A stretch of DNA of 52,734 nucleotides from a virus. Both the position numbers and the translations under genes were made by a program. Shown one piece after another: positions 1 through 52,734 of this stretch (positions within the stretch are counted from its first letter, which is position 1; every line of letters starts with the position of its first letter). The notes beneath the pieces are model-generated. The model had not been told where the DNA came from. It was given only the letters and a program-made list of their open reading frames with translations, and searched no databases. The DNA is taken from positions 1 through 52,734 of the IMG/VR virus record IMGVR_UViG_3300033155_001357; one strand, written 5' to 3'.

Positions 1-114
1 CAGGCTGAGCTTGCTGGCCTAGTAGATACTAACGTGAAATTGCAACAAGAATGTCGTAAACTAAAGAAGGAAGTAAAGTCGTTGCAGAAACAACTAAATA
101 ATACGGATGGTTAA
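1..114 (+). CDS. C-terminal end of a coiled-coil protein (partial)
   Basis: The frame is open from the first base and stops with TAA at 112-114, so only the last 37 residues are visible. They are rich in Lys, Gln, Glu and Leu with heptad-like spacing (for example LQQECRKLKKEVKSLQKQL), which indicates a coiled coil. It sits four bases before the beta-helix structural gene and is probably cotranscribed with it, so a virion or tail role is possible. Function unknown. Confidence 0.7.
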   Translation, partial: QAELAGLVDTNVKLQQECRKLKKEVKSLQKQLNNTDG

Positions 115-117
115 TAA

Positions 118-2133
118 ATGCCTGTTACCATTAATTGGATCACTAAAATTATTACTGTTGAAAAAGCAGACCTGCAAGAGATCCAGTTAATTCCAACTGA
201 GATTTATAGAATGGATTTGGACTGGTTTCGCTACCAGTTGAAAGCTCTTGAAGCTAGCGAAGAAGGTATGACTTTCTTAGACACTCACAACCACAACACA
301 GAAGTTACTCTGGGTGGTCTTACTTTCGCTCGTGTTATTGAAATTATTAATGGCTATACTGTTACGTTTGAAGACGGACAGTACGCTGTTAATCTAACTG
401 GAGCCAACAGTAATGTCGGTGATGTTGTAAACGTAAACCAGGTTTCTGTTCGTTCTCAGAACAGCGCTGGTCTGATTTCTACTCCTCTAATTGAAACTGC
501 AAGCTTTGAAGGAGGAGTAACTATTGATGAAACAAACATAACAGGTAGAGCAATCGCAGGTACACTACATCCAGCAGGCACTCCTCTTGCTCCTTCAAGC
601 AATCTAGCTGACACAAAACTAATCGATGAAGTTCGTGGATTCAGTCGTATTTATGTTATTGGACCATTAGATGTTACAGGAGCTTACGATTTTTCACGCT
701 ATACATTTCAAGGCCGCTCGCACGTTAATAACACTGTAACAATTTTCGCAGATGTAAATGTTACCAATGTAGTGTTTCGCGAGTTAAAAGTTACCGGCAT
801 TCTAGATGGAGGCAATGAGATTTCTAACAGCATTATTGAAGACTTGATTTATGTTAATGGTCATATTCATCGTTGTGGTTTGATCGGAGATATTAAACTA
901 GATGGCAACTTGAATGCTGCTATTATGGATTGTTCAACACTGGATCCATTTAATCCTCCTGCTATTGACATGGGAGGTTCTGGTCAAAGTCTTTCTATGC
1001 CTAACTATTCAGGTTTATTGACAATTTATAACATGAATGGACCTGGTGATTTTTGTGGTATTGGTCTATCGGCAGGTCAAGTAATTTTAGCTGATACAGT
1101 TACCGCTGGAATGGTACACATTTCTGGAGTAGGAGCGGTATTGGACGAACTTGGTAACCATATTGTTTCACAACCTGCATGGAACGGTGGCGTCACGGTT
1201 ATTAATGAGACTGTCTCTGCCACATCATTCAGTTATGAAGATTGGGATACAATTTGGATCGATACGGAGAATGGAGAAACAGGCACGACGTTTCCAACGG
1301 GCAAAAGACGTCACCCGGTCAAAACAGCAGCTGATGCTAAAGTTATTGCGGAAGCCAATGGCATCTTCCTGATCCATATTCATGGAGATTTGGTCCTTAC
1401 AGAAGACTGGGAAGGTTATGCCTTTGCTAGCCATAGTCCTGACTTGGGCTCGGTTGACCTTAACGTCAAAAGCGTAGATGGCACATCTTTTACAAACTTA
1501 ACTATGCTTGGTCGTGATACAGGTCATCTTAATGCCAAAGGCTGTAACTTCCCAAATGGTTATTCAGAGAACATGGATTGCAATCTTGAAAACTGTATTA
1601 TGACTGGTACGTTCAAGGCCGCAGCTGGTGCAACACTCAACTTTGACCGTTGTTCTTTTCCTGCAAATACAATTATAGATCTTAACGGAACAGGTAGTTT
1701 GAATTCGGCTAACATGTCTGGAGTAATGACTGTAACCAATATGACTGATGCAGCAAGCACTATAGGTCTTACAGGTATATATTTGTTGACATTGCATAGC
1801 ACTTGTACAGCAGGTACGGTTTTGGTTGCAGGAATAGGTATCCACAATGACCTATCAGGGTCTGGATGTAATGTAACTGACCGTACAGTGCCAGGTTCTA
1901 CTTGGGAAGAATTAACTTCGGTCCATGAAGTAACTGGAACAATGGGTGAGCGTGTTAACTTGATTAAAAAGATTCTATTCAATCGTCTTGAGCTTGCAGC
2001 AGGCAGTACCAACAACTGGATTCTGTATGACGATGATAAGGTAACACCAATTTCTACTTGGGACATGTCAGATTCCACTGGTGCAGCAATCACAATGGAT
2101 GCAGGCATTCCTGCGAAGAGGATTCCTGCATGA
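118..2133 (+). CDS. Beta-helix phage tail fibre or receptor-binding-like structural protein
   Basis: 671 residues. The first ~120 residues resemble a cap domain common in phage tail genes (DTHNHNTEVTLGG, then NSAGLI). Two long Asn/Gly/Thr-rich stretches (about 175-330 and 410-590) have the short-strand rhythm of a right-handed beta-helix and look like a duplicated unit. The C-terminus (NRLELAAGSTNNWILYDDD..ISTWDM, then a proline-containing tail) matches a terminal module recurrent in phage adhesins. Its likely role is in the virion at the tail tip or fibre, contacting the host surface. I infer the family from sequence style; no enzymatic residues are evident. The next gene overlaps its stop by ATGA. 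Confidence 0.7.
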   Translation: MPVTINWITKIITVEKADLQEIQLIPTEIYRMDLDWFRYQLKALEASEEGMTFLDTHNHNTEVTLGGLTFARVIEIINGYTVTFEDGQYAVNLTGANSNVGDVVNVNQVSVRSQNSAGLISTPLIETASFEGGVTIDETNITGRAIAGTLHPAGTPLAPSSNLADTKLIDEVRGFSRIYVIGPLDVTGAYDFSRYTFQGRSHVNNTVTIFADVNVTNVVFRELKVTGILDGGNEISNSIIEDLIYVNGHIHRCGLIGDIKLDGNLNAAIMDCSTLDPFNPPAIDMGGSGQSLSMPNYSGLLTIYNMNGPGDFCGIGLSAGQVILADTVTAGMVHISGVGAVLDELGNHIVSQPAWNGGVTVINETVSATSFSYEDWDTIWIDTENGETGTTFPTGKRRHPVKTAADAKVIAEANGIFLIHIHGDLVLTEDWEGYAFASHSPDLGSVDLNVKSVDGTSFTNLTMLGRDTGHLNAKGCNFPNGYSENMDCNLENCIMTGTFKAAAGATLNFDRCSFPANTIIDLNGTGSLNSANMSGVMTVTNMTDAASTIGLTGIYLLTLHSTCTAGTVLVAGIGIHNDLSGSGCNVTDRTVPGSTWEELTSVHEVTGTMGERVNLIKKILFNRLELAAGSTNNWILYDDDKVTPISTWDMSDSTGAAITMDAGIPAKRIPA

Positions 2134-2468
2134 CAGTAGCACAAGGTTTTGGAGGACATGGAGGCTTAGTGACCGATGGTACGCTAGGCTTCAGAACCTT
2201 TAGAATTATAGAAGAAATACTAGAGGAACTCAGGCGTCCTTTAGATGCAATACGTATTCATATATTAGAGTTGTTGATTAATCAACTGCAAACTGAGATA
2301 ATGAAGGAAGCTTGCACGAAAGCAGAACTACGTGCATCTGTAGAATCATACCAAACACTCCTGGATGAACAGAGGGGTCTTATCTGGGACCTCGAACAGA
2401 GAGTCAAGAACATTCAAAAAGCCCGTGCCATTGCATTACAACAAAGTGGCCCCACCGAAATGAGCTAA
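2130..2468 (+). CDS. Small helical protein downstream of tail fibre
   Basis: 112 residues from the ATG at 2130, which overlaps the previous stop (ATGA), the usual sign of translational coupling; a longer in-frame reading from 2058 would sit inside the fibre gene. After a Gly-rich N-terminus (FGGHGG) the protein is almost entirely amphipathic helix (EILEELRRPLDAIRIHILEL) ending in a coiled coil. Position suggests a tail accessory or fibre chaperone, but this is inferred only from context. Confidence 0.7.
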   Translation: MTVAQGFGGHGGLVTDGTLGFRTFRIIEEILEELRRPLDAIRIHILELLINQLQTEIMKEACTKAELRASVESYQTLLDEQRGLIWDLEQRVKNIQKARAIALQQSGPTEMS

Positions 2469-2469
2469 C

Positions 2470-3348
2470 ATGAGCAAATTTGATTTAATCAAAGCGACAG
2501 ATGAACACATGACCAGGCCTCGATTCTTCCTCCCTCGTGGCATCCATTACTATCCTTCAGAAGCCTCTGTATCTTTCACGGACCAACATGATGTTAAAAG
2601 AGTAGAAGGTCAGTGTATGCGCCAAGCATGGTATCGCCTCTGTGTAGAGGTGACAGGAGTAAAGCATGATGCGTACACACAGTGGATTTTTGCTCTTGGC
2701 AAGCATGTAGAAGAAATTCTTGTTGAAGAGTGGAAGCAAATGGGTATCTGGGTAGCCAACAACATCAAGTTCTACGACCAAGCACGGAACATCTCTGGTG
2801 AGCTAGACGTAGTGTTGTCAGAACCAGACGGTACTCTTTTTGGTGTAGAGGTGAAGAGCTTCTATGGCTATCATGGTAAGAAGCAGATCATGGGCAACAA
2901 GAGCACTGTCGGCAAGCCTAAGACATCTCAACTTCTCCAGACTCTAATCTATGTGGACCTCTGTAGAAAGCTAGGTCTCATTCAGTACTTTAAGCTGATA
3001 TATTATGCTCGTGACGAAGCAGCACGACGAGAGTTTGACATCAGTTTGATTGAAGATGGTGAATTCTTGAGGCCTACTATTGACGGGAACATTGATTACC
3101 GTTTCACTATGCAGGATGTCTATGACAGATACGAAGAGCTAGATGCACACGTTAAGGCTGGCACTCTTCCTCCTCGTGACTTTGATATCAACTGGGATGC
3201 TGAGAAGGTTGAATTCCGCAAGACGCTCGGTGAAGTTGCCAAGACTACATACGAGAAGTGGAAGAAGAAGCCTGCCTCGAACCCTATCGGCGACTGGCAG
3301 TGTAGATACTGCGCGTACTCAAAGCATTGTGGAACCCAGGAGGAATAA
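2470..3348 (+). CDS. Cas4/RecB-like PD-(D/E)XK nuclease with 4-Cys cluster
   Basis: 292 residues. The nuclease core is visible: GELDVVL (catalytic Asp), GVEVKSFYG (E-x-K) and the QLLQTLIY helix (Gln of RecB-type nucleases). One cysteine near residue 50 (VEGQCMRQAW) plus three at the C-terminus (CRYCAYSKHC) reproduce the four-cysteine arrangement that binds an Fe-S cluster in Cas4/AddB-type proteins. The expected activity is DNA exonuclease or end processing in replication or recombination. It starts two bases after the upstream stop and abuts the next gene. No cas genes are present, so this is a phage Cas4-like protein. Confidence 0.8.
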   Translation: MSKFDLIKATDEHMTRPRFFLPRGIHYYPSEASVSFTDQHDVKRVEGQCMRQAWYRLCVEVTGVKHDAYTQWIFALGKHVEEILVEEWKQMGIWVANNIKFYDQARNISGELDVVLSEPDGTLFGVEVKSFYGYHGKKQIMGNKSTVGKPKTSQLLQTLIYVDLCRKLGLIQYFKLIYYARDEAARREFDISLIEDGEFLRPTIDGNIDYRFTMQDVYDRYEELDAHVKAGTLPPRDFDINWDAEKVEFRKTLGEVAKTTYEKWKKKPASNPIGDWQCRYCAYSKHCGTQEE

Positions 3349-3948
3349 ATGAATTGGTGGAAGAGTTTGAAGAGTCGTTTTCGCAAAAAGCCTGAAGTTC
3401 GTGAGGTTGTTACTCCAACACAAGAACAGTGGGATCAGATTGCTGATATAGATTGGGAAGCTATCGGTCGTAAAGCTACTATCATGGTAGAGAATCTTCA
3501 TCCATTGAGATGTGAAGGCGAGAAAGTAGTCGCGCGTCCTGCTGGCCCTCGTTCTTACAGCTCTTTCGCTGGTACTGAAATCAAAGGGTATCTGCGTATG
3601 AAGAATGGTAAGTATGTATGCTTCCCAGAACTACAAGGTGTTTGGTATAAGTATTCCTATCAAGGAAACAAAACAGGCCAGTTACGTTTTGTTGTGTTTG
3701 ATATCTCTGTGTGGGATAGGTTGCAAGACCCAAACATCAAGGATCTTGTTTTGTTTGGTGCGAACGAATATAACTCTATAGGACAAATGGAACTACTTGA
3801 TATATCGTTTGATGAGATTGAAGGTGGTTACTCTATAAACTCTATTGTTACAGAAGAAACAATTGATTTTCATTTTCAAAAACTAATAGCATGGAGACTT
3901 GTTGACGCTCTTCCTCGCGACAATCTTTTGCTTATGGCAGACCAGTAA
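3349..3948 (+). CDS. Hypothetical protein, 199 aa
   Basis: Starts directly after the Cas4-like gene with a good AGGAGG-type ribosome site in that gene's end (AGGAGGAATAAATG). The N-terminus is basic (MNWWKSLKSRFRKK), followed by a mixed alpha/beta body with many aromatics and no motif I recognise. The coupled position suggests it works with the upstream nuclease, but no function can be assigned. Confidence 0.65.
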   Translation: MNWWKSLKSRFRKKPEVREVVTPTQEQWDQIADIDWEAIGRKATIMVENLHPLRCEGEKVVARPAGPRSYSSFAGTEIKGYLRMKNGKYVCFPELQGVWYKYSYQGNKTGQLRFVVFDISVWDRLQDPNIKDLVLFGANEYNSIGQMELLDISFDEIEGGYSINSIVTEETIDFHFQKLIAWRLVDALPRDNLLLMADQ

Positions 3949-4080
3949 GCCTTATTACACCCTTCCAAACCACAGTTAACCTTCCGTAATCCTTCCATTC
4001 TTAGCTGTGAAAACCTTCTTGTATTGAAGACAGATTCAGCTACACTACTAAGACAACCCACCCGGAGACAAGGATAAAAT
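3949..4080 (+). promoter_or_regulatory. Leader of primase-helicase gene with CCTTCC repeats and inverted repeat
   Basis: This 132-base gap contains CCTTCC at 3961, 3980 and 3991, plus CCTTCT near 4014. Two of the copies lie inside a 9-base inverted repeat (CACAGTTAA at 3971 and TTAGCTGTG further right, one G-T pair). A ribosome site (GGAGACAAGG) precedes the ATG at 4081. It may be a regulatory leader or primase-recognition or origin region; no clear -35/-10 pair is visible. Confidence 0.35.
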
Positions 4081-6567
4081 ATGCATGTACACGATTTTCA
4101 AGATGCTATCGAGCATCTAAAGCCCTTTCTATCTGAATACCTTCAAGAGCACAATATTGACATCACAGGTAAGTTCACTTGTCTGTTCCCTGACCACGAG
4201 GACAGCACTCCTTCGTGTAACATTGTAGGCACTGAATCGCCCCGTTTCTTTTGTCATGGATGTGGAAGATCAGGTGATATCTTTGACGCTGTTAAATTCC
4301 TAGAGAAGAAGCCAAAGCTTGGTATAGATTGGGTAGAGAACACCCTTAAATACCTAGCTGAGAAATACGGAGTAGAGGTTAAGACGGCAGATCTGACTGA
4401 AGAGCAGGTCTACGAGCTGGACACTTACCGTGCTTACAGAGCGGCTGCTGAACTGATTGTGCCTAATCAGAACAAGCTGTTTGTCGCAGAGATTAAGAAG
4501 AGAGGTTGGCCATCAGAGATTCTGTTAGCACAGAATGTTGGCACTGTTGTTTCCTACAATGCCTTTTCTGACACTCTAGTCCAGCAAGGATTCACTCGTA
4601 CATTTTTGAAAGAGATTGACCTCAACAGGAAGGACATCTTTAATCCAGACAACCTAGTATTTGTATGGAGAGATGAGAAGGGTCGTCCAATTGGCTTCAC
4701 TGCTCGCAACATGAAGTACGAGACTGAGAAGGCTGAGGCTGAGAAGAAGGGTAAGAAATATAAAGGCAAGAAGTACAACAATCAACGCACTACAGGACTG
4801 AAGTGTAACATCTTTCAGAAAGGGAAAAGATTTTATGGTATCAATACAGCAATTGAAAGCACGCCTCCTCTTTACATATTTGAAGGCCAAGCCGATGTTA
4901 TCACAGCCCGTGCTCATGGACTTTCTAACTGTGTTGCCATTGCTGGTAGCTCACTACACGAAGACCATATCCATCTTCTTAAGCAGCTAAGTATCTTTGA
5001 TGTTGTCCTCTGTCTAGATGGTGATGAGACAGGTCAAAAGAAGCTTGCTGAGATTCTAGAGACTAAGTTCGCTGGTAAAAAGGACATGAAGGTTCGAGTC
5101 ATTATCATGCCTGATGGTGAAGACCCTGACTCATATCTACGTGCTGAAGGCCTAGAGTCTTTCAAAAAGCTAGCTCATTGGACAGCGTTCGAGTGGAGAC
5201 TAAACCAGTATCCTGAAGAAGCTGACGAGAGTGAAGTTTGTCATCAGATGATTCCATTTATTGTGAATGAGACCTCTCCTGTCACACGTGACAAACTAGT
5301 CAAGGTGCTCTCCTCACGCACTGGTGTCTCTCTCAAGGCTGTTACAGATGAATTGAATATCCTGTTGGATGAGAAAGCAATGAAGCGCTCTCGTGAACGA
5401 CAGGACGTGCTTGATAAGATGACGTGGGAGATTAGACAAACTCCTGGCAATGCTGAAACCATCATTCAAGCTACACAGAACTCTCTGATGGATTTAACTA
5501 AAAACCATGACAGCGACAAGCTTTCTGATGAAGATTTTGTGAGATCATTAGATGAGCAGAAGTTAGAAGAGGAGCAGTCTGAACAGGGTGATAGTGGTTT
5601 CAATCTAGGTATAGACTTGAAAGAACTACAGGAGGTACTACGTGGAGATTGGGAAGGAACTTTCATTTGTATCGGTGGTAAACCTAACGTGGGTAAGACT
5701 GCGTTCCTATCTAAGCTCGCTTACGAAATCGCCAACAACAATGATGACGTTGTTGTCATCTATCATACTATTGACGATACCGCTGAGCAGCTTGTTCCTC
5801 GTTTCGTTACTATTGCTGAGAGTAGTCGCAAGCTATCTATCAACATGGTACGTCAGCCGAATTATTGGTCCAAGACTGTTGGCCTCACAGATGTAATAGA
5901 GAGACGAGAAGATGGATACAAACAAGTACGACATCTTGCACAACAGGGTAGACTTGTTGTTAAAGATCTTGACCACGGCGGCTCTCTTCCTTTTATTGAG
6001 AATCTTATCTGTTATTTCCAGGAGAAATACCCTAACCGAAAGGTAGTGTATGTTTTGGATAACTTCCATAAGCTCCGTGACTTTCCTGGTAATGATGAGA
6101 GAGTGCGTTTTAAGGCTATGTCTGAAGCAACTAAGAGCCTAGCTCTGCGCCGCCGCTGTTGTATTATTACCACGGTGGAATACACCAAACTGGCTCCTGG
6201 TATCAAACCTACTAACCATAACATTGGAGAAACAGGACAGATTGAGTATGACGCATCTGCTATTATTCACATTCATAGTGAGGTAGCTGACAATCCTGAA
6301 GGTTTCAATGTGTGCCATGAGAGTGTAGATTGGCAAGGACAAAATCACTTCCTTCCTCGTAATGAATTCATTGTGGGTAAGAACAAGATTAGCGAAATCA
6401 AAGGCTCTTTCTTCTTGGATTTCTGGCCTGCATCCTCTGACTATCGTTCTGTCAATCGAAAGATTGTACTGAAAGAAGCTAATGAGATGAAAGAAAAGAA
6501 GAAACACGATCCAGAATTTGCTAAGCTAGATAATGTTATAGATGATGAGATGGGAGGACTGTTCTAA
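4081..6567 (+). CDS. Fused DNA primase-replicative helicase (T7 gp4-like)
   Basis: 828 residues. The N-terminal zinc-binding primase module has C34, H39 and C58-x2-C61 (FFCHGCGRSGD). The TOPRIM catalytic core has E268 (LYIFEGQADVITA) and the D-x-D pair D313/D315 (LCLDGDETGQ). After a charged linker comes a RecA-fold DnaB-family helicase with Walker A GGKPNVGKT near 531-539 and Walker B-like VVYVLDNFHKL. The protein should synthesise primers and unwind DNA at the fork, as T7 gp4 does. In this window it would partner with the split Pol III alpha. The start follows a leader with a good ribosome site, and it overlaps the next gene by TAATG. Confidence 0.9.
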   Translation: MHVHDFQDAIEHLKPFLSEYLQEHNIDITGKFTCLFPDHEDSTPSCNIVGTESPRFFCHGCGRSGDIFDAVKFLEKKPKLGIDWVENTLKYLAEKYGVEVKTADLTEEQVYELDTYRAYRAAAELIVPNQNKLFVAEIKKRGWPSEILLAQNVGTVVSYNAFSDTLVQQGFTRTFLKEIDLNRKDIFNPDNLVFVWRDEKGRPIGFTARNMKYETEKAEAEKKGKKYKGKKYNNQRTTGLKCNIFQKGKRFYGINTAIESTPPLYIFEGQADVITARAHGLSNCVAIAGSSLHEDHIHLLKQLSIFDVVLCLDGDETGQKKLAEILETKFAGKKDMKVRVIIMPDGEDPDSYLRAEGLESFKKLAHWTAFEWRLNQYPEEADESEVCHQMIPFIVNETSPVTRDKLVKVLSSRTGVSLKAVTDELNILLDEKAMKRSRERQDVLDKMTWEIRQTPGNAETIIQATQNSLMDLTKNHDSDKLSDEDFVRSLDEQKLEEEQSEQGDSGFNLGIDLKELQEVLRGDWEGTFICIGGKPNVGKTAFLSKLAYEIANNNDDVVVIYHTIDDTAEQLVPRFVTIAESSRKLSINMVRQPNYWSKTVGLTDVIERREDGYKQVRHLAQQGRLVVKDLDHGGSLPFIENLICYFQEKYPNRKVVYVLDNFHKLRDFPGNDERVRFKAMSEATKSLALRRRCCIITTVEYTKLAPGIKPTNHNIGETGQIEYDASAIIHIHSEVADNPEGFNVCHESVDWQGQNHFLPRNEFIVGKNKISEIKGSFFLDFWPASSDYRSVNRKIVLKEANEMKEKKKHDPEFAKLDNVIDDEMGGLF

Positions 6568-6761
6568 TGTTGTATGAGATGAAGTGCACAAACGACCAAT
6601 GTGTCTTAAAATATGAAGAGCAAATTAAGATTGCTGAGTATGAGGCTAACGGCGCTAAGTGTCCACAGTGCGGTGCACCTGCAGAACGCGAGGTAAGAAC
6701 CAATCCCGGCCATTTTCGTCATGCCTCATGGGCACAATGGAGGATGGGTCATGGATATTAG
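6567..6761 (+). CDS. FmdB-like small zinc-ribbon protein
   Basis: 64 residues, overlapping the helicase stop (TAATG). It begins MLYEMKC like FmdB-type regulators and has CTNDQC and CPQC pairs, consistent with one zinc ribbon, followed by a basic tail. A nucleic-acid-binding or regulatory role is usual for such proteins, but the partner is unknown. Confidence 0.65.
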   Translation: MLYEMKCTNDQCVLKYEEQIKIAEYEANGAKCPQCGAPAEREVRTNPGHFRHASWAQWRMGHGY

Positions 6762-7722
6762 AAGTAAGCTAAAGTATATCCCCTGGATCGTTCTGATCCT
6801 TGCAGTGGGAGGTCTTGCCTTCTATCAGTGGCGTGCTGCCGACGATGCCCGAGCGCTATTATATGCTCAGAACTCCGAGCTGATGAAGGCTAATCTAGAC
6901 TTGGGTAGAGCACAGACAAAGATTGTAGATCAAGCTACGCTTCACACTGTGGCTATGGCTGACATCGATCAGAAGTGGAAGGCTGAGATAAAGAAACGTA
7001 ATGCTTTAATTACGCTGTATGCTCAGTTAGAGGCTCGATATACAGCAGAGAAGAAGAAGGTCAAGGTTACAACTAAGATTATCTATCGTGACAAGCCTGG
7101 TGAGACTATAGATCTACCTAAGAACAAACTGTATGTGCGTCAAGAAGATGGCAGCTACAAAGAAATCACTTCGATGGCTTGGAATTACAAAGACTTCAGA
7201 ATCACAATATCTGGTGATGCTATTCAGCAAACTCTTTCCTACAAGCTACATCAACGATTCCGTGTCCAGCTAGTAGAAACTAAGCTTCCTACTGGCGCTC
7301 GCAACCACTATGCAAACTTATTTGAACTCGACGACAAGGGCAAGGTTGTTGCTAAGCTACAGTTAGCTCAATTCAACGTGTTGCGTGCTCAAGAGCTGGA
7401 AAGCCACATGATGTGGTGGAACCCAAAACTGGATCTTGGTGTAGGTTTTGGCATGAGTCACAAGCTTGACTTTACTTGGTGTGCTGAGCTAGGTTTATCT
7501 GTGTCTGCATATGGTAAGACACCCAATGACCTGTCTTGGAGGTTCTTCAGGCTAGGCACTGGTATAACTGGCAATGGTTTTTCCCTTACCTTCTCTCCTG
7601 CTCAATTCAATCTAGGTCAACACTTACCTTTGATTAGCAATATGTGGTTGACACCTGCCATTGGAGTCAGTTTACCTGATATACAAGGTGTATTTACATT
7701 AGGAATATCTGTAGTATTCTAA
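6751..7722 (+). CDS. Membrane-anchored protein with coiled coil and beta-rich C-terminus
   Basis: 323 residues from the ATG at 6751, chosen because GGAGG lies 7-8 bases upstream. Residues ~8-25 form a transmembrane helix (WIVLILAVGGLAFYQW) followed by a ~60-residue coiled coil and then a long beta-rich region ending in Phe (GVFTLGISVVF), like an outer-membrane strand. Inner-membrane anchor, periplasmic coil and envelope-facing end recall spanins, but no lipobox or classic spanin pair is seen. It is encoded in the plus-strand block that also carries the endolysin. Best called an envelope-spanning protein of unknown function. Confidence 0.6.
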   Translation: MDIRSKLKYIPWIVLILAVGGLAFYQWRAADDARALLYAQNSELMKANLDLGRAQTKIVDQATLHTVAMADIDQKWKAEIKKRNALITLYAQLEARYTAEKKKVKVTTKIIYRDKPGETIDLPKNKLYVRQEDGSYKEITSMAWNYKDFRITISGDAIQQTLSYKLHQRFRVQLVETKLPTGARNHYANLFELDDKGKVVAKLQLAQFNVLRAQELESHMMWWNPKLDLGVGFGMSHKLDFTWCAELGLSVSAYGKTPNDLSWRFFRLGTGITGNGFSLTFSPAQFNLGQHLPLISNMWLTPAIGVSLPDIQGVFTLGISVVF

Positions 7723-7730
7723 TATTTATT

Positions 7731-8285
7731 ATGAAATACCAACAGTGTTCAAAATGTAAAACGCCCAAAAAAACTTCAGAGTTTTCAATAAGTAAACGGG
7801 CGAAATCTGGTTTGCAATCTTCGTGTAAACAGTGTCAAAAACAATGGAGAAAAAAGAATAAAATACAATTACAAATCAAAAAACAACAGTATTGGCAAAC
7901 AAAAAAAGATAATCCCGATTTTGTTGCAAAAAGAAAAGCTTATTATAAAGCCAACAAAAAAGATATTTTAGCCTATTCTGCTACGTGGCGTAATACAGTT
8001 AAAGGGAAATTTACAGAATACAAATCTAATGCCAAAAAAAGAGGAATTCTTTGGAAATTTACAGAAAAGGAATTTAGAAAATTTTGGCAAAAACCTTGTG
8101 TTTATTGCGGAACCTCTATAAGTACAATAGGGCTTGATAGAATAGATAATCATAAAGAATACAGTCTAGCGAATTGTGTTGCTTGTTGTGGTCTGTGTAA
8201 TCGTGCAAAAGGCATTCAAACAGTGAAAGAATTCTTATCATGGATTAAAAAAGTGTATAATTATTCGGAAATAGGTATTTTATGA
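7731..8285 (+). CDS. HNH homing-type endonuclease (mobile, AT-rich)
   Basis: 184 residues. The N-terminus has two CxxC knuckles (CSKCKTPKK, SCKQCQ) and a Lys-rich region. The C-terminal HNH core has CVYCG, GLDRIDNHKEY and CCGLCNRAKG. Base composition is visibly more AT-rich than its neighbours, there is no good ribosome site, and it sits between two otherwise tightly packed genes, overlapping the next by ATGA. All of this fits a recently acquired free-standing homing endonuclease. Confidence 0.85.
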   Translation: MKYQQCSKCKTPKKTSEFSISKRAKSGLQSSCKQCQKQWRKKNKIQLQIKKQQYWQTKKDNPDFVAKRKAYYKANKKDILAYSATWRNTVKGKFTEYKSNAKKRGILWKFTEKEFRKFWQKPCVYCGTSISTIGLDRIDNHKEYSLANCVACCGLCNRAKGIQTVKEFLSWIKKVYNYSEIGIL

Positions 8286-8650
8286 CTAGATTATTCCAAT
8301 GCAATACACATTATGGTATTGATCCACCTATGGACATTAACCCTCTGATCTTAGAAAAGTATCAGCGGTCTAGAGTGTTGGTGTTGTGTGCCCGTGAACA
8401 GCAGTGTCAACGCATATACAAACTAATGCAGGATGTGGAATTCTATCCTGATATGCATTTAGTAGCTTATGGTTGGTGGGAAGCAGAAAAGATGGGCTTG
8501 GTAGATATGGATGAGCTATGTTACAAAGAAGTAGCTTCTTACGATGCTGTTATTGTTCTTAATAGAAATCGCATTCATCCTTTATTTGCTCCTCTTCTCG
8601 AAGAGGTGGAAGAGTTGTTAGAATGCAAGTTATTACTCCCCGAGGCCTAA
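8282..8650 (+). CDS. Hypothetical protein, 122 aa
   Basis: Alpha/beta protein with a Rossmann-like opening strand (RVLVLCAREQQ) and a second strand (YDAVIVLNRNRIHP), resembling a small nucleotide- or sugar-binding fold, but no glycine-rich loop is present. It overlaps the HNH gene at its start and the next gene at its end. Function unknown. Confidence 0.6.
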   Translation: MTRLFQCNTHYGIDPPMDINPLILEKYQRSRVLVLCAREQQCQRIYKLMQDVEFYPDMHLVAYGWWEAEKMGLVDMDELCYKEVASYDAVIVLNRNRIHPLFAPLLEEVEELLECKLLLPEA

Positions 8651-9348
8651 AGCTTTATGCGCGTTGTCCCAAACGCTTTTCTTTCTCATGGCATCTTAAG
8701 CCTGTTACTACTATTGAGTGTAAAACTATTGAAGACATCATCAAAAGTCTCTATCTTTACCATGCTAGACGAGGTGTACTTATGCCTTGGAAGCATATAC
8801 CGCCCAGAGCCCACCAGATGCTCTTAGAAACATTCAAAGACCTAGATGCCACCCAGGAGTACAAGCAAACGGAACATCTCCTGGTGAAGCTCTCAGCGTG
8901 GTACAATAACCACTACCTAGAGGAGTATTGTGATGAAGGAGTTATTAACCTCCCTGTGCAAATGGGTCTTGGGACTCATCTTACGTTGGCTGACGAAATC
9001 GATATCGTCACGATGGGGAAGCAGCTACGATTATTTGACTTCGACGAAGTATGTGACAAACAAAGCTTAAGCACGTATACTGGTCTCAAAGTTTACAACG
9101 ACTTAGCTGCGTTAGCTAAAGTATGGCTCTTCTGGAAGGCCACTGACATCATGCCTGAACAATATATCAGGCTAGTGATAAGTGCTAAATCGGTCAAGCC
9201 CATTAGACTTACTATCACTGATCGAATGGTGGAGAAAATTGAAGTATTCATGAGACAGTTAGCACGAGGGATACAAGACGAAGCATATTATCCCTCCTTT
9301 TCTGAGCAATGCCTGCATTGTCCTTACAAGGAACGGTGTAGTATATAG
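8623..9348 (+). CDS. Degenerate Cas4/RecB-like protein with cysteine cluster
   Basis: 241 residues. It has the layout of the RecB/Cas4 family: one N-terminal cysteine (LYARCPKRFSF), a central ADEIDIV strand, then LFDFDEV where E-x-K would be expected, and a C-terminal CLHCPYKERC. The Fe-S-type cysteines are complete, but the catalytic lysine appears replaced, so it may bind DNA without cutting. It is a second, diverged relative of the gene at 2470, and the family assignment rests on this pattern only. It begins inside the preceding gene. Confidence 0.55.
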   Translation: MQVITPRGLKLYARCPKRFSFSWHLKPVTTIECKTIEDIIKSLYLYHARRGVLMPWKHIPPRAHQMLLETFKDLDATQEYKQTEHLLVKLSAWYNNHYLEEYCDEGVINLPVQMGLGTHLTLADEIDIVTMGKQLRLFDFDEVCDKQSLSTYTGLKVYNDLAALAKVWLFWKATDIMPEQYIRLVISAKSVKPIRLTITDRMVEKIEVFMRQLARGIQDEAYYPSFSEQCLHCPYKERCSI

Positions 9349-9358
9349 GAGGTAGCAA

Positions 9359-9502
9359 ATGCTACGTATTAAGGATCAGTCTGGAAAGACGAAGTACATC
9401 CTTCGAGACGAAGACGAAGAGCCTGTTGAAATTGAAGAACTAGTCTTGAATGATGACAATGAGGACGAAGAAGGAGAAGAGAATGCGACAGATGAAGATT
9501 GA
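9359..9502 (+). CDS. Small acidic protein, 47 aa
   Basis: Starts at 9359 with an AGGAGG ribosome site ten bases upstream and ends with TGA at 9500-9502. The N-terminus is basic and the rest is extremely acidic (LNDDNEDEEGEE). It overlaps the next gene's start. Acidic phage proteins of this sort can act as DNA mimics or binding partners, but nothing here proves that. Confidence 0.6.
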   Translation: MLRIKDQSGKTKYILRDEDEEPVEIEELVLNDDNEDEEGEENATDED

Positions 9503-9824
9503 AGGTCAGAGTCAATGGTTTGATCCAGTGGGTCGTCAAAGAACCGAGACACGTGAGATCGTAGTCTGTGAAGATTGTGGTTGTGAATGGTTTGACCTTA
9601 TCTGTGTACAACAGTATCCCAAGCATGCTCAAGTTATTTTGGGACAAAGACCTGCGCCCATTGATGACCGTGGTTTTTGGTTGTACAAATGCATCAAATG
9701 TGGAGAAGTTTATGAGCCACCTGTACAGGTAGGTCCTCAAGATGCAGCTAGAAAAGGTTATGACGCTTTCTTGGATCACATGCATGTAGAAGCAAAGAAA
9801 CCTGGAGCTGGAGAGGAAGTGTGA
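9483..9824 (+). CDS. Zinc-ribbon protein
   Basis: 113 residues from the ATG at 9483 (AAGGAG six bases upstream). Two cysteine pairs (CEDCGCEW and CIKCGEVYEPP) form one zinc ribbon. The remainder is short and polar. It overlaps the next gene by GTGA. Function unknown; nucleic-acid binding is plausible. Confidence 0.65.
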   Translation: MRQMKIEGQSQWFDPVGRQRTETREIVVCEDCGCEWFDLICVQQYPKHAQVILGQRPAPIDDRGFWLYKCIKCGEVYEPPVQVGPQDAARKGYDAFLDHMHVEAKKPGAGEEV

Positions 9825-10108
9825 GGTTCATCCTCAAGGATACAAACCGTTTCTTCTTAGCTGGTACCCAGAATAGATTCCTTCACCTAGCTACCGTCCA
9901 ACGTAACCTTAGAGAATATATGTGTTTCTCTGATAGGCAAACAAACAAAACATATATCGAAGAGGTTACAGGTGGGAGTCTTAACTTCATCAAAGACGAT
10001 TCTCTCGCCCTTGGCTTACAGCAATTTCTAGAGGATAAGGGGGTGCTGAGCATTGGTAAACCAACCTTGCCCGATTCTGACTGGCTTAGAGCTGGAAAGA
10101 CTAGATAG
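9821..10108 (+). CDS. Hypothetical protein, 95 aa (GTG start)
   Basis: GTG start at 9821 overlapping the upstream TGA. A compact alpha/beta protein with no recognised motif; the N-terminal half is beta-rich and the C-terminal half helical. The next reading frame begins inside its last 56 bases. Confidence 0.55.
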   Translation: MRFILKDTNRFFLAGTQNRFLHLATVQRNLREYMCFSDRQTNKTYIEEVTGGSLNFIKDDSLALGLQQFLEDKGVLSIGKPTLPDSDWLRAGKTR

Positions 10109-10340
10109 AGCTATCTGTACTGCTAACAATATAGACTATGACCATGAAGAAAGATTACGGCTCGCCGCCACCATTGATGAAATGATTCAGGTGATCAATG
10201 AAGACGAAACGCTTCAAAACCTCTTACAGAAAGAACTCCAGCAAGCTGCACAGGCTGATCGGCGATACTTTGAAGGCCAGCAAGCTATTTTCGGGCTTCA
10301 AGATCTATCAAGAATATCCTGTAAACAGAGTGAATTCTGA
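10053..10340 (+). CDS. Hypothetical helical protein, 95 aa, overlapping the Vsr-like gene
   Basis: TTG start at 10053, preceded by a G-rich stretch (AAGGGGG). The body is helical and charged (EERLRLAATIDEMIQVINED), like a small DNA-binding or regulatory protein. Its last ~143 bases overlap the Vsr-like nuclease start in another frame, which is long for this compact genome, so one of the two starts may differ from that given here. Confidence 0.45.
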   Translation: MVNQPCPILTGLELERLDRAICTANNIDYDHEERLRLAATIDEMIQVINEDETLQNLLQKELQQAAQADRRYFEGQQAIFGLQDLSRISCKQSEF

Positions 10341-10749
10341 ATATGATGATGGCAGACATGCTTTTGATTGGGTTATACTAGATCTGTTTTTGGTTATTGA
10401 GTGTCATGGTGAGCAGCATTACAAACCTGTCACCTTTGGTGGTATCTCACAAGAAGAAGCAAACGAGCGTCTCATTTCTCAACGCTATAGGGATGAGATT
10501 AAGGCTCAAGCAGCTATCGATGCAGGCTTTACTTATATCGTGATTCCATATACTGACTATGGTAAAGTTGATGATGAATATATATGGCAACTGTACAAAG
10601 AATGCTTTAACCCTGACAAGATTCCAAAAGAGAAGAAAGCAGAGCCAACCGATTGGGAATTGGAGCAAAAAGAACGGGCCAGAGAGTATAGACAAGAACA
10701 ATATAGACGACAGAAAGAACACAAAAGGAGGCTGAAAGATGAGTTATAA
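10198..10749 (+). CDS. Vsr/DUF559-like endonuclease
   Basis: 183 residues with KLHRLIGD, FKIYQEYPVNRVN, HAFDWVILDL and LVIECHGEQHYKP. The Asp and E-x-H/Q pattern is that of very-short-patch-repair-type (Vsr/DUF559) single-domain endonucleases encoded by many phages. The C-terminus is a long basic coiled helix. It likely nicks or repairs DNA. The conserved KLHR segment lies near the N-terminus, supporting the ATG at 10198 despite the overlap with the previous frame. The amidase gene starts 11 bases before its end. Confidence 0.7.
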   Translation: MKTKRFKTSYRKNSSKLHRLIGDTLKASKLFSGFKIYQEYPVNRVNSEYDDGRHAFDWVILDLFLVIECHGEQHYKPVTFGGISQEEANERLISQRYRDEIKAQAAIDAGFTYIVIPYTDYGKVDDEYIWQLYKECFNPDKIPKEKKAEPTDWELEQKERAREYRQEQYRRQKEHKRRLKDEL

Positions 10750-11383
10750 TCTATACAACATTGTTACTTTATTACCTAAGCATCCAACGCGTATTTGGAA
10801 GAAAAGAGGTAAGCCTACTAGAATTGTAGTGCATTGCACTGCTTCTTCTAACCAAAACCCTTACAAGACTGCACGTTATCACATTACTCCTGGTAACCAT
10901 TTGAGCAAAAAGGGCGCACCTGGGCTGGCATATCACGACTTCATTACCGACATAGGTGTGGTATACCACTGCAACTACTACGAAGATAGGTGTTGGCACG
11001 CTGGTGCTTACAACAAGTCTTCTATTGGTGTCACAATGGCCTTCAAGGGTCATCTAGGAGACTCACCAACAGCAGATCAAATGGACGCTCTCGAACAACA
11101 TCTGACGCGCCTCTGTCTTTACTATCGCATTCTTCCTAAGAACATCATTGGACATCGTGAGGTACCTGGTATGTGGAGTATCTTGGGTAATGGATCAAGG
11201 AAGTACAAGAAGACCTGTCCTGGTATGGCAGTGAACCTAGAACGTCTACGTAATGAGCTGACTAAACGTATGCAAAGGAAGCTAGCAGCTGAAGGTCTCT
11301 ATACTGGAGGCATTGATGGCCTGTTTGGCAAGAAAAGTAAAAAGGCACTGAACGCATATACATCAGAGTGTCTCTACGAGTAG
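10739..11383 (+). CDS. N-acetylmuramoyl-L-alanine amidase endolysin
   Basis: 214 residues. The Amidase_2/PGRP fold is shown by RIVVHCTAS (zinc His), LAYHDFI, a second zinc His in IIGHREVPG and the final zinc Cys in KKTCPGM. Residues ~175-214 form a short peptidoglycan-binding domain (GGIDGLFGKKSKKAL). It should cleave the amide between MurNAc and the stem peptide to release progeny. No signal peptide, so export needs a holin, none of which I can identify with confidence. Confidence 0.88.
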   Translation: MSYNLYNIVTLLPKHPTRIWKKRGKPTRIVVHCTASSNQNPYKTARYHITPGNHLSKKGAPGLAYHDFITDIGVVYHCNYYEDRCWHAGAYNKSSIGVTMAFKGHLGDSPTADQMDALEQHLTRLCLYYRILPKNIIGHREVPGMWSILGNGSRKYKKTCPGMAVNLERLRNELTKRMQRKLAAEGLYTGGIDGLFGKKSKKALNAYTSECLYE

Positions 11384-11387
11384 GAAT

Positions 11388-11993
11388 ATGTCATATAAAA
11401 AGGTAGTATGGTCTCCTGTTGAGATCGAATATTTAAGAAAAAACAGTGGACAGCCTGTGAATCAGTTGTGTGTCGCTCTAGCAAAGAGTAGATACGCCAT
11501 TAAGAATAAACAAATAGAACTCAAAACAGGGACAGCACCCAAACCTAAAAAGAAAGGAGCAAGAAGCAAGATTGGCAAGCGCCCTGACTGTAACAACCTC
11601 TTCTTCCGTTCTGGATGGGAAGCTAACGTCTTTCGTCTACTGCGCCTCGACAAATCCATTACCCTTATCGAGTATGAACCTACTGATTTTACCTATTGGC
11701 AGTTTGGTATCAAAAAAGGTACTGTCAGTTACACACCTGACTTCAAGATTAGTTATGCAGATGGATCATATGTCTGGATTGAAGTCAAAGGCGGCTGGAT
11801 GAAGCCTAACGATAAGACTAAGCTACGTCGTTTCAAAAAGTTCTATCCAAAAGAGTTTGAAAGGCTCGTCGGTGTTACTCCTGGAGAAGCATCAAAGACG
11901 GCAGTATTTTTTAAGGAGCTTGGGATCCCGATCAAATGGTATTATCCAGATCTAAACAAACAATACAAGAAGAGTGTACCGGGCTGGGAGTAA
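11388..11993 (+). CDS. PD-(D/E)XK Holliday-junction/T7 endonuclease I-type nuclease
   Basis: 201 residues. The N-terminal ~45 residues form a small helical DNA-binding-like region (WSPVEIEYLRKNSGQP). The nuclease core follows with E79 (RSGWEANVFR), D118 (YTPDFKI) and E132-x-K134 (IEVKGGW), then a KTKLRRFKKFYP helix. This is the layout of phage junction-resolving or DUF1064-type nucleases, which trim branched replication intermediates. Exact subfamily uncertain. Confidence 0.7.
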   Translation: MSYKKVVWSPVEIEYLRKNSGQPVNQLCVALAKSRYAIKNKQIELKTGTAPKPKKKGARSKIGKRPDCNNLFFRSGWEANVFRLLRLDKSITLIEYEPTDFTYWQFGIKKGTVSYTPDFKISYADGSYVWIEVKGGWMKPNDKTKLRRFKKFYPKEFERLVGVTPGEASKTAVFFKELGIPIKWYYPDLNKQYKKSVPGWE

Positions 11994-12544
11994 GTTTCCA
12001 ACAAACCGTACAACTTCTCTTGGACCTAAGCAAAGGTCGTATTGCACCCTTCGCGGGTAAGTGGTTCTATTCTCTTTTTCTAACTCAAACCCATGTCCCT
12101 ACTACCATTGAAGGAGTCCGTGATAAGTTAAGGGCTGCTTGGTGGGTAGAAGAAAAAGACGTAAAGCAAGAACTCCTGATGTGTGTGTGGAGATTGGGTC
12201 TTACGTCTAAGTCTGATCTAAAGTACACTCTTGGGCGTAACATCAAGGATTGGTTGATAAAACAGCGAGTGTTCTCTAGACAATCTGGTTGGGAAAGAGA
12301 GTACTTAGAAGAGCAAAAAGAGTATGTTGAATTACAAAGAAAAGTAGGCTTGCCCATGGTGTTTCAAGCTAACCCTCTAGACATATGTCCCTTTTCGTTA
12401 TTTAATAGATATCTGATGTACTTGTCGTATATACTCAAGCTACCACGTCCTGAGATTAAGCGTGTAATGCTATCTCATGAACGTCAAATTAACAGATTTC
12501 AAACTGTTCTTAAGGAACAAATGGAGGAATGTAATGGCCGCTGA
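11936..12544 (+). CDS. Possible divergent sigma-like helical protein
   Basis: Up to 202 residues. The region DVKQELLMCVWRLGL, followed by IKDWLIKQRV, resembles region 2 of ECF-type sigma factors or T4 gp55, and the C-terminal helices (RPEIKRVMLSHERQINRF) could be a region 4 HTH. The match is weak and read by eye. The 5' end is uncertain: the ATG at 11936 overlaps the previous gene by 58 bases, and an internal TTG near 12020 is an alternative. A complete RpoD-type sigma is encoded elsewhere at 51558. Confidence 0.4.
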   Translation: MVLSRSKQTIQEECTGLGVSFQQTVQLLLDLSKGRIAPFAGKWFYSLFLTQTHVPTTIEGVRDKLRAAWWVEEKDVKQELLMCVWRLGLTSKSDLKYTLGRNIKDWLIKQRVFSRQSGWEREYLEEQKEYVELQRKVGLPMVFQANPLDICPFSLFNRYLMYLSYILKLPRPEIKRVMLSHERQINRFQTVLKEQMEECNGR

Positions 12545-12980
12545 ACTACAGTCACAAGCTGACATCGTCAAAGAGTTTACTATGCGACAGGAAAAGGGAG
12601 ATGAGGTGGTAGAACCTGTTAGACTCCCTGGTCTTGCAGATCACTTCTGGAAGGCACCAGACGCTGCGCTTATTGTCTCGGATAATGTGCGTGTTCCTGG
12701 CTTGAAGGAGCTTGCGGTTAAGTCACGCAAGGAGATCGCAGAGACTCTTACATGGGTACTTGATTACAAGCCTGGAGTGGTAGGTTTCAGCTGGACTGTA
12801 ACCAGCCCTGACATGCAAATTCGTTATGTAGAAGGATTTGAGCAAAGAGCGGTAGAGTCTGAGGCTGACAGAGAGAGAGTTTCTAAGCTTTTCACTCTTA
12901 TCCTACAAGTGAGGCGTGAAATCACTGCTATCAAGTGGGATTTCGGTGCTCCATTTATTGAGATTAGTCACATCGTCTAA
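12534..12980 (+). CDS. Hypothetical protein, 148 aa
   Basis: Start taken at 12534, where GGAGG is seven bases upstream; the longer reading from 12477 lies inside the previous gene. The protein is acidic, with no recognised motif. Its stop overlaps the next start (TAATG). Confidence 0.6.
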   Translation: MAAELQSQADIVKEFTMRQEKGDEVVEPVRLPGLADHFWKAPDAALIVSDNVRVPGLKELAVKSRKEIAETLTWVLDYKPGVVGFSWTVTSPDMQIRYVEGFEQRAVESEADRERVSKLFTLILQVRREITAIKWDFGAPFIEISHIV

Positions 12981-13363
12981 TGCTACTTTCTGCCCCTATC
13001 AGCGTAGGAGAGTTGTTTGATAAGCTCTCTATCCTATACGTTAAGGCTGCACAGATCAAAGATCCTCTAAAGAGTGCTAATATCGCTCGTGAGAGGAAGT
13101 GTCTGCAAGATCTCTTTAGCGAATACACTTGGGATGAGGATGTATTAGTCTGGTTTGTTCAACTGCAAAGTGTGAACAGAACCTTATGGCTAATTGAGGA
13201 TCAGATTAGAATCTGTGAGAGGCGGGGGGATTTTGGGGCTACGTTTGTCGATCTTGCCAGGCAAGTATATCAACAAAATGATAAGCGAGCTGAGCTTAAG
13301 TATCAGATCAATATAGCAACAAACTCTGAGTTAGTAGAAGAGAAAAGTTATACGAAGTACTAG
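12980..13363 (+). CDS. DUF6165-like protein
   Basis: 127 residues. The opening ISVGELFDKLSILYVK and the following all-helical body match DUF6165, a family of unknown function found in phages and bacteria, often beside glycan or surface genes. Last plus-strand gene of the left block; its stop shares four bases with the convergent gene at 13360, leaving no room for a separate terminator. Confidence 0.65.
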   Translation: MLLSAPISVGELFDKLSILYVKAAQIKDPLKSANIARERKCLQDLFSEYTWDEDVLVWFVQLQSVNRTLWLIEDQIRICERRGDFGATFVDLARQVYQQNDKRAELKYQINIATNSELVEEKSYTKY

Positions 13364-13851
13364 TCTGTTTCAGTTAGTTGCTTTGCTTTCAGTTCAGCAA
13401 CCTGCTCATCTGTAGTACCAGGTGGTAGCTCTCCAGGTAAGACCTGTTGGTCATGAATTTCCTTCAACTCTTCTTGATTGACTAGATCCTTTAACTCTAG
13501 TGCTTTCACTAGTGTCTTCAGATTAGTGCGTAGAGCAAAGGTATTCACCTCTCCCTGTGCAACTGAGTGCACAATTCTGTACATATCATGAACCATCGCT
13601 GAAATCATGTAATCAGAATGTAGGCAGTACTCATGTAGTGCGCGGAATCCCTTTATTACATCCTTCTTGGATAGCTTCGCCCCTTCAGCAGCTGTGAGAA
13701 GCTGTGCGAGCATCTTTAAAGCGTCCTGCCTTGCCTTGCGAGTTACATCAAATTTGTCCGCAGGATCCTCAACAGACTGCGTCTGGGGCTCTTGTGTATT
13801 CACATCACGGACGGGTAGTCCACCGAGATCGAGATTACTATTTTCTGACAT
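13360..13851 (-). CDS. Hypothetical helical protein, 163 aa
   Basis: Last gene of the minus-strand block at the convergent junction. The N-terminus is disordered (Asp/Gln/Pro-rich), then a helical core (ARQDALKMLAQLLTAAEGAKL) and an acidic tail. The start follows a GGAAAAACAA-type weak ribosome site. No family recognised. Confidence 0.6.
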   Translation of the reverse strand: MSENSNLDLGGLPVRDVNTQEPQTQSVEDPADKFDVTRKARQDALKMLAQLLTAAEGAKLSKKDVIKGFRALHEYCLHSDYMISAMVHDMYRIVHSVAQGEVNTFALRTNLKTLVKALELKDLVNQEELKEIHDQQVLPGELPPGTTDEQVAELKAKQLTETD

Positions 13852-13880
13852 TTGTTTTTCCTATAGGGTAATTGGGGTGG

Positions 13881-14111
13881 TTAAAGTACTTCTGCTGGCT
13901 CTGCTTCTGTGACATCCCAGTCTTCAACTGGTTCGATGTCATCATTATCTATCATACCTATGATTCCATACTGTATGATTTCTTTGACTATCTCTTGAGC
14001 ATCATCTACTGACTCAGCTCTAACAGTCAACTCTACTACAACCTTATACCTGTCTTCTAGGCAGTCTGGATGTACGAGACCTACGTTTGGATCATCTAAG
14101 AGTAGTTTCAT
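13881..14111 (-). CDS. Hypothetical small acidic protein, 76 aa
   Basis: Alpha/beta protein with a predicted strand-helix pattern (YKVVVELTVRAESVDDAQEIV) like small ACT/ferredoxin-like folds and a very acidic C-terminus. It overlaps the end of the upstream zinc-ribbon gene by ATGA. Function unknown. Confidence 0.6.
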   Translation of the reverse strand: MKLLLDDPNVGLVHPDCLEDRYKVVVELTVRAESVDDAQEIVKEIIQYGIIGMIDNDDIEPVEDWDVTEAEPAEVL

Positions 14112-14551
14112 TGGAACTTCTTTTCCTCTTTTTCCATATGTTTAACAAGTGATTGCTGAACTGATGCCAAAATATGACTATGAGCAATTTGCATATTTAA
14201 TCTCCATAGTTCTATGGCATGACGATGTCTTTTTTCAGTGCGTGCTGTCATTGAAGGTGTCTTATGCTTTGGATGCTTCAATGGACGTTTTGCCCACTCA
14301 GCTTTCTTTAATTCACTTTGCACAAAAGTAAACTCTTGTTGTACTTTGTCGCGTTTTTGAAATCTTTGGTGTTCAGGTGCTGTGTGTATTCTGATTGTAC
14401 CCAGTTGTTTAGGGGGATTGATAATCTTCAGTCTTTTCCCACATTCTTTGCACTCTACCACACCTCGATAGCTTTTGCCCTCTCCTTCCTCTTGAACAAG
14501 TTTTCCCATTGCCTTACATTTAAAGCAAATTACGTGGTCACCAACTGCCAT
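14108..14551 (-). CDS. Zinc-ribbon protein, paralogue of upstream neighbour
   Basis: 147 residues. It begins MAVGDHVICFKCKAMGKL and has a second pair in CKECGKRL, so one zinc ribbon at the N-terminus. After QEFTFVQSELK it gains a basic helical extension of ~75 residues absent from the neighbour. The two genes share the opening MAVGD..IC and an Glu-Phe-x-Phe-Val-Gln segment, so they are tandem duplicates. Start and stop overlap neighbours by one to four bases. Confidence 0.65.
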   Translation of the reverse strand: MAVGDHVICFKCKAMGKLVQEEGEGKSYRGVVECKECGKRLKIINPPKQLGTIRIHTAPEHQRFQKRDKVQQEFTFVQSELKKAEWAKRPLKHPKHKTPSMTARTEKRHRHAIELWRLNMQIAHSHILASVQQSLVKHMEKEEKKFQ

Positions 14552-14796
14552 TATTCTTTTCCTGGATGTTTGACTTCGTTTTGTACAAAATCAAACTCTT
14601 GTTGTCCCTCTTTATTAGGCTTAGGGTACTCAATAGTCAGTGTATCTACTCTTTGAGGTTTTGTAGGTGTCATCATTGAGCCACAATCTTCACATTCAAT
14701 GATATAAGAGTTGGGTATAGGCCACTTCTCATTCTCTTCTTTGATAACACCTATTTCTGCACATACAGGACATATTACTAGATCTCCTACCGCCAA
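14551..14796 (-). CDS. Short zinc-ribbon protein
   Basis: 81 residues: MAVGDLVICPVCAEIG and CEDCGSMM supply a zinc ribbon; the C-terminus has QQEFDFVQNEVK, matching the downstream paralogue. It overlaps the gene upstream by ten bases. Probably a nucleic-acid or protein-binding accessory; function unknown. Confidence 0.65.
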   Translation of the reverse strand: MAVGDLVICPVCAEIGVIKEENEKWPIPNSYIIECEDCGSMMTPTKPQRVDTLTIEYPKPNKEGQQEFDFVQNEVKHPGKE

Positions 14797-15164
14797 GGTT
14801 TCTCACTCTCCACAAATTTGAATTCAATTTGACCAACACTCTCTTCGCTTCCCATGTATCCAGATGTAACCTGCATTTTGAGTTGCATATATGATAGTTC
14901 AAATGTTGGTTGAATTGTCATTTCTATATGAATTGCACTTGGATCAGCAGGGTCTTTGACTACCTCTACATCTCCACCAGCTTTGATAACACCTGATGCT
15001 GCTGTTTGATACAATACACTTTCAACAGACTGTTTCAGAGATGCAAGCGCTGATGGACTGATTGGCAAACCAATAAAGTTGTCACAACTATCCTTCAAAG
15101 ACTTCTGCAAAAAGTCTAGCTGTTTTTGAACGTTCGCATTTTTGTAATTCGATGGTTGCGACAA
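14787..15164 (-). CDS. Hypothetical protein, 125 aa (TTG start)
   Basis: TTG start at 15164 with a strong AAAGGAG eight bases upstream. The N-terminus is helical, the C-terminus beta-rich (IHIEMTIQPTFELSYMQLKM). The first 77 bases overlap the end of phoH in another frame. No family recognised. Confidence 0.6.
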   Translation of the reverse strand: MSQPSNYKNANVQKQLDFLQKSLKDSCDNFIGLPISPSALASLKQSVESVLYQTAASGVIKAGGDVEVVKDPADPSAIHIEMTIQPTFELSYMQLKMQVTSGYMGSEESVGQIEFKFVESEKPWR

Positions 15165-15942
15165 TGTGTGACTCCTTTACCTTTCTATCATGCATCATCT
15201 TGTGTAAACCAGTCTTTTCTTTCGCTATCTTTTCATCTCTTTGATTTAAGTCTCCCATAAGTACTATTTTACTACCTTCACCTACTCTAGTACCAATGGT
15301 GAGTATCTCCATTTGGTCACATACTTGCATTTCATCTGCTATCACCAAACTATTCTTGAATGATGCTCCACGAACTAGCTGGAGAGGCACTATTTCAAAG
15401 CGATTCTGGTCCAACAAGTCCTTGATGTAGTGTTTGTTACCAACAAACTGCTCTAGGTTAGTCAGGTAGTTAAGAAGGTAAGGCTGGAACTTGTCTGTTA
15501 CATCGCCAGGTAGTGCTCCAAGAGAGTACTTACCCACATGTGACATAGGTCTTGTTAGAATTACCTTTTCATACCGATCCTGGCGTACTTTCTCTAGTGC
15601 AGCAGCAAGAGTAAGTATAGTCTTACCTGTGCCTGCAGTACCAGTGAGTACGACAGCCGTGATTTCATCGTTTAGTAGAGCATCAAAAGCAAACACTTGC
15701 TCTCTATTGCGTGGTTCTATGCTTGACACCTTTTGAGAGGCAATCAGATGTAACGTACCATCGCGACCTACTCTAGCTAGTGCAGTATTTTTGATATCTG
15801 CCTGACTACGTAGTTCTAGATACATATTAGGATAGAGAGAATGTCTTTTATCCCATGGTTCTGCTTCTTTCTTAGCATACAGTGCGGTGATAATTTCAGG
15901 TGGTACAGTAAATGTGCGGAATCCGGTAAAACGTTCACTCAA
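15088..15942 (-). CDS. phoH: PhoH-family ATPase
   Basis: 284 residues. After a ~90-residue N-terminal part comes the PhoH NTPase domain: Walker A GTAGTGKT, VILTRPMSHVG, VIADEMQVCD (Walker B region), TRVGEGSKIVLMGDLNQRD. PhoH proteins are common phage auxiliary genes with ATP-dependent RNA/DNA helicase-like roles. TTG start at 15942 supported by AAGGAGG. It is encoded just after the purine enzyme. Confidence 0.88.
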   Translation of the reverse strand: MSERFTGFRTFTVPPEIITALYAKKEAEPWDKRHSLYPNMYLELRSQADIKNTALARVGRDGTLHLIASQKVSSIEPRNREQVFAFDALLNDEITAVVLTGTAGTGKTILTLAAALEKVRQDRYEKVILTRPMSHVGKYSLGALPGDVTDKFQPYLLNYLTNLEQFVGNKHYIKDLLDQNRFEIVPLQLVRGASFKNSLVIADEMQVCDQMEILTIGTRVGEGSKIVLMGDLNQRDEKIAKEKTGLHKMMHDRKVKESHIVATIELQKCERSKTARLFAEVFEG

Positions 15943-15954
15943 GGTGATTCCTCC

Positions 15955-16983
15955 TTATAAACCATGTGGTGTACTCTCACGGTAGCCAGCATATGTTTGT
16001 CTCTGAAAGATAGCGTTCTCTTGAAACTCTCTAATAGATCGTGCATTGAGGTAGGTCATAGAAGAACAGAGACGGGCGATTAGGTTGTCAAAGATCTTCT
16101 TAATAGGACCTCTGTATGGGACCTTTTTAGACTCCCCTTCGACAGAATAGGCTGTGCCTTTCCAATCTTCTTGTGCATCTCGTGATGCCATACCTCTATA
16201 GGTCTTATACATAGTGCCATTAGCATCTGCTCTGATATCTCCTGGTGCTTCATCTGTACCTGCAAATAAACCACCGATCATGACAGCTTGTGCACCAGCA
16301 GCTAGTGCTTTAGCTATGTCTCCAGAGCTGCGTATGCCACCATCAGCGATAATAGTTGTACCTTTTTGAGCATAATCACAACACTCAGCTACATCCATAA
16401 TAGCAGAGAGTTGAGGTACACCACATCCTGTTTGAATACGTGTAGTACAGAGGCTGCCAGGCCCTACACCTACTTTAATACAGTTTACGCCTGCTTCAAT
16501 GAGGTCGGCTGCGCCTTCAGAAGTGGCCACATTACCAGCAATTACTGGTAGAGCTGGATATTGCTTTTTAGACCACTTGATCTGCTCAATTACACCCTTA
16601 CAGTGACCATGTGCTACATCGATTAGGACTGCTGCAGGTGCGAGATCCATTGTTTCATCGAGTCGCCATTGTCCTTGCTTACCAAGTCCAATACAGACCA
16701 CTGTTGGTTTAGCTCCAGCATATCGTAAAACAATATGTTGTTGTTCTCTCTCCATGAAGCGATGAACAATACCAAGCCCGCCTAATTCCATCATGGTCAT
16801 GGCCATTTCTCTGTGTGTTACAGTATCCATGTTGGCAGAAATGATAGGGTATTGTAATTCTATACCTGGTACTAACTGTGTAGATAGATCAATGCTTTGA
16901 TCTCTACGTGAAGGGATAGTAGATTTACGTGGGCGTAACAATACATCATCAAAAGTTAGGCCGGTCTCAGCAAGCACTTTCAT
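15955..16983 (-). CDS. IMP dehydrogenase/GMP reductase family enzyme without CBS domains
   Basis: 342 residues. TIM-barrel signatures: [20 protein letters not shown], the catalytic cysteine in [11 protein letters not shown] and [15 protein letters not shown]. The CBS pair of ordinary IMP dehydrogenase is absent, and length and C-terminal flap ([16 protein letters not shown]) resemble GMP reductase (about 347 residues), while TFDDVLL is IMPDH-like. The reaction is either IMP to XMP or GMP back to IMP; sequence alone does not settle it. It overlaps dCMP deaminase by ATGA, forming a nucleotide pair. Confidence 0.85.
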
Positions 16984-17450
16984 GTGCAGGGACTCCTTAC
17001 TATGACACCAGCTTCAGAAAACATTTGAAGAGCAGTTTGAAACTCTAGCCACCACGGCACTGGTGTACTACCATCTTTTAGATTGTCTACAGGCGCTTCG
17101 TAATTACATACTACACTTTCAATACCTGACTGGATAATAGCTCGGGCACATCTCATGCATGGTGCTGTTGTAACATAAAGAGTACAGCCTTTGGTTTGGA
17201 TACCTACACGGGCTGCATTATATATAGCATTTCGTTCTGCATGCTCAGTCCACAAATACTTGGCAGGACGTAAATGACGTTCGTCTATATTGTCATTGAC
17301 TAGACGAGGGAATCCATTATAACCCACTGAACGTACTTCACAGTCTGGTCCTACTAGCACTGCACCAACCTGAAAAGATCTATCTTTTGATCTCTTTGCT
17401 ATTAGTGCAGCCATATCCATAAACGTTTTATCCCATGTTGGTAGACTCAT
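16980..17450 (-). CDS. Deoxycytidylate (dCMP) deaminase
   Basis: 156 residues. Zinc-dependent deaminase signature: the HAE of WTEHAERNAIYNAAR and the PCxxC of TTAPCMRCARAI. It converts dCMP to dUMP, feeding thymidylate synthesis, a standard phage function. It overlaps the metallopeptidase-like gene upstream and the purine enzyme downstream, so the three are cotranslated. Confidence 0.9.
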   Translation of the reverse strand: MSLPTWDKTFMDMAALIAKRSKDRSFQVGAVLVGPDCEVRSVGYNGFPRLVNDNIDERHLRPAKYLWTEHAERNAIYNAARVGIQTKGCTLYVTTAPCMRCARAIIQSGIESVVCNYEAPVDNLKDGSTPVPWWLEFQTALQMFSEAGVIVRSPCT

Positions 17451-18009
17451 TAATCACCTCTTCTGCCATTTTCATGTACTGCTTTTGTGCAAAAGCACGT
17501 GGTACTGCCCACAAATACATAGAGCCGCTGATCTTGTCTGCTCTACGTTCTGCACTAGATCTTACCCATGTTTGCATATATAGACTATTGTCCTGAGAGA
17601 GTGTATATCTATATTTAGTTCGATCAGCATCATATTCAAAGTAAAACCTACCGAGAGCAAAGAATACAGGGAAGAATAGAAGGCCGTATATGAGAGCTGC
17701 AACAGGTAGCCCTAACAGAGGGTGTATACCTGCTCCACAGTAGGTCAGTTGTTTGGTATGACGAGCTTCATGTGGAATAACAGACTGTACCTGCCAGCTA
17801 GTCCACTCCTTCGGAAAGAAGTGGTGATTAGCTAGCGCAGTTGCAGCTTTTACCATATATGTACTTCTCTTCAGTTGACCAAAGCTGATAACAAATAGGA
17901 TCCAAGAGATCACCTTAGATAACAAATTATCCTTGGTATGCAACTTGATTCTTTTGTCAAACTCTTGTGCGAACTTCTGTAGTTCTTCTTGGTTTTCTAC
18001 CCAGGACAT
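17428..18009 (-). CDS. Membrane protein with HExxH zinc-peptidase-like motif
   Basis: 193 residues. The motif VIPHEARHTKQL (HExxH) is followed by a hydrophobic hairpin (PVAALIYGLLFFPVFFALG) and FYFEYDADRTKYR, which could supply the third zinc ligand. A second hydrophobic segment lies at residues 31-45. The layout is that of small membrane zincins. No catalytic assignment beyond the motif is possible. The next gene overlaps its end by 23 bases. Confidence 0.6.
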   Translation of the reverse strand: MSWVENQEELQKFAQEFDKRIKLHTKDNLLSKVISWILFVISFGQLKRSTYMVKAATALANHHFFPKEWTSWQVQSVIPHEARHTKQLTYCGAGIHPLLGLPVAALIYGLLFFPVFFALGRFYFEYDADRTKYRYTLSQDNSLYMQTWVRSSAERRADKISGSMYLWAVPRAFAQKQYMKMAEEVINESTNMG

Positions 18010-18018
18010 ATTACCTCC

Positions 18019-18786
18019 TTAGATGTTAGAAAGTATCTCGCTGTTAGGCTTGATACGCTTGCGTTCTCTACTCCAACTGCCACAGTCGTTACACTTCCAA
18101 CGCTGGAATTTGGAGATGGTTGTGTAGGCGAAGCCTCTCTTAACCACATCTTCTGAACCACATTTTGGACAGACTCTGTCGTTAATGTACACACCATAAT
18201 TAGGCATACAATTAGCGAATGGCATCAGTGCATGGTAGATACTCTCAAGGAGACGTACATCTTGACTACAGTAAGAAACCATCTTCTTCCAGGCTGACTT
18301 CTTGCCTGCAAGACAGTCTTCCCATAGCTTGAATCCACCTGTGGACTCCTTTTTACCTAGATCTAGCATTTGACCCAAGTCAGTAAGCTTATTTGACATG
18401 AATGCAAAGTGCTTGCGAGCCACCATTAGTGTATCTACTACCTTATATGGTGAAGGTGGCTGAATGCCATGTGCGATGAATCTAGTATTGATTTTCTTGA
18501 TGTCAAAGCGAGATGCGTTATGACCAACAACAATGTCTGCCTCATCTAGCAGTGGCCATACAGCTTTCATAACCTCAAAGTCATTCGCTACGTCCTTCTC
18601 ATACAACTTGTGGTCTGGTAGTGCTGAACTGATGATCTTCTTATCGCCTACCCACTTGGCACACCAACACAGGATGTACCAATCTTCAGGCACCATGTCC
18701 ATTGTATATACCTTCTGCCATAGCCTCCAGATATATGCAGCGGCTGGGGCTGTTTCAATGTCTATCATTAAAATCTTTGGTTGCAT
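18019..18786 (-). CDS. DEDDy 3'-5' exonuclease with C-terminal zinc ribbon
   Basis: 255 residues. The RNase H-like exonuclease motifs are complete: ILMIDIETAP (D-x-E), VVGHNASRFDIKK and SYCSQDVRLLE (the Y of DEDDy). Residues ~205-245 form a zinc ribbon (CPKCGSEDV and CNDCGSWSR) like those of transposase or transcription-factor ribbons. It likely proofreads or trims DNA in the Pol III alpha neighbourhood, since that polymerase lacks its own DEDD exonuclease. A gap of 60 bases follows upstream. Confidence 0.85.
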   Translation of the reverse strand: MQPKILMIDIETAPAAAYIWRLWQKVYTMDMVPEDWYILCWCAKWVGDKKIISSALPDHKLYEKDVANDFEVMKAVWPLLDEADIVVGHNASRFDIKKINTRFIAHGIQPPSPYKVVDTLMVARKHFAFMSNKLTDLGQMLDLGKKESTGGFKLWEDCLAGKKSAWKKMVSYCSQDVRLLESIYHALMPFANCMPNYGVYINDRVCPKCGSEDVVKRGFAYTTISKFQRWKCNDCGSWSRERKRIKPNSEILSNI

Positions 18787-18846
18787 TAATTTACTCCTTT
18801 AGATGGGTTACATGAGCACGAATGTTCTGTGGTTGTCTTGTGTAGC

Positions 18847-18999
18847 TCATGTTTTTAACAGTCTAATACGTCTCATAGCTGTATTGAATCGCCAACATGC
18901 ATAGAGAATCAGGGCCAACCCAAGGGTGATTGATCCAATCTTCCCCCAAACTAGGATAGCACCACCGACTACTAGCAGATGTTCAAGGATATGTCTCAT
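18847..18999 (-). CDS. Small single-pass membrane protein, 50 aa
   Basis: ATG at 18999 overlaps the dnaE stop (ATGA), ending TGA at 18847-18849. Residues ~8-35 are hydrophobic (LLVVGGAILVWGKIGSITLG), then a basic tail RFNTAMRRIRLLK. Translational coupling makes it a credible gene. Function unknown. Confidence 0.6.
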   Translation of the reverse strand: MRHILEHLLVVGGAILVWGKIGSITLGLALILYACWRFNTAMRRIRLLKT

Positions 19000-21674
19000 T
19001 TGAACTCCTTAAGTTGCTTCTTCAGTGCAGTTCTTTCTCCACAACAGGAGAATACGCCAAACTGCCACTGATTTCCTTCTTCTGATATGGCTGTGAGTTT
19101 TACTTTGAAATCATTTCCGTGGATTTCAGACAAGTGTTCTGCAGCTTGATTGATAGTTGCTATTGGAACTGTAATTTTGATAGGACGGTTCCTATAGGCT
19201 CTGATACTTGGAAGCATCCTGACGCGAGAGACTCTGATTTTGATTACCTGATCGGTATCACTCTCAATGACTTCTACTTCTCCATCATAGTAGGCTGGGG
19301 TTTGGATATCTATTAACTCCTTTGCCTTCGCGTATGGACCAGAGAAGACTACTGATTGTATTGTACCAGTTTTGTCTTCTAGATCCACGTAGGCCATCTT
19401 TTGCTTAGCTTTCTTAGTAGTTATCTCCTTTATCACATTTGGAATTGCAACCAGAGTGACCCGTGCCTTAGGCTGGATCTTTTTCTCTCCCGCTAATTCT
19501 TTAATCTGTGCGATTGTGTATGAACCTTTTTCTTTTCTGTTATCCAATGGGTGTCCTGATACATAGTAGCCCATCAATTCTTTTTCATGACCTAGCAACT
19601 CTGGTTGTTCCATTTCCTGTGCTGGTGGTATGCATGGAAGTAGGGCTGGATCTGGTAGAGCTGGAAGCTTTAGTTTGTTTGGTTTCTTAAACGCTAGTGC
19701 TGGTGTTGGAGCCCAGACTTTGGCTTGTCTTCTTTCATACAAAGTCATCTCTTCCCAATCGTCTAGCTGTAGTTCTCTAGTGACCCACACTGCTAGTTTT
19801 TTTATATAAGTTGTGTCTTTAGCTACCCAGCGCTTGTGTTCTTCTTTGTGTCGCAAGACCTCATCTACTGCGTCTAACAATGATTGTCTGGTGTAATCAC
19901 CAAGACTATCGAATGCGCCTGCTAGCACTAGAGACTCTATCTTCTTGCGATTGATCTTGCTTAAATCTACACGCTCTGCAAAGTCAAGTATATCTTTGTA
20001 CAGCCCATTCTCTTCTCTTTCGGTTATGATCTCCTGTACTGGTTTACCAAGGTTTTTGATAGCACTCAAGCCAAATCTAATTGATTTTTCTCCTGCTACA
20101 GCAAAACTGTATTGTGATTCATTTACAGAAGGACCAAGTACTTCGATGTTCTTGTCCTTACAGTAGGCAATGTACTGGATGATCTTATCTACTTCATCTG
20201 AATCACTGATGAGACAGGAACACAAAAACTCTAGAGGATAGTGGGTCTTGAGGTAGGCCATCTGGTAGCCTATATACCCATAGCAAGCAGCATGTGCTTT
20301 GTTAAAGCCATAGCTAGCAAAGGACTCGATGTCTTCCCATACATTCTGTGCATCAGACTTAACGATGTCCTTTTCCATCATACCTTCGATGAACTTCCCA
20401 TGCTGGGCATCCATCTCTTTCTTCTTTTTCTTACCTACTGCTCTACGCATGAGGTCAGCTTCTGCAAGACTGTATCCTGCTAGCTGTCTACAAATCTCCA
20501 GGATTTGCTCCTGGAAAATGAGCATGCCATCAGTGACCTTCAGGATAGGTTCTAGTTCTGGAATGATGTAGTGTGGGTCTGCTTGTCCTGCCTGCACCTT
20601 TAGATAGTGCTGTAACATGGTGCTCTCTAGTGGACCAGGACGATAGATAGCTACAAGTAAAGCTAGGTCGTCTAGAGAACGTGGCTTGATTTGTACAACT
20701 AGGTCACGCATACCAGAGGAGCCCTCCAACTGGAAGACGCCTGTTACATCACCTGTTTGTAATTGGTCATATACTGCATCATCATCTACGGGGATCTGCA
20801 ACGGATCAATAGTGATACCATGGCGTTCCTTAATCAGGTCAGTGCATCTTTTTATTGTCGTTAGAGCACGCAGTCCCAAGAAGTCAAACTTGATGAGGCC
20901 ACATTCTTCAACGGTATTCATTTCGAACTGAGCAGTAGGTGCTTTATCCTTGCCTGGATAGAGAGGGATTGTTTGAGTAACAGGATCTGCAGAGATCACA
21001 ATACCACTGGCATGGGTACCGAATGAGCGCAGACGGTTCTCAATTTGCTCTGCCCACGTGAGAATCTGCTTCTCTTCACAGTCAGGACCGTTACGGAACG
21101 CACCTAGCCTCGGCACCTTCTCATAACATGTCTTGAGAGGCACTGGTTTCCCCGCTATGGGCTCCAGTGTCATTTTAGCTAGCTTGTCACCTGCTAACCA
21201 ACTAAAGCCTAGAACGTTGGCTGCGGCCCTTATAGAGGCCTTGGCTTTCATTGATCCATAGGTACCAATGTGGGCTACCTTGTCGTGTCCATACTTATCC
21301 TTGGCATACCCAATAACTTCACCTCTGCGGTCTTCGCAGAAGTCCATGTCGATGTCTGGCATGGAGACTCTGTCAGGATTGAGGAATCTTTCAAAGATAA
21401 GGCCGTGTTCAATCGGATCCAGGTGCGTAATCTCCAGCACATACGCCACCAGAGCACCAGCAGCAGATCCTCTGCCTGGTCCAACAGGAATCTCGTTAGC
21501 CAGCGTCCAAGTAAGTAGATCCGAGACAACAAGAAAGTAGCCGCAGTATCCCATTGTGGTGATAACGCTAATTTCATACTTTAACCTTTTTTGATACTCA
21601 GACTTGTCTGTCAGGCCTCTCTTCTCTAGGCCCTTCTGACATCTATACTGGAAATAAAGTTCAAGCTCAGTCAT
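18996..21674 (-). CDS. dnaE: DNA polymerase III alpha, catalytic part lacking the PHP domain
   Basis: 892 residues. It begins at the residues that follow the PHP domain in a normal DnaE. The palm carries PVGPGRGSAAGALV, the catalytic Asp pair in MPDIDMDFCEDRRG, and the third Asp in IKFDFLGLRAL; then FQLEGSSGMRDLV and YRPGPLEST. The beta-binding/HhH region (YGFNKAHAACYGYIGYQMAYLK) and a C-terminal OB fold (AYVDLEDKTGTIQSVVF) are present. With the 318-residue PHP protein at 23170 the total is about 1210, the usual DnaE length. This is the replicative polymerase of the phage. Four small genes lie between the halves. Confidence 0.92.
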   Translation of the reverse strand: MTELELYFQYRCQKGLEKRGLTDKSEYQKRLKYEISVITTMGYCGYFLVVSDLLTWTLANEIPVGPGRGSAAGALVAYVLEITHLDPIEHGLIFERFLNPDRVSMPDIDMDFCEDRRGEVIGYAKDKYGHDKVAHIGTYGSMKAKASIRAAANVLGFSWLAGDKLAKMTLEPIAGKPVPLKTCYEKVPRLGAFRNGPDCEEKQILTWAEQIENRLRSFGTHASGIVISADPVTQTIPLYPGKDKAPTAQFEMNTVEECGLIKFDFLGLRALTTIKRCTDLIKERHGITIDPLQIPVDDDAVYDQLQTGDVTGVFQLEGSSGMRDLVVQIKPRSLDDLALLVAIYRPGPLESTMLQHYLKVQAGQADPHYIIPELEPILKVTDGMLIFQEQILEICRQLAGYSLAEADLMRRAVGKKKKKEMDAQHGKFIEGMMEKDIVKSDAQNVWEDIESFASYGFNKAHAACYGYIGYQMAYLKTHYPLEFLCSCLISDSDEVDKIIQYIAYCKDKNIEVLGPSVNESQYSFAVAGEKSIRFGLSAIKNLGKPVQEIITEREENGLYKDILDFAERVDLSKINRKKIESLVLAGAFDSLGDYTRQSLLDAVDEVLRHKEEHKRWVAKDTTYIKKLAVWVTRELQLDDWEEMTLYERRQAKVWAPTPALAFKKPNKLKLPALPDPALLPCIPPAQEMEQPELLGHEKELMGYYVSGHPLDNRKEKGSYTIAQIKELAGEKKIQPKARVTLVAIPNVIKEITTKKAKQKMAYVDLEDKTGTIQSVVFSGPYAKAKELIDIQTPAYYDGEVEVIESDTDQVIKIRVSRVRMLPSIRAYRNRPIKITVPIATINQAAEHLSEIHGNDFKVKLTAISEEGNQWQFGVFSCCGERTALKKQLKEFK

Positions 21675-21840
21675 TCTTTTCCGTTTCTAATTGTTCAGCA
21701 GGGTCATCACCCAGGAGTTTATCAATGTGAGCAAGCATTCTTATGCGTTCTGTGGCTTGAAAGATATAGGAAGTCATCTTTTTGCCATGTTGGACAGTAA
21801 GTAGAAAGCCGTTCTTTACTTTGTATATGATAAATTTCAT
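21667..21840 (-). CDS. Small hypothetical protein, 57 aa
   Basis: ATG at 21838-21840 overlaps the previous stop (ATGA) and its own stop at 21667 overlaps the dnaE start by eight bases. It has a beta-strand start (MKFIIYKVKNGFLLTV) and a helical C-terminus. The double overlap supports real translation. Function unknown. Confidence 0.6.
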   Translation of the reverse strand: MKFIIYKVKNGFLLTVQHGKKMTSYIFQATERIRMLAHIDKLLGDDPAEQLETEKND

Positions 21841-22226
21841 GTCAGTTTGTCTTCATGCCAGGCAAAGTTCTTTCCTTCTGTTACCCCAAGTACTGCTGAG
21901 TTAACTCTTGCCCAACCCCATACTTGAGGAATAAGAATCTTGCGGCCAGCAGGGTTAGCATAACCATGTATGTCAGGCCCTACTTCACACACTAGGATTT
22001 TCTCCTGTGGTAGTGGTCCAATCTTGTGCGCTAATTCATCTCTGAACTTTTCTCTCATGAGTACTACATGATCAGCCCAGTGAACTAACAGGAGTAATGT
22101 TGCTGCACTGTTGTTAGACACTCCACATGGAATAGCATCTGCTGGTGGGAAGTGGAACTTGAGGACATCAGCTAAAGCTAGACTACGTGATAGTCCTGCT
22201 CTACACATAGTTAGGATTCTACTCAT
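21837..22226 (-). CDS. Protein tyrosine phosphatase-like protein (CX5R)
   Basis: 129 residues from the ATG at 22226 (ATGA overlap with the upstream gene). ILTMCRAGLSRSLALADVLK presents the C-x5-R-S phosphate loop after a beta strand, as in low-molecular-weight phosphatases. The end DPSA-type loop is not evident, so a nucleotide- or protein-binding relative remains possible. It stands between the two dnaE pieces. Confidence 0.5.
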   Translation of the reverse strand: MSRILTMCRAGLSRSLALADVLKFHFPPADAIPCGVSNNSAATLLLLVHWADHVVLMREKFRDELAHKIGPLPQEKILVCEVGPDIHGYANPAGRKILIPQVWGWARVNSAVLGVTEGKNFAWHEDKLT

Positions 22227-22894
22227 TTGTACACTCCTGGTGAGAAGCACTTCTTACACTTTTCACATGCGTTCTCCATTGCCATACGTCCTGAGTCTAC
22301 TGGACAGCATCGCTTAGCATCATATGGTAACTTACCCTTCATGCTGTGGGCATCGAAGATAATGGGTGCGCCTAGTGTGTCCTCGTCTGCAGTCTGACGT
22401 AGGTAAGAATAGTAGACACGTGGATGGTTTACTTTGTCTACCAACTTCTTCCGCCTTTTACTTTCTGGATCTCCGTCTAGTGAGAACATGATATACACAT
22501 TAGGCATGTCACGTGCAAGTTGCTTTATTGCATCCACTCTACGTGTTACTACCTTGTGACGTGTATCTGGATATTTGGTGCCAAGGATATTAATCACCTT
22601 GACTGTCTTTGGATCTATATCACCAACACCACACCAGCGTAGCCATGTAAGGTTCTTCCTTCTGTATCCTTCAGCTATCACGCGGGCGATCTCTTCTGGT
22701 TTTGCATTCTGGAATACAGAATAGACCTTCTGTTGCCGGGCAAGTGAGGACTTCATGACAAGTCTGCCATGGCGTCCATAGCAAAGTCCGAAACAAGTTT
22801 TGGTAGGTTTACAGGTATGTTCGATTGGAAAGTTGATAGACCAGCGGGTCTTATAGTTGCTACTGACTAGGTGTAGTCTCTTCTCCATTTTCAT
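22223..22894 (-). CDS. GP88-like phage protein
   Basis: 223 residues with PIEHTCKPTKTCFGLCYGRHGR near the start, a C-x(n)-C-x3-C pattern seen in the Gene Product 88 family of actinobacterial and other phages, followed by WLRWCGVGDI and a C-terminal CEKCKKC. Cysteines may bind metal. The family has no established biochemical role. It overlaps both neighbours. Confidence 0.55.
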   Translation of the reverse strand: MKMEKRLHLVSSNYKTRWSINFPIEHTCKPTKTCFGLCYGRHGRLVMKSSLARQQKVYSVFQNAKPEEIARVIAEGYRRKNLTWLRWCGVGDIDPKTVKVINILGTKYPDTRHKVVTRRVDAIKQLARDMPNVYIMFSLDGDPESKRRKKLVDKVNHPRVYYSYLRQTADEDTLGAPIIFDAHSMKGKLPYDAKRCCPVDSGRMAMENACEKCKKCFSPGVYK

Positions 22895-23183
22895 CCTCTT
22901 CTTCTGGTAGTAGTTCTGGGCGGGGTTCTACTCTTACAAACTCTTTAATCTTTTCTTGAAGGGAACCTGTTGGACCAACACCTGCTTGTAAAGTCTTATG
23001 CAATAAGGTCCAGGGAGGGCGAACACGTTGAACTTTTCCATCGTCATCACAGATGATCTCTTCAGCTGCGATTGAGTAATAATCGCCTTCGTATTCTCCA
23101 AGCATCATACATACTGATTCAATATGTTCTTCCCACAGTTTTTGGTCCCATTCATAAGTTTGTTCGTAATCACTTATTAACAT
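22860..23183 (-). CDS. Hypothetical protein, 107 aa
   Basis: Acidic and Trp/Tyr-rich N-terminus (YEWDQKLWEEHIES), Pro/Glu-rich disordered tail. It overlaps the PHP gene by 14 bases and the GP88-like gene by 35. Its place inside the split polymerase locus may mean a polymerase accessory, but this is only positional. Confidence 0.55.
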   Translation of the reverse strand: MLISDYEQTYEWDQKLWEEHIESVCMMLGEYEGDYYSIAAEEIICDDDGKVQRVRPPWTLLHKTLQAGVGPTGSLQEKIKEFVRVEPRPELLPEEEDENGEETTPSQ

Positions 23184-24126
23184 TCTTTCTCCATTCTAGG
23201 AATTCTTGATAGTCATCTGTTTCCTCAATTGAGAAAACTGGCTCTTGATATTCACCAAGAGTAATCTCTACATTGCAAGCATCAGCTATCTTTTGGGTGT
23301 TTTCATACGCTTCTATACAGTCAATTTCTTTAGCTCTTCTCATCATCTCTTCTGGTCCTGCCACATAAAAGTGAGGACCATACAACATATTTGCATTGGC
23401 TTTGTATTCTAGTAGTGTCTTCTTGAACTGCATAGCCATCAGTACTTCATGAAGTTTAGAGTCTTCTTGTTTTAGATAGTGAGCATCAGCTGCTAGCACG
23501 AATTGGAATCCGTGGTTCTTGCCCAGGTTGAGCAGAAACTGATTGTAGACTTGCTGATAGTTATCGTCATCATTCCAAACTTGTAGTTCTAGATAGAAGT
23601 CTTCATCAAAAATGCTGCGGTAATACTCTGCGTCTTTTTGTGCACCATCATCTTCTGCCACTACAGCACAGCCATACATATCAGTAGTGAAGTGGACTTT
23701 TTTGGCTAATACGCCACCTAAGCAGGCAGTTGTTGCTACTACGTGGCCTTTTAATTTTTCTAGATGGTTCTTATAAATACGAGGTTTGTAGTAGAAGTTG
23801 TTGAGTGCGGCCTTGCTAATAAGATCTAACAATAGCTTGTAGCCTTCGTTGTCTTTAGCTAACAACACCATATGCATGTTGTCGCGCGTCTTATGCTCTA
23901 ATCCATCTGGGTCTTCTGTGATGTATGCTTCAACACCCAGGATAGGTTTGATTTTCTCTTCTCTACACTTCTTATAGAAGTCTACTACGCCTGCCATCCA
24001 GCCATGATCTGTGATGGCACAGGATGTCATACCCATTTCCTTGAGGTAAGTAATGAGGTCAGGGATAAGGATAGCCCCGTCTAGTAGTGAGTATTGACTA
24101 TGAAGATGGAGGTGAGTGAAGTTCAT
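23170..24126 (-). CDS. dnaE: PHP-domain protein: N-terminal part of DNA polymerase III alpha
   Basis: 318 residues. The PHP metal site looks intact: HLHLHSQYSLLDG, AITDHGWMAGV, LGVEAYITE, RDNMHMVLL and the late ADAHYL. In E. coli DnaE several of these residues are lost, while in Thermus and Gram-positive enzymes they support metal-dependent 3'-5' exonuclease activity, so proofreading is plausible here. The protein ends where a normal DnaE would continue into its palm domain, encoded separately at 18996-21674. It lacks intein-type end residues. Confidence 0.9.
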   Translation of the reverse strand: MNFTHLHLHSQYSLLDGAILIPDLITYLKEMGMTSCAITDHGWMAGVVDFYKKCREEKIKPILGVEAYITEDPDGLEHKTRDNMHMVLLAKDNEGYKLLLDLISKAALNNFYYKPRIYKNHLEKLKGHVVATTACLGGVLAKKVHFTTDMYGCAVVAEDDGAQKDAEYYRSIFDEDFYLELQVWNDDDNYQQVYNQFLLNLGKNHGFQFVLAADAHYLKQEDSKLHEVLMAMQFKKTLLEYKANANMLYGPHFYVAGPEEMMRRAKEIDCIEAYENTQKIADACNVEITLGEYQEPVFSIEETDDYQEFLEWRKNVNK

Positions 24127-24353
24127 TAGAGAGCTAACTCTGAATGGCGTTCTGTAACAAACTTTTTGATATCACTAATGCGTACTAGTATCACATTTTT
24201 ATCTGTAGTGATTTTCATAAGTTGGTCATAACCTTCTAATTCATAGTTGCTACTTTGAAGAGATAGCAATGCTTCTTCAGGTGAAGTTTTGTCTGTTTCA
24301 ATTTTAACAACTGCGCCATCTTCCATATGTACTAATACATCATATGTTGCCAT
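24126..24353 (-). CDS. Hypothetical protein, 75 aa
   Basis: Small alpha/beta protein (TYDVLVHMEDGAVVKIETDK, then VILVRISDIKKFV) ending with TAG that shares one base with the PHP start. Function unknown. Confidence 0.55.
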   Translation of the reverse strand: MATYDVLVHMEDGAVVKIETDKTSPEEALLSLQSSNYELEGYDQLMKITTDKNVILVRISDIKKFVTERHSELAL

Positions 24354-24362
24354 TGTTTTCTC

Positions 24363-24479
24363 CTACATAGTAGTGAATGCTACGATTAGACCGACAACTG
24401 CTGTTGTGAAAACAGTAGCTCCGATAAATAGTGTTGGCTTATCGATTTTATACATCATCTTGAAAAAATCAAGCATCAT
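24363..24479 (-). CDS. Tiny membrane protein, 38 aa
   Basis: ATG at 24479 (or 24476) after AAAGGAG; stop TAG at 24363-24365. Residues ~15-36 form one transmembrane helix (LFIGATVFTTAVVGLIVAF). The last codons of the exonuclease's shifted frame overlap its start, consistent with coupling. Function unknown. Confidence 0.55.
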   Translation of the reverse strand: MMLDFFKMMYKIDKPTLFIGATVFTTAVVGLIVAFTTM

Positions 24480-24958
24480 TCATCTCCTTTAGTGTGTGTT
24501 TCAACATCCCAACTGTTTGTATGATGTCATTCATTGCATCATGTGCCTCTAGAGGCCAGATCTACGTTATGATAGTCAAACGGCCACTTCTTTCCTACTG
24601 TAGCAAACGCTGACTCCAGAAAGTTCATGTCAAATTTTGTGTTCTGTCCAAAGATAGTGATCTCTTTACGGTCACCATTGAGTAGTCCGGTATGTTTCTT
24701 CACAAATCTCAACAGCTTGTCAATCACTTTCTCTAGTGATGGTGCTGTCTCCAAACTCTCGGGTGTAATCCCTGTGTACTCAAAGACATTGAACCCATCT
24801 TGGATTCCTCTTTCTGGATGATCTATTCTCACCAAACTTTTGAAGTGATCGATGTGACCAAGGTTGTGGTCAAGTAGAATAATACCAACCTGTGTAATCT
24901 CATTCCAATCTGGGTCTAAACCTGTAGTTTCCAGATCAACTGCTAGTAGGTACTTCAT
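24469..24958 (-). CDS. DEDDh exonuclease (DnaQ-like) with apparent frameshift
   Basis: From the ATG at 24958 the protein has motif [12 protein letters not shown] and motif [14 protein letters not shown]. The original frame then ends NVDLASRGT and stops at 24539. In the +1 frame the DNA continues [17 protein letters not shown] and stops at 24469, supplying the missing HxAxxD motif (HDAMND) and overlapping the next gene's start. The usual ~40 residues between motifs II and III seem short. Explanations are a deletion or base error at the GCCTCTAGAGGC palindrome (about 24547-24558), or programmed frameshifting. It overlaps the recA end by 23 bases. Confidence 0.7.
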
Positions 24959-26003
24959 CAGGAACTTCCTCTGGTTCTGGCTCTGGAGGTGGTGGAGGGT
25001 TAAGAATAAGCTCTCGTAGTTCATCAACTAGCTTTTCGTCTTTAGCGAGGTTGGCTGCTGTGTTGGCAGCACCTTGGCCTAGACGTTCACCCTTGTATGA
25101 AAACCATGCGCCTGATTTATCTACTAGTCCAAGAAAGACAGAGATGTCTAACAGGTCGCTAGCCCAGTCGATACCTTCACCGAAGATGATGTTAAGTTCT
25201 ACTGTCTTAAAAGGTGGGCCGATTTTGTTCTTCACTACCTTCACGCGTGTACGGATACCGTATTTGTCGTCATCTTTACCAAGGACACCAATACGTCTGA
25301 TGTCTAGACGTTGTGAGGCATAGAACTTGAGGGCATTACCACCAGAGGTTGTCTCTGGACTACCAAACATTACGCCAATCTTCATACGGATCTGATTGAT
25401 GAAGATAACACAGGTGTCTGTGTTGTGTGCTGGACCTACTAGCATACGCATTGCTTGACTCATGATACGGGCTTGAAGGCCTACATTAGCGTCACCAATC
25501 TCACCCTCAATTTCTTTACGAGGAGTTAGGGCTGACACAGAGTCGATAACAATGAGTTCAACAGCGCCTGATCTAGTTAGTGTCTCTGCTACATTCAGAG
25601 CATCCTCTCCACTATCGGGTTGGCTGATAAGTAGTGACTCTACGTCCACACCTAATGCTGCTGCGTAGTACACATCTAGTGCATGTTCTGCATCAATGAA
25701 AGCACAGGTACCACCTGCTTTTTGACATTCAGCTATAACATGAAGAGCGAGCGTGGTTTTACCAGAGGACTCGGGGCCGTAGATTTCTACAATCCGTCCT
25801 CTACCTATGCCGCCATTGAGCGCCTTGTCTAGACCAATAGAGCCTGACCTAATTCTTCCTACTTCTGGGAATGACTTAGAGTTACCAGTCATCAAGATCC
25901 CTTTGCCGAACTGTTTTTCAAGAGTCAACACAGCTGCTTCGAGAGCTTGTTCTTTGTGTTTGCCATCACCGATGGTCTTCTGGTCTTTCTTTGCTTTAGC
26001 CAT
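24936..26003 (-). CDS. recA: RecA recombinase (bacterial type)
   Basis: 355 residues. Walker [12 protein letters not shown], the Walker B strand [11 protein letters not shown]2 region [17 protein letters not shown] and the C-terminal domain are those of bacterial RecA, not UvsX. It forms the strand-exchange filament on ssDNA. The C-terminal tail is Pro/Glu-rich, as in many RecA proteins. It overlaps the exonuclease downstream and the dNTP hydrolase-like gene upstream. Confidence 0.95.
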
Positions 26004-26623
26004 TACTTATCCTTGAGTTTAAATCCGTCACAATCTTGGCCTTGATCTAACAATACGCTATGTCCAAATTCTGGGCAGTTATGATATACCTCGTCGATGT
26101 CGGTTTGATGTGTTCTAACATGTTCACACATTCCACAGCATTGAGAAGGTTGTTTTATATCCTCCGAAGCCCACCGGCCTATTTGTCTCCACATCTCAGG
26201 GTCTGCATCTGTGGGCATATAGCTAGGCATGTCATCAAGCTCTTTAGGTAGGAGTCCACGCTTGATCATCTCTTCAGTATGTAGAAGTGCCAGAAGGTTC
26301 CATGCTGCTTGGGCAAGGTGGTCCTCATCTTCGAGACCTTCCTGGTACTGATCAATGTGTCTTTTCGCACTGTCGAGGAAACGTGAGAGGGGTAATCCTT
26401 TCTCCCAGTTTCTGTCGTCGTATTTGATCGCACCTTTTCTAAATATTTCAGCCACTCTTCTGATTGCTGTGATAGGGAGGAGGTCATAGCGTCCTTTGCC
26501 ATCTGTTGCTGACTGGTCTTCTTTTTGTGCTCCAGTTGTGTACGTCTTACGTGTGCCACCATCTTGTAGCTCACCCTTACGACGCGCGTTATCGCGAGCG
26601 CCGTCAGTGATGCCATCACTCAT
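26003..26623 (-). CDS. dATP/dGTP diphosphohydrolase-like protein (DUF5664)
   Basis: 206 residues. The central [18 protein letters not shown], followed by [18 protein letters not shown] and a helical [18 protein letters not shown], matches the family annotated as dATP/dGTP diphosphohydrolase N-terminal (MazG-like all-alpha). It would hydrolyse dNTPs to dNMPs. A C-terminal Cys-rich part (CCGMCEHV, then C at NCPEF and DCDGF) may bind zinc. Related MazZ enzymes serve 2-aminoadenine phages, but no PurZ is visible here. Confidence 0.7.
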
Positions 26624-26635
26624 GACAATCTCCTA

Positions 26636-27133
26636 TTATAGATGTACTTGTTTTACATGTTTAATGAGGTCCTTCAGGCTAGTGAAGGTTTGGGTGAAGC
26701 AGGCTAGAAACCAACCGGGTACATCTACTGGCTTCAGAGATGTAACTAGATAAGCAGGCTTGCCAATTTCATACGCCTTACCTACTTCATGAATGGTACC
26801 TGCGGTTTGTTCTCCCTCCCAGCGCACAATAACAAGGTCTACTGTCTCAACGAATTCCAAGTCCATCCTGATGAACTCTCTAAGGATTTCGATGTACCTA
26901 GGTAGGTTGTGTTCTTTGAGCCAACCCATATCATTCTCTCTCTTGATGTTTTTCTCTTCATCGTTAGGAATGACACAGTTGATACCAATAGCTTTGAAAG
27001 CTCTTTCGTATGCTCGACGCCAATTTAATCCTTCGTTGTGAGCATACTCCATTGGTCCTGCGAGGTAGACGTTTTTAACTCCAGTCAAACTTGTGGCGAA
27101 AGTCTTTTTGTTGGTTGCTGAATTGTATTGCAT
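26636..27133 (-). CDS. Nucleoside 2-deoxyribosyltransferase-like protein
   Basis: 165 residues from the ATG at 27133 (AAAAGGG upstream); the longer frame to 27214 lies in the previous gene. VYLAGPMEYAH opens the Rossmann-like fold, and VDLVIVRWEGEQTAGTIHEVG holds the catalytic Glu region typical of the family. It may exchange bases on deoxynucleosides or cleave nucleotides for salvage. The neighbours RecA, RNR and a dNTP hydrolase fit that role. Confidence 0.7.
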   Translation of the reverse strand: MQYNSATNKKTFATSLTGVKNVYLAGPMEYAHNEGLNWRRAYERAFKAIGINCVIPNDEEKNIKRENDMGWLKEHNLPRYIEILREFIRMDLEFVETVDLVIVRWEGEQTAGTIHEVGKAYEIGKPAYLVTSLKPVDVPGWFLACFTQTFTSLKDLIKHVKQVHL

Positions 27134-27437
27134 TTTGATCCCTTTTCTTCTTGGATTCCTGGATGCGTTTATCTTTAAGTTTGACGATTCTTTCCCGGAA
27201 CCACTCGACATCATAATCTAGTATGTCTAACAGGTCGCGTAACGACTTGTCTACACCACCATAATCTATTCTATAGTTGTCGTCAAACAAGAAATCACAG
27301 GCAGTTTCGTAATACTTTCGCTCAATTGGAGCGCTCGAACTTGATAGACTTAAGAAGTCTCTTACTGCCTGTTCAACTATCTTGAGAATGAGATGACGAC
27401 ACTCATCAATGTGCGGGAGCTGTTTGCTATTATCCAA
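27075..27437 (-). CDS. Conserved phage-like hypothetical protein, 120 aa
   Basis: Helical protein with ETACDFLFDDNYRIDYGGV, then LRDLLDILDYDVEWFRERI, a pattern I associate with small conserved phage proteins of unknown function near nucleotide genes. The basic C-terminus overlaps the next gene by 59 bases. Just downstream of RNR. Confidence 0.6.
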   Translation of the reverse strand: MDNSKQLPHIDECRHLILKIVEQAVRDFLSLSSSSAPIERKYYETACDFLFDDNYRIDYGGVDKSLRDLLDILDYDVEWFRERIVKLKDKRIQESKKKRDQNAIQFSNQQKDFRHKFDWS

Positions 27438-27497
27438 TGCAGAAGCCTCTGCTCGGAATTATAGCGTAGTCTAGCTTACGAGGTCTATTGAAATCTT

Positions 27498-29360
27498 TTA
27501 AGTAATTTCACATGCCCCGCCGGAGCAGGCTACTTGCTCTTTCAATGTTGTGTTGTCTTCTTCCTCAAGCACCTTTTTGAGGTCGATTTCTTTGAGAAGC
27601 TTGAACATCTCTTGGTAGGTTTCTTTGTCAATTTCCTCGAAAGGTTTTTGTTTATAGTCTGTCGAATCATAAGGCAAAACTGTCAGACCGTTGTAGTGTT
27701 TGCGGTTTTCCCACATCCACTTACCAACCATGTCCCACTCATCTTCTTTTACACTAACTGTAGCAGATACGTTGTGAGTGTTTTCACCTGACTCATGACC
27801 TGGTTTGACCCATTCTATATTGAAACGCTTGATGCGTTCCAGGAGATCAGTGACTGGTTCACTACGGAATGTAGCTCCATCTGGTGCCTGGATAGGAACG
27901 GAAATAATAGATTGTGTTCCTGCTTTGAAGTAATCATCTTCTACTAACTTTGGAATTCTCTTCTTCATGTACTGGTAGATAGCTTCTGTTTTGAGTACAC
28001 GTATTCTTCTGATGTAGTAGGGTGAATGCCAACCATGGATACCACTAGAGGTTCCAAGAACACAAGATGACGTGCCCTCAGGCTTAATACATGTGGTTCG
28101 TGCTGCCGCAGAAACTCCAGCAAGGGCGGCTACTCGTTTATTCTCTTCAAGGACAATCTCTGCTGCTTCCTCTAGATCGCATTCAAATATGTTACCACTA
28201 GCAATGCCTGTCATACTTACACCTAGTAGAGATTCTTTCTCTGTAGATGTTTGCCAGCATTGTCTAAGGTAATGGAAGGCTGTATAAGAAGCTTGAAGAG
28301 TACCAATGAAGGCAGCAGCAGCGGCCCTCTTGTTCAGATCAGCTTGGTCAACTATGTCTGACACATTGATAGTAGTGAGGTTACAGAATTGATTCTTACG
28401 TAGAGCAATCTCTCCACATGGATTGCAACCCCATTCCTTATCGTTAGTGAAGTAGACACCTGGTTCACCACAGCCTGAAGCTTTTACTCTTTCCCATAAC
28501 TTCAAAAAGTGTTTCTTGGTGATACGATGTCGAAGTATAACGACAGAGTTGTTTGCTCTACCTCTCTGAGGATTTGATTCCCACCAGTTGCCATACTTGC
28601 ATGACATCATACTGTTGTCATTCATAGAGAAGAGAGAGATAAGCGCGGCTCGTCTTATCCCTCCTGCTAAGACACCGTCTGCAATATAGCAGATCATGTC
28701 ATGACACTCTAGAGATGTAAGCTGTTCTCCAGGCTCTTTACTATCAAAGATTTTTGTTAGGTTATGAATACAATCCTTGAGTGGTTGTGGTCCAGGAGCT
28801 TTTCCTCCACTAGTAACCAGAGGTGTACCCTTCTCTCTAATGTCTGAGAAGTCAAAGTCTGGTTTGGATAAACCAAAGAAGTAGGACTTTACTAATGTCT
28901 TTACAGCTTCAGCCCAACCTTCAATGGAGTCACCAATAAGAAAGCGCCGCTTTCTTTTTAGATGTGTCTTAATCTCTGGTAGTGCTTCTACATGGTGTTT
29001 CTGCACAGAGTATCCTACTCCGCTTCCACCTAGCAGAAGGAACATGATCTCAGAAAAGACCTCCCAATGATCTATCGCTGTAAAAGCACAGTTGTACTGT
29101 CGGTTAGGTGAGATCTCTATTGGCTTCCCGCCAAACTGTAGTGCCCTCATGGAAGGCAATACCTTTTTCTGATACACAAGTTCAAACACCTGTTCGATCT
29201 CATTCTTGAGGTCGGGGAACTTTTTAAGATGCATGTTCTTGTTGCGGGTGACCAGTTCTTTCCAGGTCTCACGTCGCTTCTCACTATGGAGATAGCGTGC
29301 GTATTTCATATACACAGTCAGGTCCGACAGAATGCTACTGGAAAGTTGCACGACTGTCAC
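27498..29360 (-). CDS. nrdJ: Adenosylcobalamin-dependent (class II) ribonucleotide reductase
   Basis: 620 residues. The 10-stranded barrel has RQYNCAFTAI (first redox Cys), GGSGVGYSVQKH, the radical Cys in WGCNPCGEIALR, KPEGTSSCVLGTSSGIHGW, and a C-terminal Cys pair (CSGGACEIT) for re-reduction. There is no NrdB partner or ATP cone, which points to class II. It converts ribonucleotides to deoxyribonucleotides without an oxygen-dependent radical subunit, relying on host cobalamin. GTG start at 29360 has only a weak ribosome site; an internal ATG at 29312 is possible. Confidence 0.88.
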   Translation of the reverse strand: MTVVQLSSSILSDLTVYMKYARYLHSEKRRETWKELVTRNKNMHLKKFPDLKNEIEQVFELVYQKKVLPSMRALQFGGKPIEISPNRQYNCAFTAIDHWEVFSEIMFLLLGGSGVGYSVQKHHVEALPEIKTHLKRKRRFLIGDSIEGWAEAVKTLVKSYFFGLSKPDFDFSDIREKGTPLVTSGGKAPGPQPLKDCIHNLTKIFDSKEPGEQLTSLECHDMICYIADGVLAGGIRRAALISLFSMNDNSMMSCKYGNWWESNPQRGRANNSVVILRHRITKKHFLKLWERVKASGCGEPGVYFTNDKEWGCNPCGEIALRKNQFCNLTTINVSDIVDQADLNKRAAAAAFIGTLQASYTAFHYLRQCWQTSTEKESLLGVSMTGIASGNIFECDLEEAAEIVLEENKRVAALAGVSAAARTTCIKPEGTSSCVLGTSSGIHGWHSPYYIRRIRVLKTEAIYQYMKKRIPKLVEDDYFKAGTQSIISVPIQAPDGATFRSEPVTDLLERIKRFNIEWVKPGHESGENTHNVSATVSVKEDEWDMVGKWMWENRKHYNGLTVLPYDSTDYKQKPFEEIDKETYQEMFKLLKEIDLKKVLEEEDNTTLKEQVACSGGACEIT

Positions 29361-29369
29361 CTCAATTAT

Positions 29370-29858
29370 TTATTGCATCTTTGCTAGGAGAGAATCCTTG
29401 CTCTGTTGGGTCATCATGTTGAGCATAGCTTTCAGCATTTGCTGTATCTGCTCTAGACGTTGGTTGAGTAGAGGTGGGCCATAGCCTTGGTTGATATCCT
29501 TGGCAACCTCTAAACGATGCTCTGCATACTTGTGTAAACCAAGTAGCTGGACCAGACCAGGAGCATCACCTAGTACTTCGAATACAAAGCTACCATCTGG
29601 CTTTAGTCCTACAACATAGGCACAGCTCATCTCTGGTAGTGCCTTTGTTTCTACTTCACCAGGTTGCTCTGTTTCAATGGTAACCTCTTCTTCTACCTGT
29701 GGTTCAGGTTGAGCTGGTGCTGTTGGTTGTGGTGTTGAGTCTACTGGTTTTCCTTGTGCATCTACAATCTCAGACATTGTATCCTCCAAATTAAGTTCTT
29801 TGATAATAGTTGTTAGACGTTCTCCGCTAACGCTGAGTTCGTCTTCTATATTAACCAT
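29370..29858 (-). CDS. Hypothetical protein with acidic/proline-rich linker
   Basis: 162 residues from 29858, where AAAGGTGAT overlaps the upstream stop; a second strong site (GGAGG) precedes an in-frame ATG at 29777, so two starts are possible. The middle is Pro/Gln/Glu-rich and disordered; the C-terminal helices include LNQRLEQIQQMLKAMLNMM. No family recognised. Confidence 0.55.
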   Translation of the reverse strand: MVNIEDELSVSGERLTTIIKELNLEDTMSEIVDAQGKPVDSTPQPTAPAQPEPQVEEEVTIETEQPGEVETKALPEMSCAYVVGLKPDGSFVFEVLGDAPGLVQLLGLHKYAEHRLEVAKDINQGYGPPLLNQRLEQIQQMLKAMLNMMTQQSKDSLLAKMQ

Positions 29859-29865
29859 GTATCAC

Positions 29866-30450
29866 CTAAAGGTTTCTATTTTTGTTTAGACTGTCTAGGT
29901 ACTTTGCATTACTGAGTGCCTTTGCTTCAACACTCAAGTTGATTGTTGCATTATCTACCAGTTTTCTGCAATTTGCCAGGTCTGATAGTATATCTTTCCA
30001 AAATGTGAGTTCAATCTCTGCATGAGTTTGAGCACTCTTGGTACCCTGAATTGCATGTTCTGCTAATGCTCCCAACGTATCCTTTGCTGGCAGCTTTGAT
30101 CCTTTTGCTTTATACTCTGCTACCAAACTTGCGTATCTAGTTCTGTATTTATCATCGTTGGCACTCTTGCAAGCAGAGAGACGAGCTTCAGCTTCAGCTT
30201 TAAGAAAGGACGCTTCTTGATGAAGGTCCATCAGCTTGCTGTCTACTGCCTGGCAGGTTTGAGGATTTAGATCAGGTGGGAGCTTTACTTTGAAGTGCGC
30301 CTTCCATTCTGCAATAAGACTACCTGCAATAAGGTACTTACTTTTGAATGCAAGAGCGAACTTGTCATATAGTTTCTTTCCTTGTTTGAGCTGGTTGAGT
30401 AGTGCAATGGATTCTTGCGTGGTCGTGTCTTGTGCATCTTCTTCCGTCAT
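29866..30450 (-). CDS. Hypothetical coiled-coil protein, 194 aa
   Basis: Almost wholly helical, rich in Ala and Lys (KLYDKFALAFKSKYLIAG, then HQEASFLKAEAEARLSACK). Preceded by a structured leader at 30472-30539 and AAAGGAG. Its downstream neighbour starts right at its stop. Possibly a structural or recombination accessory; unproven. Confidence 0.6.
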   Translation of the reverse strand: MTEEDAQDTTTQESIALLNQLKQGKKLYDKFALAFKSKYLIAGSLIAEWKAHFKVKLPPDLNPQTCQAVDSKLMDLHQEASFLKAEAEARLSACKSANDDKYRTRYASLVAEYKAKGSKLPAKDTLGALAEHAIQGTKSAQTHAEIELTFWKDILSDLANCRKLVDNATINLSVEAKALSNAKYLDSLNKNRNL

Positions 30451-30471
30451 ATGTGACTCCTTTAAATGTGT

Positions 30472-30539
30472 GACCCCCGCTCAAGCCAGTACTGAGCGTC
30501 TGGCCGAGAAGGGGTCGTTTGGAGACGTGTGACATCTCC
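30472..30539 (-). promoter_or_regulatory. Structured 5' leader with nested stems and possible pseudoknot
   Basis: On the transcribed strand an outer stem GACCCC/GGGGTC (30511-30516 with 30472-30477) encloses GCCAG, CGCTCA, CTGGC and TGAGCG in that order. The two stems GCCAG/CTGGC and CGCTCA/TGAGCG interlock, giving an H-type pseudoknot or two alternative hairpins. A further hairpin GGAGA/TCTCC lies upstream (30521-30539). Placed between a complete gene and the ribosome site of the next, it may control translation. Confidence 0.45.
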
Positions 30540-30560
30540 TGGCGGGAACGTGCATTTATA

Positions 30561-31508
30561 TTAACGTTGTTCCTCCTGTGGTGCAACCATCTTGTTAATT
30601 TCTTTATAATTTTTTCCTATTTGTTCTAACACTTGAGGAATACTACATTTTGTCATTGGATGTGGTCGATCACCGTACGAAATTGCCTCTAATTCTTCCC
30701 ATGTATTGTACTTTTCGGATTTCTTTCCGCATACATTATGAGAATCGTATGGGCATGCAGTGACTCTGCCACTTGGCCACACATGGACTTTATCTATTCC
30801 TGCACTACACATTTCACCACTGTTGTTGAATGCTTTTGATGCTTCACAACAGATGTCTGGGTACATCTGTTCAGTCTGTCCACTCACTGGTACAAGATGA
30901 TTTAGCCAGTTAGTAACATGCTCTATGTTCTGCTTCTCTCCTAGTGGAGCCTTGTGCATAACTAGGTATGTTTGGTGAGCATAACGGCAGCCAATTTCTG
31001 TGGCCTTATCAATGTGAATTTTGTTGACTAACTTGTTGTAGTTCAACTCTACTCCATGCTTCTCGCAAGTTTCCTTCAAGGCCATTGCCTTTTTACCAAG
31101 AGAAGGCATGTGTGAGACAGAGAGCATAGCAACTGGACGCCAGAATTTAGCAGGCTGGAGCTTCATTACAACCTGCCATTTAAGTAGAGCTGTTGCGTCA
31201 TGCACAGTAAGACAGATGTCAGGCTGATTAGGAAAGCTCTCGCACCATTGCCAAAAGTGTCTAAGCATAGCTGCCAGCTCTTCTATCTTGCTGTCTGCTA
31301 CAACAAATGAGTTAAGAGAGATAGTGAACTGTTCACAACGGACTTTGTCCTGCTTAAGGAGTTGTAGGATTTCATCACTGACTTCTGCTTGTTGCTCCTG
31401 TTCTCCAGCTAACTGTACATAACAACCCTTACATCTTTTAGTACAGTTAAGGAATGGTTGCCACATAATGTGGTTGATGCTTACGATACCAGGTATCTTA
31501 ATTTGCAT
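30561..31508 (-). CDS. Radical SAM protein with C-terminal SPASM-like cysteines
   Basis: 315 residues. CTKRCKGCYV is the CxxxCxxC motif for the SAM-binding 4Fe-4S cluster, preceded by a strand. The C-terminus has CSAGIDKVHVWPSGRVTACP, DSHNVCG and KCSIP, like auxiliary-cluster SPASM/twitch regions. It could modify a nucleotide, peptide or RNA. It abuts the AAA+ gene (one-base overlap), so the two may work together. Substrate unknown. Confidence 0.75.
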   Translation of the reverse strand: MQIKIPGIVSINHIMWQPFLNCTKRCKGCYVQLAGEQEQQAEVSDEILQLLKQDKVRCEQFTISLNSFVVADSKIEELAAMLRHFWQWCESFPNQPDICLTVHDATALLKWQVVMKLQPAKFWRPVAMLSVSHMPSLGKKAMALKETCEKHGVELNYNKLVNKIHIDKATEIGCRYAHQTYLVMHKAPLGEKQNIEHVTNWLNHLVPVSGQTEQMYPDICCEASKAFNNSGEMCSAGIDKVHVWPSGRVTACPYDSHNVCGKKSEKYNTWEELEAISYGDRPHPMTKCSIPQVLEQIGKNYKEINKMVAPQEEQR

Positions 31509-33277
31509 TAGTCGTCCAAAATTCCTTCGTACTGTGCGAACTCACCGCCAGCTTTGTCATGCTCTTCCTCAGCCTGCTCTTTTTTGGTCTTTACTACCTC
31601 GTCAAGGTTATCTAGATCACCCTTTAGGTCTAGTTCCTTGCCTCCCTTGGTAGTAACCACCTGATTACCAGGAGAAGCTGCTGCTTCAGCAAGTGAGCTT
31701 GCATAGCGGGCTTTGTCTCGTGCCCACTCACGAATCTCATCAATGTTTTTCTTCATGACCTTGGCAATAACCTTGGTGTCCTTGATGGCACCTAACAGTT
31801 CGAATTGGCTGATGTCCTTCTTCTTGGTTCTGAAAGCACGAGCGATGGCTTCCTGAATTGCCTTTTCCAACTCAGAGCCTGTGAAGAGATGAGTGGCGTC
31901 TACGAGGTCATCCATATTGATGTCTAGCTTGTCTGGGTCACGACCTCTCTTCATCATATGGATGCGGAGAATCTCAGCACGTTCCTCCTTCACTGGTAGG
32001 TCAACAAACATTGTCTCATTGAACCTTCGAATAAGCTCAGGTGGTAGCGCCTGAATATCATTTGAAGTAGCGATGGTGACAACGCCATCCATTCTTTCTT
32101 CCATGGCTGTTAGTAGTGTACCGAACACACGAGCTAACGTACCACCGTCTGAGAAGTTAGAAGACTTTGTACCTGACAGAGACTTTTCAATCTCATCAAT
32201 CCAGAGAACACATGGTGCGATAGCTTCGACCTGAGAGATAACCATTCTCATCTTTTCTTCTGAACCACCGACGAGGCCTGTCATGACCTTACCAACGTCT
32301 AGCCTAAGTAGTGGGAGTCCCCAACAGCTAGCGATAGCCTTTGATAGCAAGCTCTTACCAGTACCTGGTACGCCTGTGAACAAGACGCCTCGCAGAGGCT
32401 CTACACCGTACTCACGAGCTTCTGGTGTGAACTGGTCACTGTAAGTGTCGAAGTACTTCTTGGCTGAATCTAGTCCACCAACCTCATTCATGGTTGGAGA
32501 CTGTTCGATGTACTCCAAAATGTCACCGCGTTGAACAATCTGCTTCTTCTCACGCAGGAGCTTTTTAGCATCGATTCTATTCAAGTGACAGATACTAGTG
32601 ACAAGTGCGTTGTCTACTTCCAGTTCAGTAAGACCCTGGAGAGCTAGAGAGAACTCGTTGTATTCCTCATCATTATATTCTAGTTTGGTGTCTACCTTCT
32701 TTCCGCTGTGGCGCTTCTTCATATGAGCTACTGACATACGGACACGTTCTTCGATTGCATCACGGTCAGGCAGTTCGTAGTTAAGTACCATTACCTGCTT
32801 GTCAAGAGTAGGCTCCATGCCACCCTTCTGTCCTGATGGACCGTGAGCTAGCATAGGTGAGACAACAATGAGAGCCTTCTGTTTTTTGATAAGAGATTGA
32901 TACATGTCTCGCATGATACGAGGAACGGGCTGAGAGAGAACAGTGTGCCAGTCCTTCATGATCCACACACTGCCCTTTTTATCCTTTGCGCGCTCATATT
33001 CATCAATCAGAGCTAGAGCGATACCTGGCTGTTGTGAATCTTTGAAATCACCAGTAGCATGCTTGACCTTCTCTTTAGGGTCATACCTGAGCAAGCCTTG
33101 GTTACAACTCCAGGTCCATAGCTCTTTATTTTGACTTTCAGTGACCTCTTTATGCAGGGTCTTGATGAAGCGGCGCTGCTCATGAGTACACACCCAAACA
33201 TAAGGGATGTGTGCTTTAAGGAGAGAGGTGATGTGGTCCAGAGTACTGCCGAATTCGATTGATTCTTGAGGGGACAC
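31508..33277 (-). CDS. AAA+ ATPase (Ycf46/FtsH-like, no protease domain)
   Basis: 589 residues. Residues ~1-250 form an N-terminal domain like Ycf46. The AAA module has Walker A FTGVPGTGKSLLSKA, Walker B VLWIDEIEKSL, sensor 1 VTIATSN and RRFNETMFVDLP, then a helical lid (FTGSELEKAIQEAI). There is no M41 zinc-protease motif. A charged C-terminal tail follows. GTG start at 33277 with AAAGGAG. It likely remodels a protein or nucleoprotein complex. Confidence 0.82.
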   Translation of the reverse strand: MSPQESIEFGSTLDHITSLLKAHIPYVWVCTHEQRRFIKTLHKEVTESQNKELWTWSCNQGLLRYDPKEKVKHATGDFKDSQQPGIALALIDEYERAKDKKGSVWIMKDWHTVLSQPVPRIMRDMYQSLIKKQKALIVVSPMLAHGPSGQKGGMEPTLDKQVMVLNYELPDRDAIEERVRMSVAHMKKRHSGKKVDTKLEYNDEEYNEFSLALQGLTELEVDNALVTSICHLNRIDAKKLLREKKQIVQRGDILEYIEQSPTMNEVGGLDSAKKYFDTYSDQFTPEAREYGVEPLRGVLFTGVPGTGKSLLSKAIASCWGLPLLRLDVGKVMTGLVGGSEEKMRMVISQVEAIAPCVLWIDEIEKSLSGTKSSNFSDGGTLARVFGTLLTAMEERMDGVVTIATSNDIQALPPELIRRFNETMFVDLPVKEERAEILRIHMMKRGRDPDKLDINMDDLVDATHLFTGSELEKAIQEAIARAFRTKKKDISQFELLGAIKDTKVIAKVMKKNIDEIREWARDKARYASSLAEAAASPGNQVVTTKGGKELDLKGDLDNLDEVVKTKKEQAEEEHDKAGGEFAQYEGILDD

Positions 33278-33404
33278 GTTCCAGCTCCTTTATCTTTTGA
33301 CCAGCTATTATGCTGATCTTAATTCTAATTGCTACTTCCTTAACTAATCTAGTTAACGCCTCTTCGGCTACATCAAGAAGTATCGTTTTTCCTATTGCTA
33401 ACAA
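33216..33404 (-). CDS. Possible small helical protein, 62 aa (TTG start)
   Basis: TTG start at 33404 after GAGGTAAC; two-thirds of it fills the gap between its neighbours and the last 62 bases overlap the AAA+ gene. Helical, Ile/Val-rich (LTRLVKEVAIRIKISI). Overlaps on both sides make it uncertain. Confidence 0.35.
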   Translation of the reverse strand: MLAIGKTILLDVAEEALTRLVKEVAIRIKISIIAGQKIKELERVPSRINRIRQYSGPHHLSP

Positions 33405-33990
33405 GTGTTACCTCATGTACTCCTAGTACATCCATCGCTATTCTGATGGTGTACAATTCTCGGAATGTTAGGTGGACGGTCGCTTTGCTATCAGCTAGCG
33501 GCTCGTTGCTAATTTCAATTAGCTTACCACCTTTGGTAACTTGAAAGCAACTTTCTTGACCTGCTTCTTCTGTTATTTTCTGTAACAATAACAGTTGTCT
33601 ATGATTCAGGTTAGGCAAATGTTGTTCTTTAATTGTTAACCCTGTTGGACGAAACAGGTTGCTATCTAGTTCTGTTTTGACTGTTTTTAGTTGTTGTATT
33701 GCTTCAGCTCGCCACTTAGTGTTTTGTTCTTTACGAATTAGTTCTGATAGATGAGGTAATTCATATAGTTTTATATTGGCAATAGGTTTTTCATTAAGAA
33801 GTCTTTTTACATTATTAGATGCCACTTGGCCAAAAGCTATCACAATACTGTCTTCAGTTATCACATCTTGAACTTTAAACGAAGGAAGATTGTAGTATTT
33901 ACCTCCTTCTGTGGCTAGTCCAACCCATTTGGCAGCACGGGCAAGCTGTTCTTTTGTAGCCTGATATGTGATAACAATCACTTTGTACAT
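33373..33990 (-). CDS. Hypothetical protein, 205 aa
   Basis: Opening strand MYKVIVITYQATKEQLARAAKW, a VIAFGQVASNNVKRLL segment and a helical C-terminus. The first half hints at a nucleotide or glycosylase-like alpha/beta fold, but no catalytic motif is clear. Starts three bases after the HIRAN gene. Confidence 0.55.
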   Translation of the reverse strand: MYKVIVITYQATKEQLARAAKWVGLATEGGKYYNLPSFKVQDVITEDSIVIAFGQVASNNVKRLLNEKPIANIKLYELPHLSELIRKEQNTKWRAEAIQQLKTVKTELDSNLFRPTGLTIKEQHLPNLNHRQLLLLQKITEEAGQESCFQVTKGGKLIEISNEPLADSKATVHLTFRELYTIRIAMDVLGVHEVTLVSNRKNDTS

Positions 33991-33992
33991 GA

Positions 33993-34544
33993 CTACTCCA
34001 CTACACTTGCCAGTCTATCCAAGAAAAGAAGGTCTTCCTCTAGAGCGTCTACCTGCCAGGGGATTGCTACCTTAGTGCTACAGTGTTTCTTCCCATGAAT
34101 GGCGCGAACCTTTTTAACCCACCCCTTATCCAGTCTTATCAAATTGTGAGAGACAACGCGACTGATATGCTTAGGGACATACCCCAAGATCATATCAGTT
34201 ACTCTGTTATCATTGCCTTGCATGAAGTTCTCAATATGAAATGGATGTTCTGCGATTACAACAACTGCATTAGGATCATACTGATTTGTTTGTTCCAGCT
34301 CTAATCTAACACGAGTAATGGGTTTCTTGAAACCAAAAGGAAAGAGATACTTGTCTAGTTCTTCTGGTTTATCTACAATCATTTGTGCATCAGCAAACAA
34401 TCGTGCATGATGTTGCTGTACAGGTTGACCTTGACAGGTCTTTGTGTAACCAGCTACGTAAAATTCAAAGTACTGGTCTTCAAAGTTTTCTCTAATACCT
34501 TTCTTGGAGTCAACCAAGTGCTTGATGATTCCTGCATCATTCAT
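33993..34544 (-). CDS. HIRAN-domain protein
   Basis: 183 residues. RVRLELEQTNQYDPNAVVVI and LGYVPKHISRVV are the core strands of a HIRAN domain, which binds the 3' end of ssDNA or stalled forks in HLTF/Rad5 and also occurs alone in phages. The N-terminal extension contains YFEFYVAGYTK. A fork- or DNA-end-sensing role is inferred. One-base overlap with the upstream gene. Confidence 0.7.
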   Translation of the reverse strand: MNDAGIIKHLVDSKKGIRENFEDQYFEFYVAGYTKTCQGQPVQQHHARLFADAQMIVDKPEELDKYLFPFGFKKPITRVRLELEQTNQYDPNAVVVIAEHPFHIENFMQGNDNRVTDMILGYVPKHISRVVSHNLIRLDKGWVKKVRAIHGKKHCSTKVAIPWQVDALEEDLLFLDRLASVVE

Positions 34545-35137
34545 TAGTTGCTATTCTTTTTCTCAGTTTCTTTGATTTCTTCTGTGGTTATATCTTCAAT
34601 GCCCATCTCTGTTAAATCATCTTGATGGAGTGAACCCTGTCTGAGCATCTCACGTACAATTTCCTTTGGATCTACCCCGTGCGCAGCAGCTTGCATTGTC
34701 ATATCATTAGCTTTGCTGATACGGTCATACATATCGATGTCGCTCTGTGTTACTGGTTCCTCTGTGGTATGAATCTTAATGTTCTTAGCCTGTAACCACT
34801 TCACCAAATAGAACGAGACTGTCATCATATGAATGAGACCAACTCTTATGTGTTGTTGACTAAGCATGTAAGTAGCAAAACCTTGTCCCATCAGCTTAAT
34901 CATCCCACCCACTACTGCTTGTGACATCAATGGCATGATCTGTTGCTTACAAACATTACCCTCTTCTTCCTTTAACTTATCTCCAATGAACTCAGTAAGT
35001 TTTTCAATTGTTTCTCGTACTGGTATCTCATCACCATCTTCATCTCGTAGCTGAATACTCATTCGCACTTTTCTCTTTCGGTCAATCATTACAATGCGAA
35101 ACAGTTCATCAGCAGTTGCGCCTGGGTCTTCAAACAT
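34544..35137 (-). CDS. Hypothetical protein, 197 aa
   Basis: Starts with GGGAGAAG six bases upstream. A mixed N-terminus (FRIVMIDRKRKVRMSIQL) precedes a helical core with a hydrophobic stretch and an acidic C-terminus. No recognised family. Confidence 0.6.
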   Translation of the reverse strand: MFEDPGATADELFRIVMIDRKRKVRMSIQLRDEDGDEIPVRETIEKLTEFIGDKLKEEEGNVCKQQIMPLMSQAVVGGMIKLMGQGFATYMLSQQHIRVGLIHMMTVSFYLVKWLQAKNIKIHTTEEPVTQSDIDMYDRISKANDMTMQAAAHGVDPKEIVREMLRQGSLHQDDLTEMGIEDITTEEIKETEKKNSN

Positions 35138-35147
35138 ATCTTCTCCC

Positions 35148-35489
35148 TTATATATCTTGGTATTCTTTCCTTTGTCCTGTAGGCATTGCTTTCAGTACTT
35201 CTACCCACTTCCATTTACTGTGGATAGTCATGAATACACCACCACTCTTGGTACGCATACCATATAGCTCACCGATACGGATTTGTACACTTGTGCCGGG
35301 AGTGATAGCTTCGCGAGCAGCTTCTATTTCTTCGGTAGGTACAAGGAGGGAGACGCGTACTAGATGCCTTCTAGGTTTATAGGGATCTTTGACCCACAAG
35401 TCGAAGTTGAGGAACACTCCGTAGGGGCCTTGTCGCTCGACAATTTTGCAGTCTTTAGGGATGACTCCGTTGCCGCTGGTTGTGAACAT
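35148..35489 (-). CDS. Small beta-rich protein, possibly OB-fold
   Basis: 113 residues, strong GGAGAAAG ribosome site. Strand-rich pattern (CKIVERQGPYGVFLNFDLWV, then PGTSVQIRIGELYGMRT) compatible with an OB-fold ssDNA-binding protein. It starts inside the preceding gene and overlaps it by 130 bases in another frame. The SSB idea is tentative. Confidence 0.5.
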   Translation of the reverse strand: MFTTSGNGVIPKDCKIVERQGPYGVFLNFDLWVKDPYKPRRHLVRVSLLVPTEEIEAAREAITPGTSVQIRIGELYGMRTKSGGVFMTIHSKWKWVEVLKAMPTGQRKEYQDI

Positions 35490-36031
35490 GCTTTCTCCTC
35501 TCCATCTTTGATTTCAAGTAGTTTTTCAGCTAGTTCTACTAGCAAAGTATCTTCAGTAAAGGTTATATGTTTTGCATCTACTTTTGGAAACTTAAAGAGC
35601 ATATCAAGAATGTCATTTGCTAACTCCCAATTATCTTCAGAAATTATATTTGATGGTGGAGTGTCTGTTTCAATCATCTCTTTAATCCAAACATTAGTGG
35701 TACAAACACATAACATCTTAAAAGCTAGCTGATATTGGAGAACCTGTTGTGCTGCACTGTATAAAGCTAACAGTTTTGCTCTTATCTCACCTTTGGTAGT
35801 TAATCCCTGGTTAGTGGTAGGACGATGTCCTGGTCCTGTAACTGAGTTCATCCAGTACCAGACTTCGTTTTCTTTACAAGCTGTTACACAACGAATTGTC
35901 AATGCATTTCGTGGTATAGTACGTTTTGGAGAAGAACGATGTGTGAGTTGGTTTTCAATACTATCCAAGCGTTCACGCTGTTCCTTAAGCTCAGCGAGGA
36001 TGTCTGTTAACAACGTGGTATTCTCATCCAT
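35360..36031 (-). CDS. Hypothetical protein, 223 aa
   Basis: N-terminal coiled coil (LLTDILAELKEQRERLDSIE), central globular part, and a low-complexity Ser/Thr/Cys C-terminus that corresponds to the overlap with the next gene. Good GGAGAG ribosome site. Function unknown. Confidence 0.55.
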   Translation of the reverse strand: MDENTTLLTDILAELKEQRERLDSIENQLTHRSSPKRTIPRNALTIRCVTACKENEVWYWMNSVTGPGHRPTTNQGLTTKGEIRAKLLALYSAAQQVLQYQLAFKMLCVCTTNVWIKEMIETDTPPSNIISEDNWELANDILDMLFKFPKVDAKHITFTEDTLLVELAEKLLEIKDGEEKACSQPAATESSLKTAKLSSDKAPTECSSTSTCGSKIPINLEGI

Positions 36032-36048
36032 CGTTCTCTCCTTTTGTT

Positions 36049-36606
36049 TTACCAGGCTAGTGCTGCTGGGATTACTCTACGCATACAAGACTGCAAAATG
36101 CGCGTTTCGTCTCCCGATAGTGGTACCATATGTTTAGTTGTGTTACCTTCAGCGTCTTTCATCATAACGTTAACAAGACAACCAACCTTAATACCCTTCG
36201 GAGATGAAATAGAAAGGTGCTTCTGGACCTTCCCTGCTGTAGCGCTCTTTGCGCCGGGATCGTGCATGATCTTTACATCTGGTTGTAGTCCTTCCAGGAC
36301 CATCAATAGCTTACCCATGTCGTTAATAGATAGAGCCATGACAATCTTTTGTTCCCAGTCATACACGTTCTTGCCTGAGGCGCTTGTTATCTCCAAGAAC
36401 AGGGCACCTTCACGTGATGTGAGGTCGTCCTTGGTAAGACCTGGATTGTTTTCAAGCCAATCCTTTGGAATATACTTCCCATCATAATTCCTGAGTTTTG
36501 GATTGCTCTTCACATAGTAGTGAGGTCTCTGTAGGTTAAACTGGAGGGCTCCGTTCTTTCCTCCTGCGCCTTTGTAAAAGGCAAGTTGCAATGGATTCAT
36601 AGTCAT
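36049..36606 (-). CDS. Putative ssDNA-binding protein (Whirly/PC4-like)
   Basis: 185 residues. LAFYKGAGGKNGALQFNLQR, GALFLEITSASG and YDWEQKIVMALSINDMGKLL give the strand-strand-helix layout of Whirly/PC4-type ssDNA-binding folds seen in phages and plastids. It would coat ssDNA during replication with the primase-helicase and RecA. Assignment made from pattern alone. Confidence 0.5.
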   Translation of the reverse strand: MTMNPLQLAFYKGAGGKNGALQFNLQRPHYYVKSNPKLRNYDGKYIPKDWLENNPGLTKDDLTSREGALFLEITSASGKNVYDWEQKIVMALSINDMGKLLMVLEGLQPDVKIMHDPGAKSATAGKVQKHLSISSPKGIKVGCLVNVMMKDAEGNTTKHMVPLSGDETRILQSCMRRVIPAALAW

Positions 36607-36611
36607 AGTAT

Positions 36612-36926
36612 CTACTCCTTATTCTTATCAGCGAATGTGCTGAGCTTAGGCTGTTTGATAAAATCCTTCTCCCAATCAGTAATCAACAGACCTTGTAGCA
36701 TAAGGCCTGTGTCTATTGTTGGGTCTTGATAATATGCTTGTCTTAGTTCTTCGACGTGTGGACCCTTCCCTTTGAAGCCTGCGATTGAGGCTCCTAGATG
36801 ATAGAGAAGGTTACCAGAGAAGACAACCATTTCAGGCACAGTAAGTTTGTGCTTATTGATCAGCTTCATAACTTTAGTGATGAGTTTACTAACTTTTTTA
36901 TCGTCGGTGTGGGATGTGGTTGGCAT
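36612..36926 (-). CDS. Hypothetical helical protein, 104 aa
   Basis: Helical throughout (LITKVMKLINKHKLTVPEMV, then LLYHLGASIAGF). It sits six bases upstream of the putative ssDNA-binding gene in one operon. Function unknown. Confidence 0.6.
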   Translation of the reverse strand: MPTTSHTDDKKVSKLITKVMKLINKHKLTVPEMVVFSGNLLYHLGASIAGFKGKGPHVEELRQAYYQDPTIDTGLMLQGLLITDWEKDFIKQPKLSTFADKNKE

Positions 36927-36929
36927 TAT

Positions 36930-37175
36930 TCACTCTGTTATCTTTGGTATCCATTCGGAATTACATGCAAAGCATACCATAGTTTTAAAGAGACCACTAC
37001 CAAAAAAAGCATTCTTTTTTATTCGAGTACCATCAGATAACTTAAGAACTTGATCGTTAGACATAAAGTGCTTGATAAGGATAATGGGATGTAATGTGCC
37101 ACAGGCAGGACAAGATTCTGTATCTTCATCACTACACATAATGTTATTGAGACGTGCTTCTAGATCTATATCCAT
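36930..37175 (-). CDS. Zinc-ribbon protein, 81 aa
   Basis: Two cysteine pairs: SCPACGTLHP and CFACNSEW, forming one zinc ribbon, with a hydrophobic linker. Only a few bases separate it from both neighbours. Function unknown. Confidence 0.6.
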   Translation of the reverse strand: MDIDLEARLNNIMCSDEDTESCPACGTLHPIILIKHFMSNDQVLKLSDGTRIKKNAFFGSGLFKTMVCFACNSEWIPKITE

Positions 37176-37187
37176 ATAAGTAAGGTA

Positions 37188-37709
37188 CTAGGCTAGTTCT
37201 ATATGATCAAGCCTATCTTCAAATGGGTCAGCATCTTCTATTGTTTGAGCTTTCTTCATTAACTTGTCGAGTGCCTCTTTTGTTTTCTGGCTCAACCCTC
37301 CCTTATTACTCACTGTACATGGACACTTTGTCTTATGCCATGCTGTACACGAAAAGAATGTACCATGTTTGCCTGTCTTGAGTTGCATGGGAGAGCCACA
37401 TAGTACACATGTTTCCTTAGCTGCATGACTATTGTAGTCAGGTTGTTTTTGTATCAGATATTTGACGACTTGTTTATGTTGTGCGCGGGCCATCTTTTCT
37501 GAACCACTATATAACATACGATCTTCGGATTCTGTGCTTAGCCAAATTGTTCTTGTTCTGAATGGCGCGTTACTTATTCCTAACCACTCAGTTAATACAA
37601 TAGCATTGCCAACACGTGTAAGGTCTACATTACTATAGCTGCGACTGTTCTGGAGTGCACACCAGTCATTAAAAAGAAGGCTCTTTCCCTCTCGGTTCAT
37701 GAATTGCAT
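37188..37709 (-). CDS. Protein with topoisomerase-type zinc finger
   Basis: 173 residues. The C-terminal half has CVLCGSPMQLKTG, FFSCTAWHKTKCPCTV, a spacing like the C-terminal zinc fingers of type IA topoisomerases. The N-terminal half is unassigned (MLYSGSEKMARAQHKQVVKY). DNA binding is likely. Confidence 0.6.
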   Translation of the reverse strand: MQFMNREGKSLLFNDWCALQNSRSYSNVDLTRVGNAIVLTEWLGISNAPFRTRTIWLSTESEDRMLYSGSEKMARAQHKQVVKYLIQKQPDYNSHAAKETCVLCGSPMQLKTGKHGTFFSCTAWHKTKCPCTVSNKGGLSQKTKEALDKLMKKAQTIEDADPFEDRLDHIELA

Positions 37710-37978
37710 TAATTAACCTCAGAAGGATCCAACAACTCTTCTTTCAAGTCCTGAGCATCATAACCCTGACCAGTAATATCAAACTCTTCCCATACAACTA
37801 GTGAATTACTTGTAGCACCTGTTGCTTCTATTAATTCTTGTACACACTGAGGGTTAGCACATGTTACAAGAAGGATAGTTTTGCCATCGGTACGATGACC
37901 AAGACGTAATGACCAGTTGTTGCCTCCGCAGGATCCACAGTTGTAGCCGATAGCTTCAGTGGTAGGTTCGATTGACAT
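37709..37978 (-). CDS. Small zinc-ribbon-like protein
   Basis: 89 residues from the ATG at 37978, which has AGGAG ten bases upstream; the longer frame to 38005 would run through the ribosome-site hairpin. NCGSCGGNNWSLRLG and the CANPQC pair may bind zinc. Its stop shares a base with the next start. Confidence 0.6.
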   Translation of the reverse strand: MSIEPTTEAIGYNCGSCGGNNWSLRLGHRTDGKTILLVTCANPQCVQELIEATGATSNSLVVWEEFDITGQGYDAQDLKEELLDPSEVN

Positions 37979-37984
37979 ATGATA

Positions 37985-37998
37985 GCTCCTAAAGGAGC
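37985..37998 (-). promoter_or_regulatory. Hairpin sequestering a ribosome binding site
   Basis: GCTCC-TTTA-GGAGC forms a perfect five-base stem whose 3' arm is the AGGAG of the gene starting at 37978. It would compete with ribosome binding. Confidence 0.45.
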
Positions 37999-38005
37999 AA
38001 GGCAA

Positions 38006-38275
38006 GGCAGGTTTTATGACTCACATCTTCAATAGTTGGTAAGATGTAAGCCCTTTCGTTTAAAATATATGTTAGTATATTCGTCATCTATGGCAGTCTA
38101 CTTGCAGATGGTCATCTGATAACCCCTTGAGTTAATCCGTGCAGATAGATATAAAAGTTTATAATCTTTACGGTTAAGCTTGGATTGTTTATCAGCATCT
38201 GGTTTTGACTCAGACCCTTACCGATGCAAGAAAGGGTTTCCACTTTCTTTAGCTCGTGGGCAGCTATTTTAGACC
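38006..38275 (-). other. 270-base gap with several hairpins
   Basis: No credible gene. On the transcribed strand it holds at least three hairpins: AAGAAAG/CTTTCTT (38228-38249), CAGATG/CATCTG (38105-38118) and ACATCTT/AAGATGT (38023-38047), followed by the ribosome-site hairpin at 37985. It may be a structured leader or small RNA with a promoter. One sigma70-like box pair on the plus strand (TTGAGT at 38127, TATAAA at 38150, 17-base spacer) points away from the genes. Confidence 0.35.
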
Positions 38276-38446
38276 TTAGTCTCCTTCTCCATCAAATTTT
38301 ATTCCACATAGTGGACATATATCAGCTTCTGTATCGCTAGGAAGCAGGAAAGTTCCTTTGCAAGTAGAACATACTGCTGCATCCTGGCTAGCTTCGTCTT
38401 CCTCTTCTTCGTCCATAAAATTTGGCTCAAAGAATGAAGATGTCAT
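38276..38446 (-). CDS. Small zinc-ribbon protein, 56 aa
   Basis: ATG at 38446 with AAGGATAG upstream, stop TAA at 38276. The first half is acidic (MDEEEEDEAS), then CSTCKGTF and CPLCGIKF form a zinc ribbon. Four bases downstream of clpP, so probably in its operon. Confidence 0.65.
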   Translation of the reverse strand: MTSSFFEPNFMDEEEEDEASQDAAVCSTCKGTFLLPSDTEADICPLCGIKFDGEGD

Positions 38447-38449
38447 TGT

Positions 38450-39127
38450 CTATCCTTTTTTCTTAGCTGGAATGTGTCCAACTACTTCGTCAACTAGACC
38501 ATGTTTTAATGCTTCCATAGCTGTGAACCAGTGGTCTTCTCCATTCAAGAACTTCTCTTCAATTTGTTTCTTGGTAGTGTATTTGCTATGTTTAATCCAA
38601 AACTTAATATCCTTCTCATGTTCATCCTCCATCATTTTACTGATGGAAGCCAATCCTTTTCTATCGTTTCTTCCAAACATAAACAGTTGTGCCCCGTGTA
38701 CCATAATGGAAGTATTGGGAGCACATAGTCTCTTTCCTGGTGTACCACAAGACAACAGACAAGCGCCAGCGCTAGCACAGTCTCCTAACCCTGTAGTACA
38801 CACATCCATTCTAATCCACTGCAAGAGGTCGATTAGCGCCCACATTTCAGGTACGCTTCCGCCACATGAATTGACCATAATCTGTATATCTTCTTCCCAC
38901 TTTGGATCCAAGTGCTTAAGCAGTACATCTTGTTGGATAGCCAGTAAGGAATCTGTCTCAATCATATCTGTGATGTAGTAAATACCCTTCTTAGTTAGTT
39001 CTTCTTTAGGGTCAGTATAAAAACTGTCATCAAGATAGTCACTATGACTTCTCTTTTTTGAATCTTTATCTTTCTTCTTAGCGACCTTCTTCTTTTTAGG
39101 CTTCTTCGTAGACTTCTTTGAAATCAT
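38450..39127 (-). CDS. clpP: ClpP-like serine protease
   Basis: 225 residues. After a Lys-rich leader of ~28 residues, the ClpP fold shows IQIMVNSCGGSV, catalytic Ser119 in GDCASAGACLL, catalytic His144 in SIMVHGAQ and the Asp region GLVDEVVG. It may form a peptidase chamber for prohead processing or for degrading host or defence proteins. It is followed directly by a second protease gene at 39135 on its 5' side. Confidence 0.85.
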   Translation of the reverse strand: MISKKSTKKPKKKKVAKKKDKDSKKRSHSDYLDDSFYTDPKEELTKKGIYYITDMIETDSLLAIQQDVLLKHLDPKWEEDIQIMVNSCGGSVPEMWALIDLLQWIRMDVCTTGLGDCASAGACLLSCGTPGKRLCAPNTSIMVHGAQLFMFGRNDRKGLASISKMMEDEHEKDIKFWIKHSKYTTKKQIEEKFLNGEDHWFTAMEALKHGLVDEVVGHIPAKKKG

Positions 39128-39134
39128 TAGTGCC

Positions 39135-39902
39135 TCACGGAAGTGCTTTTTTGATAAGTTGCTGAATGTGTGGAAGAGCTACTGCTACTCCACTGCCTGG
39201 TACTGGTGTACGACTAGTTAGACTTTGCGTATAGGTTCCATATTGGATACCTATTATCTCTTGGTGTTGATTAAATAACCCTCCACCTGAATTACCATAG
39301 TAGTTAGCTGCACACGTGATAAACCATTGAATACCTTTACGTTTTTCTACATAACTAAGACAACATTTAGATACATTACGCTCGCGACGTTGGAGTGCTC
39401 CTATCAACCAGATATTTGATCCTATTTCGGGCAGTTGTTTAGCTATCTTAACTGCTGGACCATTTTTTGCTTGTGGAATAACACCTACAAGCAAAGCAAG
39501 ATCAGCTTTTTCGTCTTTGGCTAAGACAAATGATGGTACAACTTTACCTGTTTTCTTTAAACCCACTAGAATAAGTGCTGTAGGACCTTGTACTTTATGT
39601 ACTGCCTTAACTACATGCCATGATGTAAGTGTTACAATTGGCTTGTGTTTGAGGTTTTCAATCAATACTGCGGAGCCTTTAATTCTTAGATGGCCGTCTA
39701 TATCTGTCAGAATAGAACGACTAGCGTCGTATGCTTGTTTGATTCGTTTATCTATTTTGTAAGACGAGAGTGTAACGTTATGGATAGTACTGAAAGAACG
39801 TGTCTTATAAGTATTAGCTTTGGTACAACTAACTAATAGAACACCACCAAAGACTAGTGTCATAATTGCTAATATTGCTAGATATGGACGTAGTTCTTTC
39901 AC
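39135..39902 (-). CDS. Lipoprotein trypsin-like serine protease
   Basis: 255 residues. A signal peptide with lipobox (VLLVSC, Cys26) directs it to the membrane. The chymotrypsin fold has the full triad: His96 (LTSWHVVKA), Asp134 (EKADLALL) and Ser205 (YYGNSGGGLF), like DegP/HtrA proteases but without a PDZ domain. A lipid-anchored periplasmic protease is unusual for a phage; it may cut envelope or surface proteins during infection. Confidence 0.8.
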   Translation of the reverse strand: MKELRPYLAILAIMTLVFGGVLLVSCTKANTYKTRSFSTIHNVTLSSYKIDKRIKQAYDASRSILTDIDGHLRIKGSAVLIENLKHKPIVTLTSWHVVKAVHKVQGPTALILVGLKKTGKVVPSFVLAKDEKADLALLVGVIPQAKNGPAVKIAKQLPEIGSNIWLIGALQRRERNVSKCCLSYVEKRKGIQWFITCAANYYGNSGGGLFNQHQEIIGIQYGTYTQSLTSRTPVPGSGVAVALPHIQQLIKKALP

Positions 39903-39921
39903 TGTTCCTCTTTTTGGGAGG

Positions 39922-40170
39922 TTAAGTTATTCTCTTGAATGTAACAAGGCCAGTCTTACGCATGACCTTGATCTCCTCCCATTCACTTACTCCGATTTCA
40001 CCAGTTTTGCGTTCGTTGTTCATATTTTCTTCTAGTGGTGCCATTGCTGCTAGGTCAGGTACTTCTACCCAACCTTCTTCATCGTCAGCAGCTAGCGCTC
40101 CGCGAACCCATTTTCCATCCAGGAAAACCAGGGTCACTGAGAAGTCTAGATCACTGCTTGTGATTCGCAT
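39922..40170 (-). CDS. Hypothetical acidic protein, 82 aa
   Basis: Beta-rich start (MRITSSDLDFSVTLVFLDGK), acidic middle. It overlaps the next gene upstream by 20 bases. Function unknown. Confidence 0.5.
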   Translation of the reverse strand: MRITSSDLDFSVTLVFLDGKWVRGALAADDEEGWVEVPDLAAMAPLEENMNNERKTGEIGVSEWEEIKVMRKTGLVTFKRIT

Positions 40171-40450
40171 ATTTCTTCCTCTTAGACTGTTTGTCCTGCC
40201 AGCGTTTCTTCTTTGCTTTCCAGCGGCGCTCGCGTTCTTCCTTGTATTTGGGGTCTTTCATTACTTTACCACAAACACAGCACTCTTGCTCCTTGTTAAT
40301 AGGACCTTGATTCTTGTACTGTGTCCATACTTCGACCATGTTGCCAGGACAGGACTTGCGTGTACATTTACGGCCAGAGCCTAATTCCTTCATGTATTGT
40401 AGGCTTAACCCATTGATTTGATTAGTACGGTGTTTGTTTGCTCGTGACAT
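40151..40450 (-). CDS. Basic zinc-finger protein, 99 aa
   Basis: CTRKSCPGN and CCVCGKVM form a zinc site between two very basic ends (RERRWKAKKKRWQDKQSKRK), so nucleic-acid binding is likely. Start preceded by AAAGGAACG. Confidence 0.6.
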   Translation of the reverse strand: MSRANKHRTNQINGLSLQYMKELGSGRKCTRKSCPGNMVEVWTQYKNQGPINKEQECCVCGKVMKDPKYKEERERRWKAKKKRWQDKQSKRKKYANHKQ

Positions 40451-40480
40451 GTACGTTCCTTTGACTCTAAGTATAGTAAA

Positions 40481-41095
40481 TTACTCAGAGAGGTCAATGT
40501 GACCGAAACGTTCATCCACATCACTTTCTTTCATTTTCTGGATTGCTTTCTTATAGCCTACCTCGAATCCTTTTTGAAACTCTTCTGATAGGTCTTCAGT
40601 ATTATAGATAGGACCTGCCAGTATAGATCGTGTACTCATTTCAGTAGGGAAAGAAGTACATGCTTGAGCTAATATCATAGGGGTAAACGTATCTAGGTTT
40701 CTTGCAAAATTCATTAGTGCTTCTTGCATGTTATGCATATTGTCAGGAAGTTTTCTTGCAGCTGTATCTAATGCTTCAGCAATTTTTTCTACTGTTTGTA
40801 CATGTAAGTCTACAAGTTTGCGACGTGCTGCCTCTAACTCTACCTTATGGGTAGTGTTAGTAACCTCCATTTCAGGACCAGAAATGCGAGCATGCATAAA
40901 GGCGTTGACCCATGGGAAGTCAGCGTTACGTAGTACCGTAATTACAGCTTTAATTAGCTCTGCTTCTTCTTTTTTCTCTCCCCATGCATGAGCATCCTTA
41001 AGCTCTTGAGCTACAAGCTTATCGCTTTTCTCTTGTAGTTTTTGACGTTGTATAGTTCTATTTTTATACCATTCTGTTAGTTCTTGCGCAGACAT
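40481..41095 (-). CDS. Hypothetical helical protein, 204 aa
   Basis: Helical and charged, with no recognised motif (LTEWYKNRTIQRQKLQEK, ARRKLVDLHVQTVEKIAEA). It overlaps the transglycosylase end by 19 bases. Function unknown. Confidence 0.6.
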   Translation of the reverse strand: MSAQELTEWYKNRTIQRQKLQEKSDKLVAQELKDAHAWGEKKEEAELIKAVITVLRNADFPWVNAFMHARISGPEMEVTNTTHKVELEAARRKLVDLHVQTVEKIAEALDTAARKLPDNMHNMQEALMNFARNLDTFTPMILAQACTSFPTEMSTRSILAGPIYNTEDLSEEFQKGFEVGYKKAIQKMKESDVDERFGHIDLSE

Positions 41096-41529
41096 GATTC
41101 CACCATTTTTTCAATACGTTTTTGAGTTCGCAATATTCGCACATCATATTGTTTGTTGTGCCAATTATTATGTCTCACCCAATGGGACTTGTGACTATGT
41201 TTACCCACACAACCTCTCTTTTTTAAGTAGAGTAGGTAAATACCAGTCTTGATGTTATGTTTTAGTTGTTGTAACTTCTTAACATTCTTGCACCATGGAG
41301 CATAGTTAACAGATGGACAATGTATCTGCATCAGTCCATGGTCATGTGTGTTCTTATTGTGTGCACCCTTATAACCTCTACTTTCGTGGTGGATAACTGC
41401 TATTACAAGCAGAGGATTAATATCATACACCTGTGAATAGTGAAGAACATGTTGGGCGATTGGTTTAACCGAAGACAATGGCGTTCCTAGTTGCAACAAG
41501 GTACAAACCATTATACCTAAAGGATTCAT
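41077..41529 (-). CDS. Lytic transglycosylase (SLT fold)
   Basis: 150 residues from the ATG at 41529 (ATGA overlap). VIAVIHHESRGYKG holds the catalytic Glu, followed by DHGLMQIHCPSVNY and NIKTGIYLLYLKK, the standard goose-lysozyme/SLT blocks. A hydrophobic N-terminus may export it. It cleaves peptidoglycan glycan strands and could aid DNA entry or lysis. Confidence 0.82.
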   Translation of the reverse strand: MNPLGIMVCTLLQLGTPLSSVKPIAQHVLHYSQVYDINPLLVIAVIHHESRGYKGAHNKNTHDHGLMQIHCPSVNYAPWCKNVKKLQQLKHNIKTGIYLLYLKKRGCVGKHSHKSHWVRHNNWHNKQYDVRILRTQKRIEKMVESCLRKN

Positions 41530-41849
41530 TTGTCTGTTCCTATCCAACTACTGTAACGATTAAGATACCATGCTGCAGGTTGCTTAGTGAGATCTGTTTG
41601 TTTCTTTGGCACAGTATACCCTAACAGTCGTGCGGCCTCCTTCTTTTCTTTATGGTCCACAAGTGCTACTTCAGTAATTACTACTTTATAAACAGGGCTA
41701 GTCTTTGTAGGTTGTCTAACTACAATTCCTTCACAGAAATATGTAAGACCCTTCGGATCACCCTTAGCATGTGCATGAAAGTATACTCCAGCACCTAGCT
41801 TAAAAGCATGCTTAGGAGATAGGCGGGCCGGGGTAGCTGCTTTGGTCAT
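41526..41849 (-). CDS. Hypothetical protein, 107 aa, directly after the reverse transcriptase
   Basis: Start at 41849 (AAGGAAATAC), inside the reverse transcriptase's last 38 bases, so the two are coupled. Beta-rich (GVYFHAHAKGDPKGLTYFC, then YKVVITEVALVDH). If the locus is a retron this is the obvious candidate accessory gene, but it has no known toxin motif. Confidence 0.6.
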   Translation of the reverse strand: MTKAATPARLSPKHAFKLGAGVYFHAHAKGDPKGLTYFCEGIVVRQPTKTSPVYKVVITEVALVDHKEKKEAARLLGYTVPKKQTDLTKQPAAWYLNRYSSWIGTDK

Positions 41850-42813
41850 GTATTTCCTTCCAACGTTGCTTTCTCTTCTCAAAATAATTTAGGAATTTCA
41901 CCTTCTGTAGGTGATTAACCATACCTACATAGTTAAGTTTACCTAGCATGAGTGGTCCCAGCGAAGTGCCCTGTCTTGCATACGTATCCAATTCTGCTCT
42001 GAGCTTACGCTTGTATGCTTTACCCACACCTGGTGTACTATTAACACCTACTCCTGTTACTATCTGTGGATGATTGTCTCTATATAGGACAACACTCTTC
42101 TTGTGGTTGGTTTTGTAACCATGCTTTTCAATGATAGCATTAACAGCCTTCTGTAAGCCAGGTGGGTATTTGTTTCCACTAAATGTAAGGTCATCCATAT
42201 ATCGTGTGTAACCCATGTCCATCATCCAAGCTATTGCTTGGAGTTCGATATCAGCTGTGCCAAAACATATACTAGAGACTAGAGGGCTTGTGGGTGCGCC
42301 TGTTGGTAGTCTAATCTCTCCTTTGATCTTCTCTATAAACATAAAACTAGCTGCATGCTCTAGCAATGCAAACAGTTCATCTGAGATTCCTTTATTTGCA
42401 TCTAAAGCTTTCCAGTAGTGAGTTAGTGTAGTTGAAGGGAAGAAGGCTTTCACATCCATCTTCACAATGACTTTACTATCTACATGATAGTAACCATTAG
42501 ATACTGCATCGTTAATTCCTCCTAGTCCGTAAACATAGGGAGAACGGGGGAGTTGTTGTAGTAGGGGAAGGAGTGCCCGCTGAATGAACTTAAGTTGTGG
42601 CTTGGGTTCTTCAATGATACGTGTTTTACCATTTGCTTTTGGGATTTTAAATGTGTTATATGCTTTCGATGAATTTGGGTTCCATGGTGCCATTATATTG
42701 AGAATATTATGCCACAACTGTAATCCATCTGCTGTGAGCTGTAATTCTATCACAGGTGTTTTAATATGATTGTAGAGAGCAATTGTTTTTGCACTTGTTG
42801 TTTTCATTCTCAT
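41812..42813 (-). CDS. Retron-type reverse transcriptase
   Basis: 333 residues. RT blocks in order: FKIPKANGKTRIIEEPKP (RT1-2), SNGYYHV at 105-111 (compare NAxxH of retrons), KMDVKAFFPS with catalytic D120, RLPTGAPTSPLVSSI (RT4), TRYMDDLTFSG with the YxDD box at 205-208, and PQIVTGVGVN with the retron VTG at 252-254. There is no maturase or endonuclease domain and the TGAPTSP block differs from the SQ-type of diversity-generating elements. Directly upstream is a hairpin array (42885-43097). Start ATG at 42813 or 42807. Confidence 0.85.
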   Translation of the reverse strand: MRMKTTSAKTIALYNHIKTPVIELQLTADGLQLWHNILNIMAPWNPNSSKAYNTFKIPKANGKTRIIEEPKPQLKFIQRALLPLLQQLPRSPYVYGLGGINDAVSNGYYHVDSKVIVKMDVKAFFPSTTLTHYWKALDANKGISDELFALLEHAASFMFIEKIKGEIRLPTGAPTSPLVSSICFGTADIELQAIAWMMDMGYTRYMDDLTFSGNKYPPGLQKAVNAIIEKHGYKTNHKKSVVLYRDNHPQIVTGVGVNSTPGVGKAYKRKLRAELDTYARQGTSLGPLMLGKLNYVGMVNHLQKVKFLNYFEKRKQRWKEIHDQSSYPGPPIS

Positions 42814-42884
42814 CTCTCTGTCTTTGGTAGGTAGTAGGTCGTTTCCCTAGGCCTAACCTGCCTCTCCACCATAAGGGTGTCCAA

Positions 42885-43097
42885 TCAGATTTTCAAGACG
42901 TGGAACGTCTTCAGAAATCTGACTCCACTTCGTGACCGTGGTCTCTCTTGCGTAGCGTGAGACGAAAGTTTTCTTCGTCTCGTAGTGTAGCAATGTGAGA
43001 CCGTTGTCACGATGTGGTATCTTCAGCTCTTTTTGGCTCTTCTCTGAAGAGCGAAAGAGTTGAAGATGGTAAACCAAGGTGCTCACCTGAGTTTACC
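42885..43097 (-). ncRNA. Hairpin-rich RNA upstream of reverse transcriptase (candidate retron msr-msd)
   Basis: Four hairpins lie almost end to end: 43068-43097 (GGTAAAC/GTTTACC), 43019-43067 (ATCTTCA/TGAAGAT, CTCTTT/AAAGAG, GCTCTTC/GAAGAGC), 42925-43017 (93 nt: CCAC/GTGG, TCGTGAC/GTCACGA, GGTCTC/GAGACC, GAGACGAA/TTCGTCTC) and 42885-42922 (TCAGATTT/AAATCTGA). The order of short stems then one long stem before the RT gene matches retron layout. I could not find a clear a1/a2 pair, and a terminator at 43141 points the other way, so strand and identity are not settled. Confidence 0.6.
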
Positions 43098-43140
43098 CCA
43101 AATACCATGTCTGAACCGAGTCGAATCAACCAGGTTTTGT

Positions 43141-43171
43141 GCCCAGATTCCTATAGGTCACTGGGCTTTTT
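43141..43171 (+). terminator. Rho-independent-type terminator on plus strand
   Basis: GCCCAG (43141-43146), 14-base loop, CTGGGC (43161-43166), then TTTTT. Read on the plus strand it is a standard intrinsic terminator, but the annotated genes here are on the minus strand. It would end a plus-strand RNA running through the hairpin array. Confidence 0.55.
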
Positions 43172-43173
43172 GT

Positions 43174-43278
43174 TTATAGTTCCTTGTCAATGAGAGCCCT
43201 AAGTTTCTTCACTAGCAAAGGGCCAACGAGCCCGAGTAGTAGCCCACCTACTCCACCGATTAGTAGTCCTGTCAACAT
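43174..43278 (-). CDS. Tiny hydrophobic membrane protein, 34 aa
   Basis: ATG at 43278 with AGGAGG nine bases upstream inside the previous gene's end; stop TAA at 43174. Residues ~2-22 are a Gly/Leu membrane helix (LTGLLIGGVGGLLLGLVGPL) followed by a Lys/Arg tail. It sits next to the hairpin array. Size and character resemble type I toxins or small phage membrane peptides; function unknown. Confidence 0.6.
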   Translation of the reverse strand: MLTGLLIGGVGGLLLGLVGPLLVKKLRALIDKEL

Positions 43279-43282
43279 GTTG

Positions 43283-43552
43283 TCACCTCCTGTGTGGCCA
43301 GATCTGACACTTCTTTAGATGCTTTGGTAGCATTATAGTGACAGACCCTTTCTTCTTTATGGTAACACGCTTGTAGTGTTTAAAACCCTGTTGTGATCTA
43401 TCATAGTCACACTTGAGTTCTACATCTACAGTAATAGAGTAAGGATTATTGATAGTTAGTTGGATAGGAGGGTCTGGTACTGCAGCACTTCCAGCGAAGA
43501 TTCCAAGAGCTGCAAATACCAGAAGCGTAAGAAAAAGTGTATGCCAGTACAT
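43283..43552 (-). CDS. Secreted small protein, 89 aa
   Basis: Clear signal peptide (LFLTLLVFAALGIFAGSAAV) then a ~65-residue beta-rich domain with two cysteines (LKCDYD, LKKCQIW) that could form a disulfide, and a basic end. The ribosome site of the next gene is inside its last codons. Probably exported; role unknown. Confidence 0.6.
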   Translation of the reverse strand: MYWHTLFLTLLVFAALGIFAGSAAVPDPPIQLTINNPYSITVDVELKCDYDRSQQGFKHYKRVTIKKKGSVTIMLPKHLKKCQIWPHRR

Positions 43553-44077
43553 TTACTTCTCCAGCTCTGACATCCAATAGACATAACTAGTCCACTGCTC
43601 AGGGATAGAGCCACGGGTAGTGATAGTGAATACAGGAACCCAATTTGGCTGCTCAGGTTGCTTACGCAATCTCATGCCAGCTTCTCTAGGTGTTCTATTA
43701 GCCTTCTTAGCATTACAGTCACTGCAGCAAGAAACAATGTTTTCCCATTGTGTCTTTCCACCACGAGACTTTGGAACAACGTGGTCGTATGTAACATCAC
43801 TGAGACCTAGCTTGCACTTACAGTACATGCACTTCCATCTGTCTCTCGCAAGGATGTTATGCCTGGAGAACTTAACCTTCTTCTTGTGGCGTCTGAAAAG
43901 CTTAACTAAACGAACTACTGCAGGCATCTTAATAACCCAAGACCTACTACGTAGTACTTTGTCCTTGTACTCTTCAATAACCTCTACCTTCCCTAGTGTG
44001 AGTAGGGTTACTGCACGCTGCCATGAGATGGTAGCGACTGCTTGGTAGCTTTGGTCAAGTAGTAGTGTGTTTGTCAT
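43553..44077 (-). CDS. HNH endonuclease
   Basis: 174 residues. ARDRWKCMYCKCKLGLSD, VTYDHVVPKSRGGKTQWEN and CCSDCNAKKANRTPREAGM form the HNH domain of a widespread bacterial and phage family. The N-terminal part (LLLDQSYQAVATISWQRA) is also typical of that family. It may be a homing or general nicking enzyme. Confidence 0.82.
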   Translation of the reverse strand: MTNTLLLDQSYQAVATISWQRAVTLLTLGKVEVIEEYKDKVLRSRSWVIKMPAVVRLVKLFRRHKKKVKFSRHNILARDRWKCMYCKCKLGLSDVTYDHVVPKSRGGKTQWENIVSCCSDCNAKKANRTPREAGMRLRKQPEQPNWVPVFTITTRGSIPEQWTSYVYWMSELEK

Positions 44078-44093
44078 GGGGCACCTCGCCTTC

Positions 44094-44447
44094 TCAGAAT
44101 CTCCATCTGAAATTTACATATGGTCCGTGACCTGTTTCCTCTTTCGCCTTGAGATATTCATATCTATACCTCGAATATGTAAATTGATGACCGAGTAGCA
44201 GACGTGCATGTTTGTTCAGTGGGATTTGTACAGTGATATAAAGATCAAACGCACCCCATCTTCTCGGCATACAAATATGGACGGGCTTCAGCCATTTCTT
44301 TTTCATAGGCTTAAAGCACCATCCAGTTGTTTTACTCCATGATTTAGCGTAGTAATGACGCAGTTCACGGAATGATCTTGCTTCGCTGCTAGTTGTAAAC
44401 AACAATAGCACAGTCATAATTAGTGCTAGCATACGAGCAGTTTTCAT
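44094..44447 (-). CDS. Secreted/outer-membrane-like protein, 117 aa
   Basis: Signal peptide (LALIMTVLLLFTTSSEARS), then a Trp/Arg/Tyr-rich mature part with alternating strands and a terminal NFRWRF typical of outer-membrane-directed strands. A role in superinfection exclusion or adsorption is possible, but unproven. Confidence 0.55.
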   Translation of the reverse strand: MKTARMLALIMTVLLLFTTSSEARSFRELRHYYAKSWSKTTGWCFKPMKKKWLKPVHICMPRRWGAFDLYITVQIPLNKHARLLLGHQFTYSRYRYEYLKAKEETGHGPYVNFRWRF

Positions 44448-44449
44448 TG

Positions 44450-44524
44450 AACGCCCGACAGGATTTGAACCTGCATTGATCTCGGTTCGTAGCCGAGTGC
44501 CTATCCAGATTAGACTACGGGCGC
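44450..44524 (-). tRNA. tRNA-Arg (ACG)
   Basis: Acceptor GCGCCCG pairs with CGGGCGT; anticodon stem CTCGG/CCGAG with loop CTACGAA, anticodon ACG; T-arm CAGG-TTCAAAT-CCTG. Its first ten bases overlap the stop end of the upstream dehydrogenase-like gene. Confidence 0.9.
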
Positions 44525-45591
44525 ATTATTTTAAATTGATCAGGCATTTCATGATGTACTGCTTCTACAATATCATGAAAGCTAATATCATGCATACTTA
44601 GAATACCTCTTGGAAATATTTCCTGGTATACCATGGTAGCGACTGCTGCGACAACATACCCTGTCGCTTGGGCCATAGCTGAGATGTCATTCTCCTTATC
44701 GTAGTCCCATCTGTACCATGTACAAGGTGGTTGTTGATCATACCTTACTCCTAGTATAACAACATCTGGTATCAACTTAGACACACGAGGGAAGATTTCT
44801 GACATGGTACGAATCGCGTCACTCTTTTCTCTCCACAAAATATGCTGTTTGAGAAACTTAAAGTGACTTGTTGGTCTCACTGTCTTGTAGGTTAAAGTCT
44901 TCAGATTATTTACAAACATTTCAGGAGTAGACGACAGTCCACCTGATGTATATGCTGCTTCCATTGGCCAGAGATGAGAGATGGTAAGCCCAAGAGCTTC
45001 AATATACTCTATGTCATGTAGTGTTGGTACTCTTCTTAAACACCCTCCTAAAATTACCTGTGCAGTACCCGTCAGTTCCTGATAGAGCCCTTCTGGACTA
45101 AAAGATAGGGCATGACCGAAGTCAGGTTCACAGATCGATTGTGTGGCTCTCAGGCCTCCACAGTAAATCTCTACATGTTGTTTGCCTTGGAGTACAGCTT
45201 GAGCAGCAATGGATGAGACTATACCTGGGGCTAGTCCACAATCAAGTACTCGTGTAAGGAAGTAGGGACGCTTACGTCTACGTGCAAGAGCTGTACAGGC
45301 GTCGTCTCCACCGAGATCGATGAATCCGATGGCCCCCATGTGTTCTGCTTGATAGACCAGCGCATCATTCTCTTTTGGACTCAAACAACTAATGATTACT
45401 GAGCCTTTAATTAATGGTTTGTAACGAGCAGTAAAGGCTTGGAAACGTCCTTGCCATCCAATGTATTTATCACTGACAATGTGTGATCCTGCTGGATCAA
45501 TGGACACTACCATCTGTTCTGTGCTTTGTCTTAAGAATTTGACAATTGCACGGCCTGTGGCCCCTGCTCCACCAAGTACAATGTATGACAT
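44515..45591 (-). CDS. Saccharopine dehydrogenase-like NAD(P)-binding protein
   Basis: 358 residues. N-terminal Rossmann fold YIVLGGAGATGRAIVKFL, strand VIISCLSP, then DCGLAPGIVSSIAA, the conserved segment of saccharopine/lysine 6-dehydrogenase-like and carboxynorspermidine dehydrogenase-like enzymes. It may act on an amino acid or polyamine. A metabolic dehydrogenase inside a phage tRNA cluster is unexpected. Its stop codon TAG lies at positions 8-10 of tRNA-Arg(ACG). Confidence 0.72.
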   Translation of the reverse strand: MSYIVLGGAGATGRAIVKFLRQSTEQMVVSIDPAGSHIVSDKYIGWQGRFQAFTARYKPLIKGSVIISCLSPKENDALVYQAEHMGAIGFIDLGGDDACTALARRRKRPYFLTRVLDCGLAPGIVSSIAAQAVLQGKQHVEIYCGGLRATQSICEPDFGHALSFSPEGLYQELTGTAQVILGGCLRRVPTLHDIEYIEALGLTISHLWPMEAAYTSGGLSSTPEMFVNNLKTLTYKTVRPTSHFKFLKQHILWREKSDAIRTMSEIFPRVSKLIPDVVILGVRYDQQPPCTWYRWDYDKENDISAMAQATGYVVAAVATMVYQEIFPRGILSMHDISFHDIVEAVHHEMPDQFKIMRP

Positions 45592-45600
45592 GTATGGCTC

Positions 45601-45879
45601 CTAAACATCTGATGCACTACGTTGATTTAGGAAATCACGTTCGCAAGCAAAGACGTACTGTTCAGTTTTTCTCTCTCCTGCTGATAGAACTTGCCAGTGA
45701 TTTTCCCAATTTCCATGCTTATTTTTAAGCCGTAAGTACTTACCTACTACAGCGTATTTTTCAGGTAGCCATGTTGTTGTTAACACCCATCCATGATCAG
45801 AAGATGAAGGTCGTCTTACATTACATTGACGATAGAAGACATCTTTGCTGCCTCCTGTGTACGTTTCACAGATAGTCAT
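45601..45879 (-). CDS. Hypothetical protein, 92 aa
   Basis: Start at the ATG at 45879 because upstream bases belong to tRNA-Arg(CCT). Beta-rich and Trp-rich (GWVLTTTWLPEKYAVVGKY). Function unknown. Confidence 0.55.
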   Translation of the reverse strand: MTICETYTGGSKDVFYRQCNVRRPSSSDHGWVLTTTWLPEKYAVVGKYLRLKNKHGNWENHWQVLSAGERKTEQYVFACERDFLNQRSASDV

Positions 45880-45883
45880 TTTG

Positions 45884-45955
45884 TACCCCAACCAGGTGTC
45901 GAACCTGGGTCTCAACCTTAGGAGGGTTGCGCACTGTCCGTTGTACTATTGGGGC
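45884..45955 (-). tRNA. tRNA-Arg (CCT)
   Basis: Acceptor GCCCCAA/TTGGGGT, anticodon stem CAACC/GGTTG, loop CTCCTAA with anticodon CCT, T-loop TTCGACA. Confidence 0.9.
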
Positions 45956-45956
45956 G

Positions 45957-46235
45957 CTAGTTTGCTTCGTTTGTAATACCTCGAAGCTCTTTGTTGTTCT
46001 TGTAGAACCAAGTAACCATTTCATGGACGCGCTCTTCTTTTACTCCAGATTGCATAACATTCACCATTAGTAGAGAGTAAAGTGTATCAAAAAAGAGAGA
46101 TGTGCGCTCACTATCTTTCAAATCTCCCTTTTCTTCCATCAAGATAAGTAAAGTTTTATGCATGATTCTAGATAGTTTTTTAATTACACCTTTGTAGCTA
46201 CCTTGAGCTACTGACTGTGATCTATCATTTAACAT
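45957..46235 (-). CDS. Hypothetical helical protein, 92 aa
   Basis: Start at 46235 with AAGGAATT upstream; longer reading enters tRNA-Ser. Helical (KKLSRIMHKTLLILMEEKGD). Its stop is one base from the 5' end of tRNA-Arg(CCT). Function unknown. Confidence 0.55.
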   Translation of the reverse strand: MLNDRSQSVAQGSYKGVIKKLSRIMHKTLLILMEEKGDLKDSERTSLFFDTLYSLLMVNVMQSGVKEERVHEMVTWFYKNNKELRGITNEAN

Positions 46236-46247
46236 GCTAATTCCTTG

Positions 46248-46330
46248 CGGAAGGTAGAGGAATCGAACCCCAAGCCTTGCAACTCCCCAGGGGTTCAAAC
46301 CCTGTTGCCAACCATTTAGCGGTACCTTCC
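46248..46330 (-). tRNA. tRNA-Ser (TGA)
   Basis: Acceptor GGAAGGT/ACCTTCC, anticodon stem CAGGG/CCCTG with loop TTTGAAC, anticodon TGA, long variable arm, T-loop TTCGATT. Confidence 0.88.
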
Positions 46331-46457
46331 AATCGCGAGTGCTCTGATCTCTGAGCTATCCCTAGTCAATGTCTGATAATCCTAAAAGGATTCAAGGTGC
46401 GTAACACAATCAGATATTTTCTAGAGAATTGGATTCAAACCAATGACCCCTCGCGTG
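46331..46457 (-). tRNA. Circularly permuted tRNA-like gene, anticodon TTC if joined
   Basis: In transcription order: 3' half 46454-46420 (anticodon-stem GCGAG, GGGTC, T-arm ATTGG-TTTGAAT-CCAAT, acceptor TCTCTAG, A), a 54-base linker, then 5' half 46365-46335 (acceptor CTAGGGA, TA, D-arm GCTC..GAGC, A, CTCGC). Acceptors pair 7/7 (one G-T) and anticodon stems 5/5. Leftover CAC (46457-46455) and GATT (46334-46331) would join to a seven-base loop GATTCAC, anticodon TTC (Glu). Base 33 is A, T-loop base 56 is T and G18G19 is altered, so it is unusual or decaying. The linker itself pairs (TCTGAT/ATCAGA, AATCC/GGATT). Confidence 0.6.
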
Positions 46458-46528
46458 TGCGACTACTGAGAATCGAACTCAGATTACAGACATGGCAAGC
46501 CTGTGTCCTACCATTAAACGACAGTCGC
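46458..46528 (-). tRNA. tRNA-Gly (GCC)
   Basis: Acceptor GCGACTG/TAGTCGC, anticodon stem CAGGC/GTCTG, loop TTGCCAT with anticodon GCC, T-arm CTGAG-TTCGATT-CTCAG. Confidence 0.92.
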
Positions 46529-46529
46529 G

Positions 46530-46745
46530 TTAAATATTTTCAAGAGCATCTAGTCTTTCACACAGATCATCATCTGTTTGATACAAGTGGAGGTCACATG
46601 CTCTCGTTGCTTTTGTAGTTCTGTCTCCATCATACAATACAAAGACGTAATCATTAGTGACTTTTGCTATCCATCCAAGTTCTCTTGGTGGTCCCTTATA
46701 CTCTACATCTCTACCTATATTTTTCTTGGCTTGTTCTAGTGTCAT
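46530..46745 (-). CDS. Hypothetical protein, 71 aa
   Basis: Small beta-rich protein (IGRDVEYKGPPRELGWIAKV, then YVFVLYDGDRTTKAT) like small Tudor/SH3-type phage proteins of unknown role. Fits exactly between tRNA-Ser(GGA) and tRNA-Gly. Confidence 0.6.
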   Translation of the reverse strand: MTLEQAKKNIGRDVEYKGPPRELGWIAKVTNDYVFVLYDGDRTTKATRACDLHLYQTDDDLCERLDALENI

Positions 46746-46749
46746 CTTG

Positions 46750-46833
46750 CGGAAAGGACTGGAATCGAACCAGCTGGGCCTTGCAGCCCTAACACGCTTC
46801 CAACGTGCTTGCGTACCTTACACATCCCTTTCC
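46750..46833 (-). tRNA. tRNA-Ser (GGA)
   Basis: Acceptor GGAAAGG/CCTTTCC, anticodon stem GCACG/CGTGT, loop TTGGAAG with anticodon GGA, long variable arm, T-loop TTCGATT. Confidence 0.92.
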
Positions 46834-46835
46834 AA

Positions 46836-46910
46836 GTGGTCTAGCGCTAGTGTTACCTAGGCACCCCGCTCAAGACTTCGGTCCCTCGACCGAGGGGCTT
46901 TGTTGACCAC
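46836..46910 (-). ncRNA. tRNA-sized structured RNA between two tRNA-Ser genes
   Basis: 75 bases closed by GTGGTC/GACCAC. Inside are CCCC/GGGG around the hairpin TCGGTC-GAGG-GACCGA, and a CTAGCGCTAG hairpin. There is no T-loop consensus, so it is not a normal tRNA. Excision of the flanking tRNAs would release it as a free RNA. Function unknown. Confidence 0.4.
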
Positions 46911-46916
46911 AGAGCC

Positions 46917-47003
46917 TGGCGGCTAAGACAGGAATCGAACCTGCTGGGCCTTTCAACCCTGACTGGTTAGCAACCAGCTCCCGTACCTTACGAGTCCTTA
47001 GCC
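46917..47003 (-). tRNA. tRNA-Ser (GCT), CCA encoded
   Basis: Acceptor GGCTAAG/CTTAGCC, anticodon stem GCTGG/CCAGT, loop TTGCTAA with anticodon GCT, long variable arm, T-loop TTCGATT, followed by G-CCA in the DNA. Confidence 0.92.
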
Positions 47004-47170
47004 AATGTCGTAGAGTTAGCTTTTCAGTGCACAACCAACTCTACTCAGGTTATCTATCAGGTTTCCTCTGTCAGGCTCTCTTGTTTAATAGAAGCTCTCT
47101 CCTTAATCGGATTCTTCTGGGTCTATTTATGCCTGCGTTTATCTGTAGTGACCAGTTACAGAGCAACATG
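47004..47170 (-). other. Spacer between tRNAs with two stem structures
   Basis: No open frame of note. GTAGAGTT/AACTCTAC pairs over 47010-47044 (8 of 8), and CAGGC/GCCTG encloses AATA..GAAG/CTTC..TATT over 47072-47135. CCTGA occurs three times at 12-14 base intervals. Possibly a small RNA or tRNA remnant. Confidence 0.35.
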
Positions 47171-47247
47171 TGGGCGCGGCAGGACTCGAACCTGCGATGA
47201 TTAACTGGATGTAACCCAGCCGCGTTCGCCGCTCCGCTCACGCGCCC
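47171..47247 (-). tRNA. tRNA-Val (TAC)
   Basis: Acceptor GGGCGCG/CGCGCCC, anticodon arm GCTGG-GTTACAT-CCAGT with anticodon TAC, T-arm GCAGG-TTCGAGT-CCTGC. The upstream gene's stop is inside its first ten bases. Confidence 0.88.
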
Positions 47248-47414
47248 TCTTGTTCTCCAAACATTGCTACATAGTATTCTTTAATTTCTTCTGTTGTCAA
47301 CTTACCTAGTATTTCTGTATGTGTATGTGCCATGAGAGGAAAGAGATGACGGGGTAGGCCACTGTGTTGTGTCTCTGCCCACGCTATTTTACTGATCATT
47401 TCTACTCTAGTCAT
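47238..47414 (-). CDS. Hypothetical protein, 58 aa, ending inside tRNA-Val
   Basis: ATG at 47414 with GGTGGAG upstream; the longer frame crosses a tRNA fragment and another gene. MISKIAWAETQHSGLPRHLF, then a helical end. Stop TGA at 47238-47240 lies in the acceptor region of tRNA-Val(TAC). Confidence 0.55.
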   Translation of the reverse strand: MTRVEMISKIAWAETQHSGLPRHLFPLMAHTHTEILGKLTTEEIKEYYVAMFGEQEGA

Positions 47415-47416
47415 GG

Positions 47417-47441
47417 TACTCCACCCAGGAATCGAACCCGG
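47417..47441 (-). pseudogene. tRNA 3' fragment (T-arm and acceptor)
   Basis: CCGGG-TTCGATT-CCTGG followed by GTGGAGT is an intact T-arm and acceptor 3' strand, but no matching 5' half or anticodon arm is upstream; that DNA is the end of another small gene. Confidence 0.5.
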
Positions 47442-47451
47442 CGTATTGCAT

Positions 47452-47631
47452 TTAGTGCCAAGACCATTCGTATCCATCTTGGATTCTTTGTTTTTCTTTA
47501 GATGTGTCGCCAAGTACTTCTCTGGCATTGTTTACTTCTCGTGTATCAACCCAGCCAGTCTTTATATCTAGGTGATAAAGCATAAGCTCATACAGTGCTT
47601 GTCTAAGTTGGGCTATTTCTTGGTCTTCCAT
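47452..47631 (-). CDS. Hypothetical helical protein, 59 aa
   Basis: ATG at 47631, stop TAA at 47452. Helical N-terminus (QEIAQLRQALYELMLYHLD), polar C-terminus ending YEWSWH. Fills the gap between tRNA-Arg(TCT) and the 58-residue gene. Function unknown. Confidence 0.5.
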   Translation of the reverse strand: MEDQEIAQLRQALYELMLYHLDIKTGWVDTREVNNAREVLGDTSKEKQRIQDGYEWSWH

Positions 47632-47653
47632 TTTGTCTCACTAATTCTTCTAG

Positions 47654-47726
47654 CACGGGTGACAGGACTCGAACCTGCATGTCGTCGGGGTAGAAACCCG
47701 ATGCCTATCCATTAGACTACACCCGC
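47654..47726 (-). tRNA. tRNA-Arg (TCT)
   Basis: Acceptor GCGGGTG/CACCCGT, anticodon stem TCGGG/CCCGA, loop TTTCTAC with anticodon TCT, T-arm GCAGG-TTCGAGT-CCTGT. The HNH gene upstream ends inside it. Confidence 0.93.
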
Positions 47727-48041
47727 ATGTAGCTTGCGATGGCAATTAGAACACAGTACATCGCATTTTTTGATCTCTTCCAAAATTCTTTTAATGCTGT
47801 ATGAGCTAGCTACCATTTTGCTAATTGTTTCATCTTTCTTCTCTGCGTCTCGATGATGAAAATCTAAACAACAGGATTCTGCTTCTGGGCATTTCATACA
47901 TGATAATGTTTCTTTGTATGATTCATACCATGCTTTGATTTTTTGTTTGTTAGCTTTAATCCATTCTTTTTGTCTGTTTGGATTCTTTGAATACCAAAGA
48001 CGTTGGTACGCTCGTTTATCTTCTATGTTTTTGTAAGTCAT
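47712..48041 (-). CDS. Small HNH-type endonuclease
   Basis: 109 residues. Basic helical N-terminus (WYSKNPNRQKEWIKANKQK), CMKCPE, CLDFHHRD and LCSNCHRKLHAG make a short HNH-type zinc nuclease common in phages. Likely a homing enzyme tied to the tRNA cluster. The stop TAG lies within tRNA-Arg(TCT). Confidence 0.75.
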   Translation of the reverse strand: MTYKNIEDKRAYQRLWYSKNPNRQKEWIKANKQKIKAWYESYKETLSCMKCPEAESCCLDFHHRDAEKKDETISKMVASSYSIKRILEEIKKCDVLCSNCHRKLHAGVV

Positions 48042-48117
48042 GCCTTATTCTACAACAAGGTTTCTAAATCTACAACAGATTAGAAGTCTAGCATGGCTTC
48101 CTTACCGTGGAGCATTG

Positions 48118-48188
48118 AGAGTCCGGTCGGAGTCGAACCGACGTTGCTGGGGTTGCAATCCAGTGCCTAGCCTCTTGGCGACGAACTC
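48118..48188 (-). tRNA. tRNA-Cys (GCA)
   Basis: Acceptor GAGTTCG/CGGACTC, anticodon loop TTGCAAC with anticodon GCA (the pair closing the loop is mismatched), T-arm GTCGG-TTCGACT-CCGAC. Confidence 0.9.
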
Positions 48189-48276
48189 AATCACGGTGTC
48201 GCATTTTGTGTCTTACATACAATACAACACCGAGTACTGCTATACCAAGTACAATCTTAAGGATTGTGAGGATCAT
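48187..48276 (-). CDS. Tiny membrane peptide, 29 aa
   Basis: ATG at 48276, stop TGA overlapping the first two bases of tRNA-Cys. Residues ~2-20 are hydrophobic (ILTILKIVLGIAVLGVVLYV) then a basic tail. No strong ribosome site, so it is tentative. Confidence 0.4.
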   Translation of the reverse strand: MILTILKIVLGIAVLGVVLYVRHKMRHRD

Positions 48277-48346
48277 AAATGTTTAAGTCTCCGAGATCTT
48301 TATCACTTTGCTTTGGAGGGATTGACCAATCCCAATTTGGTACGCT

Positions 48347-48553
48347 TCAACCATATTCTCCACAGTTAGAGTCAGTTATTACTGGTGTGTCTACGCTAGC
48401 ATCTTTTGGATGAATTACCCAGCTCCATGGTTGATCAGTATATTGTATTGATACTGCATCAGGCCTTGTGTCTGATCGTGGTTGCCAGTTATCTCCACAT
48501 CCGTTACACATGAAGAAAGATAGGCATGAGATGATAACACCTAGCCATTTCAT
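48347..48553 (-). CDS. Small putative lipoprotein, 68 aa
   Basis: Signal peptide with a lipobox-like end (LSFFMCNGC, then GDN), followed by ~50 polar residues. It could be an outer-membrane lipoprotein such as an o-spanin or exclusion factor; no partner gene proves either. Between it and tRNA-Cys only the tiny membrane peptide is found. Confidence 0.55.
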   Translation of the reverse strand: MKWLGVIISCLSFFMCNGCGDNWQPRSDTRPDAVSIQYTDQPWSWVIHPKDASVDTPVITDSNCGEYG

Positions 48554-48555
48554 GG

Positions 48556-48948
48556 TTACTTCAATCCAAAAGATGTGTAAGACATGTTACTTGCTGCTAC
48601 TGCCTTCCATTCCCATTCATCCTGAACCCATGCTTTGTAATTATCAGCAGTCAATTCGATCTCTTCATCTTGTGCCATTGTTAACATACCAATGACTTGG
48701 TCATATGAACTAGTATAAGTTACAGGAGTGGGGAGATGAAAATTAAGCCATGTACTATGATGTCCAGCTAGTTTGTTAGCCTTAATCAGCCGTGCTCTCT
48801 TTCTCAATTGCTTAACACACTCAGCGGTATATCCTTCCATAGCTACCTTATACTCTTCGCTATGTTTTTCTCGGTTCTCTTTTAGAACCAAAAGTAACTC
48901 ATCTACCTTAACAGTAACTTCAAGATTTACATTTTGAAACATGTTCAT
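48556..48948 (-). CDS. Conserved-looking phage protein, 130 aa
   Basis: Helical N-terminus, then LPTPVTYTSSYDQVIGMLTM and a Trp-rich end (VQDEWEWKAVAASN), a pattern I associate with small conserved phage proteins of unknown function. Starts after a GGAGATG ribosome site just below tRNA-Trp. Confidence 0.6.
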   Translation of the reverse strand: MNMFQNVNLEVTVKVDELLLVLKENREKHSEEYKVAMEGYTAECVKQLRKRARLIKANKLAGHHSTWLNFHLPTPVTYTSSYDQVIGMLTMAQDEEIELTADNYKAWVQDEWEWKAVAASNMSYTSFGLK

Positions 48949-48956
48949 CTCCTTTG

Positions 48957-49028
48957 CAGATCACCGGAGACTCGAACTCCGCTTCCAGCCGGTTTTGGAG
49001 ACCAGCGAGCTTACCCTGAGCGTGATCC
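48957..49028 (-). tRNA. tRNA-Trp (CCA anticodon)
   Basis: Acceptor GGATCAC/GTGATCT, anticodon stem CTGGT/ACCGG, loop CTCCAAA with anticodon CCA, T-arm CGGAG-TTCGAGT-CTCCG. Confidence 0.92.
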
Positions 49029-49030
49029 AT

Positions 49031-49267
49031 TTAATTAAAATATTTTCTCATTTCTTCTATTTTCTGAAGATTTTTCTCTGCTTTTTCAATGTCTTTTCTG
49101 AACTCTCCTTCCATCATATCAAGCATTGAAACACCTTCTGCAATGGTGATACAAGTTCTCAACATTTCATGGATTTCTTTAAAGACTCTAAGTACTAGTC
49201 CAAAAGGAATAGCAACTAGTAACATCAAGATACATGCTAGTCTGTAAGCCCAGTTTGTCTTAGTCAT
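49031..49267 (-). CDS. Membrane protein, 78 aa
   Basis: Start at 49267, eight bases before the upstream stop (GGGAGAAAG). One transmembrane helix (ACILMLLVAIPFGLVLRVF) then a helical cytoplasmic tail. Ends two bases from tRNA-Trp. Function unknown. Confidence 0.55.
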   Translation of the reverse strand: MTKTNWAYRLACILMLLVAIPFGLVLRVFKEIHEMLRTCITIAEGVSMLDMMEGEFRKDIEKAEKNLQKIEEMRKYFN

Positions 49268-49541
49268 CTTCTTTCTCCCACTCTCGGTATTTACTTGCAA
49301 GTATATTCCATGCCTCATCATGTGTTATTTTGACTGGTATGAATCCACCGCGTTTGTCTTCAGTAGTATAGTCAACCACTAATGTCCAACCCTTATACCA
49401 GATGGGACCATCATACCAACCATCTTCTTGAGTAAGGAATAAGCATACATGTTTTGCTATATCCCAACGAGCAAAACCACGGTCTCTATATGATACCTTA
49501 GATAGAATGCGTGTACGTGTGAGTGGCTTGATCTTTCTCAT
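49260..49541 (-). CDS. Hypothetical protein, 93 aa
   Basis: Trp-rich alpha/beta protein (DGWYDGPIWYKGWTLVVDYT, then HDEAWNILASKYREW). Its start ATG follows directly after a tRNA 3' fragment. Function unknown. Confidence 0.55.
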   Translation of the reverse strand: MRKIKPLTRTRILSKVSYRDRGFARWDIAKHVCLFLTQEDGWYDGPIWYKGWTLVVDYTTEDKRGGFIPVKITHDEAWNILASKYREWEKEDD

Positions 49542-50086
49542 AGAGCCCCCACGGGGAATTGAACTATGTTAGAGCCCACAGTCGGTTTCGAACCGGCAGC
49601 CTCTGCTATACCAAAGCAGCGCTCTTCCTCTTGAGCTTTGCGGGCAGCATATCTATGTTTTTTAACTGTACTGTATGATACTTGAAATTCTTGAGCTATT
49701 TCTTTCATAGGCCTATCAGTTAATGCTTCTTGTGTCAATCTACACCTAGTTTCATCATCTAACATATGTACAAGTTTGAAGCAGGCTAAAGCATTAATAA
49801 TTTGTTGTGTTCTTCTATAGCCCATGTAGGGTTGTACAACTTTCATTATTCTAACTGCTCTTCGTCCTCGTGCTCTAGTAACATAGGCTTGTTTCCATTT
49901 GTCTGGTTTTCTGTTTTTTACAGACCAATACGATGTACCAAACAACTTTGCTACTCTAGCGATAACATCTTTGTCAGTCATGCAGATATTAACTGTTGGA
50001 GCTGTTGGTCTTGATGGGCTTCCCTTCATGAAAGAACCTTCTCCTTCCAGTAGGCCTGCTAACCATGCTATTTCTTGGTTGGTCAT
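49538..50086 (-). CDS. LAGLIDADG-like homing endonuclease with HTH, running through a tRNA
   Basis: 182 residues. WLAGLLEGEGSFMKG is a LAGLIDADG helix, followed by beta strands; residues ~120-145 form a helix-turn-helix (LTDRPMKEIAQEFQVSYSTVKKH). The last ~40 residues are encoded by the whole tRNA-Thr(GGT) gene, so the natural stop seems to be lost. The ribosome site is poor. Confidence 0.65.
   Translation of the reverse strand: MTNQEIAWLAGLLEGEGSFMKGSPSRPTAPTVNICMTDKDVIARVAKLFGTSYWSVKNRKPDKWKQAYVTRARGRRAVRIMKVVQPYMGYRRTQQIINALACFKLVHMLDDETRCRLTQEALTDRPMKEIAQEFQVSYSTVKKHRYAARKAQEEERCFGIAEAAGSKPTVGSNIVQFPVGAL
49541..49563 (-). pseudogene. tRNA 3' end fragment
   Basis: TTCAATT-CCCCG-TGGGGGC looks like a T-loop, T-stem 3' strand and acceptor end, but the 5' strand of the T-stem is missing. 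It shares GGGCTCTA with the end of the neighbouring tRNA-Thr(GGT), hinting at duplication. Confidence 0.35.
49573..49645 (-). tRNA. tRNA-Thr (GGT)
   Basis: Acceptor GCCCGCA/TGTGGGC, D-arm GCTC/GAGC, anticodon stem CTGCT/AGCAG, loop TTGGTAT with anticodon GGT, T-arm GCCGG-TTCGAAA-CCGAC. Nested in the end of the endonuclease frame. Confidence 0.92.
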
Positions 50087-50121
50087 ACTTAGAGTATAGC
50101 ACGTACCCTAAGTGATACCAA

Positions 50122-50198
50122 TGGAGGACCATGTTGGAATCGAACCAACCTAATATTGCTTAACAGGCAATCGCAATACCCAGACATGCCAATGATCC
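50122..50198 (-). tRNA. tRNA-Asn (GTT), CCA encoded
   Basis: Acceptor GGATCAT/ATGGTCC, anticodon stem ATTGC/GCAAT, loop CTGTTAA with anticodon GTT, T-arm GTTGG-TTCGATT-CCAAC, then T-CCA. Confidence 0.92.
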
Positions 50199-50199
50199 G

Positions 50200-50382
50200 T
50201 TATGATTCTACCATGCCGCTTAGCACAGATTCTCTTAATCTATAGGCTTTGATTAGTTTCAGTATTTGATTTAATGATACTACATCTTCAGGAAGACCAA
50301 GACTAAGTTGATTGGATGTGTCTCGTCTTAGGTTACAAATATCATGTTCGAGTGCATCGAATTGAGACTTTCCTTTTTTCAT
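50200..50382 (-). CDS. Hypothetical helical protein, 60 aa
   Basis: Charged helical protein (FDALEHDICNLRRDTSNQLS, then LNQILKLIKAYRLRES) preceded by CGGAGAGAC. Ends one base from tRNA-Asn. Function unknown. Confidence 0.55.
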   Translation of the reverse strand: MKKGKSQFDALEHDICNLRRDTSNQLSLGLPEDVVSLNQILKLIKAYRLRESVLSGMVES

Positions 50383-50394
50383 TGTCTCTCCGTG

Positions 50395-50429
50395 TGGGCC
50401 ATAGAGGAGTTGAACCTCTGATTCCTCTT
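50395..50429 (-). pseudogene. tRNA 3' half with acceptor ATGGCCC
   Basis: AAGAG, GAATC, T-arm AGAGG-TTCAACT-CCTCT, acceptor ATGGCCC and A. No 5' half is directly upstream, but an exactly complementary 5' acceptor GGGCCAT with a D-arm-like sequence lies at 51358, 0.9 kb upstream in transcription order. Confidence 0.55.
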
Positions 50430-50461
50430 GATTTATTTTAGCACATGTTCTATTCTATTTG

Positions 50462-50534
50462 TAGTCCCGACTGGATTTGAACCAGCGGCCTTTGCCACGT
50501 CACGGCACTGCTACTTCCACTGAGCTACGGGACT
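50462..50534 (-). tRNA. tRNA-Val (GAC)
   Basis: Acceptor AGTCCCG/CGGGACT, loop GTGACGT with anticodon GAC in a stem TGCC/GGCA, T-arm GCTGG-TTCAAAT-CCAGT. Its 5' end directly abuts the HNH ribosome site on the other strand. Confidence 0.85.
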
Positions 50535-50544
50535 GGAGGTTGAT

Positions 50545-51177
50545 ATGATTACATTAATTTGTTGGTCTTGCAATAAAAAGTTTCAAAGGACAGATGCTGT
50601 ACAACGAAAGAGTCTTAAGCGAGGTAATCGCCGCTTCTTCTGTTCTAGGAGTTGCTTTTTGTATGCTGTCACTGGTCCTAAAAGTCCTTCTGTTGAGTGT
50701 TTATGCTGTGGAGTAAAAACTGGTAACCCTAAGTTTTGTTCACGGAGTTGTTCTTCGTCTTACAACAACACAAAGAAGCCAAAAAGGAAAAGAACTAACC
50801 AGTGTACATTATGTCTGTCTCTAATAAAGTCAGGACATAAGTATTGTAAGTCTTGTAATCGATCTCGATATCCTGATCCGAAGGTTGCGGTTCTTGCTGA
50901 CTATCTTCAGTCTGATTCAGGTCGTACATATTCTACAAGTATTCGTAAACAGGCGTATGATATAGCAAAAACTAATGAGCTGTTAGACGAGTGTACTGAG
51001 TGTGGATACTCTCGTCATGTTCAGTGTTGTCATATTAAGCCAATTGCTTCTTTTCCTTCTGACACACCTATCTCTGTTGTGAATGCATTATCTAACCTTA
51101 TTGGTCTGTGTCCAACTCATCACTGGGAGCTGGACAATAGGTACCTTTCTTCTCTATCAAATCGGGATTCTCCATAA
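50545..51177 (+). CDS. HNH endonuclease on the opposite strand (inserted)
   Basis: 210 residues on the plus strand amid minus-strand genes. Several CxxC knuckles (CWSCNKKF, CLCCGV, CTLCLSL, CKSCNRSR) precede the HNH-like end (DECTECGYSRHVQCCHIKPI, LCPTHHWELDN). GGAGG at 50535 begins immediately after tRNA-Val. Its 3' end overlaps a minus-strand gene by 80 bases. Position and strand suggest a homing insertion into the tRNA cluster. Confidence 0.85.
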   Translation: MITLICWSCNKKFQRTDAVQRKSLKRGNRRFFCSRSCFLYAVTGPKSPSVECLCCGVKTGNPKFCSRSCSSSYNNTKKPKRKRTNQCTLCLSLIKSGHKYCKSCNRSRYPDPKVAVLADYLQSDSGRTYSTSIRKQAYDIAKTNELLDECTECGYSRHVQCCHIKPIASFPSDTPISVVNALSNLIGLCPTHHWELDNRYLSSLSNRDSP

Positions 51178-51331
51178 GCATAATGACTATCGCCATTAAT
51201 TCTATGACCTCTTGATCATCTTGTTTTGCATATGGTTGCAGAAAGTTACGCAACTCTTCGCTTCGGGGACCGTGTTTTTGAGTGATATCTATCGCTTTTG
51301 CAAGTGCTTCACATTTCTCTTTGTCTGTCAT
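51098..51331 (-). CDS. Hypothetical protein, 77 aa, 3' end overlapped by inserted HNH gene
   Basis: Helical protein (KCEALAKAIDITQKHGPRSE, then EVIELMAIVIMLMENPDLIE). The last ~26 residues are encoded antisense to the HNH gene, so the original C-terminus may have been lost by the insertion. Function unknown. Confidence 0.5.
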   Translation of the reverse strand: MTDKEKCEALAKAIDITQKHGPRSEELRNFLQPYAKQDDQEVIELMAIVIMLMENPDLIEKKGTYCPAPSDELDTDQ

Positions 51332-51332
51332 G

Positions 51333-51358
51333 GTGTGTTTCCGTTATACTAATGGCCC
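51333..51358 (-). pseudogene. tRNA 5' half with acceptor GGGCCAT
   Basis: GGGCCAT-TA-GTATAACGG-AAACAC is an acceptor, bases 8-9 and most of a D-arm. It then runs into the ATG of the 77-residue gene. It matches the 3' half at 50395-50429 base for base in the acceptor. Confidence 0.5.
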
Positions 51359-51561
51359 TATTGATGATCCCATATTTTATGGTCATCTATCTTAGTCTCT
51401 ACATCATCTAATCTTGACTCCAATTCATCTACTCTATCTTGTAGTTTGCGTCTGTCACAAAAAGGACAGGGTAGAGTCAATGATTCCACTTGTTTTTCTT
51501 CAAACCAGACTCGTTCACATTGGGAACAGATGACTTTAAACTTTTCTTTTGCAGTTCTCAT
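51358..51561 (-). CDS. Zinc-ribbon coiled-coil protein, 67 aa
   Basis: [11 protein letters not shown] and CPFCDRRK form a zinc ribbon, followed by a coiled coil ([20 protein letters not shown]). Its start overlaps the sigma gene's stop (ATGA) and its own stop TAG overlaps a tRNA 5' half. Could be a partner of the sigma factor; speculative. Confidence 0.6.
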
Positions 51562-52409
51562 TCGAAATCCACTAATTCATCTGAACGAGAACGATAGCGC
51601 AGCTTTCTCAACGCTTTCGCTTCGATTTGTCTGATTCTCTCTCGTGTAACGGAGAATACTTTACCCACTTGCTCTAGTGTATGGTCAGTTTTTTGTCCAA
51701 TACCAAAGCGCATGCGCAATACTCTTTCCTCTCTGTCTGTTAGTGTAGCAAGAACCTTACTTGTTTGCTTAGCTAACTTACGTGTAGCTGTGATGTCGTA
51801 AGGACTAGCCGCCGTCGTGTCCTCTATGAAGTTACCGAGTTGGGCGTCCTCTTCTTCTCCCACTGGTGTTTCGAGAGAGATGGGCTCTTTAGCTATCTTC
51901 ATCACCTTGTACACCTTGATCACTGGTACGTCCATAGCCTTAGCAATCTCTTCTGGCACTGGCTCACGACCTAGTTGTTGTACTAGTTCTCTTGTGCAAC
52001 GTGTCATCTTATTGACAGTCTCGATCATATGTACAGGGATACGAATGGTACGTGCCTGGTCCGCGATGGCTCTTGTAATAGCCTGACGGATCCACCAGGT
52101 GGCATACGTGCTGAACTTGTAGCCTCTTTGATACTCAAACTTATCTACTGCTTTCATCAAACCGATGTTACCTTCCTGAATTAGATCCAGAAACTGAAGA
52201 CCTCGGTTGGTGTACTTCTTAGCGATAGACACTACTAAACGCAGGTTAGCTTGGATCATCTGATCCTTAGCTGCCTGGCTGCCCTCTTCTATTTTCTTAG
52301 CCAGCTCTATCTCTCCCTCTCGGTTAAGTAGTTGGTGCTCACCCATTCTCTTCAGGTAAGTACGTACTGGGTCTGACATCTCATGTGTTGTGCTTTTAGT
52401 ACGTGCCAC
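51558..52409 (-). CDS. RpoD-type sigma-70 factor
   Basis: 283 residues with regions 1.2 ([20 protein letters not shown]), 2 ([50 protein letters not shown]), 3 ([14 protein letters not shown]) and 4 ([37 protein letters not shown]). It lacks the long 1.1 region, like group 2-4 sigmas. It should redirect host RNA polymerase to phage promoters. A complete primary-type sigma is rare in phages. Confidence 0.92.
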
Positions 52410-52423
52410 AGTGTCTCCTGTTG

Positions 52424-52494
52424 AGCCAGCTAGGAGAATTGAACTCCTGTCGTCTGATTACGAAACAGACATCTTACCATTGGACTAAGCTGGC
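52424..52494 (-). tRNA. tRNA-Thr (CGT)
   Basis: Acceptor GCCAGCT/AGCTGGC, anticodon loop TTCGTAA with anticodon CGT (stem TCTGT/TCAGA has a T-T at the loop), T-arm AGGAG-TTCAATT-CTCCT. Confidence 0.88.
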
Positions 52495-52498
52495 GTTG

Positions 52499-52572
52499 AG
52501 CCCTAGTAGAGAATCGAACTCTATTTTCCTCCTTACAAGGGAGGACATCATCCTGATAAATGTTTCAAGGGC
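52499..52572 (-). tRNA. tRNA-Thr (TGT)
   Basis: Acceptor GCCCTTG/CTAGGGC (one mismatch), anticodon stem CCTCC/GGAGG with loop CTTGTAA, anticodon TGT, T-arm TAGAG-TTCGATT-CTCTA. Confidence 0.9.
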
Positions 52573-52581
52573 GTTTGTTTC

Positions 52582-52734
52582 TTATCTAGTAGGATCTTTA
52601 TCCCAAAATCCATCATGGTATTGACTAGTGTCACCCCAATAACTTAAAGGTAATTGTTCCATCTTTCTATAGATCAAAATCTTCATGTAACTTTTTTCAT
52701 ATTTGTAATAAGGACTCAGCAGTTTCTTAGTCTT
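52582..52734 (-). CDS. C-terminal end of a protein running off the window (partial)
   Basis: Open from the right edge to TAA at 52582, 50 residues, Tyr/Lys-rich then PLSYWGDTSQYHDGFWDKDP. An internal ATG near 52686 could start a 34-residue version. Function unknown. Confidence 0.5.
   Translation of the reverse strand, partial: KTKKLLSPYYKYEKSYMKILIYRKMEQLPLSYWGDTSQYHDGFWDKDPTR

Follow-up and report, generated by a model that had tools for sequence, protein, structure and literature searches.

An element located between tRNA-Gly(gcc) and tRNA-Ser(tga) in the tRNA array of a large phage resembles a single tRNA whose halves have exchanged places, and the question raised by this locus is whether it is a working permuted tRNA gene, a tRNA mimic, or what is left of former tRNA genes. 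The window analyzed was the complete contig IMGVR_UViG_3300033155_001357 (52,734 bases), a large-phage fragment with the tRNA array on its minus strand, whose gene content includes RecA, PolIII alpha, DnaG/DnaB-like, RNR, IMPDH and sigma-70. The window also encodes a reverse transcriptase (RVT_1, phrog_2825; 41812-42813, minus strand), near which no diversity-generating template/variable repeat was found.

Architecture and setting of the permuted element

Read in the RNA sense, which is that of the minus strand, the element consists of a tRNA 3' half, a 54-nt linker and a tRNA 5' half (Table 1). Its limits (46331-46457), given in an earlier sequence-only reading, were exact, and so was the placing of its outer ends at the processing points of the neighbours: the element is flush with A73 of tRNA-Gly and G1 of tRNA-Ser, with zero gap on either side, while the remaining gaps of the array range from 83 to 1888 nt, plus a single 3-nt gap. 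The matching acceptor and anticodon stems described in that reading were recovered in full, with 21 of 21 cloverleaf pairs formed (20 Watson-Crick and one G-U), distributed over the acceptor (7/7, including the G-U), D (4/4), anticodon (5/5) and T (5/5) stems. The loose bases total exactly seven and, once joined, give the loop GATTCAC. No tRNA was called by ARAGORN on the element in genomic order; on the joined 5' and 3' halves, the same program returned a complete 73-nt tRNA-Glu(ttc).

Table 1. Position of the element, its parts, its neighbours and related features (window coordinates where a position is given).
Feature	Position	Strand	Remarks
3' half	46420..46457	minus	CAC GCGAG GGGTC ATTGG TTTGAAT CCAAT TCTCTAG A
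3' half, loose bases	46457-46455	minus	CAC
3' half, anticodon-stem 3' strand	46454-46450	minus	GCGAG, then variable GGGTC
3' half, T arm	46444-46428	minus	ATTGG TTTGAAT CCAAT
3' half, acceptor 3' strand	46427-46421	minus	TCTCTAG; A73 at 46420
Linker	46366..46419	minus	54 nt, self-pairing; prolongs acceptor helix
5' half	46331..46365	minus	CTAGGGA TA GCTC AGAGATCA GAGC A CTCGC GATT
5' half, acceptor 5' strand	46365-46359	minus	CTAGGGA, then TA
5' half, D arm	46356-46341	minus	GCTC AGAGATCA GAGC, then A26
5' half, anticodon-stem 5' strand	46339-46335	minus	CTCGC
5' half, loose bases	46334-46331	minus	GATT
tRNA-Gly(gcc), upstream neighbour	46458..46528	minus	discriminator A73 = 46458
tRNA-Ser(tga), downstream neighbour	46247..46330	minus	base 1 (G1) = 46330
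Orphan T arm + acceptor 3' strand	47413-47441	minus	then A-CCA
Orphan T arm + acceptor 3' strand	50396-50419	minus	
Degenerate tRNA-Trp(CCA)-like gene	48955-49028	minus	without positions 8-9; missed by ARAGORN
Permuted element L142 (G044)			outer stem; sub-threshold YrlA; no TROVE on record
Permuted element L146 (G022)			outer stem; sub-threshold YrlA; no TROVE on record
Permuted element L147 (G039)			outer stem; sub-threshold YrlA; no TROVE on record
Permuted element L150 (G021)			outer stem; sub-threshold YrlA; no TROVE on record

The permuted tRNA architecture is real and goes beyond chance pairing. In a descriptor search the element scored 24.0, compared with maxima of 22.0 in 72 Mb of Markov-shuffled sequence and 22.5 in a second shuffled control of 170 Mb. 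When the sequence downstream of 148 phage T-arm anchors was shuffled, an equally good 5' half appeared in 0 of 59,200 shuffles; in the unshuffled data it appeared for one of the 148 anchors, that of the window element. A covariance-model search allowing permutation, proposed in the sequence-only reading as a check, was performed with a model derived from 45 phage tRNAs permuted in silico and gave 49.6 bits (E about 1e-13) for the element, the next-best place in the window reaching 21 bits. Because this model also matches ordinary tandem tRNAs, top matches were screened for ARAGORN genes on either half, and the window element had none. Chance pairing or an assembly error might be considered, given that the element occurs on a single metagenomic contig and that a second, 100%-identical contig (L002) spans a different part; against this stand the shuffle tests, and it would be surprising for an assembly error to stop exactly at both tRNA ends, making this the least probable of all the readings considered.

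Debris of tRNA genes is also present in the array, as two orphan 3' pieces and a degenerate tRNA-Trp (Table 1). No 5' half matching either orphan piece was found within the window, and distant partners for them were rejected. Odd tRNA-like sequences were also seen in related phages: in G003 (L042:10010-10141 and 10414-10510, minus strand) one carries a long paired insert at the place of the anticodon loop and the other a palindromic anticodon arm, and in G004 (L047:15047-15107, minus strand) there is a degenerate tRNA with a would-be anticodon TTA, matching the stop codon UAA.

Anticodon loop, tRNA body and predicted fold

The joined loop has G at position 32 and A at position 33, and hence lacks the Y32 and U33 of a usable anticodon loop. 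Among 354 predicted phage tRNAs, position 33 was T in 333, C in 19 and A, the base already remarked upon from the letters, in only 2, while G at position 32 occurred in 8. The body points to another class than the loop. The combination C1-G72 with A73 was found in 29 of 305 tRNAs (18 of these tRNA-Pro and one tRNA-Glu), and mean body similarity to 22 tRNA classes placed tRNA-Pro first and tRNA-Glu last, the single best body matches including tRNA-Val and tRNA-Ile as well. Since a Pro-like body with C1-G72/A73 is combined with a Glu-reading loop, GATT and CAC more likely represent leader and trailer sequence belonging to the neighbours than an old Glu loop. The earlier assignment to tRNA-Glu(TTC) thus holds as regards the seven bases and the ARAGORN call on the joined halves, and fails on the body; based on these sequence comparisons, a decoding tRNA-Glu is not supported.

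The altered bases of the D/T-loop contact had been regarded as a further reason for doubt. They are indeed there: the element has T56 (U56) together with GA in the D loop (G18-A19), which would permit an A19-U56 pair. As a doubt they are weak, given that the same change is found in ordinary phage tRNAs, where GA replaces the D-loop GG in 6 of 7 with T56 and in none with C56 (264 parsed), as if A19-U56 replaced G19-C56. The tRNA elbow of the element may therefore be kept, although its D loop is purine-rich and GA there is weak evidence taken alone.

The predicted fold of the 127-nt RNA had an energy of -39.7 kcal/mol (z -3.6). In this isolated fold, pairing probabilities were 0.85 or more for the anticodon, acceptor and D stems, and only about 0.1 for the AU-rich T stem, with which an alternative pairing competes; keeping the T arm costs just 1 kcal/mol. 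The linker, as had been described, pairs with itself (z -2.2 alone, -3.4 with the acceptor strands) and is predicted to stack coaxially as an extension of the acceptor helix. Such a prolongation would probably impede RNase P cleavage and CCA maturation; inhibition of RNase P by a leader paired with the 3' end has been reported (PMC9433436). The flanks of the element showed no tendency to pair (z +1.54, p 0.96), and neither a joining stem nor a bulge-helix-bulge motif was present.

Known permuted RNAs, phage relatives and RNA ligases

Circularly permuted tRNA genes have been described in algae and some archaea, e.g., Thermofilum pendens (PMC3978253), and share with the window element the leading 3' half, a linker at the acceptor ends and a break in the anticodon loop. 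The window element differs in having no bulge-helix-bulge or leader-trailer stem, in lying between tRNAs in a phage, in a loop without U33 and in a ligation that is only hypothetical. The literature search found no permuted tRNA genes in phages, in agreement with the sequence-only reading, which knew of none established there. The permuted (two-piece) tmRNA RF04321 likewise has swapped acceptor strands and a removable linker; the window element differs in possessing D and anticodon stems and in lacking a tag region, and it gave no Rfam match to this family.

The closest known parallel, omitted from the kinds listed in the sequence-only reading, is the YrlA type of bacterial Y RNA, a tRNA mimic whose parts follow this permuted order as well. 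The tRNA-like domain of YrlA corresponds to a circularly permuted tRNA (PMC11472068; PMC8394870) and has been proposed as a competitive inhibitor of an anticodon nuclease (PMC7790460). T arm, acceptor 3' strand, loop, acceptor 5' strand and D arm follow each other identically in YrlA (RF02553) and in the window element, whose linker-extended acceptor helix corresponds to the capped acceptor of YrlA. The loop of YrlA is short, whereas the linker of the window element is a structured 54 nt; moreover, the window element has a regular 5-bp anticodon stem that directly abuts tRNAs on either side, and lacks the outer Ro60-binding stem, a YrlA score and a detectable Ro60 gene.

Large phages also carry YrlA-like elements, frequently in the vicinity of tRNA arrays and RtcB. 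Among the RtcB-bearing phages searched, a row of several YrlA/YrlB-like Y RNAs was found in L114 (IMGVR_UViG_3300032164_000003; 7020-7900), flanked by a tRNA array on one side and by a Ro60/TROVE gene on the other, RtcB following about 2 kb beyond; their Rfam scores (24-64 bits) were below gathering cut-offs, with E-values down to 4.6e-14. In one of these units the anticodon arm appears to be complete and to read GTC. When 47 large phage records were scanned with the permuted model, non-tandem elements were obtained in G044, G022, G039, G028, G021, G023 and G018, and a second batch added one in G089. TROVE matches among the seven element records tested (all but G089) were restricted to G018 and G023, with no match on G028. 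The elements of G028 (L077:18175-18310; G028:157570-157639) and G089 (L253; G089:85008-85078), both RtcB phages, are tRNA-Ser(GCT)-like; in each, the anticodon arm is complete and the outer stem is long. Two matches were discarded: that of L062 (G020; 54 bits) is a tandem tRNA-Lys pair (L062/L144) and not a permutation, and a possible second permuted tRNA in G004 (L047:15170-15268, minus strand) scored 21, within chance reach over 1.2 Mb, although it has a T arm with encoded ACCA. The latter adjoins a shortened RtcB gene, and its flanks contain a GAGTAA/TTACTC pair.

Flank pairing in eight comparison elements (the seven without G089, plus the G004 candidate) ranged from z -1.2 to -3.5, with p of 0.03 or less in five of them, and most were matched by the YrlA model below its cut-off. 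The window element was the exception. Its permuted order, and the occurrence in L114 of a YrlA array next to Ro60 and RtcB, would be in line with a Y RNA proper bound by Ro60. Nevertheless, it has no outer stem, was not matched by Rfam YrlA either at E<=10 or in a whole-record search, and no TROVE gene was found on its contig or on G001-G004, all of them fragments. For these reasons it was not filed as a Y RNA, an identity considered very improbable, yet its mode of action may resemble that of the tRNA-like domain of such an RNA.

Neither half was matched when IMG/VR and GTDB genomes were scanned with exact and degenerate patterns, and the saccharopine-dehydrogenase-like and sigma-factor neighbours, used as protein anchors, retrieved no relatives. 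The PolIII alpha anchor recovered one identical 17-kb contig, in which the region is not covered, and relatives at 54-61%. Inspection of the locus in related phages, suggested in the sequence-only reading, showed that these relatives are without the element, and no homologue with compensatory stem changes was found by the pattern scans or the protein-anchored searches.

A search for an RNA ligase had likewise been suggested, and neither RtcB nor an Rnl2-type ligase (PF09414) was found on the 52.7-kb contig fragment, PF09414 being absent from all 17 records tested, window contig included; the PF09511 profile matched no control, so that its lack of match is uninformative. Cleavage by RNase P and tRNase Z would be expected to give the element 3'-OH and 5'-phosphate ends, which suit Rnl1/Rnl2-type ligases, whereas the partner ends joined by RtcB are 5'-OH. 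The substrates of RtcB carry 3'-phosphate or cyclic-phosphate ends (PMC7824862). Among the relatives, RtcB was full length in G003 and present in G004 with its N-terminal part not found. Sealing of the element by the RtcB of relatives was rejected, as the gene lies off this contig, the end chemistry differs and the RtcB-bearing G003 has no permuted match.

Competing readings and their meaning

The reading we tentatively prefer, with a probability of roughly 0.4, is that of an unligated, non-decoding permuted tRNA-like mimic with a tRNA-Pro-like body. One of its ends would be freed by 3' processing of tRNA-Gly and the other by RNase P cleavage of tRNA-Ser, and the product would be a stable 127-nt RNA with both ends meeting at the anticodon stem, which would stay unligated, would not decode and might act as a decoy. 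The 21 pairs, the 49.6 bits, the fold z of -3.6 and probabilities of at least 0.85 for the anticodon, acceptor and D stems argue for such a mimic, as do the G32/A33 loop, which cannot decode normally, the mismatch between body and loop, the acceptor capped as in YrlA, the possibly retained elbow and the recurrence of permuted elements in large phages. On the other side, the T stem has a probability of only about 0.1, the tRNA debris makes a relic plausible, no homologue with compensatory changes was found, and neither the flush fit nor the exact 7-base loop is required of a mimic. Decay and a decoy, mentioned as caveats in the sequence-only reading, have thus become the two top-ranked readings. 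A non-functional relic would derive from two tandem tRNA-Pro-like copies, the first having lost its 5' half and the second its 3' half, with the permuted order arising by chance, and it is nearly as likely as the mimic since the array contains orphan T-arm pieces (47441 and 50419, without 5' half) and a degenerate tRNA-Trp. Consistent with a relic, tandem genes for one isoacceptor reach scores similar to those of permuted genes (as in the tRNA-Lys pair), the loop bases are not tRNA-like and the element occurs in none of the relatives found; it is harder to reconcile with the absence of mismatches in 21 pairs and with the fold z, and each of the two deletions would need to have stopped precisely where the anticodon stem does and on, or close beside, the processing point of a neighbour.

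The original proposal of a permuted tRNA gene stands as regards the permuted architecture and the flush ends, and we consider a working gene unlikely. In such a gene, processing of the neighbours would be followed by sealing of GATT-CAC by an ATP-dependent ligase, after which RNase P and 3' processing would remove the linker and leave a 73-nt tRNA. The exact cloverleaf obtained on joining, the seven loose bases, an A19-U56 elbow that may form as it would in ordinary phage tRNAs, and ends generally suited to an Rnl1/Rnl2-type ligase would agree with this sequence of events, but against it stand G32 and A33, the Pro-like body with a Glu-reading loop, the lack of a flank stem, the pairing of the linker onto the acceptor and the failure to find an Rnl2-type or RtcB gene on the contig, the RtcB of relatives requiring other ends. 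If a working gene were nonetheless true, its ends would be cut by processing of the flanking tRNAs and not by a splicing endonuclease.

In the literature consulted, permuted tRNA genes processed to tRNA are known only from some algae and archaea, and permuted tRNA mimics from Y RNAs. Permuted tRNA domains resembling those of Y RNAs are found repeatedly in large phages with RtcB, and most of the contigs concerned have no Ro60 gene. If the mimic reading is true, an element that has no outer stem and is set free by its neighbours would represent a simpler, third arrangement, and, as a candidate phage decoy against tRNA-cutting defences, it could be put to the test.
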